Notes under the pieces: model-generated
Databases searched by the model: none
Seen by the model: only the letters and a program-made list of their open reading frames with translations
Told to the model about the DNA's origin: nothing
Program-made: the position numbers and the translations under genes
In this document: positions 1 to 64,000 of the stretch, piece by piece
Numbering within the stretch: the first letter of the stretch is position 1
How the letters are laid out: every line of letters begins with the position of its first letter
Origin: Symbiodinium natans
Taxonomy: Eukaryota; Sar; Dinophyceae; Suessiales; Symbiodiniaceae
Assembly: GCA_905221605.1 (NCBI GenBank)
Contig: CAJNDS010000102.1
Location: forward strand, 310,001 to 374,000
Length of the DNA: 64,000 nucleotides
Direction of reading: 5' to 3'

Positions 1-85
1 TGCATCCAGGTCTCTTGCAGCCAGCCGGGTTCGAGTTAAGTCCGAGGCCCACGTCCTCCCAAACCAAAAACCCCAAACCCCAAAC

Positions 86-1656
86 CCTGCACCGCACAAG
101 GCCTTCTCCTCCTCGTAGGCCATAAGCAAGCTAAGGGGGTTCATCGCATCCTGCAAGAACAAAGGGCTTAAGGGATGCCAACAGAACAATTTTTAGGGGT
201 TTTTCCCTCCTGCGCAGCTGGGGCGAATCCACTTCGCAGGGTTGATGACGAGACGACTTGATATTTGGGGCTTTGGGGTTTAGGGTTTAGGGTTTCGTGC
301 GAAGAGACATTGAAGGCACGGCGTTGGCTCATGTGACTTCCCAAGCATTAGCAGGTTCTAACCCCCCTAAGCCGAAGCCCCCCCCCAAAAAAGAAAATAG
401 TTGGTGAATGGAGCTTTGGGTGCACCCTTATTCCGGGACACCCGAAACCCTACAACCCTGAGCCCAAAGCCCTTTTGTGGAGGTAGGGATACCCGAAACC
501 CTAACCCCTATGCCCTAAATGCTTATGTAGGGAAAGAAGGATCCCAACCCTAGACCCTAGACCCTAGACCCTAAATCCTAAACCCTAAACCCTAACTCTA
601 AACCTGACAATTTGGGGTCCCGAAGCGGTCCTGCAGGTCGTTCTGCCACATCACGGCGCGAGGGGATGCCCCGACATCCCCTGGTAGCATGATTCCCAAG
701 TCGATCCGAGGATCCCTTTTGCCAAAATCCATCTTGGGCCCTACTTACCTTACGTACAGTTTAGTAGCAATTGCTCGTACTTTCTAGCTATAACCCGTGA
801 AGCCGTTTGCAAAGAGGATCCCAGGTACACCAGGGTACATGCCCGGTTTAGCGCTTAAGGCATGCGGTGTAGGGGCGCAGCAGAAGCTGTCCTGCACAAC
901 TGATGGCTTACGCTGCCTCTTCGTGCCTGCAATACCCTCCGAGCCCTAGAAGCTTTCTTGCAACCCTCTCGTATGTACCCTTAAACCCAGACCACCAACA
1001 CCGGCAAGTCAACCTCACAGCAAGACACGGGAGTTCCGAGCTTTGTCATGCTCCCCTTCTGAGGCCAAGCGTCGCAGCGTGTAGAGGTTCCTTGACCGAA
1101 GCATCCCAAGCGTGCAGGGTTTATGGGAATGAGGGTTGAGGATGTTGAGCGCTGGGCTGCACAGGGAGCGGAACCGGGAAGGGGAAACGAACCCCGGAGG
1201 CAAAATCCTGCGTCATGCCGAGCACTCGCAAGAACCGCCGCTGTGTGCGTCATCGAGCTTTCATCGACAGGCGCCCTGTGTTCAAAATGAGTTCAGAGTT
1301 ACCAGAGCATGCAGCTCAGGGTCATATCCATGAACGCTGGCTCCGACGCGCGCCCAGTTTGCCAGTCGTCGTGGCGAGCGATGTCGGGCTGAGCCACATA
1401 CCTGGGCACCATAACCCTAAACCCTAAACCCTAAACCCTCAACCCTAAGAGTCCATGTCTCTTTGTTGGCAACTTGGCAAGACGCTGACCCGGAAACATC
1501 CTCAACCCTTTAAGGGATTTGACGCGGTTACCTAATTCCGGCAGTCCCTATACGCTAAGAGCCAGCAAGTGTAAGCGTCACAATCCTCGGAAACCCCATG
1601 CGCCACGTAATTTGCAGCCCGGCCCACACCTCTCGAAACACGCGTTCCGGCATGTC
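86..1656 (-). CDS. Split gene, unknown product, six exons, 3' part beyond window
   Basis: I do not recognise the product. Six minus-strand exons read open with matching phases: 1656-1595, 1275-1193, 1090-1014, 891-822, 740-604 and 150-86. Exon ends leave 2,1,0,1,0,2 bases and each next exon supplies the complement, about 170 codons in all. Acceptors are all AG followed by G (for example the pyrimidine-rich TTCTTGCAG before 150). Donors are GT except the 822/821 junction, which is GG and flanks an inverted-repeat element. The 604 donor is GTTTAG and the 86 donor GTTTGGGG, both the first unit of a telomere-type block. The exon at 740-604 carries the clearest coding composition (segments such as MDFGKRDPRIDLGIML). 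A possible earlier exon lies near 1960-2000. Neither start nor stop codon is visible. Exon boundaries are inferred. Confidence 0.6.
550..603 (-). repeat. TTTAGGG-type block starting at a 5' splice site
   Basis: The plus strand shows CCCTAGA/CCCTAAA units; on the minus strand the block begins GTTTAGAGTTTAGGG immediately after the exon ending at 604. Confidence 0.85.
741..821. mobile_element. Inverted-repeat element family A acting as intron (introner-like)
   Basis: This 81-bp insert has ends resembling TTTACCTACAG and its inverse and separates two in-phase exons of the gene at 86-1656. On the minus strand the junctions are CCTG/GGATCC and GTAG/GGCC, so the intron is GG...AG followed by G. Other copies are at 2944-3020, 27576-27668 and 49881-49956, with partial copies near 20550-20592 and 28139-28176. 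Confidence 0.6.
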
Positions 1657-2032
1657 CTGGCGCTGTGAACTTGGGCTGTGAGGTTAGGCGGTTTAGGGTT
1701 TAGGGTTTAGGGGTTAGGGTTTCTCACAGTTTAATGCGCAGGTCTGCTGACGACGCCAAGCAAGCATGCCATTGACAAGTCGAACCTTCCCAGGAGAGCT
1801 CATTGACTACTCTCACTCATGCGCGTGAATCTGGTGCCTTCTTGCCGTATAAGACACGCACCCCAAGATAAGCAGCTCCCTAAACCCTAAACCCTAAACC
1901 CTAAAACCTAAACCCTAAACCCAGGCAATCGTTGTTATATCAGCTGCCGGACACATGTGCCATCATGAAAGCAGTTTCGGATGCCTCCACGAACTGATGT
2001 GAAGCATGGTGAGCTCTTAACCCGCACTGCGG

Positions 2033-2284
2033 TGTAGGGTTTAGAGTTTAGGGTTTAGGGTCGGTTTAGGGTTTAGGGTTTAGGGTTTAGGGTTTAGGGT
2101 TTAGGGTTTAGGGTTTAGGGTTAGGGTCTAGGGTCGGTTTAGGGTTAGGGTTTAGGGTTTAGGGTCTAGGGTCTAGGGTCTAGGGTCTAGGGTCTAGGGT
2201 CTAGGGTCTAGGGTTTAGGGTTTAGGGTTTAGGGTTTAGGGTTTAGGGTTTAGGGTTTAGGGTTTAGGGTTTAGGGTTTAGGGT
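2033..2284 (+). repeat. Long TTTAGGG array with an inner TCTAGGG tract
   Basis: About 250 bp of TTTAGGG units. Within it, roughly 2163-2212 is homogenised to TCTAGGG (about seven consecutive units) before reverting to TTTAGGG. Boundaries to unique DNA are sharp. Confidence 0.97.
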
Positions 2285-2943
2285 GCCAAAGGATGGCCCG
2301 GTCCAAGCCGAACGCGTCCGGCTCATATAGCTGCAGCATGACGATGGAGGGGTCGTCGACCTTCCCAGGGGCTTCGGCAAGGCGCGAGTGGCTAAGCTGA
2401 GAGTTTTTGGACTATATTTTACCCCTACCCTTCATTAGCAGGTACGACTCATAAAACGGAAGGAAAAGAGGGTCCCAGGTCGACATGGGGCTCCGCGTTT
2501 TTGGGCACCCTAAACCTTAAACCCTGAACCCTGAACCCTAAACCCTAAACCGTATTTTTTTGCTTGGATCACTCCGTAGGTGTTGCTTCGCTTTCGACTC
2601 GCGCACTTGCGGACGGCAGGCGAGGGATCAGGGTGCGATAGCCAGAAACACATGTCGCATGTGATTTTGGGCAGCGGCCGTTTCCGGATGATCCCGGACG
2701 AGCAGGGTAACTTAAGCCCTACGCCCAAAACCCAACCATTCACCCCCCAACCCCCCCCCCCCCCCAGAAAACCTTAAAGCCCTGAGCCTGAGCCCTAAAC
2801 CCTAAACCCTAAACCCGCAAAAAGCCCCATGAGCTAGTCCTGCCAGCAACATAATCACACGACTTCCGGGCGGTCTAGGTTGAAATAAGCTTCATCTCCC
2901 CAAACTCCGGCAAAACTTGGTCAAAGACTCAACGTCTGCCTGG

Positions 2944-3020
2944 CACCCTCCTTACCCACAGTATTATGGGTTATACCTACTCAGTGAGCTTAATTGCGAA
3001 TAAACTGTGGGTAAATAACC
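2944..3020. mobile_element. Inverted-repeat element, family A copy
   Basis: Ends CTTACCCACAG and CTGTGGGTAAATA are inverted copies of each other and match the family A ends of the intron at 741-821. I found no phase-checked exon pair around it. Confidence 0.55.
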
Positions 3021-3439
3021 CTAAAGCCTTTTGCATCCGGGCTTGGGGCAGTCGGCCGGGGATGTAAGTTGCGGATCTCAACGCATGGCGCTCGAGCAAA
3101 GGAGCAGCACTACTGACTGCACGTCTCTATTCGACAATGCCAGCGTCGAGAAACAATTTCAACTGTGAGGACGGATCTCAATGCCTGAACCCTAAACCCT
3201 AAACCCTAAACCCTAAATAGAGTCCCAGGAAAAGCGTATTTTGCGACAAGGTCGGGCCTTGCACCTATAGGAGCCCACACCCGTTGCTGAACTTGGCGCC
3301 CTAGACCCGGGGGTAACCTAGGAATAAGAAGGGTGCCCTTTTTGGTTCTAAGGGGGATTATAAAGTTTAGGGTTTAGGGTTTAGGGTTTAGGATTATAAG
3401 GGAACCCCAACCCTCAAAAAATGAAAAAAAGGGGCCTAC

Positions 3440-4067
3440 TCCCGGTCTTGGCCCCTCCTGGAAGAGCAGCTCGATGTATGCGAATCGCTCCTCGTCGTCG
3501 GTCAGCTTTCTCGTTCCGGCCTTCAGGCCCAAGCATTTCGCTAGGGTTTAGGGTTTAGGGTTTGGGGTTTAGGGCTTAGGGTTAAACCGATCCTAAATGG
3601 AACTTCAAACAGTGACCCCCAAGAATATAGGAGGAATGTAACTGGACTATACGTACCAGGGCCCCACATTCCCTGTATACTCCCAATAACGAAAACAAGC
3701 ACACGCACAACAAATTCAAACCCTAAAGCCCTGAAACCCTAAACACCTGAAACCCTAAAACCCTAAAAACCCTAAAAACCCTAAAACCCAAAAAAACCTA
3801 AAACCCTAAAAACCCTAAACCGCTAAACCCCTAAACCCCTAAACCCTCTCAACCCCTAAAGCCCTAAACCCTAAAACCCTAAAACCCTAAAACCCTAAAG
3901 CCCTAAAGCCCTAAAGCCCTAAAGCCCTAAAGCCCTAAACCCGAACCCCTAACCCCTAAAAACCGGTGGGCACTCCCAGGGCGCCTGATGCCCTTCGAGA
4001 CGCCGCGTCGCCTCCGCGGCGATTCGCAGCATCTCCTCCATGGCCTGCGCCGGGTAGAAGAGGTTGG
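3440..4067 (-). CDS. Two or three exons of an unknown split gene
   Basis: Exon 4067-3964 (34 codons, two-base start, ends in phase 0) and exon 3540-3440 (33 codons, two-base start) are clearly coding, with acidic and basic residues mixed (AMEEMLRIAAEATRRLEGH; KLTDDEERFAYIELLFQEG). Their phases join only if a further exon lies between. A 16-nt candidate occurs near 3655-3670 (GGAATGTGGGGCCCTG between TATACAG and GTACGTATAG) and would fit exactly. The first exon is followed at once by GTTTTTAGGGG, the start of a telomere-type block. The second is preceded at once by CCCTAAACCCTAG, the end of another block. The intron therefore carries inverted telomere-type blocks at its two ends. Product unknown. 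Confidence 0.6.
3718..3963 (-). repeat. Degenerate CCCTAAA block with CCCTAAAG units
   Basis: About 245 bp of seven- and eight-base variants (CCCTAAA, CCCTAAAA, CCCTAAAG repeated about six times near 3895-3940). On the minus strand it begins at the donor of the exon ending at 3964. Confidence 0.95.
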
Positions 4068-4359
4068 CTATTGTAGGGTTTATAGGGTTTAGGGTTTAGG
4101 GTTCCCATCTGATGTTGAAGGCGCAGGCTAACCATGATGAAAAATTTTTATACCTACTGAACATTCACATCATACATACCACAGCACACCGCAACGTAAC
4201 ATAACATGCAACAGCATAAAGCTAAGAATGATATTCGTATGCACGCACATGCAGATATATGCCGCCAAATGCTATATACACATGCCCGCACTGCACACAC
4301 AGGTACATATGTATATACACACATACATCAAATTCAGCATCTCTAAATGCACATCTAAG

Positions 4360-4443
4360 TCATCTCTCGGCTCCATCCTTCCGTAGCCGGAAGAAGGCGA
4401 TGCTTCTGTGCTCCTCACTGCGGTAGTACACTCCTTGGCGACA
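4360..4443 (-). CDS. Probable 3'-terminal exon, unknown product
   Basis: After CAG at 4446-4444 an open frame of 27 codons ends in TGA at 4362-4360. Composition is strongly coding (for example VYYRSEEHRSIAFFRLRKDG). Another frame in the same stretch is also open, so the choice rests on composition only. A telomere-type unit lies just upstream of the acceptor. Product unknown. Confidence 0.4.
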   Translation of the reverse strand, partial: CRQGVYYRSEEHRSIAFFRLRKDGAER

Positions 4444-4824
4444 CTGCTGAGGTGTAGGGTTTAAGGATAAACTCTTCAAACCCTAAAAGTTTTAGACCCT
4501 ACACCCCAAATCCCAAACCCTAAACTCCGACTTGGGGGTTGAAAGGGTTTAGGGTTCATAGGGGCTTCGGGCTATCGTGAGGGTGTCAGGGTCTAGGCTT
4601 GACCGTCGTTCGGGATCAGGCGGGTGCGGGGAGGGGGGGGTTCCAATGTTTAAGGGTAGGGCGTATAAGTTCAGGGGTTTGGGTGGGCTTCTGGATTGGG
4701 ATTTTTAGGGGCCCGGGCAGCCAGGGAGATTTCTCCGAAGAAGCCATAGTGAGCCCAGCTGCGCGAGAACAGTCCGAGCAGCCCACACCCTGAACCCTGT
4801 TTATCTGAACCCTTCAGCCCGAAC

Positions 4825-4935
4825 CTGGCAAACTGCCTGGTTTGGGGCCTTTCGGGGTGAACTATAGGCCCGAATTAGGGTTTGGAAGCTGATAGTTGCT
4901 GAAGGAGTGAACGCGCGCCCTAAACCCCAGACGCC
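4825..4935 (-). CDS. Exon of unknown gene
   Basis: Thirty-seven codons, phase 0 to phase 0, between TTCAG/GGCG and GCCAG/GTTCGG. An open stretch continues on the same strand after TTCAG near 4790, which could be the next exon, but the gap would be only about 35 bp and is doubtful. Product unknown. Confidence 0.4.
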
Positions 4936-5100
4936 CTGAAGCCTAAGTAACCACCCTACACACCCCAAGGTGTACAGATCCACACAGCCTATCGGCCACT
5001 AGCATCGCTCTACTTTCTCTCATTTCAGGATGTTTCCGTGCTTTCGGCCGCTGCCTTCTGCTTTTCTCATCTGAGCGATTGTTGTTGTTGTTGTTGTTTT

Positions 5101-5102
5101 TT

Positions 5103-5133
<31 letters not shown>

Positions 5134-5149
5134 GGGAGGGGGGGACGGA
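5101..5149. repeat. Homopolymer T then G run
   Basis: A run of T is followed by about 24 G, one A and more G. Long G or C runs recur at 9757, 15879, 41609, 44227, 46772, 51248 and 52539. Confidence 0.9.
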
Positions 5150-5211
5150 ACCCAGCAGCCTGTGGTGTTGGGAATAGGCCCTGAACCGTCACACCCAAAG
5201 CTACCATTTGC

Positions 5212-5310
5212 TTAAGAACCCACCATAAAAAAACACACACAAAAAATAGCAATCCCTAAACTACCCTTATAAGGAAAACATGTGTTTGTTTTTTGGGGGT
5301 TCTTAAGCAA
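5212..5310. mobile_element. Inverted-repeat element family G
   Basis: Near-perfect terminal inverted repeats TTTGCTTAAGAACCC and GGGTTCTTAAGCAAA bound about 98 bp with A-rich and T-rich inner arms. Related copies are at 9517-9640, 42531-42729 and 46750-46880; some have expanded C and A runs next to the repeat. Confidence 0.7.
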
Positions 5311-5327
5311 ACCCTAAACCCTAAACC

Positions 5328-5411
5328 CTAGAAAGTGTCCAAAGCCTTTCTTTCGATGCATGCCGCGAGTCGCACCCGAGCTTCGCGGGGCGAGGTGCAG
5401 ACCTCTTCAGA
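5328..5411 (-). CDS. Probable 3'-terminal exon, unknown product
   Basis: Twenty-seven codons plus TAG (5330-5328) follow CCCTAAACCTCCCAAG, a telomere-type block running straight into the acceptor. Composition (SEEVCTSPREARVRLAACIE) looks coding. The opposite strand is also open, ending in AG/GTTTAGGG, so the strand is not certain. Confidence 0.4.
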   Translation of the reverse strand, partial: SEEVCTSPREARVRLAACIERKALDTF

Positions 5412-5416
5412 CTTGG

Positions 5417-5535
5417 GAGGTTTAGGGCTTGGGGTTTATAGGGTTTAGGGTTTAGGGTTTAGGGTTTAGGGCTTAGCTAGGGTTGAGGGTTTAGGGTTTA
5501 GGGCTTAGGGTTTATAGGGTTTAGGGTTTAGGGCC
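5417..5535 (+). repeat. TTTAGGG array with TTTATAGGG variants
   Basis: The array follows GGGAG directly and mixes TTTAGGG, GCTTAGGG and TTTATAGGG units over about 118 bp. Confidence 0.95.
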
Positions 5536-5851
5536 GCCTGCCTAGTAGTCTGTGTTGCGTATCGGCCCATCTACAGCTCGTTGATATCTTGATAGCACAT
5601 ACCTGTGACTCCCAAACCCTGCCAAGTACTAGGCAATAACCCCCTAGATATAGGGTATAACACCTCAAAATAGTAGTAGGTAACTAGAGCCCCACTGAGC
5701 ATGGCCTTGCACGACTGTCGATAGCATGCCACGACACCCAACACCCTATGACCCAACAGCAGGTAAGCAACCACGATCCACTTGTACCAAGTCTAGCACC
5801 CAGACTTTCCGGCTATAGAACCAGACCCTAGCAACACATTACTACCGGCTA

Positions 5852-7447
5852 CTAGCAAAGGAGCGACCTTTTTCCAAGGTCTCTGAGTCGTTTCTGAGGC
5901 TTCGTCAAGGTCGCAGCCATCTGAACCTCCTCCATTTGCTCGGAGGGCGGCGAAAGTGACCGGGCTGGTGACGTCGGCTCAGCATCCTCCTCTGCAAGCT
6001 GAGTCGCGTCGTCGGATGTGGGCGAAAGTGGGCAGGCCGGTGATGTGGGCTCATTATCCTCGGCCACTTCGGTCACGTCATCCGAGACGTCGTCCACGAC
6101 TGCTGTCTTCAAAGTCGTCAAGCGCGCTGATACTAATGCTTCCTCCGTCGACTCGCGCGGCTTTTGTGCCGTGTCCTTGACTCTCGACTCCTTTCTTTTC
6201 TTCTTCCGCTTCGCACTTGATGTCCTGCTGGAGGCATCATGAGATTTGAATGCTTTCGGCTTGTCCTTGCCCTTCTTGTGACGGGCTTTATGTTTCGAAC
6301 CTTCTCCATCATCAGACCTCTTCTGATCCCTCTGCGGCAAACCCCGGTGCTTGTCCAACGGTGCCATCCTCGAGCTTTCCCCCCAAAATTCCGGCGCCAT
6401 CTCCGTGGTGGCAAGCAAGCTCGGCAAGCCCCAGGCAGCCGCCACTTTAGGATCCAGCGCTGGAGTGGTGGGATGGTGTGCGCTTGGGGGCGATGCTTGG
6501 GTCGGCGGGTGTGTGTCTGGTGTGTCGGCGCTGTGCTTGGGTGCTGGCGGCAGCGGTCGCGCTCCTACGCCCTGTGCCGGTGGCACCTGCGGCACCACCT
6601 CTGACATCTCTTTGGATCGCTTCGCTCGCTTTCCGGCTGCATGGTGCTGTGCCTGGGTGTCAGCTTTGCCACCCATGCCCATCCACTGCATCCGCGCTCG
6701 CACGTGCTCGTCCATGAGCTGCTGAGGGACAGCACTCTCTGGGGGGTTCTGCAACGGCGGTGACAGCTCCGGGTTCGAGGCGGGCGTAGTTGAGGAGACC
6801 TGGGACATCTGTGGAGGTGGTGGGGGCTCCTCGAAGGCGCCTCCATCCAAATCGGGCGGCGGCGGAGGATGCGGCCTCTGCAAAGTCGGCTCAGGGTTTG
6901 CGCGTGACGCGTCTCGTTTCGGGGAGTCCAAGGCAGCCTCAAATGGATGCCACTCTTCACCGTCCAACTCGGCATCCTCCCCCGCAAAGACCTGGCTCTG
7001 GATACTAATTGTCAGGGTCGCGGTTGTTGTCTGCGAGATGGAGCCCCCGCGACTTCCGCGGGCAGGCATCAAGACCTGCCATCCGCTGCCCAGAACTCGG
7101 AACGAGCCACGGTGCAGAGGCTCCCACACATCTTTGGTGCTAGGCCTTGGGCAGGACGGTCGCACAGCCGTCCCGTTCTTGGAGTTGTCCCTGATGCACA
7201 GACCACCCACTTCGAGCTCACTGGCGGAATTTCGGATGAAGAGCTCCGCGTGGAACTGCGACACTCCATCACGGTCCACGGTCACATCATTTGAGGGGCT
7301 TCGCCCGACACGGATGACCTTACCCTCTTGCAGCGTGAAGTCCTGAACGCGCTTCGTAGCTTCGTGGAGAATCCTGACACGGCACTTCACCAGCACAGAT
7401 GTCTTTGCCTGCTCCTTGTCATCAATGCCCAATTCCATGCCATCCAT
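5852..7447 (-). CDS. FHA-domain protein, single-exon gene
   Basis: The 531-codon uninterrupted frame has a forkhead-associated domain at about residues 22-130: IRVGRSPSNDV (GRS phosphothreonine-loop motif), SQFHAELF (S..HA) and IRDNSKNGTAV (N-G-T). FHA domains bind phosphothreonine, usually in DNA-damage, cell-cycle or RNA-processing scaffolds. The rest is low complexity: proline-rich at about 195-260, a strongly basic stretch at about 390-430 (KRKKKRKE, a likely nuclear signal), then two acidic repeats each holding EPTSPA plus an LSP. ATG at 7447 is the first in frame before the domain. It contains no telomere-type block and no inverted-repeat element, unlike its neighbours. Partner and pathway cannot be told from sequence. 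Confidence 0.85.
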   Translation of the reverse strand: MDGMELGIDDKEQAKTSVLVKCRVRILHEATKRVQDFTLQEGKVIRVGRSPSNDVTVDRDGVSQFHAELFIRNSASELEVGGLCIRDNSKNGTAVRPSCPRPSTKDVWEPLHRGSFRVLGSGWQVLMPARGSRGGSISQTTTATLTISIQSQVFAGEDAELDGEEWHPFEAALDSPKRDASRANPEPTLQRPHPPPPPDLDGGAFEEPPPPPQMSQVSSTTPASNPELSPPLQNPPESAVPQQLMDEHVRARMQWMGMGGKADTQAQHHAAGKRAKRSKEMSEVVPQVPPAQGVGARPLPPAPKHSADTPDTHPPTQASPPSAHHPTTPALDPKVAAAWGLPSLLATTEMAPEFWGESSRMAPLDKHRGLPQRDQKRSDDGEGSKHKARHKKGKDKPKAFKSHDASSRTSSAKRKKKRKESRVKDTAQKPRESTEEALVSARLTTLKTAVVDDVSDDVTEVAEDNEPTSPACPLSPTSDDATQLAEEDAEPTSPARSLSPPSEQMEEVQMAATLTKPQKRLRDLGKRSLLC

Positions 7448-7487
7448 GGGTGGGATGCTTCGCTATGGCCGTGCCATCCATACGCAG

Positions 7488-7740
7488 CTATCGCAGCCTC
7501 GCGCGACACTCCATCAGGCCAAATCGGGCCAAATGGAGAAATGTGTGCCGGTGGTCAAACATGTTCAGTAAGAACTCAAAAGCACTGCAACTCCAAATTA
7601 TTCTTGTCCTAAGGGTACTGGGGCGAGAGGCTGCCTTCGCAAGCAGCAGACGCGGGTGCTGCATAGTGTGGCTGTGTGCTGCGATCTCTTCTGCAGTCCA
7701 TGCCACATGTCGCTGCGAGCTCAAGTCAAGTGTGCGGTCA
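7488..7740 (-). CDS. Possible 3'-terminal exon upstream of the FHA gene
   Basis: An open frame ending in TAG at 7490-7488 has coding-like composition (HVAWTAEEIAAHSHTMQHP). Its stop is only about 40 bp before the FHA start codon on the same strand. The acceptor is not settled, so the start is approximate. It may belong to the gene at 8157-8798. Confidence 0.3.
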
Positions 7741-8156
7741 CGGCTCCGGCGCCCGGAAAATAAATCCGAAACCCTAAACCCTAAACCAGCCCCCAACTTG
7801 CATCTACCAGTACTACCGGCTTCTGGCTGCACAATCTCTAGGGGTTGTACCTTGGACCCTTAAGGTTGTCACGTACCCTTTGGGTTTTGGGGAGCCTTTT
7901 TTCAAGATCCTTCAGGTGATATGAAGGGCCATCCTAACTGCGGAGCCTCTTCCAAGCTTGGGCTGCAGAAGGGGAAGTGGACGGCTGGGGGTTTAGGGTT
8001 TAGGGTTTAGGGTTTAGGGGCATATGTGGGCGCATAGTTCGGATAGTGTCAGCCGCGTACAAGAAAAGAAGTTAAAAGGGTATGAACAGTAGCAAGAAAG
8101 CAAATGGCATGTGAAATGTCACGGTTAGGAGCTACTGCATGCAGGAACAACTTTAC

Positions 8157-8798
8157 GTCGCACAAGGCGAAGAATGCTGGTGGAACTTGATGTTGCAAGT
8201 CTCCCGCCTGTGATTTGTGCTCGTTGTCGCTGATCTGGAGAACAGGAACGAATCCTGATGGCAGCAAACGGCATTCACAGTAGCTGCCGACGGGGCCAGA
8301 GGACATCCTACAGCGGTGGTATTGTGCGAGGTCGTGTTGGCAACAGCTTTGCAGCCGGGCGTGGTCGTCGTTTCGTGTAGTCGTCGAAGCACACTTCGTC
8401 ATCGTAAAGCTACAGCAGCAAATGCCATAATGTCACCCATGTTACTACTCTGAATATTCTTCAAGGAACTTTGCTGGACATGGGTTAGGATGGCCATGGC
8501 GAGGTACCCTCTGTATCAGGCTTGCCAACAAGACACGACAAACCCTAAACAACAAACCCCACGAGCCATCAACCCCACGTCCTTGCCTGAAAGGCGTCCT
8601 GTCTTTGCAGACTTGCCCTTCCTTGGTAGCCCAGCAACCATATTGTGATAAGGGCACCCTTTTTTGCGGTTGGTTATTTTATAAGGGAAACCATAAATCA
8701 AAAAAAAGTAAAGGGTACCACTGGGCTACGAAGCTTCACGTTCAGCCCTTTGCCGGTGCCGTGGCCGTCCATCATCTTGGAGATGGCGTCAGCCTCAG
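8157..8798 (-). CDS. Three exons of a conserved dinoflagellate-type gene
   Basis: Exons 8798-8738, 8621-8587 and 8254-8157 join in phase and spell, across both junctions, MMDGHGTGKGLNVK then GKSAKTGRLSG then FVPVLQISDNEHKS. I recall a very similar string in many dinoflagellate predicted proteins but cannot name the family. That recollection is what makes this splice model strong. Intron 1 (8737-8622) is an inverted-repeat element plus one copy of its 4-bp duplication and starts GA. Intron 2 (8586-8255) starts GC. Both end AG before G. The first exon is preceded by CCCTAGACCCTAGACAG, the end of the telomere-type block at 8804-8908. A continuation may use DNA near 7960 and 7488-7740. Confidence 0.7.
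8622..8733. mobile_element. Inverted-repeat element family B forming an intron
   Basis: Terminal inverted repeats CTTGGTAGCCCAGYAACC and GGTACCACTGGGCTACGAAG, flanked by the direct repeat CTTC (8618-8621 and 8734-8737). On the minus strand one duplication copy supplies the GA donor and the element end supplies the AG acceptor. A second copy with a different 5-bp duplication is at 18192-18299. Confidence 0.75.
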
Positions 8799-8803
8799 CT
8801 GTC

Positions 8804-8908
8804 TAGGGTCTAGGGTTATGGTTTAGGGTTTAGGGTTTAGGGTTTAGGGTTTAGGGTTTAGAGTTTAGGGTTTAGGGTTTCGGGTTTCGGGTTTAGGGTT
8901 TAGGGTTT
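8804..8908 (+). repeat. TTTAGGG array with TTTCGGG variants
   Basis: About 105 bp; the left end has TCTAGGG units and the right end TTTCGGG. On the minus strand its left end forms the polypyrimidine and AG of a 3' splice site. Confidence 0.95.
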
Positions 8909-9007
8909 GTCAACTGGCGTGAACTGAAGCCTCGGGTGGACCTTGAGCCGTTTTGGGGAGCACATCGGAAGCCTGATAGAGGTTCATAACCAAGACTCAG
9001 TTGTCCT

Positions 9008-9094
9008 TGTCCAGTACCTAGGGGTTTTAAAGGTTAACCTTTGGGAACATAAGGGGAATATTTTAACCCAAAAAGGTTACCTACTCTACTACTA
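9008..9094. repeat. Dispersed repeat family I, copy 1
   Basis: Nearly identical over about 88 bp to 30207-30298, running from GTACCTAGGGGTTTT to CTACTCTACTACTAAG. Its inner sequence is partly palindromic (AAAGGTTAACCTTT). Confidence 0.8.
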
Positions 9095-9534
9095 AGAAGA
9101 GGCAGATGCCAACCTACTGCTTACTGTAGTTGTCCAGCATCCTGGTTTCTAAGGGGCGTATGATACCCCATAGAAAGGCTAAAGGTGACCCCCTCTTCTA
9201 CGAAGCCGCCTATAGGTACAGAAACAAGACAAGAGAGTTGAGAGAAGTGCAGGTTTCATCTTCGTGGCTTCACTGCTCTTCGCCTTTGACGTTCGAGGCC
9301 GAAACCAGTTTCAAACCCCCAACTAAACCCTGAACCCTAAACCCTCAACCCAAGTAACCCTAAACCCTCAACCCAAGTAACGCTAAAGCTTCAACCCAAG
9401 TAACCCTAAACCCTCAACCTTAGTAAACCCCAAATAGTCAATAGTCCCGACGGCTCCAGAGCCTTAACTCCCTAAACAACCCTAAGCCTCAAAAGCGTGA
9501 CAGCCCCATGCTATCACTCTTTGCTTCAGAACCC

Positions 9535-9565
<31 letters not shown>

Positions 9566-25599: not shown

Positions 25600-28500
25600 T
25601 CGAAACTTCGGGATCTTTGAAGGCCCCCCCCCCCCCCCAGACCCTTTTTGCTTGCGGTCTCGGTGGGGGCGCCAACTTCTCAAGCCCTAAACCCTAAACC
25701 CTAAACCCTAAACCCTAAACTCTCCAGTCGAAGAGCAGTGGGGAGCTGCAGCATTATAAAGGTTGTTGTTGTCCCGAAGCCCTATAGACTTACCCCGAGA
25801 CCCTTTTGCAGCAGACTTGCAGGGATCCTCTCCTACCCCTTTTTGAAAACGGACTTGATGACTGCACTGAACAAGGCTCTAGGGCACTTTCGTGCAGGCA
25901 CTTAGGGACTGTTGGGGGTGTTAGGCAGAGGGGTTCGAGACCAAACAGAATTGTGCAACCCAGGCAGGGATTGCGGGTCTAATCATGGGTTCCCCTCCTG
26001 ACCCGCCTCTATACTAGCCCCCCCCTTCCCCCTAGGTGCCCCCCCTTTAACCTGAGTTAGGCCTAATTATCCCTAAATGGCCTCTTAATTATGGGGGAAC
26101 CTAAACAATGCACAGGACGTGCTCTCATGAGGTATCCAAGCCAATTACGGCACTGTTTTTGGGACCCTCAAGTGCATGGAACACGGGTTCTTACAGGGGA
26201 TCTGATCCCTAAACTCTGAACCCTAAACCCTAAACCCTAAACCCTAAACCCTAAAGGTTTGTTGTTGGACTCTCCTGCTTCGGGTGGCTGCGTAGGGTGC
26301 CTAGGTGGGCTGAAACCATTCGAGAGAGGCATCTCCCCGCGGGTGTGGTGACGTGGAGGGCTGTGCGCGAGGGCGGTTTAGGGTTTATAGGGTTATTAGG
26401 GTTTATAGGGTGATTAGGGTTTTAGGGTTATTAGGGTTTTAGGGTTTAGGGTTTTAGGGTTTAGGATTATTAGGGTTTAGGCTTTAGGGAGGGAACCTTT
26501 GACCTTGATCTTGAAGCAGTACATGCACAGTCATGAGGGACCTGTCGTCTCTTGCCCTCCAACCGAGGGTTCACGGCCGTAGGGGTTCGGGGAAGGAATC
26601 CACCCTAAACCCTAAACCTGAAACCTCAACCCTAAACCCTAAAGGATGAGCCCCGGTCCTTTCCGACAGCTGCTCCATGCGCTTCGTCAGGGCAGATTCG
26701 GTTCGAGTCTTGGCCTTTGGGCGCTTGGGAATCTATCGGGTGTGGGGTTTAGGGTTTAGGGTTTAGGGTCTAGGGTTTAAGGTTTCAGGATGGGGTTGCA
26801 GTTGAAGGAACTTTCCGACAGGTTCACGCAGGCTTGGGCGTTGGATCCCCCCTCAATCTGTTCGCGCGATGGTGCAAAAACCAAGCTAAGTAGCCTCACG
26901 ACACATTGGAGGCTGTGACACTCAAGGCCCCTAAACCCTAAACCCAATTTCCCCTAAACAGCGAAGCTCGCAACCCTGAGCCCTGGTCCCTGGTCCTGTG
27001 CAGCCTCCGGAATCCAAAGCTTGGAAAACCCTAAACCCCAAACCCAAATGAAGCCCTAAATTCCTAAACCCTCAGCCCTAGTTAAGCCCTAAAGTCCTAA
27101 ACCCTAAACCCAAACTAAGCCCTAAATTCCTAAACCCTACGCCCAAATTAAGCCCTTAAAATCTGTTTGAAACCAGGCGCTGCCGATCAGCTAGGAAGCC
27201 CGAAATTCCTACACTCTAAACCCTAAACCCTAAATCATCCCTAAATCCCTTTGGCCGAGGTCCCTGAGGCCCCAGCGGCGTCCTGGGCTCGTTGGTTATT
27301 GGGGAGAAGGAGAGGTTGGGCCCTGCTGAGTCTTGGGACAGCTTAGGGTTCAGGGTTTTAGGCTAGGGCTTGGGGGATAGAGTAAAGGGTATAGGGTTTA
27401 GGGTGACGAGCATTACGTAGCTGTTCGAAAAACACATTCAAACATCCGGGGGCACTCGTAACCTAACAGCAAAAGGAACTCCAGAACCTCTGCTGCTCAA
27501 GTTGCATCAATCATGCCATTCCATTCTCGGCCCAAAAAGCATCCAGATGTGCAGAAGAGGGCGCGTTAACTCGCAGGGACTCTGTTTACCTACAGTTTAG
27601 GAGTAGGTACCCTCAATTGGTAGGTATAACATGGTATAACCCATGAAACTGTAGGTAAAGAGGGTCCCAGGTCAACCCAAAACGTCGCAAAGCACCTGAA
27701 CCATGATAGGCCCACCACATGCCCCCACACGTTGTTGAAACGCGAGTTGTGCTGAGCAAGGGGCCCGCTCGGCACTAAACTTCTCCACTATGCTCAGGGT
27801 CTTCCGCCGGTGGTTCCGATATCCTTTGCTGTGCTTGGGGGTTTTGGGGCTTTGGGCCTCCGGGCGTTAGGGGGTGGCTGGGGGACTGTGGGGCTGCTAC
27901 CAACCTCAAACCCTCCATGACCAGATGACCCTAAACCCTAAACCCTAAACCCTAAACCCTAAACTCTCAACCCTAAACCCTAAACCCTAAACCCTAAACC
28001 CTAACGGGAGCAGCATGCTTCAGACAGGGGCTGGTGCCCTTGAACCCCCCAAAAGCGAGTCGCTCTGGAGGAGTCCAAAAGTGGAATCCAGCATCTGCTT
28101 CGTGTCCTGCACGAGCGCGCGGGAGGAACGGCCCGAACCGGGTAGTTGCTGCTAAACGGTAGGTAAATAGAGTTCCATGCCAGACCCTTTCAAAGCCTGC
28201 CAGTCAGCCACGCCCTAAACCCTAAACCCTAAACCCTAAACCCGAAACCCGAAACCCTAAACCCTAAACCCTCAAGGCCCTTGAAAAGCCCTGGAAGTCC
28301 TCCGACAGCTGGCCGTCATCGGGGAGGTTGGTGTCCTCATTGGTCTTCTGGAGTTCCTTAACCTTCTGGTTCAAAGAACCTCGGTCAGGGTTCAGGGTTT
28401 AGGGCCGTTTCGGGCTTGTAGGGTACAAACGGCTTTTAGGGTATATAGGGCTGATGGGGTATATAGGGCCTTCTGGTTCAAAGAACCTCGGTCAGGGATG

Positions 28501-29060
28501 ACCTCTCAGACACACTGCAGGGCACTGACGGCTGCCAAAACTCAGCGGCCAGGGTTTAGGGTTTAGGGCCGCTAGGGTTTGTAGGGCTTGTAGAAATCTT
28601 GAGATTTCTTGAGGGTCTAGAAGTTGACAGCGATGCTTGCTTTAGGTTTATACCTTTCCGCCAGTCACTGCAGGGCAACTTGGGCAAACTGTACGAAGAG
28701 AAGGTTTGTAACCCTAAACCCTAAACTCTGAACCCTAAACCCATGGGTTTGACACATTCAGAGAGGCGCCCCGACATTGAAGAAGTGTTCGGATCAGCTA
28801 TCTGTAGGAGGAGTGAATTTTACTACATAAGCTTTAACCAAACCATAAACCATAAGACGTGCAGAAGGGTTTAGGGTTTAGGGTTTAGGGCTTAGAGGAG
28901 CTGAGGGCATTTACAGGGATTAAGCTAAAGTAGATCTGAACGGCTTCGGGTTAAGGTGCTGGGCTCAGAATGCTTCTGGTTTTTTTGGGCGCGCAGAGAA
29001 CTATGACCTTGCAAAGCTCGGAACCAGGGTAAGCAAAACTCGCTTCCCATATTGACAATG
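25600..29060. other. Repeat-dense stretch without fixed exons
   Basis: Telomere-type blocks at 25684-25722, 26208-26255, 26376-26490 (with TTATTAGGG variants), 26600-26643, 26744-26785, 27025-27250, 27930-28008, 28215-28275, 28389-28410, 28550-28590, 28710-28743 and 28865-28893. A family A element lies at 27576-27668. A local duplication of about 29 bp occurs at 28363 and 28469. An open stretch on the minus strand at 27670-27775 abuts the family A element. Confidence 0.6.
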
Positions 29061-29067
29061 TCCCAAT

Positions 29068-29183
29068 TCAGTCCAGGCAGCTGATGTCCTGAAGCATTTT
29101 GACCCGCCTGACGCCACTGTTCCCAGTAAGCACCGACCGGTTGTCCTCCAACTCTTGGATGATCTGCTTGCCTCCGGGACAGG
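29068..29183 (-). CDS. Probable 3'-terminal exon of unknown gene
   Basis: After CCGGATGCACAG the frame gives 37 codons and TGA (29070-29068). Composition is clearly coding (KQIIQELEDNRSVLTGNSG). Product unknown; the preceding exon was not found. Confidence 0.5.
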
Positions 29184-29184
29184 C

Positions 29185-29938
29185 TGTGCATCCGGAAAGA
29201 ACCTAAACTTAGACTCCCAACCCCAAATGCCCAGCCTCTGTAAGAGATGAGGCCCTACCTACCGTGCTGTGCTGAGCAGGTTCTCTAAACCCTAAACCCT
29301 AAACCCTAAACCCTCAACCCTAAACCCTAAACCCTAAACCGCATCAAACCAGGTGCTCTGCCCAAACCGTGTTCCAGAAACACCTAAGGCCAGCCACACA
29401 ATAGATCCCAGCTCAACGCGAACCCAGGATGGCCCAAACAAGGGTTTAGGGTTTAGGGTTTAGGGTGTAGGGTGTAGGGTTCAGGTTTTAGGGTTCAGGG
29501 TCCTGAATATGATCCTGATCCTCTTAGACCCAATAGGGGAAAATATAATTCCCATGGGCCTACCGAGGAACGCAGTGCGAGCCCTCAGCTGTCTTCTTTG
29601 TCGCTACCCCCCCCCCCCCGTCACTCCATTCGTCAACTGAAAGGTCTCCTAAACCCCGAACCCTACCTAAACTCGCTCCTCCATGCTTCTTATTGCTTCG
29701 ACTCATGAACTGGCTAGCTCCCTTCTTCCACTTCGGCTGCTGCCTGGATTGCCTCTCACTAGGTTTTTTTGGGCTTGGGGTTTAGGGCTTATGGGTGTAG
29801 GAACGTGGAACGTTAACCCAAGATGAATCCGGATGCGCTGGCCTTCCTTCTCCATGGCGAGGAGCACCTCCTTGGAAGAGGCCCCCGAATTTCTGCGCAT
29901 CACATGAGACACTTAACTCTAAGCACATGACAGCGCCA

Positions 29939-29969
<31 letters not shown>

Positions 29970-31255
29970 CTCGTATATCATACTACTGACACAGCTTCTT
30001 TTGCTACAGGCCAGGCAGGGATGCGGTAACCCTAAACCCTAAACCCTAAACCCTAAACCCTAAACCCTAAACCCTAAACCCTAAACCTCCAGGCCCCTGA
30101 AGCTCAGGACCAAGGAGCTCTTTGCTTCAGAAGGGTCGCCTTCTCGTCCTCCAGGGCCTCGTCTAAGATGTCCTGGCACCCCAATGCCCCAAAACCTTCT
30201 CAGTTGTCCAGTACCTAGGGGTTTTAAAGGTTAACCTTTGGGAATATAAGGGGAATATATTAACCCAAAAAGGCTAAAGGTTACCTACTCTACTACTAAG
30301 CCTTACGTATTTAAAAGGCAAGGCAGAGCTTGAGGGCCGGGGACTTGTGGGGTTAGGACACGACTTTGCTGGTTGGCCGGTTGAACCCTGGGAAAATCAC
30401 GCAGGGTGGACGGCAGCAGAAGGTTCACTTAAAATTGCCTATGTCGGGTACCCCAAGCAAACATGTACCATGATTTAGAGCACCGACCATATCGGGGATC
30501 ATCTCCCTGGGCTTCAGGGCTGACGGGGGTTGCGTTTTTCAGAGGTTCGCACCTTGTTTGCCCGGACGCTTGCAGCACTACAGTATGTTCTCTGGAATAT
30601 ATTTTAATGGGGGCAGGACTGTGGGCACTAAGAAAAACTTTTCTTTCATCCTCTAGAACACATTCTCTTTTTCATTTACATTTAATATTCATTGGTATTC
30701 TTCCTAACTCTTCCCCAATGCATTTCTCAAATGTTATGTCATGAAGAATCCATCCTTTCCAGGTTCTTTTAATTCCTGGAATTCCCAATAACTTTCCTAT
30801 CTTTCGGAAAAGGCCATTTTACTTAGTTCTTTTCATTGGCCTTTCTATATATGTTAATGCGGTTTGTGTTTCGTTCGCTCTTTCACTAATTTACTGTCAC
30901 GCGCTTTGTTCACCATGTTCATTTCGCTTGCAAAATGGTTCATTCGTTCTCCTCACGGTAAAAAACCCTGATAATCTCACCCTTTTGGGGCTCTTTCAGG
31001 CTCTTGCGGGCGCTTCTGGCACAGTCCCTGGGGACCAAATGCACCCTAAATGGGTTTATGGCTCATATACCTCAATTGGAAGTATAGTAGTATAGGGTAG
31101 ACGACCCTAATTTGAGGTTTCAGTTTAGGGTTAGGGCTTAGGGTTTACGGTTTAGGGTCTAGAGGGTCACTGTTCTAGCATTCATAGTCATTAGGGGGTT
31201 CCAGGCTTAGGAAAAAACCCGCCCGCCCAAAGAGTCCCATAACATTAAGAAAATA
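29185..31255. other. Repeats, AT microsatellite, family I repeat
   Basis: Telomere-type blocks at 29285-29342, 29440-29500, 30028-30090 and 31120-31170; (TA)n at 29947-29970; family I repeat at 30207-30298; a family D-like element near 31026-31118. Between 30300 and 31000 lies AT-richer unique DNA with no resolved exon. Confidence 0.6.
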
Positions 31256-31266
31256 TGAAATGTTCA

Positions 31267-31396
31267 TCCAAGGACTCGCCTTAATCGACGAAGGGCTTGC
31301 CTTATCGACGAAGGACTTGTCTTGTTCGACGAAGGACTTGGCTTATTCGACGAAGGACTTGGCTTATTCGACGAAGGACTTGGCGTATTCGACGAA
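31267..31396. repeat. 21-bp tandem repeat next to (TA)n
   Basis: About six units of CGACGAAGGACTTGGCTTATT, the last copies nearly identical, followed by a (TA)n run at 31412-31442 just left of the LTR element. Confidence 0.9.
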
Positions 31397-31463
31397 TTCA
31401 TTAGGGTTTAAATATATATTTATATATATATATATATATATACATATGAAGAGAGGTTTAGGG

Positions 31464-31750
31464 TACGGGGGGACAACCAAGGAAGGAAATCAACTCCCCT
31501 AATCGCCCTGAACTTATATTTCCCAGATCGAACCAAGAAACAACCAAGAACACGGATAAGAGCAACCCAGGGGGGAAGGAAAGGGGGAAGGAACCCACAC
31601 CCTTACCAAACCCTAAGAACCCAGGCACTTCTTTTTGAACTTGTGGCTTTCTGTTCAAGCCCATCTTGAGCCAAATACGATTACCGGGTTCATTAACCCT
31701 TCCAACTTCCAACACTAACTCCTTTCTACAATACCAATTGCAGCTCCGCA
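31464..31750 (-). repeat. 3' LTR of the LTR element (minus orientation)
   Basis: 287 bp, 286 identical to the other LTR. On the minus strand it is preceded by the purine run AGGGGGAG. Confidence 0.95.
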
Positions 31751-31765
31751 CTCCCCCTGTCCTAG
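31751..31765 (-). other. Polypurine tract
   Basis: The minus strand reads ACAGGGGGAG immediately before the TGCGG of the 3' LTR, the expected site of plus-strand DNA priming. Confidence 0.75.
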
Positions 31766-32120
31766 GATTTCCTAGGACACATTGGAGATGCAGATCTTTT
31801 GGCCAAAAACTGCCATTACGGCAGCAGCCAGCTGCTTGAAATGCAAATTGTGGTTTAACGTCTTCCAGGACGGAATTATAGCACATTGGCTAACCTACTA
31901 CCCATAGAGAATCTTTTTTCACCTTGATCCTCTCATCACTGAAGACTCCTTGGCCTTCTTCACCACAAACCGTGGTCTTCGCTACGCGAAAAGCTACTGA
32001 CTCCTACTATCAGGGATTTCCATACCCTTAATAGTAACCGCCACATTGTCAGCACATTGGCTGTTCCAGCGCACCGGTCTCCAGAAAGAGAAAAACCATC
32101 CCTTCATCCATACCATCCAA
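31766..32120 (-). other. 3' untranslated part of the LTR element
   Basis: About 355 bp between the ORF B stop and the polypurine tract with no supported ORF. The octamer CCAATGTG on the minus strand occurs here at least twice and again near both ORF boundaries. Confidence 0.6.
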
Positions 32121-35100
32121 TCACTTCTTTTTCCGATTGTTGGCAATCTTGAGGTGAAGTTGCAGCAGAATATACTCCAGGTCCGAAATCGTAAGAATAG
32201 GATCCTGTATGCCCCTTTGAATTGAGGATACCAATCCTTCTCTCTTTGCGTCCTCAATCGCCTGGCAAGATTGACCCAGCTCTTCATTCGCATTGGCAGA
32301 CCCTGGTGCCTCCGCATCGGATGGACGATCCTTTTCCTCAGGATCTTGCACCATTACCACCTCTTCTTTTTTGGGACTCTGACTTTTCTCCTTCTTCTTT
32401 GTCTTTCCACCGACATTTGACTTTGTGCGCGTCTTCGAGGATTTTTCCACTGCAGAAGCCACCACATTGGATGTTGATCCACCCTTCTCAATGATCGTCG
32501 GCATCTTCTTCGGCTTTGGAACCATGAGAGTGTAAGGATCTTCGATAGCTGCAGCTTTCCTCTTCTTTTTTACCTTTTTCTTCTCTTCTTCAACGGCAAC
32601 CTCCGTCTCCGAAGTCTCAACCACTCCTTTTTCGGCAGGAATATCCTTGCTGGACTCCCTTTCTAGGGATCTCTTTTTACCTCTTTTGGGATCCTTTTCC
32701 TCTCCCAAATTGGCTCGCTCATACCATATCCTCAGGTCATTGACCCATTCTTCCACCTCCGCGAGCGAAACCTCATACGACTTCACTACTTCGAGAAGTT
32801 CCAGCACGGACAACATTTCAGTGGTCCACGAAACCCATACTTGATCCATTTGGTCAGCATCTCCAGTGAACTTCAGGAGTTTGAACAATGGGTCCGCCTC
32901 TGCTCGAGCCAAATCTGGCTTGCCACCGGAGAGAAATGAAATCGCCTCCATCAACAGTTCCGTCATCTTGGTCTCTTCGTCATAAACCATAAAATCCTCC
33001 TCATCATCATCGAACTGTTCAGGAGGGATCTCCTTTTCTCCACCATTTGCACCAGACTTTCTCCTTGGACCATCCCTTGGGGGCGTCCTTGGAGACCTTG
33101 GCCTCTGTTTTTCCAACGGAACACCATGCTCGAAGACACACCTGTCACCAAATCGACACTTCCCAGACCGAGCAAACTGGACGCACCTCACACCAGTTGC
33201 ATCATGCGAGAACCCACAATCCTTTCCAGCGAAACATTCTCTCCCTGCCACATAGTATTTGCACCAATATGAATGTAGCACCACATCATCTTCGGAATGG
33301 ATGAATTTGCAGTCGTCACCGAATTTGCAGCGATCTTTCCCCCTGCCGAACCAATAGCAGAAACCCTTCTTCCTCTTCTCCAAGCGCTCTGCCTCATACC
33401 GGTCCATAGGGCGATTGTGCTCTACATGAACATTGCCATGTACCTGGGGACTGCTCCCTTCACCCGACGTGCTATCAGTATTTGGTGCTTGGAGTACAGC
33501 TGGAAAACCTGGCCTTGGTCCTACCACCTTCATGATCGGTTTTCCGCCAACTCCTGAGCCATGCTGAGACGATCCAAAAACATTGAACATCTTCATGAAG
33601 GCCTTCCTAGCGCCAATCTTCTGCACCCTTTTGATTGGACGTTTCATTGCTCCAACCTTGCATCCAGATGCATTCAAACGACGCAACCTTCTAAACCCAA
33701 CTCTATGTCCCTTCTTCCAAAGAGCCATAAGAATTTTAGAGGCAGTAACATTCTCCACCTCTACCTTTTCCAATGATCCCTCACTTCCCGGAACAAACCC
33801 ATCCATATCTGAAGACCTTTCCATCTTTTTTGACACCACTTCGTCGAGGTAGTCTTCTGAAATCCAGGGAAAGTTCCCCTTAGAGGAAGGATTGTCATCA
33901 TTGTTTGGTCCTTCACCAGGATATCCTTTGGTGCTGTCAAAGATCTTACCAGTAGTGCGGTCCTGCATAGAGAAATTCGAAGCCACGCGGGAGTACACTG
34001 ACCACAAGAAAATCCTTGTGTCCGCCAGTCTGGATGACCCACTGGATTTCTCCTCTTCCGGAGAAACTTCTGGCGCTTTGCCCTTCCCTCCAGTGTCACC
34101 GCTTGTCTCACCTCCAGCATCTTCAATGGGAATAAGGGATTCATTGTTCCCTTGATCAAGCACCGCATCCTCTAGTCCAAGAACTTCCAGCATCGCTGTC
34201 GAAGGATCCACCTCCTCATCCGCATCGTCGTCCATCCTTCTCCAGAGAGCCTCCAATTGGTCCGCACAAGTCGCCGCTTGAAGAAACTCCATCAACCGAG
34301 CCCTCCCGCGCTGCCAGAGAAATTCTGAAACCATCACCGACCCTTGTGCTCCCAGATTCAGGAATGGGTGAACCATTTTGGCTACCCTCGCCATAAGTTC
34401 AATATGAACTTCCATGCCTGGACTGCGGCTCCAATCATAGGCAATTGCCTCCATAGCAGTACCAAACTTGTCCGTATTCTTGAATTCCCCTTCCAGACCA
34501 GGAGACAACAAGGCACCCATCACCGAAAGAGGGTAATTCCCCACCGCCGGCAAGCACGGGTTGTCATGGAACGAATGATGCAGGTCAGTATAATATCCTT
34601 GATCTCTCCTTTGAAAAAGGAGTGTTCCAGTCCCTAGCTGGGCATTCATTTCATCCACTTGTACCATTTCAGCACATATCCTCTGTGCCAGGTGCGCCAT
34701 TGCTGGCCAGACGGTACGATCGGTCAGACCGCGACGCATAACCCAATCAGTTGTTGGCGACTGGATCAGCGTTCCTGGATCATACACCATAACCATTGCA
34801 CCGTCTCCCATTGACTGATCAGCATCGTCCTCCAGTGCCAGGTTCTCATCCTGTTCGCTTGCACCCTCGGATGACATGCTAATAACCAAATTTCGATCCA
34901 TCTTATTGGACCCTTTTTGGCAATCTCTTTGCCCCATTGGCAACTTGCCAACTGCAACCTTCCAATAAATTCGAGTCAGAAGGCCTTTCACCAGCAATTG
35001 CTGAAGGTCACTCCTCACCGGACCACCATCCAACATCTTCGCATCATTACCACGGAGATCATTGCTCCCGCCTTCTCCTTCTTTTTGGTCGGTCTCCTCG

Positions 35101-36368
35101 CCAGAAATCTGTACTGCTCCTTCCGGCGCCGTCTCCTGTCCAGCCACTTCATGCCCAGGAAGAACTTGAGCGCTTTCAGAGACATTCACCTGTCCAGCAG
35201 CACCTTGCCCAGGTAAAACCTCATCCGTGGAGCCCACCGCCAGCGAACCAACCATAACTGAACCATCCCTTGTTCTTTTTTGAGACCGTTCAGCTCGACG
35301 AGAAGGTTGTGGTAGCGAAAAAACTTGTGAAGTCACTTCTTGGCGGGTCTCCCCCCGCGACGCTTTGTCGCGCCCTTCGCCAAGGTGAACCGATTTTTTC
35401 GGCCCATCATTGGAGCCTGAAGAACCACTTTGTGGAACATTGCCACGACTCGCAGTTCTCCACGAATCCCTTTCTTGCAAAAAGAGTTCCTTCAGGCGTT
35501 GTACCGCATTGGTCTCCTCCTCGCTTGAATCGCTTGAGGAAGCGGCATACGAGACCAAAGCCTCCGCCTGGTCATCATCATCCACCACATCTGCCCACGC
35601 TCTGCTGAATGGATACGACAAACCACCACGAGGTTTCACCGGCTCCAGGGGCTTCGGTTTTTCCACCACTTCCGCCAGTTGCACTCGTCGTTGTGACCGA
35701 GATCGTGGCACCTGTCGCACCTGTTTTTTGTCCAGCAAGGGCCTTCCCCTTCTTACAGGGTTTGATCTTGACCGATACTTTTTCGTTGGTGGATTCACCG
35801 GCGGCATTCCAACTCCCACCAACCGCAGCTTCTGTACGCACAACGGAGACCTCTGTGCAAGCGTCCAACCATCACGGTACCTGACCTTATCAAAAAGCTC
35901 CCGATAGGAACCTCTCGGCATAGTTTTTGCACCGGAGTCTTCAGCTTCACGCACCTGAGTGAGGGTTCGCACCGCCGCTCTTCCAGTCCCTTTGTTCCCA
36001 GAAGATTGTTGTACCCGTACAGATGCATCAGAAGGAACTGCCTTTTCCGGTCCTCCCGGTCGATATCGGACCTCACCCACCAATTGCAGAATTTTGCATG
36101 CGGTCACTTTGTTGATCCCTTTGTCAACCAAATCTTCCACAAAGATGAACTCTTGCAAGTCCGACACATTGGTCACACCAAGCGTAATCATCACCTCACT
36201 TACATGAGGGGTATACACCCACAGGTGTGCGTTGCGAGCCATCCAATTTTCAATCGGCTCCTCCGGATTGTGAAGCTGAGTACTAGTGGATGCAGCCACC
36301 GAATTCTTTTGCTCATCAGCTTCTACTTCATCCAGAATATCCTTTTTCACCATCTTTTTGTGACACAT
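32121..36368 (-). CDS. ORF B of LTR element: three CCCH fingers, no pol domains
   Basis: It has 1415 codons, overlaps the end of ORF A by 41 nt and lies in its +1 frame. It therefore needs reinitiation, leaky scanning or a +1 frameshift unless separately spliced. A helical segment at ~40-100 is weakly SAM-like. A conserved-looking globular part spans ~525-720. CCCH fingers lie at C1004-C1014-C1020-H1024, C1036-C1045-C1051-H1055 and C1062-C1071-C1077-H1081. Next come a basic linker and an acidic/helical part at 1125-1230, and the C-terminus is rich in K and E with KKKVKKKRK, a likely nuclear signal. The three fingers are evenly spaced like a single RNA-binding array. Nothing resembles protease, integrase, reverse transcriptase or RNase H. 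Confidence 0.8.
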   Translation of the reverse strand: MCHKKMVKKDILDEVEADEQKNSVAASTSTQLHNPEEPIENWMARNAHLWVYTPHVSEVMITLGVTNVSDLQEFIFVEDLVDKGINKVTACKILQLVGEVRYRPGGPEKAVPSDASVRVQQSSGNKGTGRAAVRTLTQVREAEDSGAKTMPRGSYRELFDKVRYRDGWTLAQRSPLCVQKLRLVGVGMPPVNPPTKKYRSRSNPVRRGRPLLDKKQVRQVPRSRSQRRVQLAEVVEKPKPLEPVKPRGGLSYPFSRAWADVVDDDDQAEALVSYAASSSDSSEEETNAVQRLKELFLQERDSWRTASRGNVPQSGSSGSNDGPKKSVHLGEGRDKASRGETRQEVTSQVFSLPQPSRRAERSQKRTRDGSVMVGSLAVGSTDEVLPGQGAAGQVNVSESAQVLPGHEVAGQETAPEGAVQISGEETDQKEGEGGSNDLRGNDAKMLDGGPVRSDLQQLLVKGLLTRIYWKVAVGKLPMGQRDCQKGSNKMDRNLVISMSSEGASEQDENLALEDDADQSMGDGAMVMVYDPGTLIQSPTTDWVMRRGLTDRTVWPAMAHLAQRICAEMVQVDEMNAQLGTGTLLFQRRDQGYYTDLHHSFHDNPCLPAVGNYPLSVMGALLSPGLEGEFKNTDKFGTAMEAIAYDWSRSPGMEVHIELMARVAKMVHPFLNLGAQGSVMVSEFLWQRGRARLMEFLQAATCADQLEALWRRMDDDADEEVDPSTAMLEVLGLEDAVLDQGNNESLIPIEDAGGETSGDTGGKGKAPEVSPEEEKSSGSSRLADTRIFLWSVYSRVASNFSMQDRTTGKIFDSTKGYPGEGPNNDDNPSSKGNFPWISEDYLDEVVSKKMERSSDMDGFVPGSEGSLEKVEVENVTASKILMALWKKGHRVGFRRLRRLNASGCKVGAMKRPIKRVQKIGARKAFMKMFNVFGSSQHGSGVGGKPIMKVVGPRPGFPAVLQAPNTDSTSGEGSSPQVHGNVHVEHNRPMDRYEAERLEKRKKGFCYWFGRGKDRCKFGDDCKFIHSEDDVVLHSYWCKYYVAGRECFAGKDCGFSHDATGVRCVQFARSGKCRFGDRCVFEHGVPLEKQRPRSPRTPPRDGPRRKSGANGGEKEIPPEQFDDDEEDFMVYDEETKMTELLMEAISFLSGGKPDLARAEADPLFKLLKFTGDADQMDQVWVSWTTEMLSVLELLEVVKSYEVSLAEVEEWVNDLRIWYERANLGEEKDPKRGKKRSLERESSKDIPAEKGVVETSETEVAVEEEKKKVKKKRKAAAIEDPYTLMVPKPKKMPTIIEKGGSTSNVVASAVEKSSKTRTKSNVGGKTKKKEKSQSPKKEEVVMVQDPEEKDRPSDAEAPGSANANEELGQSCQAIEDAKREGLVSSIQRGIQDPILTISDLEYILLQLHLKIANNRKKK

Positions 36369-39300
36369 TGGTCATTTGCAGCGCTTTTGGTGCCGAGGAT
36401 GAGGAAGATTCAGCTCCCCCACTCGCAGGTGGCTGAAAAGTGCTTCTATCCGTAAGCTCCCATCCTCTCTCTTTTTCAAACCGGACCTGATTGGCCACCT
36501 GTACCAAGTGTTTCAGGAGCGACAGCCGCTCCTCTGACATCTCGTCATGGGAGTACTTGCAGAAATTTAACCCTTTCCGGCAACGTCCTCTGAGGTAATA
36601 ATCGAAACAGCAATGGTGGAACCCTGCGTCCCTTAGTGACTTCCTGGAAGCATTGTCCCAAGCTTTGCCGGGCTCCCAAGTCCCTTCCAATGCTACATCA
36701 TCGTTGTGAAGGTACCTGCATGCAGTCCCATATTTACAACCACCTTGATTGTAATACAGACACAGCCGACCTTTTGGCTCACCCGACGTAGGCTCACCCT
36801 TTGATGCACCTTTGCCAAAATTGTACTTGGCCCGGAAGGCTAAATCCTCCTGCTCCTGCTGTGCCTCATCCACTGTACCTTCCTCTGTGGGAGGGTCACC
36901 GATGTTCCCGTCCTCATCATCAGCTTCTTGGCTATTCTTTGGATCAGTTGACCCCCCTTCTGGCCAACCTTCACCGTACCGACGATGCTCGTAGGGACAC
37001 CCATCGCCATTGCGACACCTTCCCTTATTGAAGAACCTGCACAGCTTGCTGTAACCAGGTGACAACACCGTCTTTGGTGTCATATAAGCCTTTTTGTACT
37101 GGTCAGGATCCATGTAGGCTTCCATTGGCTTGTTCTCCCTTTTGCTCATGGATTGCACTGCACCATCAAGCTCCTGCAAAAATAGCTTGGTGTCCAACCA
37201 AAGCGCGTTCCAAAACTCATCTTCCCCTTGATTCAGCACCGTTGCACCCACAACTGGTCGAGAAAATCTCCTTTTTCTGCATGCCAGTTCGAAAAGCGCG
37301 TTGTGGTACTGTTTTCGGGAAAAAGTGGTTAACTTCCCCAAGCCTGTGCTTTCTGTACCATCAGGCTTCCAACCATCATTTTGCAAGATGCCATACGCGC
37401 GCCGAGCTTCCGCATTGAGGAATGCCTGATCCGCAACACACTCCTGTAAATCTTCCATCGGCCGACCTAACAGCATCCCAGTAATTTTGCCAACATAGGC
37501 TTCCTCTTCATTTCCATTCTCCAGAAGAGCTTTGTAGATCTTTTCTCCATAAAGTTGCCTTTCTTTTCGTTCTTCAGAAGACAACTCCTGTACCACAAGC
37601 TCTTCATCGGATTGCTCTTCCTCCTGTTTCCAGTCCCATTGACCGTTGGAATCTTGGTACCATTGACCAGCATACCATGAATCCGTCCACCACGTACTCC
37701 AGCCGCTGGGTTTCCACTTCCGCAGCGTCGAAGAAGAGTCCTCCACGTCCTCTTCCAAAACCAGAAAGGTGTCCAAGATTATGGTACCATCATCTTCCAC
37801 TCGTTTCACTGTTCCATTGACAGTATCACCAAACTTGAACTGATATGCATTGTTCCCTTCTGCAGGAATCAATACATTCATATCCCCATGGTCCAAAAAG
37901 GCTCCATACCCATTGATGCAGCGCACTAGACCCATGATCTCATCTCCCTCTTGATAGCAATGTGGCCCAGGTGACTCCAAGGCTCCCGCTCGGGGCACTT
38001 TCTTTACACGCTCTTCAGAAACCATCTCTGTATCATCGGCTCCTGGCGCATCCTTTGTCTTCACCTTTGGGTCACACTGCTCGTCCTGCTCCACGAGTCC
38101 CACAAGCTCATCTTTTTTGTGCTCCTGGATTTCAGGACCTCCCTTTTTCTCCGCCAACGGCTTTGCCTCATCTGCTGTAGTTCGCTCGGTGTCGACTTCC
38201 GGTGAACTTCCAGACGGCAACGCTTCTCCCTTCATGGGAGTGGACCCATCATTGGAGTCCTTTGTCTCACCTTCTGCAGCAGGCAAATCTTCTTCCACTG
38301 CAGGGCAATTGAGTCGATCATCCACGGCAGGCACGCTTTCTTCCACCGCAGGCTCCTTTGGTTCCATGGCCTCCAAAGGAGAATTTCCACCATCATTGAC
38401 TACAGCTGCCTCATTGGCTCCGGTGTAGCCCTTGTCATTTCGTTCCTCGCTGCTAACTTCAGGTTGCACCAGTGCGTCCACCTGTGAACCTCCATCATCA
38501 GCTGCTGCGGAGACCTGCGCCCCATTGTTGCAGTCGCCCGTGGAACGTACCACCACATGCACCTCAACCCGTGCTTCCTTCGCACTCCAGGTAATATCTG
38601 GCGCATCAACCCGCGCATCATTGGCGCTCCAGGCCTCATTTTTCAGATCATCCGTGTCTCCAGCTATTCCAGAAGCTTCTTTTTCCCTTTGAATGGCAGA
38701 ATTCTTGGCACCAAACGAAGAGACCTCCTCAGTCGTAACACACAACTTTTTCTCTCCATCCTCCGAATCTCCAGGACCACCTTCCTGAACAACAGGTACC
38801 ACATCCACCACTCGCTCTTCTGCAGCCGACACAGTTCCGATCACCTCATTGGGCATTTTCTCTTCTGGATCCACCAATTCCATCGCTGCCCCACCCTCAG
38901 AAAGCGCTTCTGTTTCTTCCCGATCCAGGTGTTGAGCTCCAGCGATGTTGGCTTGGTTCCCAGGAATCCCTTCCTCATCAGGAGAACCCGAGGTCGGGGC
39001 GTCACCATCAGCCCTAGGACCGCTATCCCTGATAGTAGAGGAAAAATCTTTTTCACCTAAACTATTTACACTACCCTGGAATGCCCTCGTAGACTCAGTC
39101 TTCGGAGTAGAGGATGAAGAATCCAGTGCCGCCTCCATTTCCAGCTCATTGCCCAAAGGAGACCCAACCACCTCGTCACTCTTCACCTTTTCACCTACCA
39201 CCGGCAATGTCCACTTGGTTTCGTGCGTATCCAGGCAGTAATAATATTGTCTCCCATCTTCATGGAGGTGCAATTCCCACATTGTGCCATCACACGCTTG

Positions 39301-39948
39301 GATCAGATGCTCGTCTTTCCGAAAACCGTCCCTTTCAGAAACCTGTCGCATCTCGTCCTCTTCTTCTGACAGCTGTCGCAACCGTTCAGCCTCCATCTGT
39401 AGGATCTCCTCCTCCCCCATGGCGTATTCAGCAGCAGGTGCAGCTTCAAAGCCGTCCGCACCCTTCTGTTTGTGACCGCTTCCACCACCTTGGGAACTCG
39501 AAGATGGACCCTTTTTGATCTTGTTCAACGGCCTCCTGGTCGCTTGTAGCACTTCTCCAATCAGATCGGTCTGAGACTCTTGGTCTACCATTCGACCCGA
39601 AGTCGAAGACGACGGCTGGTACCCGTGTTTGTGTAACACTCGTAAAACAGTCACCTCCATTTCACGATCTATGCCACCAGTCGCATCCCAGTTCCTTTTT
39701 TCACCAGGCTTTGGCGGTACAGAAACAGCACGTCCTTCAGCTTCAGCATTGCTAACCATATCCCTATTGGGATTCATACCCACATTGGGGCTTTCTGCAA
39801 CCAAGGCCTCTTCCAGATGTTCTTCAGCGTCGGGAATCACCTCTTCCAACACCGCTCTTTCACCCAGAGACTCAGCTGCACCATTTCCAGCTCCACCATC
39901 TTGTCCACCATCCGAGGCAAGTTGGAGCCATCGCTTCGGAGAAGGCAT
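36328..39948 (-). CDS. ORF A of LTR element: WW, S1, MLLE-like and three CCCH fingers
   Basis: About 1206 codons from the first plausible ATG, 54-66 nt after the primer-binding site. Segments in order: acidic low-complexity N-terminus; WW-like segment ~220-250 (W224, Y235-Y237, W246, P249); long acidic repeats 250-640; S1/OB-like segment ~664-732 (GLVRCINGYGAFLDHG); W-rich stretch 743-775; MLLE/PABC-like segment ~797-859 with the hallmark GKITGMLL; CCCH fingers at C970-C978-C984-H988 and C1063-C1071-C1077-H1081 (C-x7-C-x5-C-x3-H), and C1114-C1123-C1130-H1134 with longer spacing. MLLE domains bind PAM2 peptides in mRNA-decay and translation factors. Position suggests a Gag-like role in RNA packaging. 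The domain calls are by eye. Confidence 0.8.
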   Translation of the reverse strand: MPSPKRWLQLASDGGQDGGAGNGAAESLGERAVLEEVIPDAEEHLEEALVAESPNVGMNPNRDMVSNAEAEGRAVSVPPKPGEKRNWDATGGIDREMEVTVLRVLHKHGYQPSSSTSGRMVDQESQTDLIGEVLQATRRPLNKIKKGPSSSSQGGGSGHKQKGADGFEAAPAAEYAMGEEEILQMEAERLRQLSEEEDEMRQVSERDGFRKDEHLIQACDGTMWELHLHEDGRQYYYCLDTHETKWTLPVVGEKVKSDEVVGSPLGNELEMEAALDSSSSTPKTESTRAFQGSVNSLGEKDFSSTIRDSGPRADGDAPTSGSPDEEGIPGNQANIAGAQHLDREETEALSEGGAAMELVDPEEKMPNEVIGTVSAAEERVVDVVPVVQEGGPGDSEDGEKKLCVTTEEVSSFGAKNSAIQREKEASGIAGDTDDLKNEAWSANDARVDAPDITWSAKEARVEVHVVVRSTGDCNNGAQVSAAADDGGSQVDALVQPEVSSEERNDKGYTGANEAAVVNDGGNSPLEAMEPKEPAVEESVPAVDDRLNCPAVEEDLPAAEGETKDSNDGSTPMKGEALPSGSSPEVDTERTTADEAKPLAEKKGGPEIQEHKKDELVGLVEQDEQCDPKVKTKDAPGADDTEMVSEERVKKVPRAGALESPGPHCYQEGDEIMGLVRCINGYGAFLDHGDMNVLIPAEGNNAYQFKFGDTVNGTVKRVEDDGTIILDTFLVLEEDVEDSSSTLRKWKPSGWSTWWTDSWYAGQWYQDSNGQWDWKQEEEQSDEELVVQELSSEERKERQLYGEKIYKALLENGNEEEAYVGKITGMLLGRPMEDLQECVADQAFLNAEARRAYGILQNDGWKPDGTESTGLGKLTTFSRKQYHNALFELACRKRRFSRPVVGATVLNQGEDEFWNALWLDTKLFLQELDGAVQSMSKRENKPMEAYMDPDQYKKAYMTPKTVLSPGYSKLCRFFNKGRCRNGDGCPYEHRRYGEGWPEGGSTDPKNSQEADDEDGNIGDPPTEEGTVDEAQQEQEDLAFRAKYNFGKGASKGEPTSGEPKGRLCLYYNQGGCKYGTACRYLHNDDVALEGTWEPGKAWDNASRKSLRDAGFHHCCFDYYLRGRCRKGLNFCKYSHDEMSEERLSLLKHLVQVANQVRFEKERGWELTDRSTFQPPASGGAESSSSSAPKALQMTNVSQKDGEKGYSG

Positions 39949-40000
39949 TGCTTCTTGATCCCAAAACCTTGAAAGAACACTTAACCGCAGGGAACCTAAT

Positions 40001-40014
40001 TTGGGCTCATAACC
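40001..40014 (-). other. Primer-binding site, half initiator-tRNA-Met type
   Basis: The minus strand directly after the 5' LTR reads GGTTATGAGCCCAA. This complements the anticodon stem-loop TGGGCTCATAACC of yeast-type initiator tRNA-Met rather than a tRNA 3' end. Drosophila copia primes from the same part of the tRNA (established knowledge). Confidence 0.8.
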
Positions 40015-40301
40015 TACGGGGGGACAACCAAGGAAGGAAATCAACTCCCCTAATCGCCCTGAACTTATATTTCCCAGATCGAACCAAGAAACAACCAAGA
40101 ACACGGATAAGAGCAACCCAGGGGGGAAGGAAAGGGGGAAGGAACCCACACCCTTACCAAACCCTAAGAACCCAGGCACTTCTTTTTGAACTTGTGGCTT
40201 TCTGTTCAAGCCCATCTTGAGCCAAATACGATTACCGGGTTCATTAACCCTTCCAACTTCCAACACTAACTCCTTTCTACAAAACCAATTGCAGCTCCGC
40301 A
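40015..40301 (-). repeat. 5' LTR of the LTR element (minus orientation)
   Basis: 287 bp, minus-strand ends TGCGGAGC...CCCCGTA. It differs from the 3' copy by one base (A at plus 40283 versus T at 31732). The minus frame is open through the whole LTR into ORF A, although the ATG at its very edge uses a flanking base. Confidence 0.95.
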
Positions 40302-40592
40302 TAGGGTTTAGGGTTCAGGGTTCAGGGTTCAGGGTTGAGGGTTGCAGGTTTAGGGGTCCTTGAAGAGCTCCGAGGGCGGTCTCTTGGCACGCAGCCTGGC
40401 AGCTCGACTCCGAAACTCTCGGGTTTAGGGTTAGGGTTTAGGGTTTAGGGTTTGGGCTTAGGGTTTTAGGGCTTAGGGTTTAGGGTTAGGGTTTAGGGTT
40501 TTAGGGTTTTAGGGTTTTAGGGTTTAGGGTTTAGGGTGTAGGGGTTTTTCTGGCACCCGCATAGCTGGACGAGGGTTTAGGGTTTAGGGTTT
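40302..40592 (+). repeat. TTTAGGG/TTCAGGG blocks flanking the LTR insertion
   Basis: Blocks at 40302-40345 (with TTCAGGG units), 40424-40545 and 40572-40592, separated by short unique segments. The motif TTTTTCTGGCACCCGCATAG follows the second block. Confidence 0.95.
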
Positions 40593-42866
40593 TCCTTGAC
40601 TTTGGGGGCACGCCTGGCACTTCCAGGTGCTCCAACATAAACCCTGAACCCGGCAGCTCATAAACTTCTGCCCAAAAACCGACACCAGAGTACGTACCAC
40701 AGACCCACACCTCTGTTTCGACAGGCGGGGTCGATACTGCCAGCATTCAATGCCCAGCCAACGGAAGCCTTCTTCTACGCATGCTGCCTCTTCTTAAGGT
40801 GTGACCTTCGTGAGCCACCGTCCGAGGCCCCCACTCTTGCCGCACGTCATTGATCTGAATGTTTGCAGTACCCCTATATCGCCTCACCGAGGATCAATGG
40901 GGGTAGGTTGGACCTCCCTGTTTGCTGTACATCCCCAATTACTCGAGCTCCTGGCTCCTTAGGCTTAGGGTTTAGGGTCAAGGGCGAAAGGGTGCGTTGC
41001 AAGGGCTTGCATTTTCAACCCAGCATCAGGGTGCTGCTAGGAGTCTGGTGCGTCAGCTGCGTGATGCTGTCCACCGTCTGCTTTGACGCTCGGGCCATAT
41101 CCTGCAGACCTAGGACCACAGCGCCCGACTTTCTCACGTGCAACATCGACTTAGATCTGTGCTCGAGCGAGTCCCTAAACCCGAAACCCTAAACCCGAAT
41201 AAGTTCTTCTTGCCTGGACTGCCTGGATGCCCTGACTTTGTTGGGTTCCGACGATCTGGGCCTGGACCGTGGCGGCGGTACGTGGTGCTTTGTCTCATTC
41301 GGTTCTGGCTCGGGTTCTAGAAGCATGGCCCATGCGCACACAAAGGCTGGCCCAATCAACTACACCTTGGGATGTTCCCCCTAAGACTAACAGTCCTTAA
41401 TAGGGATTCTCATAGGGGGTACTATAATCCCTACTAAGGACTGTTAGTACAAGGGGGAGCATCCCAGAAGGTGGATTCGGCTTCTATGATCACGCATTCT
41501 GTGTGCGTGGCCCATGGCCCAGGTCGAGGCTAGGGAGCTGGAGAAGACTTCGCCCAGAAGTTACCCGAAATACGTAATGTAGGGGCCTTAATAATTAGAA
41601 CAGGGCTTTGGGGGGGGGGGTTTATAGCATCATTATATAGGGACCAAAAGGGAATACTATTCGTAATTGTTCCGACCCCTCTAGTACTTTGAGGACTTTG
41701 AGCTTACCTGAAGATCCGAGGGGCAGCTGTAAGAGGTGTCTATGACGTTCTGATGCTCGCGGCACTGGGTGTACACCCTCTCCTTCTTCTGCTTCTGCTC
41801 ACCTTGGCTGCCGCAGTGCATTGGCACAACCCTCAACCGTAAACCCCAGGGGAGCAACCTCTGAAACCCATGCCCCCAAGAAGTAGACGAGCGCCCTTCC
41901 GGAAGCCGCAAGAAAAGCTGAGTCTCCTGCGCAAGAATAAGAACCTCCCCACAACAAAGACATGAAAAGCACCCCCCCCCCCACAAACAAAAAACAACTA
42001 GAAATGACAGAAAAAACAACAAATACAGATTTTTTGTATATGGGTTGTTGTCAAAATGCTTGTTCCCGAAATTGACGTTAAATCGGAACTCCCTCGGTGC
42101 CGCCTTATGTCCTGAAGGAAAAAGAAGCTGATTGAGATGGAGTAGCAAACGCGACATTTGAAGGATCCAAGCATGATTTCCTAGAAAGGGTGCTAGCGCG
42201 GACCATTTTTCAGGCGCTGCTGTCGGACGAGTCGTCACAAGAACTGCTAGTGTTACTGCTACATACTGCTACTGCTGGAGTTCTGGCGCGAGCGAAGGTT
42301 TCTCCGCTGTCGCCACTTGCGGGGCTCGAGCTCCAGCAAGCATAGCACTCTCGGTTCTATGGTGTTCCTTTGTGGTCTGCTAGAGGAGGAATGGGCCATG
42401 GTCTGCCGGCGGGGGTTGCGTTGACATTTTGCTAGCGCCGTGATATGTGTAGTATATACTCGAATGCAAGCGCCTGTTTTTTTTTCGGGAGCCCTTCAAA
42501 CCCCAACCCAGAACTTGAACCCTTTCCTACAAAATTGCTTAAGAACCCCCCCCCCCCAAAAAAAAAAAAAAATAAAATAAAATAAAAATAAATAAAATAA
42601 TGAATAAAACATACTCTTCCTTCTCTCTCTCTCTCTCTCTCTCTGCCGTGCCATCCTCTAGGGTCTTGCTACGCTTCCTTATAATAGAGTAATTGTTATT
42701 CTTTATTCTTTTGGGGTTCTTAAGCAAATAGTAGATGAACCCTACCCTAAACCCTAAACCCTAAACCCTAAACCGTAAACCCTAAACCCCCTTTCAGCTG
42801 TGCCACGGACCACCTGGTCCAGCCCGGCGTCGGCATCCAAGGACTCAAGGCGCTGATTTTCACCTG
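40593..42866. other. Mixed region with small elements
   Basis: A family E element (41371-41472, ends CTTGGGATG and CATCCCAG), a family J element (41583-41692), a family G element with expanded A and CT runs (42531-42729) and telomere-type units at 42735-42790. Long open frames such as minus 41681-42238 include element sequence and are not supported as genes. Confidence 0.6.
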
Positions 42867-43012
42867 GGTTTAGGGTTTAGGGTTTAGGGTTTGGGGTTTG
42901 GGGTTTGGGGTTTGGGGTTTGGGGTTTGGGGTTTGGGGTTTAGGGTTTAGGGATTAGGTTTAGGGTTTAGAGTTTAGAGTTTAGGGTTTAGGGTTTAGGG
43001 TTTAGGGTTTAG
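42867..43012 (+). repeat. TTTAGGG array with a TTTGGGG core
   Basis: TTTAGGG units flank about eight consecutive TTTGGGG units (about 42888-42942). Immediately to the right is a family C element (43013-43118). Confidence 0.96.
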
Positions 43013-43119
43013 TTACTGCTGGTTAGCAGGGAATGAGGGAGCTAGGGCACTCTATACCCTTTAAGGGGTTATGTGGGACACCCCATTTCCACCATTCCCC
43101 ATGTACCAACAGTACTACA

Positions 43120-44153
43120 ATTGGGCATCATGTACCCCATACTACGATAATAGGGACTACATCTCAGCTTTAGGCCTGTGGCGTACTCTGGAAGTCTTAA
43201 GGCCTGTGGGGTCACGGAATCTAAGACTTTCAACATCTTTCAACCTACAGCGCTTGCCCCAGAAGCTTGTCCAGTTTTCTCCTTGCTTCAGGCAAGACCT
43301 TGGGGGGTCAGCTGGCACAAGGGAGAAGCTTCTCTTTCTCCTCCTCCTCCTCCTCCCCCCCTCTTCTTCTCAGAAGGCGTGTGTTGGGGAGCACAACTTC
43401 TCTGATACTGCGTCTCAAGGTGGGCATCCCCGAGGCCGGCGCCACACCCTCGAAACCCCGAAAAGTTTGTCCGGTGGTCCAGTCGGGTGGCACACGAGTC
43501 TCGACGAGTGCGTGCAACCAACCCTCTGCTTCTTCTCTTTCCTGCGCACGCTTAAAGGGAGACCCGGCCACGACGGCCAGGCGGTGCCCAAACCCTTCCT
43601 GCACACGTGTCCTGAAAGCCCAACCTGGAAATTCCAAGCCTTACAACGCCCCTACTGCGGAAGAACTGCAACCCCAAAAGATCCCAAGCCAGGCAAACAT
43701 CTGCCTCGTCACGTACGACCCCCATGCGCAAGAGGCGTACATAAAAGCAACAAGGATCGCACCAGTGTCCGTGCAACCCAGAACCCTCCCCACCCCCCAC
43801 TCTCTCCCCCCCTGCAACACAAGACCCTGAACCCCTAGCCCCAGAAAAGGCCCCAGAACAAAAACAAACGAAGAGCGCTTGACATGTCTGCAAGGGAACT
43901 TCCTTAGTCCTTGTCCCTAGAATTGGGATCGGATATACCCTGAACCATGAAGAAACCTTTTAGGGTTCATTTGCTCCCCAAGGCTCCCTCAACCCTAAAC
44001 CCTATAAACCCTCTCAACCCTAAGTCCTTTTCAATCCATGCTCCTCTCCCCAAACCCTGAACCCTAAGCCCTTTCTCCTTTTCTCTATCCCTCTCTCTCC
44101 CTCTCTCTGCCTCTCTCTCTCTCTTCTCTCTCTCTTCTCTCTCTCTTCTCTCT

Positions 44154-44213
<60 letters not shown>

Positions 44214-45577
44214 GCTCCTGCACGCATGGCCCCCCCCCCCCCCCGAAGAGGAGAGCCGCCCCCAGGGGCGCGCGAAGTCCGAAAATCCGATGGTTGCGGT
44301 TACCGTGAAAAGGGGTAAAGGGGCCTGTGCTGTCTTCCCCCGATTAACCCCTTAAGGTATATGCTCTCTCTCTCTCTCTCTGCACGCTTAGCCCCCCCCG
44401 ACCCCGAAGGGAGAGCTGCCCCTAGGAGTATATGCTCTCTCTCTTTCTCTCTCTCTGGGTTCAGTCAACGTCAGGCCTGAACAACTGCAATGCTCTCGTG
44501 GCATCACGGCCATCACGGGGCAATGGCACTCGACCACTGCACTTTCAGGAGTAGCCCAAATCGGCGGTGGCACTCCGACCACCACATAATACAGACCACA
44601 CTTGCAAGTGAACCCTACTGGAATGAATGTTTATTTGATAACAAATATTCAATATTCTCCTTTTTTCCTGAATGTACGTTTGCGTGTTTTTTAGCTTTCA
44701 AACTTTACTCAATGTGTCGGTTGCCCTAAACCCCAAAACCCCAAAACCCCCAAACCTCGACCTGATGGCAGCTGCGGTGCGTAGGCTGATGGAGATGTCG
44801 CGGATCATGGCTTTGGCCTGAGGATGTGTGGAGGAACTCGGAGAGGGTTTAGGGTTTAGGGTTAAGGTTTATAGGGTAAATAAACAACCCTAACCCCAGG
44901 CGGATCGAGTAGGTTCAGGACAGGCTCTAAGTGGGACGTATGGGATTTTTGATTCTTCACAAGGGGTTCGGCATTTGTGGCAGTTTCGGGGCTTCTTCCT
45001 CTTCTTCGGGGCTTGAAGGGAGCACGGACGCACCCTCCACGCACGAGGCGCGCCCTGTCCACGTCAAGGTCGGCGTAAGACATGTATCCGCGCGAAGAAA
45101 GTCCCTTCCCCCAAGCACATGTACCCTGCTGCCCCGGTAGAGTCTGGGCTATTCTTCCGGACATGGTGTGAGATCACTTGCCCATATTGCTAATCGCACT
45201 TGCCTGCAAGGCTTCCAATTTCGGGTCTCTCTCTATTCTTCTTCTTCTTCTTCATCTTCTTCTTCGTCCTTCTTCTTCTGCTGGGCTTGGGGCCGGAGAG
45301 CCCTCGCGCGCGATGCGCGCCCGACGTCCAGTCTCAAGAGTTCCCCCGACAAAAACGCTTAATTAACCCCACTGAGAAACCCCAAATTTGTCCGCCCTTC
45401 CCCTCTCTAGGGTCGTCTGCCCTATTCGTCCCTCTGGGGGTGTAGTTGGGTGAAAGTCTTCACCGGCGACTCCGTTGGCCGGGTATGCTACTGGCTTCCC
45501 TACACAGTGCGGGGGTTTCCTCAAGCAGCTAACTCCAACCTCAAACACACTCAACCTTCCCGGCTCTCTCTCCCTCT

Positions 45578-45609
<32 letters not shown>

Positions 45610-46890
45610 TTCTTCTATTTCTTCTTCTTCTGCAGGGCTTGAGGGGCAGGGCAGAGGTCCCTGCTCCCCCGGCGCAGTGGGCTTGCCCGGGTCACGTCAA
45701 GTTCAGCAGTCGGCGTGAGACATACTGGAAAAGAGGAAACACCTGGTGTTTGTGCTAAGGTCTCTCTCCCTCTCTCTCTCTGTTCTCTCTGTCTCTGCTC
45801 ACTCCACATCTCCTTCCCAGGGGCATGAGGGTGAGGGCATGCTATAGGGCTACAGAGACTGCTCCCATCCCCATGTGCCGCTGCACACCATCCTGCTGGG
45901 ACCTTTATAAACTTTATAGGCTTTGGGTGCGAGGCAAGTCTTCGAACCAGAAAGCGCGGACCCCAAATGCCAGGGAAGCTAGTTGCAGCCAGTCAGGGAA
46001 CAGGCAATCAGACTTATCTGCATGCTTTTCAGTGCCAGCTCAGGCCCAACACGCACGAAACACAGAGCCTTTTGGGGCTTAGCGCAGGCGCCCTCGAGTC
46101 AGTACCAGTACACCAGTATACTTCAAAGAGGGGCAACAGGCCGACAAGGGAGAGTTCTAGCGCATCCTCCTCTCTTTCAAGCTACACCTCATGTGACCCA
46201 CGCAGGAGCACATGCTTCAACATGACACGCTACATGGTCAGACGAAACATTGTGCTCGCAACTCTCGCAGTGTTCAAGCGCACCGGTATCCGACCCGTAC
46301 AGAGTTTCCCAGGCGCACTGCAAACCAATCACAAAATTTTGAATGCCGCTTGCAGATGCTTTCGAAGAGGGGTTTTCCAACTTAGGATACTGCAGGAACA
46401 CAAAAAAAAACAGTTAAAGGGGCTCGAGGCTTGGGGGGCGATCCAACACGAAGTTCTCCCTCATTTTTCTCTGCCCATAACCGTGGCTATCGTTCCGAAA
46501 CCCTTGCATGTGGGTGGTTGTCAAAATTATGATCCCTTTTGGGGTACCCTAAATGTTTTAAATATTAGGTGCCGTATATAAACATAGGGATCCAAAAAGG
46601 GACCCTAATTTTGACAGCCACGACGTGCGCCCAAGCATGCCAGGTCACCACGTTTAGCCGCCTCTCCGATGTACCCCTCGGCTGGCTGAGTTGCAAAGGG
46701 AAGCTCAGCTAGTGAGGTCCGGGGCTACTGGTACCGGAAGCAGCCCCACGAATTGCTTAAGAAACTAAGAACCCCCCCCCCCCCCCGCCCCCAACAAAAG
46801 AAAGATATTCTTCCTTTATAAACGGGCAATAGGGATTATTGTTTTGTGTGTTTTTTGGGGGTGGGGTTCTTACCATGCAAGTGCGGGGAA
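43120..46890. other. Microsatellite-rich stretch with a GAA-tailed repeat family
   Basis: (TC)n at 44090-44210 and 44364-44384, CTT runs at 45236-45270 and 45589-45632. Two diverged copies of a roughly 100-bp unit at 44990-45085 and 45630-45725 share GGGCTTGA at one end and CACGTCAAG...GGCGTRAGACAT at the other, each beside a CTT run; 45230-45330 may be a third. A family H element lies at 46511-46625 and a family G element at 46750-46880. No exon was fixed, though minus-strand open stretches exist at 44862-45164 and 46189-46401. Confidence 0.55.
46511..46625. mobile_element. Inverted-repeat element family H
   Basis: Ends GTGGTTGTCAAAATTATGATCCC and the inverse GGGACCCTAATTTTGACAGCCAC flank a TA-rich centre. 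A second copy is at 55730-55848 with the same ends. Confidence 0.7.
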
Positions 46891-46933
46891 AGGATGGCCC
46901 TGCCAAGTCAGGCCAGTGCAACCTGGTGACCAC

Positions 46934-47029
46934 CATTTTTGGAAGTTGAGCTCGTCCTCCTCATCCAGGGCACCATCCGGCATGGCGCCCGGGGCCCGAA
47001 GTCTTCGGGGCGCAGTGGAGCACTTGAGC
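46934..47029 (-). CDS. Exon of unknown gene
   Basis: Thirty-one codons after GTTTGCAG/G, ending AATG/GTGGTC with two bases over (MPDGALDEEDELNFQK). Product unknown. Confidence 0.45.
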
Positions 47030-47750
47030 CTGCAAACTTCAGGCCGTGCCATTCTTGCCAAGGGCGTTGTCAAGGCCCTCAGAAGTTGCGGCTCGCCGGT
47101 TTGTGGTCTGATGAGGTTGAATGCTGAAGACACAGTTGTGTGGGCCTGCATGTGTTCCAAAGCGACCTTGTGTTAAACAATCGGGACCGTAAGACCCTCC
47201 TCTTAAGGGAGTGTTGGTAACTGTGAGCTTGGTTCGGGCTGACCTTGGAAATGCTGCTTGTGGGATGGAGACTTTTGAAGTGGAGTTTTTCTTGGACTGG
47301 ATCGTCGAGACCACCAGGATTTCCCGAGAACCACTTGGACTTGGACCTTCGCTAAAGTAAGAGTGTCTTTCAACCGTTGCATCGCTGCGCCTCGCAGTAG
47401 GGCTCATTGGCAACCAGATCCGTCAAGCTGAATATGAAACGTCCAAGGCCCACACAGACACAACCCAAACCCTAAACCCTAAACCCTTAACCCTTAACCC
47501 TAAACCCCGAACCCTAAACACAGCTACGTCTTTTCATCCGCTCTCAGGTCAAAACGTCTTGGCTGCCAGGGAAGTGGCCATCGGAAAGGCACGGCCGGGC
47601 TTACCATCATCCTCAACCTGATGCTGAGAGAACCTAAACCCTAAACCCTAAACCCTAAACCCTCAACCTTCAACCCTCAACCCTAAACCCTAAACCCTCT
47701 ACAGGGCCCGGCCGCGGGCAGGCGTCGGATACTTACCTTGAGCTGCACAG

Positions 47751-47990
47751 CGCAAGTGCTGCTGGCGGCAGCAGCTCAAGTACTGCGGAACCTTGTCGAG
47801 GTCGTCGAGCGTCTTACTCCACAGCAAGTACCAACAAAGAATGGCCCGTGAAAGTCTTGGTTGCTTTCCCGGTGGCAGCAAATTTGGAAGGATTCTGTCT
47901 GGCTCAGCGGAATTGCACGAAGAAGAAAAAAAACTCCACAGGGCAGGGTGGCGAAGTCACGAGGATCACCCTCCCTGCCGGATCTCTTAG
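47751..47990 (+). CDS. Plus-strand exon of unknown gene
   Basis: About 80 codons open after GAGCTGCACAG, serine rich at first and then KEWPVKVLVAFPVAANLEG and a lysine run. The donor is probably CTTAG/GC near 47991, just before a palindromic segment at 48003-48062. Product unknown. Confidence 0.45.
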   Translation, partial: RKCCWRQQLKYCGTLSRSSSVLLHSKYQQRMARESLGCFPGGSKFGRILSGSAELHEEEKKLHRAGWRSHEDHPPCRIS

Positions 47991-48233
47991 GCTGGTCCCG
48001 CAGTATGAGCCCTTTAAAAAGGGGACCCCTTATATACCCCCTATACACCCTATGAAACCCAAGGGCCCATGCAGCAGAACCCTGTAAACGAGGTAAGGGA
48101 CCATATGAAGGGGCAAGAAATTGCTGCAACGTCTCTGTTCTCACTGTCCCGGTTCGATGTTCGTAAGAAGCGCCTTCTGGTTGAAAGATCTTTGCACACC
48201 CCACTTAAGAGGGAAGGACAGCTACTGGGACAC

Positions 48234-48296
48234 TGACTCATGTGCCTGGCCTCGCGAGCAAGTGTGACGATTCTGTTGCAGTCATTCTCGTGCAAC
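48234..48296 (-). CDS. Short exon of unknown gene
   Basis: Twenty codons after CCAG/G, ending AGTCA/GTGTCC (HENDCNRIVTLAREARHM). Product unknown. Confidence 0.4.
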
Positions 48297-48747
48297 CTGG
48301 TACTGGAACCCTAAACCCTAAACCCTTAGAGCCCTAAACCTAAGCCAGGATCCCTAAGGTAAAGCGTGGCCAAAAGATGCCACCTTCCAGCAAGGCTGCA
48401 CTCATGCAGTTAGGGTCTTACGGGGGGATTCACGCTGCTGCACTATACCTATACTATGGAACATATCAATGATGGTCCCAGGTTCAGAAGGGGAAACCAC
48501 TCTCCCGGATGCTATGGTGTTGTGGCTTTGGCTTTTGTGTTTCGGTGTTTTTGCTTTTGGGGGGTTCGCATCCATCTCTTTCCAAGCACACGAAACAGTT
48601 GCGGTTCGTGTTGGGAGGGAGATTCGGTTGTGGCAATCTAGTCCCTGATTTGAAAGCAAGGCTCGTGATTCAAAACAAGCCCTAAACCCTAAACCCTAAA
48701 CCCTAAACCCTAAACCCCAAACCCTAAACCCTAGACCCCAAAACATT

Positions 48748-48839
48748 CTAAAGCAGAGCGGAGTGCTGCCCCAGCAGGGTCTTTACAAACAAAAAAGGGC
48801 GACATGACCGGGCTGCTGCAGCACTCTGCTCTGCTTTAG
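48748..48839. mobile_element. Small inverted-repeat element with 21-bp ends
   Basis: CTAAAGCAGAGCGGAGTGCT at the left and its inverse at the right match in 20 of 21 positions across 92 bp; the centre is unique. No other copy was found here. Confidence 0.7.
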
Positions 48840-49003
48840 ATGTAGGGTTTAGGGTTTAGGGTTTCGGGTTTATCAGAACCTAGGGATCACCAAGACATGC
48901 CCTATTGAAAGACTTGGCATGAGAAACACATGGTGTAGTCTGCCGGGATATATGTTTGCCACTATGCGCTTGCCAAGGACAGCTCGGTATCTTCTCCGAC
49001 GGG

Positions 49004-49200
49004 TTAAGAGGACCCTCCTGACTCCTGCCTTCTGTCGCTGTGCCCCTGTGCCCTGTATGCCGATGCATCCGGCATTCTCTCCGCAGTTGACTCGATGGGC
49101 GCATCCTCAAACTCGCAAAACAACATCGGGACACATATTATCTCATGGGGAGCGAGAGTATCTTTACGGGGCCCAGCAGCCTCATTGACTATGACGGCCC
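49004..49200 (-). CDS. Probable 3'-terminal exon of unknown gene
   Basis: Open to TAA at 49006-49004 with clearly coding composition (CVPMLFCEFEDAPIESTAER). The acceptor is ambiguous (CATAG or TGAG near 49180-49195). Product unknown. Confidence 0.45.
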
Positions 49201-49424
49201 ACAACAACAACCAGCAACCAGTACCTTTGTAACAAGTACCTTTCTAAGAGTCTATCTAGCAGAACTCCCCCGCAGGAGCTATGAAGACTGAAGCCTACAG
49301 CTTTCAATTGCCTAAGCAACTCTGGCGGAACACTGCCAGCGCCTGGTTTACTGCGTGATTCCCCTCGCCATGTGCTTGGGATACCTACAGGCAACCCTCA
49401 GCCGAAGCTGCTAGGATCCGGCCG

Positions 49425-49650
49425 CCCTAAACCCTAAACCCTAAACCCTAAACCCTAAACCCTAAACCCTAAACCCTAAACCCTAAACCCAACTTCCGTC
49501 CATCGAACTCAGAATCTCGCGCATCTAGGAAAGGAGACACAAGATGCCCAATGAGGCCCTAGCACTGGCCTTGCAACTTGGACCGAAGTAGGGTTTAGGG
49601 TTTAGGGTTTAGGGTTTAGGGTTTAGGGTTTAGGGTTTAGGGTTTAGGGT
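49425..49650. repeat. Facing CCCTAAA and TTTAGGG arrays
   Basis: 49425-49492 is nine perfect CCCTAAA units and 49589-49650 is eight TTTAGGG units. They face each other as inverted repeats 97 bp apart. Confidence 0.96.
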
Positions 49651-49652
49651 GC

Positions 49653-50035
49653 CAGTCCAGGCTTCGGCTGGGCTTCCCAAGTCTGTGTGTTGAGCTTGTC
49701 AAAAACATGCGCGAAGGACAGGTGCAGCCTGTGCCCGCCTTTACTTTACTGAGACAAGACCACACTCGAGTACCGTATTCGCGAAGAAGGCGGCAATTCC
49801 AAAACTGCGCTGCACCCGTGTTTCAGCATTCAGGGGCCATAGAAGCCATAGAACTAGCGGGCCCGCATTCCCCTCAGACCCTCTTTACCTACAGTTTTAT
49901 TGGTGATACCTACTAATTAAGGGTAGTTACTACTAAACGGTAGGTAAATAGGGTCCCAGGTCCAGCTCCTTCAAAGACCGATGCCACACTGGCATTGGTG
50001 GCTGGAGCATTGTTGAAATCTGGCGCCTCTGACAT
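49653..50035 (-). CDS. 5' exons of an unknown gene split by an inverted-repeat intron
   Basis: ATG at 50035 opens exon 1 (50035-49957, 26 codons, one base over; APDFNNAPATNASVASVFEG). Exon 2 starts with two bases at 49880 (SEGNAGPL...) and its end is unsettled. Intron 1 (49956-49881, 76 bp) is a family A element with junctions CCTG/GGACCC and AGAG/GGTC, the same geometry as at 741-821. A later exon 49728-49653 (25 codons after GGGCACAG) ends CTG/GCACCCTAAACCC, a GC donor running into a telomere-type array. The ATG may instead be preceded by an intron. Product unknown. Confidence 0.5.
49881..49956. mobile_element. Inverted-repeat element family A forming an intron
   Basis: Ends CCTCTTTACCTACAG-like and CGGTAGGTAAATAGGG, lying exactly between two phase-matched exons on the minus strand. 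Confidence 0.6.
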
Positions 50036-51811
50036 CTCTAAGAGTTAACTGCTGCCCATTCAGTGCGTTTGAAAGAGCCCACGGGACACGTGATAACCCC
50101 TCGATGCACCTTCAGTCCATGGATGGTTAACGTCTGAGTGGTCAACCTCAGTCTTGTCAAAGCATATGTCACATGTCACGACGCACACCATCGCGCCTAA
50201 TTATATCCGCAAGAAACCTCACCTCTGAACCAAACTCTAAATCCTGCCACGTTTACTCAAAGTCTGCGGTTCTGAGCACCGATGCTAAGCAATCGCACTC
50301 AGTGACGCAAGCTCTTTAGGGCAAAACTGACATTCTAGGCCCATGAGGCTCGCCTAACACGACTTCAACAGGCATCCGTTTGTCAATAAACTGCCTGAGC
50401 CTGGATTTCTGGGTGTGGGGGGTTTAGGGGTTAGGGGTTTAGGGCTTAGGGGTTCGGGATTAGGACATGTGCAAAAAGCCCCCACTCGCAACAGTGTGTT
50501 GGTGCTAGGCGGTGCGTGTTGCTGTGAAGCACGTCGGGCAGAACCAGCCAGCACCACTCAGCAACAGTGTTGCTTCACGCATGGCTTTGTGGTGCAGAGA
50601 ATCCAAAACTAGACTGCGTTTCTTCCTTTGCATAGAAATGAGAAAGAGTGTGTTTCGAATAGGGAGTCCCTCAAAGCACCACGCAAGGACAGGAGAACCA
50701 CAGACAGGAAACGAACAAAATGCAAAACAACAACAAAAACAGGGACTCCATGAACCGTTACGAAAGTGTTAAAGCCTGCAACTGGCCTGCAAACCTGAGG
50801 CTTCAGAATGTAGCTTTCGGGCACAGTCCTCAAATCCAGCCCCCAGAATCGTAGCGGGGCATGTCCCTGGGCCAAGCAAACTCACCAAGGCATGGGGGCC
50901 GGCATTGCATCTTCTCGACACCCAGCAGACACGCTAGCTCTGATCGGTCCCTTGCCAGGCGCCAGCTTTTCTTCGCTCCCACATCTAGCTGGCTGGACCA
51001 GCCGCGCTGCAGGGATGTTCGGGATTTTCGGATACAACAGTGAAGTCTCCGCTATAATGACTAACGCAACCAACCAAACCACCAACCAGTAGCACGGGAC
51101 AACCAAACATCCCGATCCCTCCCTCCATTACGGCAGAGAAGCGCATCAAACTGGAAAAGCGTGTCCATAGGACAGCTCTTCGCGGGGTACCTTTGTGGCT
51201 GATCCTGGCTCTCTCGGTTGCAGCTTTGCAACAAGGTGCTATCAAGGTGCACCACCCCCCCCCCCCCCATTGAACACCAGTCAGGAGGCTTGCCGGAGCC
51301 GACTCAAAACGAGCCATCTTTGTTGACAAACCCCCATATTGAATGGAAGAGGCCCGACGTAGGGCTTTGGAGAGCAGAGCCAGGCATAGCCGAATTGTCA
51401 CGCCTGAAAGTACTGAAACGAAGCCGTGGAGCCCTCAGACAGTGCCCAAGTTCAATGCCCGAGCCCCAGGGTTCAGGGAAATCCAGACAACCCTAAACCC
51501 TGAACCCTAAACCCTAAACCCTAAACCCTAAACCGTATTATTTTGAAAAGTGCTTACGCGTTCTCCGGAGGGATCCCTTTGCGAAATCTTGGCGAAGTCC
51601 CTACCACCAATCTTCGTTCCCTTCACCCCAAGCCATGCTCTCGTGCTCCAGAAAATTTCTATAAACTACACCCTAAACCCTAAACCCTAAACCCTAAACC
51701 CTAAACCCTAAACCCTAAACCCTATACTGCTTTCATCCCTGAGTCCCACGCCCTCGAATCATCACACTAAGCTCGCAAGATAGCCGTCCGTTCTACACAC
51801 GCACCACACAC

Positions 51812-52255
51812 CTGAAGCGACTTTTCCCCAAGTTGAGCAGAAGCTGCAACGTTCCTGTCGGTTCCGCCAAGGATTCGAAGCGGACTTGTCCGGATTTCTT
51901 TGGACACAGATCTGGGACGCTGGGTAGCAGTTGCAGGGCGGCAGACATGAATCGCCTCTTGTTATGAATGTAGGAATTAAACAAGTGCCCTTAATTGCCC
52001 TGAGACTTCAGTCCTAGCGAATACCTTGGCGAGATCGGTATGGTGGGGGTTGATAGCTTCCGGCGCTGAGCAGATCCAGCATTTCCAAATGAGCCCAGAT
52101 CCCGAAGAATCTCAGTGAAGGTTCCAGTTGATTCGATTTTGTGGTCTCCGTCACCCCGTGCTTGTGATCGCAGGCTCACTCCGTGCACGACAAGGCTCAT
52201 TGTATCCATCTGTTGCGGTTGCCAGGCTTCACTGGACAGTTCGGTGACCCCAAGC
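51812..52255 (-). CDS. Two exons of an unknown gene joined by a 69-bp intron
   Basis: Exon 52255-52025 (76 codons, one-base start after CGCTAG) and exon 51955-51812 (47 codons) join in phase across a canonical GT-AG intron (52024-51956). The first contains basic and serine/threonine-rich sequence (AQRRKLSTPTIPISP), the second a hydrophobic helix (SAALQLLPSVPDLCPKKSG). The next donor, TTCAG/GTGTGTGG, is followed about 90 bp on by a TTTAGGG block. Product unknown. Confidence 0.6.
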
Positions 52256-52840
52256 CTAGCGAACTCCAGCCCACTCTAAGAGAGGGGCCGCAGCTACGCA
52301 AGATCCCAGTCTCTATGTCGACCCCTGAGACATCACGCCCATCTGCACCATCTACGTTCAGCTACCATAATTGATCACAATGAGAGGTAAATACCATGCA
52401 TCCATGAATGTAGAGTTATGGCAGGACATCCGCACCTCCGCAATGTTTTCACCCAGGCAAGATACGACTTGTACGCCCCAGCCGCCAGGTAGCCCTGAGG
52501 ATCCGACCCTGGGGGCCACATGAACCCCTGAAAATTGGGGGGGGGGGGGGGGGGGGGGTCCTATGCCCTAATGCTACTATGACTCCGATGAAGGTATATG
52601 AGCCATAAACCCTTCTAGGGTTCATTTTCGTCCCCGAGGTAGGTGGTGGCCGCCCCTACTATACCTGAAGAACCCAAAACCTGCTGTTTTGTAGGCTATA
52701 ACTAAGAATTTTATACAGGGGGTCTCTGCAAAGAAGTAGGTTTTGGGTTCATCAGGTAAGCCCTAACAACCCTAAACCCTAAACCCTAAACCCTAAACCC
52801 TACAAACCTAAACCCTACAGACCCAGTTTGAAGCATCCAC

Positions 52841-53592
52841 CTGGCAAGCCACAAGTGGGAGCTCCAGACGCGTTGGCCGGAGAATGCAAGAGCAGACCAG
52901 TCAATTCAAGAGCCCGGGCGCCCTTAGCTCGACCCAACGCTATGCATGTTTAGGGTTTAGGGTTTAGGGTTTAGGGTTTAGGGTTTAGGGTTTAGGGTTT
53001 AGGGTTTAGGGTTTAGGGTTTAGGGCTTTTTCTTGGCACCCGCATAAGCTACTCCAGGTTTAGGGTGTAGGGTTTAGGGTTGTTGAGTTTTGTTGTGGTT
53101 GGTTGTTCTTGTCGTGGTTGTTGGGTCAGGGGGAGGGGGGGCATGTCTCTGTCAAACATCTTCTCTAAGGTCAAGATTGAATGAAATCAGGTTGCAGCGA
53201 GGTCGAACGAGCAGTAAAAAAGTGCTACCCTGTTGGCTGTTAAGTTGAGGGAAGGGTGCGTATGAGGGCACTTCTAGGAATCAGAGCTTTGGGGTCTTAC
53301 GCTGTTCGAGCTTGTGCTTGCCGCCATCAGCTCCTGAACGATCTTTCGCGAGGGCAGCCGACGCCGCGCAAAACGTTTTCGACGCGTGGACGAACCTTGG
53401 GGGCGAAATGAACCCAAAAGGGTGTGTGGTTCATATACCTTACTAGGAATTATGGTAGTATAGCGCATGGGACCCCCAATTTTAGGGTTCATTTGGTCCC
53501 CGAGTGCCTTGGTTTTTCGAGTGCACGGATGATGCAGGATACCGACGGTGTGCCATCATAGCTGCACCACCCGAAAGTTTGATCAACGACAT
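52841..53592 (-). CDS. Split gene with start codon, unknown product
   Basis: ATG at 53592 opens exon 1 (53592-53508, 28 codons). Exon 2 is 53395-53301 (31 codons, basic: RRKRFARRRLPSRKIVQE) and exon 3 is 53229-53158 (24 codons); all phases agree. Intron 1 (53507-53396) is a family D element starting GC. Intron 2 is GT-AG with acceptor CCAACAG/GG. An exon at 52939-52841 (LELTGLLLHSPANASGAP) probably belongs to the same gene, but its two-base start does not match exon 3, so one piece is missing. The start lies about 70 bp after the stop of the upstream gene. Product unknown. Confidence 0.6.
52947..53022 (+). repeat. TTTAGGG array ending at a 3' splice site on the minus strand
   Basis: About ten perfect units. 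On the minus strand it runs CCCTAAACATGCATAG straight into the exon starting at 52939. On the plus strand its right edge is followed by the T-run/GGCACCCGCATA motif. Confidence 0.95.
53396..53507. mobile_element. Inverted-repeat element family D forming an intron
   Basis: Ends TTGGGGGCGAAATGAACCC and GGGTTCATTTGGTCCCC; minus-strand splice junctions CAAG/GCACTC and CCAAG/GT. Confidence 0.65.
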
Positions 53593-53661
53593 CACTACAC
53601 CTGCCGTGACGACAAGCCGCCGTAGGACAAGATCAACAAATCTTGGCGTGAGGTTGTTCAG

Positions 53662-53943
53662 CTAGTGATAGCTAGTGTGTAAGGGTCTTTCGAGGGACTC
53701 CAGTATCTCTTGGCTTCTCATTTTTGGGCATTGGTCGGAGTTTGTGAAACAACCTCTAAGCACCTCCCAAACACGCTTCTGTCGAACAGGCAAGATCCTT
53801 GCCGACCAAATGAACCCTGGAGTTGGGATCATATACCCTATACTACTACAATCCCTATGAGGGCATAGGAACATAAACCCTTTTAGGCTAATTTTTGGTC
53901 CCCAAGGCTTAGAGAATTTATTGGGCAACCGTGATGCCAGGAA
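53662..53943 (-). CDS. 3' end of an unknown gene with an inverted-repeat intron
   Basis: The terminal exon 53797-53662 gives 44 codons and TAG (ILPVRQKRVWEVLRGC...). It joins in phase to a short exon 53943-53909 across 53908-53798, a family D element starting GC and ending AG before G. The 53943 acceptor is less certain. Product unknown. Confidence 0.55.
   Translation of the reverse strand, partial: FLASRLPNKFSKPWGPKISLKGFMFLCPHRDCSSIGYMIPTPGFIWSARILPVRQKRVWEVLRGCFTNSDQCPKMRSQEILESLERPLHTSYH
53798..53908. mobile_element. Inverted-repeat element family D forming an intron
   Basis: Same family as 53396-53507, only 290 bp away, but diverged in the centre (ACTACTACAATCCCTATGAG). It lies between phase-matched exons. 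Confidence 0.6.
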
Positions 53944-54299
53944 CTACAACCACAACAGTGCTCCAGGGGCCCAGTAAAAGTCGAGCCCTGGTCTTCGACG
54001 AAGGGTTTAGGGGTCTACCTGACACCTTCATTACCTGCAGCTGTTATGGGCAAACCCTAAACCCTAAACCCTTTTTTGCAACTAAACCCTAAACCCTAAA
54101 CTCTAGGCAAATCGAGTCGCAGGGTAGGGTCTACGGAATGCCTTAGGGTTTAGGGTGTAGGGTGCAGGCTGTCTCCACCGCACAACTGCTGCTAACAACT
54201 CGCAAAGCAGCATCTTGCTGGGTCGCACCTGCTGGGTCCACCTTGACCTACTAACGAGGCCACCAACGAGCAGAGCTGGAATTTAGGGCTTGTAAGTAA

Positions 54300-54428
54300 A
54301 GGTTTAGGGTTTAGGGTTTAGGGTTTAGGGTTTAGGGTTTAGGGTTCAGGGTTCAGGGTTCAGGGTTCAGGGTTCAGGGTTCAGGGTTCAGGGTTCAGGG
54401 TTTAGGGTTTAGGGTTTAGGGTTCAGGG
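54300..54428 (+). repeat. TTTAGGG array with a nine-unit TTCAGGG core
   Basis: TTTAGGG units flank consecutive TTCAGGG units (about 54343-54405); TTTAGGG resumes to the right. Confidence 0.97.
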
Positions 54429-54429
54429 A

Positions 54430-56200
54430 TCTTATATTAGAGCATCAGCTGCCCGCTGTGAAGCGTGGTCCCTCATAGGCGCTTTTGACGAAGTACTCGT
54501 TCGCGGCAAGAGGGCTTCCACCAGTCATTTTTGCTCATAACTGAAACCTGCCCTGGGAACATCTCATCTCAGATGACAGTGTTCTATGGTGCATCCCACA
54601 TCTGCTAGATATCCATGGCTGTAGCCTGACATTGCAGTATCATGGCCTTTTTAGCGTGCCGCGCCCGGCGCGCCCGGCGTCCGTGGCCAGGACCATAGTG
54701 CTTTTCTCGCGGACTGCTCGCTTTTGGACCCAAAAAAACGCGCTCTCACCCAGGCCGCGGGCGTGCCCGCGCTCGCTGTCCTCGACACTGTCCTCGCTTG
54801 TTTGCTTCTCTCTTCGCGAACCCTAAACCCTAAACCCTAAACCCTAAACCCTAAACCCTGTCGCCTTTGGACTTCTGGGCTCGTGTCCGATCTGCTCCCT
54901 TGGAGCCTTGGCGTGCTCTTTCGTGTCTCCGGTCTCTCGCTGTGTGGGGTCTACGCTGGCATACATAGGGTTTAGGGTTTAGGGTTTAGGGTTTAGGGTT
55001 GCAACAATCACTATGTGAAGCTTGTAGTCTTGAGGGTTTTTTTTCAGGTTTGCTGTGAGCAGGCTAGGTTTGCTGTGAGCAGACCTTCTTTGAAACTTGC
55101 AATTTTCGAGGGCTTCGAACTAGTTCGGGTTTAAGGGTTTTTTGTCCAGGATTTATGCGGTGAAATCCCTGAATGGCCATCATGATGCTGCCGGCTGCCA
55201 GCACGTACCGTGCTGATCGGCAACCAGGGATGTTACGGCTGGTGGTCAGCCAAATGCCGCGCCATGTGTCTAGGGCTGTGAGACATCGTTCTGCTAGACC
55301 TGCCTAATGGGCCTGACAAAACGCCAAACAAGGTGCACCACGCTGCAGCGCATCTGCTGCCCAAACGACTGGGCGGGACGTAACGCCCATTTTACAGTCG
55401 CTGGGTTCCATGAACCGAGTCAGAATGCTGACAGGCAATCGCCGCTGATGCCCATAACTAGGGTTTAGGGTTTATATATAGGGTTTGGGGTTGAGGGTTT
55501 AGACTCTAGACTCTGCAGAACCAAGAGCTGTCGCGATGAGGTTGTCTGTTAAAGCAACTATAGAAAATATCGCCGGCATTCTGCTTCGGACACGTCTGAT
55601 CACGACTCGCTTTCATCCGTTTGCATCCTGCACTGAGGATTGAGGGTACCTGCATGCCCTCCACTCCTTGTCTCGAGCGGCACACAAGAAACAACCTCTG
55701 AGTCAGAATGCACCCTTGCTGCGGTATGCTGAGGATGGTTATATGGAGGGTTCTTGAAACTATGGTCCCTTCTTGGGTGCCCTAAATCATAGGGGGCGCC
55801 TTATAATAAGGACCCGCAAAAGGACCATAACTTTGACAACCACCCATAGAGTGTGTCAAGAAAGACCAGAGGTGGGAGACTGGTGGGGCCTTAGGGTCTA
55901 CGAAGTGATGGGGCAGCCGCATTAGATTCCAAAGAAGGACCACGTTGTTGCGAAGTTGGGGATGGGTCCTTGTGAAGGAGCTTGCAGCCAAACCTCAGAC
56001 CCTTGATTGGGCCTTGGGAGCCCGAATGCGCAGGTGTCAGCTTTGGTGCTTCAGTGATTCAGGCCACAGGTTCTTTCCCGATGTTCTGCGGCTGTTAGAA
56101 GGAGTCTGACAGGGCCTGTACACGCACACGAGTTACGGGGGGAGGGCTTAAGTTCCTGGCCGGATGAATTCCGAACATCTTGCGGGCACGAGACAAGGCG
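54430..56200. other. Mostly unassigned DNA
   Basis: Telomere-type blocks 54820-54862, 54966-55000 and 55461-55500; a family H element 55730-55848; a palindromic string near 55195-55265. An open minus-strand stretch at about 56010-55935 could continue the gene at 56204-56524 but lacks a good acceptor. Confidence 0.55.
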
Positions 56201-56203
56201 TAC

Positions 56204-56524
56204 CTCGCTGCACATCCTCATGGCATTTGTCCTCAGAGACTAATGCGCCCGATAACATCGCAAATGGCGTAGGACTTGTTGTCGCCTGAAGCACAAGCAA
56301 GCAAAACTGCTAGACGTGTGAGAAAATGAGGACACGAAAGCATGCAGTCTAGCCAATCTGGATGGCAGAAACAAGCGGGCACCTGTACCAGGATTTGGGC
56401 AGAATCTTCTTCCGGAGCAGTTCGGGAGCACAACCCCAAATGCCAAACCGACCACAAATGTTGCACATTTTCCTCTGTCTGTTTGGAGGCGTGCGTCTGC
56501 AGCACGTCTCCTAGATGGCTCGTC
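56204..56524 (-). CDS. Two exons of an unknown gene
   Basis: Exon 56524-56389 (one-base start after GAAACAG, 45 codons, phase 0 end) and exon 56285-56204 (phase 0 start after TGTGCTTCAG, 27 codons and one base, donor CGAG/GTACGC) are separated by a 103-bp intron with a pyrimidine-rich 3' end. Sample: DVLQTHASKQTEENVQHL. The 12-bp minisatellite at 56604-56758 lies just upstream, probably intronic. Product unknown. Confidence 0.6.
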
Positions 56525-56578
56525 CTGTTTCGTGTTGCTCGTGCATGTTTTGAGTTTTTTCGAATGCGCAGCATAAAA

Positions 56579-56768
56579 CACACACACACACACACACAGA
56601 GACAGTCACACAGACAGTCACACAGACAGTCACACAAACAGTCACACAGACAGTCACACAGACAGTCACACAGACAGTCACACAGACAGTCACACAGACA
56701 GTCACACAGACAGTCACACAGACAGTCACACAGACAGTCACACAGACAGTCACACACACACACACACA
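56579..56768. repeat. 12-bp minisatellite flanked by (AC)n
   Basis: About thirteen copies of CAGACAGTCACA, one with an A for G change, between two CA dinucleotide runs. Open frames across it are artefacts. Confidence 0.97.
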
Positions 56769-57205
56769 TGCGGGTGCGCGCTCGCAAGCGCGCACGCGCG
56801 CCCGCACCAACGCTCACGCCGGCGCCCACGCAAAGGCCCAGCCCCAAAGCACTCTCAACTCACCCAGACCCTAAACCGAAGAGGAGGAGCTACGGAGGGG
56901 TCAAGTCGGGAATGGGATTTTGGGACGGTGTGTTTTGTGTTCTGGGGGCGTTCTCATGACAGGAAGTGGTTCAGGTAGGTGAATGAATGAGCCTTTGCAC
57001 TTGGTCAAGTTCTACATTCCGAAGAATCTACGAAGTTAAAAGCAAGAATCTCGTCGATGCTTGATGGATCTCCGAATTTCATTCGCAACTCTTAAAGCTG
57101 CAAAGCCTGGAAGCAGAGTCCCTGCGCCCGTTTGCCTGAACCCCGATACCCGAAAGCTCAGGCTCTTCTACCTGAACCCTTTTGCCGATTGACTCTATAC
57201 CGTAA

Positions 57206-57299
57206 GAACCCAAAACCTGCTTTTTTGTAGGTTCTTCTTACAAACCCCCTTAGAAAATTCTTAGGTAACCTACGAAAAAGTAGGTTTTGGGTTCTTAAG
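57206..57299. mobile_element. Inverted-repeat element family F with GTAA duplication
   Basis: Ends GAACCCAAAACCTGC and the inverse TAGGTTTTGGGTTC bound arms able to form a long hairpin. The direct repeat GTAA flanks it (57202-57205, 57300-57303). Read on the plus strand the segment is GTAAGA...TTCTTAAG before G, a near-ideal GT-AG intron. Copies: 52672-52757 and 60573-60672. Confidence 0.7.
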
Positions 57300-57309
57300 G
57301 TAAACTCTC

Positions 57310-60300
57310 GACACTCGAATCATGCGAGTCCTCGGCCCCCGCCCCCCAAATCCCTCGCGGCTCTCAACATTGGGTTTAAGGATTTGGAACCCAAACCCTG
57401 AACCCTGAACCCTGAACCCTAAACCGTAAACCCTACACCCTAAACCCTAAACCAGAGCCCTAAACCCTAAACCCTTTTTTTGAGCAACGGACTTTGGAGG
57501 CTGCCGGCAAACCCTAAACCCTAAACCCTAAACCCTGTGTTTGTTCATGGCCATGCCTGTGTAGCCAAACGAGGTATTGTCTGTAAACCTGGGCAGTGGG
57601 GAAGTGGCGGCACGCTTTGCCTCTCTTGCAACTCTCTCCCTATTTCGGAGTAGACCCTGGAAGAAAAGTACTTTTTAGGAATACGTAGCTAGAATAGGAA
57701 CCCAGAAACAAAAAAAGTATTAAAGTATAGTACTCCAAAACCCAGCTCTAAGTGCAGCAGAACGGGATCGGTACCGGGAATTGACACGGCATGGGCCTGC
57801 CTCTTGTTTGGAAGACCATTGCTGTCGAGTTGGGAAAGGCTTTGGGGGCAGAACACGCGCATGCCTCAACCCCCTTTCGAGTTAAAGCGGCTAGCCGCGC
57901 CCAAGGTCGACACACCACAGACCCCAAAGCTGCTTGTTTTTGCTGCGTCCGGTTTCGGTCAAACACGCGGGTTTGCACAAAGGCTTGCTCGGCAAGCACC
58001 TCTTGTTTGCCACGAAAAGCCCATTAGGTAGTCCTGTAGATCGCCCCCTAATCTTAGGGGCGGAATACCCTGGCCCCAAAAAGGTTCTCCTTTTCCATAC
58101 AGTGAGATTCTATATTACAAAAAAGGTTAATGTTGCACCTGCCTTAGTGTGTTGGCCCCCCCCTCCCCCCAGAACAGTCGAAGCTGCTGTCGTCTCTGTT
58201 TACATGGTCCACGGGTTTTATATGATTTAAACAGGGAGGTCTTTACATAAGTGAAAAAGGGGCAGCGATGCTCGGCAATCTTTTTTTTCAAAGGCGCGCC
58301 ACGTGGAATTTTCTAACGGCGCCCGGACTATTCAGGATCCCACCGCGCACCCCCAAACAGGCAGGGAGTCCTGAATAGCCCAGCCAGGATGACTTTACAG
58401 AGCGGGCCCCCCACTAAACCAGGTAGAACATTAACGCCTAAACCCTAAAACCCAAACCCTATAAACCCTAAACCCTAATCCCTAAACGAAGGTTGGCCTC
58501 CCGGCCGGGTGAGCCGACGTGGCGCTCGAAATGATGGGTTTGCTGTCCCTTTTGCTGTTGAACCCAAGAAGGAGAAATGAAAACCCCCGGTTTAGGGTTT
58601 AGGGTTTAGGGTTTAGGGTCCCTGGGTATACGGACGATTCGCCCTTTGCGGGGCTCACGTAGTCCCCGATTAAGAAGCGCTTGTTGCAAGATCTGAGAAA
58701 TCCGTCGGGCCTGCACTGCTGGTTTCGCAACCCTAAACCCTAAACCCTACACCCTAAACCCTAATCCCAAAACCCCAAGTCCTACACGCTAGGCTCAGCA
58801 TCTGCCGAGACTCAGACCCAAGACTTTGTGCGAAACAATGGGTGCTTTACGGGAGATTCGTGAGATTCCCCAAAACGAAGTTGGCCTCACCAGCGCTTGA
58901 ACAATGGTCGAACCATTCCTCTAGTCCGGGGAATCTTTTCTGGGTCGGACGAAGAGCGTCTCGCAACCGAACTGGCGTGATCCACAACCCTGAACCCCGA
59001 AAGACCAAGAAGCCCTCTGGACCCGAAACATCTCGAAACCCGAATTGAAGCCAAACCCTAAAAGACTTAGGGTTTAGGGTTTAGGGTTTAGGGCCGATAC
59101 ACCCTAAGCCCTAAGCCCCTGTAGCTGCATCGGTTGCCCAAGCAGCTCCCACGTTGGAGTCGGAAGGGCAACTGGTGGTCCGACCTGGGATGCAAGCCCT
59201 GAACCCGAAACTGCAGGATTCCAGGCTGCCCTCTGTCATCGGGTTTCGGGTTAGGGTTTAGGGATTTTTTGGCACCCGACTAGCCACGGCAATGCGGGGT
59301 TTGTAGGGTTTAGGGTTTAGGGTTTAGGGTTTTTTTCGCCACCCGCCTAGCTGACGCAGAGCATCGCACTGCAGGTTTAGGGTTTAGGGTTTAGGGTCTA
59401 GGGTCTAGGGTCTAGGGTCAAAGCCAGTACAGCACCGCATAGGGTTGAGTGGAAGGGGGTTAGTAAACATCAGTCCATGTGAGGGAACTCGCAAGCCCAG
59501 ACGGCCATTAACGATGGCTGTTTCGAGTTTCGAGCGGGCTTCGGAAAAAACACACGGCCTGCAACAGGCCCTTTTTTGTTTGAACCCAGACTCTGTAAGG
59601 CCCTACACCCTAAACCCTATACCCTGGCCCCATCGACCGACCCCCTCTTACCCTTCAGGTTGGCCCCCCTCACACACTGCTTGGGCGCCAAATCCCTGAA
59701 GCCCCACATCCAGCGACCCTAAACCCTAAACCCTAAACCCTGAACACCTCTCGGGTTCTCATCTGCACTCAATGAGATCCCATCTCTCCCCCGAAGCCCT
59801 GAACTTTACCAAACCCTATAACCATAAACAAACCCTAAACCCTAAACCCTAAACCCTAAACCCTAAACCCTAAACCCTAAACCCTTGGGCTGCCCCAAGG
59901 TTGATGTTCTACTTCGCTGGCTCACTTGCGGGATGTTGCTCATGGGTACTACACTGTCCTACACTACACAGCCCCTCAGCGACCGAAGGCCGCACAGCAA
60001 GGACCCTTGAGAATTGTGGGGTTAAGGGGCCTTTCTTGTCGTTCTTCCAGGTACGGCAAAACCCCGCCATTGCAGCCTAGATATCTGTCTCATGGAACGC
60101 GAGAATTGACAAGCTTTGCTGTGCCCCGCGCGGGGATCTTGTTCCAAGCTTTTCGTTGGTTGCTTTCCTGCGCGCAGGTCGGGGCAATGACCCCAAACCC
60201 TATAAACCCCAAAACCCTAAGCCCCCCTAAACCCTAAACCCTAAACCCTAAACCCTAAACCCTAAACCCTAAACCCTAAACCCTAAACCCTAAACCCTAA

Positions 60301-61550
60301 ACCCTAAACCCTAAACCCTAAACCCTAAACCCAAACCCCTAAACCACCCTGTTCCCTCATTGGGCATCCCAAGCTTTCGGAGACTCGTCCCCGGACGGGC
60401 TATCATACCCTAGCAACCCTGAAAAAGGCCCTTTATAGGCTGGCTTCTGGGGATTCTAGGGCCCAACCCTAAACCCTAAACCCTAAACCCTAAACCCTAT
60501 AGACCCTAGACCCTAGACCCTAAACCCTATAAATAGCCCATCCTGGACTACTTCTACCCCAAAGTCTACCTTAAGAACCCCAAAACCCTACTATTTTTGT
60601 AGGTTGCCTAAGAACTTTATAGGGGGGTTTGTAAGAAGAACCTGCAAAAAAAGTAGGTTTTGGGTTCGTAAGCCCTAAGAACCCTAAACCCTAAACCCTA
60701 CAAACCCAGTTTGACTGAGCCACGTTCTGACTGAGCCGCGCTCGGCTTGGCGTACGACCCTGAACACTGGAACACGACGGCTGACTCCCTAAACCCTAAA
60801 CCCTAAACCCTAAACCCTAAACCCTAAACCCTATACCCTATACCTATACCCTATAAACCCTAACCCCAAACCCTAAACCCTAAATTCTAAACCCTAAACC
60901 CCAAACCCTGACCCACCTCCAGAGCCACATCTTGCCTTTGCTGTGTTGGGTTAAGGTACGGGTTGTTTCGGGCCAATTTGAGGGCCTATAGTTTGCAGGG
61001 CTTGCGGAAGAATCGCCCACAAGCAAAGTTTTTACAAAACAAATGAATTAAAACAAAAAAAAGACTGGATCCAGCCCGGCTGCCGTCCGGGACCACTCTG
61101 GCTCTGGATTCGGGCTGGGCGCACGATGACTTTCTTAAGGCTCGGTCGCGTCTTGAAACTGTAGCCCGTCATCGCGTCCCGGAAACGGCACGCAACCTCC
61201 GGCGTGACAAAGCCTCAGCAAACCGCGTCATGCCAGAATGAGACAACCTTAAACTGAAATACTCCAGCCCTCACCCCTTAATACACGATTTTTGAACTGC
61301 AAGACTTAACGGCAGCTCTTTACAAATCACCTTCAGAGGCGCCCGTCCAGACTCTTGCGCGCATAAGCGCCTGTGCTTCTCGATGCGCCACAGAACACCC
61401 TCTCACGGCTTGCGCTTTAGGGGAAGATGCCTTGTTATGTTGGGGTTGAGATACGTTGTTTACGCTGCTGGAGCCGAGACATAAACTCACATTTACCTAG
61501 CTCGAGGACCGCAACCTAAAGTAAACACACCTGTCAACAGCCGAGACCCC
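57310..61550. other. Dense telomere-type blocks, no fixed exons
   Basis: Blocks at 57390-57475, 57510-57538, 58440-58490, 58590-58620, 58730-58770, 59067-59092, 59296-59330, 59375-59420, 59716-59745, 59829-59885, 60195-60343 (about 18 units), 60465-60530, 60675-60700 and 60787-60912. A family F element lies at 60573-60672. Open stretches near 57750-58000 and 58842-59048 were not resolved into exons. From 60913 to 61550 I see nothing assignable. Confidence 0.6.
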
Positions 61551-61553
61551 CAC

Positions 61554-61690
61554 CGATGAAGGCATACCCGTGATTCCTGGACTGTCCATGCGACTTCTGC
61601 GGCAGGTGGAAGTAGTTCATGTGCCCTGCGTAGCGCATTAAGAGGCGGTCCTTCTTACGAGCCGAGTCCATCCAGATTGTACGAGAATCC
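61554..61690 (-). CDS. Exon resembling an RRM_2 (Mei2-like) RNA-binding domain
   Basis: Forty-five codons with one-base start after AATAG and donor ATCG/GTGGGG. The order RTIWMD, then LLMRYAGHMNYFHLP, then NHGYAFI resembles the first strand, the YDFFYLP segment and the GYAFI strand of Mei2-type RNA-recognition motifs, with a shortened first helix. These domains bind RNA. The match is from memory of the family and covers only part of the domain; it could be a gene relic. Confidence 0.4.
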
Positions 61691-61913
61691 CTATTACTGG
61701 GAGTGTGTTGACAAGTGTGATCTCGATGCCTACGGCCTTCCGCTCGAGACTCTTTTGTGTAGGAGGCTGTGCCAGGCATCTTTAAAATCGAGATGTATAG
61801 CCAAAGCACCTGTGCTCAGCACCAATCCCTGAGACTACGCAGTTCTTTGTGTGGCCTTCTGTGTAAAAGAGTCGGTAAGCTGCGCCTCCGTGGGAGCTCC
61901 CTCAGCTCACACG

Positions 61914-61928
61914 GGTTAGGAGCCCAAA
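61914..61928 (+). other. Candidate primer-binding site of the gag-like element
   Basis: GGTTAGGAGCCCAAATT resembles the primer-binding site of the LTR element at 31464-40301 (GGTTATGAGCCCAAATT) with one change. It would complement an anticodon arm reading CTCCTAA. An LTR would have to end near 61910; I cannot define its start (possibly near 61704). Confidence 0.4.
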
Positions 61929-61937
61929 TTTGACGCA

Positions 61938-64000
61938 ATGGAACAATCTCCTGGATCTGGAGCGCAAGCCGAGCCAAACCCGTTCTGGTCAGATGCAGTG
62001 CAGCAGGAGTTCCGAAGGGCTCAGTCAGGGGCTGCCAGTAGAGCTTCGAGTGAGCTCTCTGCTCAGTCTTTGGAGCCGAACTATGATCAGATGGAGGGTG
62101 GGGACGAGGCAACCGAAGTTACGAATAGTGATCTTCAGAGGAGTGGAATAGCTCAAGCCGAAGCTGGTGAGGTGGGACCCAGTGCCAGGGAGCCTGCAGT
62201 TGATATGGCTGGCGTGGCTGCGGAGCGTGTTGTCCAATTCAGGGAGAACGAGCAGTCGTCAGCTGAAGAGTTGATTCCCGACTACTCTAGGCTGGGCGCT
62301 CCAACAGGAGCATCTGCTGCGGGAGAGCAAGCTGTAGCAGATGATCGGCAGAGCGATATGGAAGCTCGGGTGGCCTCTATGGCTGCGGAAAGCCCGGTCT
62401 TGGGAATGAACTTCCCAATGCAGCACCAAGGGGTTCAAATTGACACTCAGGCCTTGGGCGCGTTGATGAGTCAGCTCATGCAGGTACAGATGGCGCCTGT
62501 GTTGGATCGTGTGCTAGAAGCTACGTCATCGCTGAGTCAGAGGCTAGACAAGCTGGAGAGCTCTAGGAATTCCAGTGCGAGCAATTCGTTGGATGGTGGG
62601 GGCGGGCGGCAGCCAGCCGTAGTGGGTCCTATATCCTCGACATTTTCGCCTGAGCAGTTGGGTTCGCTGACAGCAAATATGCAACGAGGGCACGCCGTGC
62701 CACAAACCAATGTGCAGCAGTTGATGCAGCAGAGTCCTCCAAGTAGTGTCAGTCTTCTTGGTCCTCGGGGTGAGCAGAGTGGCCAGGGCTTCGCCGTAGG
62801 GGAGGGTTTGGGTGTGGCTGGTGGGCAGCCTGGGGAAGGTGATCTCACGCCGAACTGGGTACCGAGGGACCCAAGCGGATGGTTTACTGTAGGTAATGTA
62901 TTCAGTTCGGTTGCTCGGGCGTTTTCGCCGTTCCAGAGAACGCATGTCCCTGAGTTCCCTCGAACCCGAACCCCTAGCCCTTCGAGGCGTAGTGATCCTG
63001 GGGCCCGATCCCGTGTAGCTAAGCGCACTCCGGATTCAGGCCATCCCAGGTCAGAGCCGGGTGCAGTGCATGGGCAAAGTAGGGCTAGCGGGGGTCAGAA
63101 CCCCAATCCAAGCTCTTTCATCCAGGAAACTGCTGTAAGACAAGCTGGCTCAGGGCTCCCGATGCTGCCAAAGTTCCAGCACGCTGGAGGTGTGGGGAGT
63201 CAGTCTGCAGTGGCCCAGGGTTTGAACAAAGAAAGCTTGGGCGGAAGTCAGGTGGTTCTTGGGGCTCCGGGTTTAACGAGGGGCGGTTCAGACTTCTTGG
63301 GGGTTCCGAGGGGTGCTTGGGATGGTCAGGGGAGTTCGGCGGTTGGGCTAGGAGGAACGTTGGGACCTGATGTCTCCAAACCCGACAGCAATGCTGCTGG
63401 TAGGTCGGAGTTCACCCCTCCCCGACGCCCGAAGATCGTTTATCCTCATACGCCAGGTGGCACTGAGATTAGGCCTCCAGCGGGACCTGCCCCTGATTCA
63501 CCTCCTCAAGGGCCTCCAGCCCCTCCAAGCCATACACTTTATCCGGAAGTTACTGCTGTTCCAGCTCCGCCGTGCCCAGGGAGGGAAGTTGGAGGCAGGG
63601 ATCGTTTTACTCCTGGGGATCGGGTGTGGTGGTCGGTGCCGGAGTTGGGTGAGCCGGATAAAGACGCTGCGGTTAAGGCGGGCGACTGGCTTGTTCAAAT
63701 CAAGGTCATCATGTCTGATTTGAGTGCGGGGTCCGGGGAGTGGTGGCAGATGCTCGTTGATGAGGCTAAGGCGGCGTATGAAAAGTGGTCGAGCGCTCCT
63801 GCTATTGAGCGCGCAGGGATAAAGGCCATTCCAAGCCTGCGTCTTCAGGACGAGCGATATGTGCGTTTGGAGTCAAGGGCATTTTCAATGATCCACTCAA
63901 GTTTGCCCAGAAGCATCAAGGAAGAATTGTTGGCCACGCGTTCTTTAACATGTCTTGATGCGTTGTTTGTGATTCTGAAGACTTTTCAGCCGGGTGGGCT
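61938..64000 (+). CDS. Gag-like start of a Ty1/copia-type retrotransposon polyprotein (partial)
   Basis: ATG at 61938 follows an in-frame TAG (61917-61919). The frame stays open for 687 codons to the window edge. The first ~500 residues are disordered, rich in S, Q, G and P. From about residue 560 a helical domain appears (GDWLVQIKVIMSDLS, WWQMLVDEAKAAYEKW, RAFSMIHSSLPRSIKEELL, FVILKTFQPGG) of the type heading copia-like polyproteins in dinoflagellates. Protease, integrase and reverse transcriptase would lie downstream. No stop or frameshift is seen, so the copy may be intact. The assignment rests on recalled similarity and candidate primer site. Confidence 0.7.
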   Translation, partial: MEQSPGSGAQAEPNPFWSDAVQQEFRRAQSGAASRASSELSAQSLEPNYDQMEGGDEATEVTNSDLQRSGIAQAEAGEVGPSAREPAVDMAGVAAERVVQFRENEQSSAEELIPDYSRLGAPTGASAAGEQAVADDRQSDMEARVASMAAESPVLGMNFPMQHQGVQIDTQALGALMSQLMQVQMAPVLDRVLEATSSLSQRLDKLESSRNSSASNSLDGGGGRQPAVVGPISSTFSPEQLGSLTANMQRGHAVPQTNVQQLMQQSPPSSVSLLGPRGEQSGQGFAVGEGLGVAGGQPGEGDLTPNWVPRDPSGWFTVGNVFSSVARAFSPFQRTHVPEFPRTRTPSPSRRSDPGARSRVAKRTPDSGHPRSEPGAVHGQSRASGGQNPNPSSFIQETAVRQAGSGLPMLPKFQHAGGVGSQSAVAQGLNKESLGGSQVVLGAPGLTRGGSDFLGVPRGAWDGQGSSAVGLGGTLGPDVSKPDSNAAGRSEFTPPRRPKIVYPHTPGGTEIRPPAGPAPDSPPQGPPAPPSHTLYPEVTAVPAPPCPGREVGGRDRFTPGDRVWWSVPELGEPDKDAAVKAGDWLVQIKVIMSDLSAGSGEWWQMLVDEAKAAYEKWSSAPAIERAGIKAIPSLRLQDERYVRLESRAFSMIHSSLPRSIKEELLATRSLTCLDALFVILKTFQPGG

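Follow-up and report, generated by a model that had tools for sequence, protein, structure and literature searches.

The 64,000-nucleotide stretch of the Symbiodinium natans genome analyzed here (the window; contig CAJNDS010000102.1) carries, in a TTTAGGG-type repeat, a non-autonomous LTR element whose coding region carries RNA-binding modules and no recognized pol. This raises the question of how such an element is copied and inserted, and what its long protein contributes. Coordinates are those of the window, and the features of the element lie on its minus strand.

Structure and identity of the element

The element (31464..40301, minus strand, read from 40301 to 31464) is bounded by direct terminal repeats of 287 nt. 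The 5' LTR (TGCGG...CCGTA; 40015..40301) and the 3' LTR (31464..31750) differ at one base (286/287 identical), and the target duplication CCCTA is present both on the 5' side (40302..40306), within the TTTAGGG-type repeat, and on the 3' side (31459..31463). A 14-nt primer site (40014-40001) can pair with the 5' half of initiator tRNA-Met, for which seven identical gene starts were found in the genome. The polypurine tract (31766-31751), which contains the conserved box CCTAGGACAGGGGGAG, adjoins the 3' LTR. Both sites are correctly positioned for a minus-strand element. The LTR anatomy proposed in a first-pass annotation was thus borne out, as near-identical direct repeats with a target duplication, a tRNA primer site and a polypurine tract are all present. 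The element is a young LTR retrotransposon without its own copying enzymes. No Rfam match at gathering scores was obtained anywhere in the window, and no relative of either open reading frame (ORF) was confirmed among viral contigs, in a search that may omit records very near this genome.

A single polyprotein with RNA-binding modules

Two long ORFs cover the coding region. The frame of ORF1 (36328..40302) opens inside the LTR, with its first Met at 39948, downstream of the primer site and leader, and is followed by ORF2 (32121..36368). These are the N- and C-terminal halves of a single polyprotein of about 2.6-2.7 kaa, broken in the window copy by a one-base insertion: at about 36340 it has an A that copy L049 lacks. 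Among the 33 copies scored, out of 2395 first-look candidates, 32 read through the joint in frame, and a programmed frameshift was rejected for this reason.

Pfam matches in ORF1 and ORF2 comprised CCCH, Torus and MLLE. No match to RVT, rve, RNase H or retroviral protease was detected in either at E<=1, so that the protease, integrase, reverse transcriptase (RT) and RNase H encoded by an autonomous Ty1/copia element were not found. A hidden pol in other frames was also considered; ten of the 12 other ORFs overlapping the element were scanned, and none had a Pfam match at E<=0.01. The MLLE/PABC domain (37375..37572; E 1.6e-6, over the cut-off) has the KITGMLL core and is conserved. As no RRM was matched in ORF1 or ORF2 at E<=1, the protein lacks the combination of RRMs plus MLLE that defines a PABP. 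Six CCCH fingers were located at 36985..37041, 36706..36762, 36547..36612 (the third, by spacing pattern only), 33297..33359, 33204..33263 and 33126..33185. The S1-like segment (37762..37950) is under the Pfam cut-off in the window copy (E 0.17). A WW-like segment (39202..39291) appeared only against PDB chains (best phmmer E 0.019, to a Prp40-homologue WW chain), Pfam WW giving no match in ORF1 or ORF2 at E<=1. The first-pass reading of a pol-less element with RNA-binding modules was therefore confirmed, with the CCCH fingers and MLLE solid and the S1 and WW assignments weaker.

The MLLE domain is not confined to the window. All 150 candidate places scored, out of 551 in the genome, were over the cut-off; 43 lay in frames open for 2000 aa or more, and at one place the domain (42.8 bits) was found within an open frame of 2470 aa.

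Selection on the polyprotein

The polyprotein was shown to be under purifying selection between lineages (dN/dS 0.22 over 1640 codons). Values were lower in the fingers, MLLE and S1 (0.11-0.18, with S1 at 0.18), and the C-terminal 1179 nt contained zero indels in 19 loci. Some young copies show no sign of such selection. Three of 16 further copies compared with the window copy had dN/dS of about 1.0-1.2, with 9-10 differences each, and indels were present in the C-terminal 537 nt of two of the 16.

A Ty1/copia family with the same ends

An abundant pol-bearing Ty1/copia family, with frames of up to about 3.1 kaa, shares its termini, primer site and polypurine tract with the element, as expected of the partner of a non-autonomous Ty1/copia element. 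Also common to both are the leader start and part of the 3' untranslated region (UTR). From the end of the 5' LTR through the primer site into the start of the leader, 29 nt are identical in the two families, and the block joining polypurine tract and LTR is nearly so. The shared stretch of 3' UTR, polypurine tract and LTR start (31660..31890) is 80% identical (blastn, element 8412-8642 to L012). Outside these shared parts (ends, leader and 3' UTR), the element and a partner copy showed no DNA similarity at E<=1e-3.

The partner represented by L054/L012 has LTRs identical over 218 nt and an RVT_2 match over the cut-off (E 5.2e-9). Similarity to DDE integrases was under the curated cut-offs (rve 0.0039, IS481 4e-8), and protease and RNase H were recognized by eye only, Pfam listing neither. 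A copia-like helper with shared LTR ends and primer site had been predicted in the first-pass annotation; its discovery supports mobilization in trans well. The first copia family retrieved (F6; L047/L048) was rejected as a helper because its primer site, TGGTAGCGGAGC by eye, is of another type (3' end of tRNA-iMet) and because it shares no significant DNA similarity with the element (best E 0.34).

Exact junction patterns occurred 521 times for the 3' end (polypurine tract to LTR) and 653 times for the 5' end, counts that take in both families, while reversed-pattern controls gave 0. The repeats thus have hundreds of further copies and are not a lone segmental duplication. The copy number of the partner can be inferred only indirectly, from the 653 junctions, to which both types contribute, and from 440 element-type leaders. 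Recombinants between the two families exist. The LTRs of L014 and L059, which belong to the element's coding class, group with the partner LTR L086 (support 100/97; 95-96% identical), and in L093/L095 the element ORFs are joined to partner-type 3' sequence.

Insertion into one register of TTTAGGG repeats

With LTR ends placed blind to the flank sequence, an end was located in 55 of 60 loci from both families. Two of these ends had been set wrongly, at a CCCGTA inside the LTR; the correctly placed 3' flanks were all TTTAGGG-type and in a single register (53/53). An exact 5-bp target duplication was present in 18 of 20 flank pairs (element, 16/17; partner, 2/3), including the variants CCCCA/CCCCA and CCCGA/CCCGA, and flanks differed between most copies. 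The two non-matching pairs, one of them from the partner, count against the explanation favored below. Element and partner have the same target choice and duplication length. Loci of other copia families contained TTTAGGG in 0 of 30 cases, a count not used as a control because these loci are mostly element-internal. We know of no other LTR element with fixed-register insertion into TTTAGGG repeats.

A spliced-leader-like motif in the LTRs

Both LTRs contain a motif resembling the spliced leader (SL) (40216..40238 in the 5' LTR, with its core GGCTCAAG at 40216-40223; 31665..31687 in the 3' LTR). The core is unchanged in all 14 sampled LTR lineages, while the sequence following it turns over. 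In other copia families GGCTCAAG was absent from all 30 loci, with the LTRs only partly covered. Such a motif could let trans-spliced RNA complete strand transfer.

There is close to an even chance that the box is instead a fossil of an ancestral retroposed mRNA, a core promoter or a splice acceptor, and not the start of the R region. Relict leaders are described as common in dinoflagellate retrogenes in two studies (PMC6050394, PMC12014239). The tandem GGCTCAAGGCTCAAG carried by the L079 lineage argues against the fossil or regulatory reading, as does the invariance of the core amid turnover. The 5' part of the box varies among lineages, which favors that reading and means that the true spliced leader is not copied exactly into the box in each cycle. 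The LTR type of the window agrees with the true leader at only 13 of 21 places.

Origin of the coding region

The polyprotein could be a strongly altered Gag of a gag-only (TR-GAG-like) element, with multiplied nucleocapsid fingers and a capsid that was replaced or is unrecognizable. The partner gag itself has an unusual CCCH finger adjoining a CCHC knuckle (0.0025 and 0.021 in Pfam, each under the cut-off), and the element's fingers resemble it, the fourth most closely (48% over 27 aa at E 3e-5; E 7e-5 and 2e-4 by hhalign). Only these fingers align well; outside them, comparisons with the partner gag, of which those by hhalign covered parts of the polyprotein, gave no convincing alignment and no shared capsid, and no Pfam gag family matched ORF1 or ORF2 at E<=1. 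Moreover, MLLE, WW and S1 are, to our knowledge, not usual gag domains. We consider a Gag origin unlikely.

Capture of host sequence, carried as a passenger with no role in the element, is disfavored and quite improbable. LTR elements are known to capture host genes, as in the transduction by maize Bs1 (PMC13317346), and the element's MLLE is similar to that of a host gene (E 1.4e-4) and can be aligned with two more. Identity to this best host MLLE is just 29% over 82 aa, and the three host loci gave no further match at E<0.01, the comparison with possible host parents taking in MLLE only. Also against a passenger are the constraint seen between lineages, which is purifying and strong in the predicted domains, and the long MLLE-containing frames at many genomic places. 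Derivation from the partner by internal deletion is disfavored and scarcely credible, as is a family of host genes flanked by LTR-like sequence and spread by segmental duplication. Recombinants with the partner exist and copies L006 and L007, with the same flank, may be segmental duplicates, but between the shared parts no DNA similarity to the partner copy was seen at E<=1e-3, and the target duplications in 18 of 20 copies, the flanks differing between most copies and the hundreds of junctions also speak against these readings.

Proposed mechanism

The element very probably belongs to a young, high-copy, pol-less LTR family of a dinoflagellate that is copied and inserted in trans by an equally young, specific Ty1/copia family with common cis-acting ends. 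The RNAs of element and partner would both enter the partner's particles, where its RT would copy them from the half-tRNA-iMet primer, and its integrase would send both cDNAs to telomere-type repeats. With less certainty, the roughly 2.6-kaa polyprotein may be the element's own ribonucleoprotein component, whose CCCH and S1 modules would bind element RNA, while partners of PAM2 or proline-rich type would come in through MLLE (and WW). Such recruitment might help the RNA encoding the polyprotein to be translated or to enter particles, a cis-preference that would account for the frame being kept open by selection. An MLLE domain that is conserved and has the KITGMLL core would be compatible with the first-pass proposal that the element may package or steer mRNA through PABP/PAM2-type contacts. 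Least certain is that the SL-like box in each LTR may be the start of the R region, in which case trans-spliced RNA would keep matching ends for the first strand transfer.

More tentatively, and on balance doubtfully, the two families could form a two-component system fitted to a trans-splicing host. The copia member would contribute the particles, the RT and an integrase with sequence specificity, for which interstitial telomere repeats would be a safe place to insert. From the pol-less member would come a selected RNA-binding protein (MLLE, S1 and six CCCH fingers) steering leader-bearing, polyadenylated RNAs into the particle. Both would have the host spliced leader built into the LTR, so that trans-spliced RNA could be reverse transcribed end to end.

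Comparison with known elements and significance

LARDs and TR-GAGs are pol-less, are thought to be mobilized in trans and have ends common to an autonomous family; LARDs are non-coding, whereas TR-GAGs encode a recognizable gag. The element described here is likewise pol-less with ends common to an autonomous family, but it encodes WW-, S1-, MLLE- and CCCH-type modules, and in place of the long internal region without coding capacity of a LARD it has long open frames under selection. Drosophila copia and other hemivirus-type Ty1-copia elements use a half-tRNA-iMet primer site. The element shares this site and its partner has a copia-type RT; unlike copia, the element lacks pol, its LTR ends are TG...TA and its LTR contains an SL-like box.

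Maize Bs1 is an LTR element with transduced host segments (PMC13317346). Both it and the present element are LTR elements with a chimeric ORF built of non-retroviral segments. What differs here is the product, an RNA-binding polyprotein (about 2.6 kaa) that purifying selection maintains, together with the presence of hundreds of copies and of an identified helper family that has common ends and a common target.

Ty5 is of the copia class, and TRAS1 is a telomeric-repeat-specific non-LTR element. Yeast Ty5 integrates into telomeric silent chromatin, guided by contact between integrase and Sir4p and not by DNA sequence (PMC4700185). Ty5 and the present element are both LTR elements with telomere-linked integration, but insertion here is into a single register of TTTAGGG repeats. 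SART1 is a non-LTR element specific for telomeric repeats (PMC7265360). Sequence-specific insertion into telomeric repeats is common to SART1, TRAS1 and the present element, of which only the last is LTR-type. Target sequence-specific integration has been characterized as almost exclusively a non-LTR trait (PMC3706591).

Three findings go beyond the first-pass annotation: the ORFs form a single polyprotein, insertion into telomere-type repeats has a fixed register, and the LTRs contain an SL-like motif. Selection maintains a huge RNA-binding protein, with modules other than those of gag, in an LTR element that has no pol, and a helper family with matching ends has been identified for this element. 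Its LTR-type integration is fixed to one base register of the telomere repeat, whereas traits of this kind have been reported almost exclusively from non-LTR elements. The SL-like box opens to direct testing how LTR elements complete strand transfer when the host exchanges the 5' ends of its mRNAs, and it also bears on the source of the many leader-tagged dinoflagellate retrogenes. If the two families do form a two-component system, host mRNAs could travel the same route, which would help explain these numerous retrogenes.

A polymerase-free LTR element and its copia partner

The element (40301-31464, minus strand) has the complete LTR anatomy proposed in the first-pass annotation. Its LTRs of 287 nt each differ at one base (286/287 identical), start with TGCGG, end with CCGTA and are bordered on each side by a CCCTA target duplication, and a polypurine (PPT) box adjoins the 3' LTR. 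The primer site immediately downstream of the 5' LTR, GGTTATGAGCCCAA, forms an unbroken pairing of 14 nt with the start of tRNA-iMet-like genes, of which the genome holds seven identical gene starts with TTGGGCTCATAACC closing their 40 nt. The site is of the half-tRNA priming type, the mode used by Drosophila copia. Just beyond the 3' LTR, 31264-31409 consists of tandem repeats of 21 nt (TCGACGAAGGACTTGGCTTAT).

No pol domain was detected by Pfam at E ≤ 1 in ORF1 (36328-40302) or ORF2 (32121-36368), in agreement with the proposed lack of reverse transcriptase (RT) and integrase, and 10 of 12 further ORFs scanned gave no match at E ≤ 0.01. ORF1 matched zf-CCCH/Torus (2.6e-11) and MLLE (1.6e-6, above the cut-off) and ORF2 matched zf-CCCH (2e-6), with three CCCH fingers per ORF by spacing pattern. 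The CCCH fingers and MLLE of the initial domain assignment were recovered, while S1 in the window copy stayed under the Pfam cut-off (E 0.17) and the WW-like segment matched only PDB chains (best E 0.019). An MLLE search of the genome, scored for 150 of 551 candidates, placed all 150 above the cut-off. By our count, 43 of these fall within frames of 2000 aa or longer, in which the score reaches 42.8 bits versus 28.4 bits for window ORF1; three, scoring 91 to 78 bits, are clearly of host type, and four of those scored lie in frames below 60 aa.

ORF1 and ORF2 are a single frame, because in 32 of 33 scored copies (the best of 2395 candidates) the ORF2 match begins at residue 6 or 7 within a longer frame; only the window's own copy is matched from residue 1. 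Frames of at least 2600 aa occur in 21 of the 33, one with an in-frame TAG, and the window copy carries a single additional A when compared with that at L049. At L049:8630-10000, the element match ends at element position 755 and gives way to an unrelated repetitive stretch (...FRRSVPFRRSV...), with no 5' LTR within the 1371 nt examined past this break.

The pol-bearing, copia-like partner anticipated earlier was identified as L012/L054, two loci of one element whose LTRs are identical over 218 nt. It has the PPT, LTR start, LTR end and primer site in common with the element, and a different C-terminus that is RT- and RNase H-like. Its RT matched RVT_2 (5.2e-9); the rve match was weak and under the cut-off (0.0039), as were CCCH and CCHC motifs in gag and resemblances of the integrase region to IS481 (4e-8) and IS3 (2.6e-5) transposase models. 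The RNase H assignment was made by eye in a piece for which Pfam lists nothing and which matches the polyprotein of F6, another copia family (E 2e-17). At the DNA level, element and partner resemble each other only in their LTR starts and ends, primer site, start of the leader and 3' UTR. A stop codon separates the two long frames of the L054/L012 copy; among 150 of 1002 candidates scored for partner RT (98-100% identity), several lie in frames of about 3090 aa. By eye, the partner polyprotein (L054:342-8399) also contains stretches resembling 2OG-Fe(II) dioxygenase (SLHRDSHNEKH) and DNA methyltransferase (GGPPCRTVSR), neither listed by Pfam at E ≤ 0.1. Elsewhere, at C1934:1258220-1258870, an RVT_2 match lies within a 4017-aa open frame, unusually long for a copia element.

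The genome contains 440 leaders of the element's own type, together with 521 exact PPT-LTR and 653 exact LTR-primer-site junctions for element and partner combined. Reversed-pattern controls for these counts gave 0. A sample of 20 copies from the PPT-LTR list, none matching earlier hits, comprised 16 element copies, 4 partner copies and none of a third class.

Insertion into telomere-type repeats

LTR ends were located without use of the flank at 55 of 60 loci; four of the other five had no exact junction (one reads N) and one had no exact end. In 53 of the 55, the end borders a TTTAGGG-type repeat, always in the same register: CCCTA, its complement TAGGG, or variants of these. The remaining two had been misplaced at an internal CCCGTA and fit on re-reading, in which the flank helped to choose the end. 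Since L007/L049 and L004/L052 are each the same copy, the 53 flanks represent 51 distinct copies, including the window's (L005). Some may be segmental duplicates, as the flanks of L006 and L007 are identical. Outside the element, 1.9% of positions in the window resemble this target within 2 mismatches, which indicates a genome rich in targets; the insertion register is far from chance. The window is very densely packed with interstitial TTTAGGG/CCCTAAA repeats: of 156 tiles of 350 nt outside the element, 71 contained 13 nt or more of a joined pair of units.

Both flanks were read in 20 copies, and an exact 5-bp duplication was present in 18 (element, 16 of 17; partner, 2 of 3), including the variants CCCCA and CCCGA, the same on both sides. 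The two copies lacking a matching duplication have flanks in opposite sense, as would be expected from recombination between copies. Neither fixed-register telomere-repeat insertion by an LTR element nor an LTR element with a WW/S1/MLLE/CCCH set was found among the titles and abstract starts listed for mostly non-subscription literature. Background literature comprised PMC11453091, PMC6050394, PMC12014239, PMC4700185, PMC3706591, PMC13317346, PMC11963269, PMC9498494, PMC6395649 and PMC7265360.

A spliced-leader-like box in the LTR

A core, GGCTCAAG, is invariant and in the same place in 14 LTR lineages (<93% identical), while the sequence downstream turns over. Compared with the dinoflagellate spliced leader (SL), the partner LTRs L072 and L092 match at 19 of 21 positions, L012 at 18 and the window's LTR type at 13. 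The core was not seen in 30 loci of other copia families, in which LTR coverage was partial. The 5' region of the unrelated family F6, rejected earlier as helper, contains TTTTGGCTCAAG, probably within the LTR; the end of this LTR was placed from the primer site. In the LTR of L079 the core is present twice, in a tandem GGCTCAAGGCTCAAG resembling a partial leader added twice. The exact leader followed by GT occurs 26 times in the genome, six of them on one contig (C479:102078-129889), where they form two runs at intervals of about 3.8 kb, a probable SL RNA gene cluster. Together with the TTTAGGG repeats, these leader copies point to a dinoflagellate. If the RNA were trans-spliced at the LTR box, R would start there.

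Exchange between element and partner

An LTR tree of 54 rows requires three label changes between the element and partner classes. L014 and L059, of the element class, cluster with partner copy L086 (support, 100/97) at 95-96% identity over the whole LTR. On contig C49, a version of the element ORFs (about 80% amino acid identity over most of their length) stands immediately after partner-type 3' sequence and is itself followed by an LTR start. In this chimera (L093/L095; C49:84751-93400), a partner RT match lies upstream of the partner-type 3' sequence, and the diverged ORFs have an internal gap (ORF2 416-745 absent). Furthermore, divergence of the LTRs within the element family is uncoupled from that of the coding region. 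The label changes, the chimera and this uncoupling are consistent with co-packaged RNAs and template switching.

Selection on the polyprotein and proposed mode of mobilization

Selection was estimated by the Nei-Gojobori method. No indels were present in the C-terminal 1179 nt at 19 loci, which comprise 16 distinct copies in addition to that of the window, and comparisons to the window with 10 or more differences gave dN/dS values of 0.14-0.66 (dS up to 0.23). Relative to the C49 copy, which is diverged and has one in-frame stop, dN/dS was 0.22 at a dS of 0.50 over 1640 codons, about 20 of them double-counted at overlapping pieces. By part, the ratio was 0.11-0.13 for CCCH, 0.13 for the ORF2 N-terminus, 0.15 for MLLE, 0.18 for S1 and 0.24-0.54 for the remaining stretches. 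Counting against selection, 3 of 16 further copies had ratios to the window of about 1.0-1.2, each on 9-10 differences, and 2 of 16 had indels within the last 537 nt. The partner C-terminus is more constrained (0.07-0.29 for four copies and L012) than that of the element (0.33-0.52 between lineages). We interpret this pattern as selection acting on the source lineages, with copies drifting once inserted.

The partner probably provides particle, RT and integrase, and the element probably provides the ends, the primer site and its own predicted RNA-binding protein, the modules of which point to binding of RNA and the poly(A) complex. Selection on a 2.6-kaa protein implies a benefit to the RNA encoding it, and this benefit may be the reason for keeping the protein.
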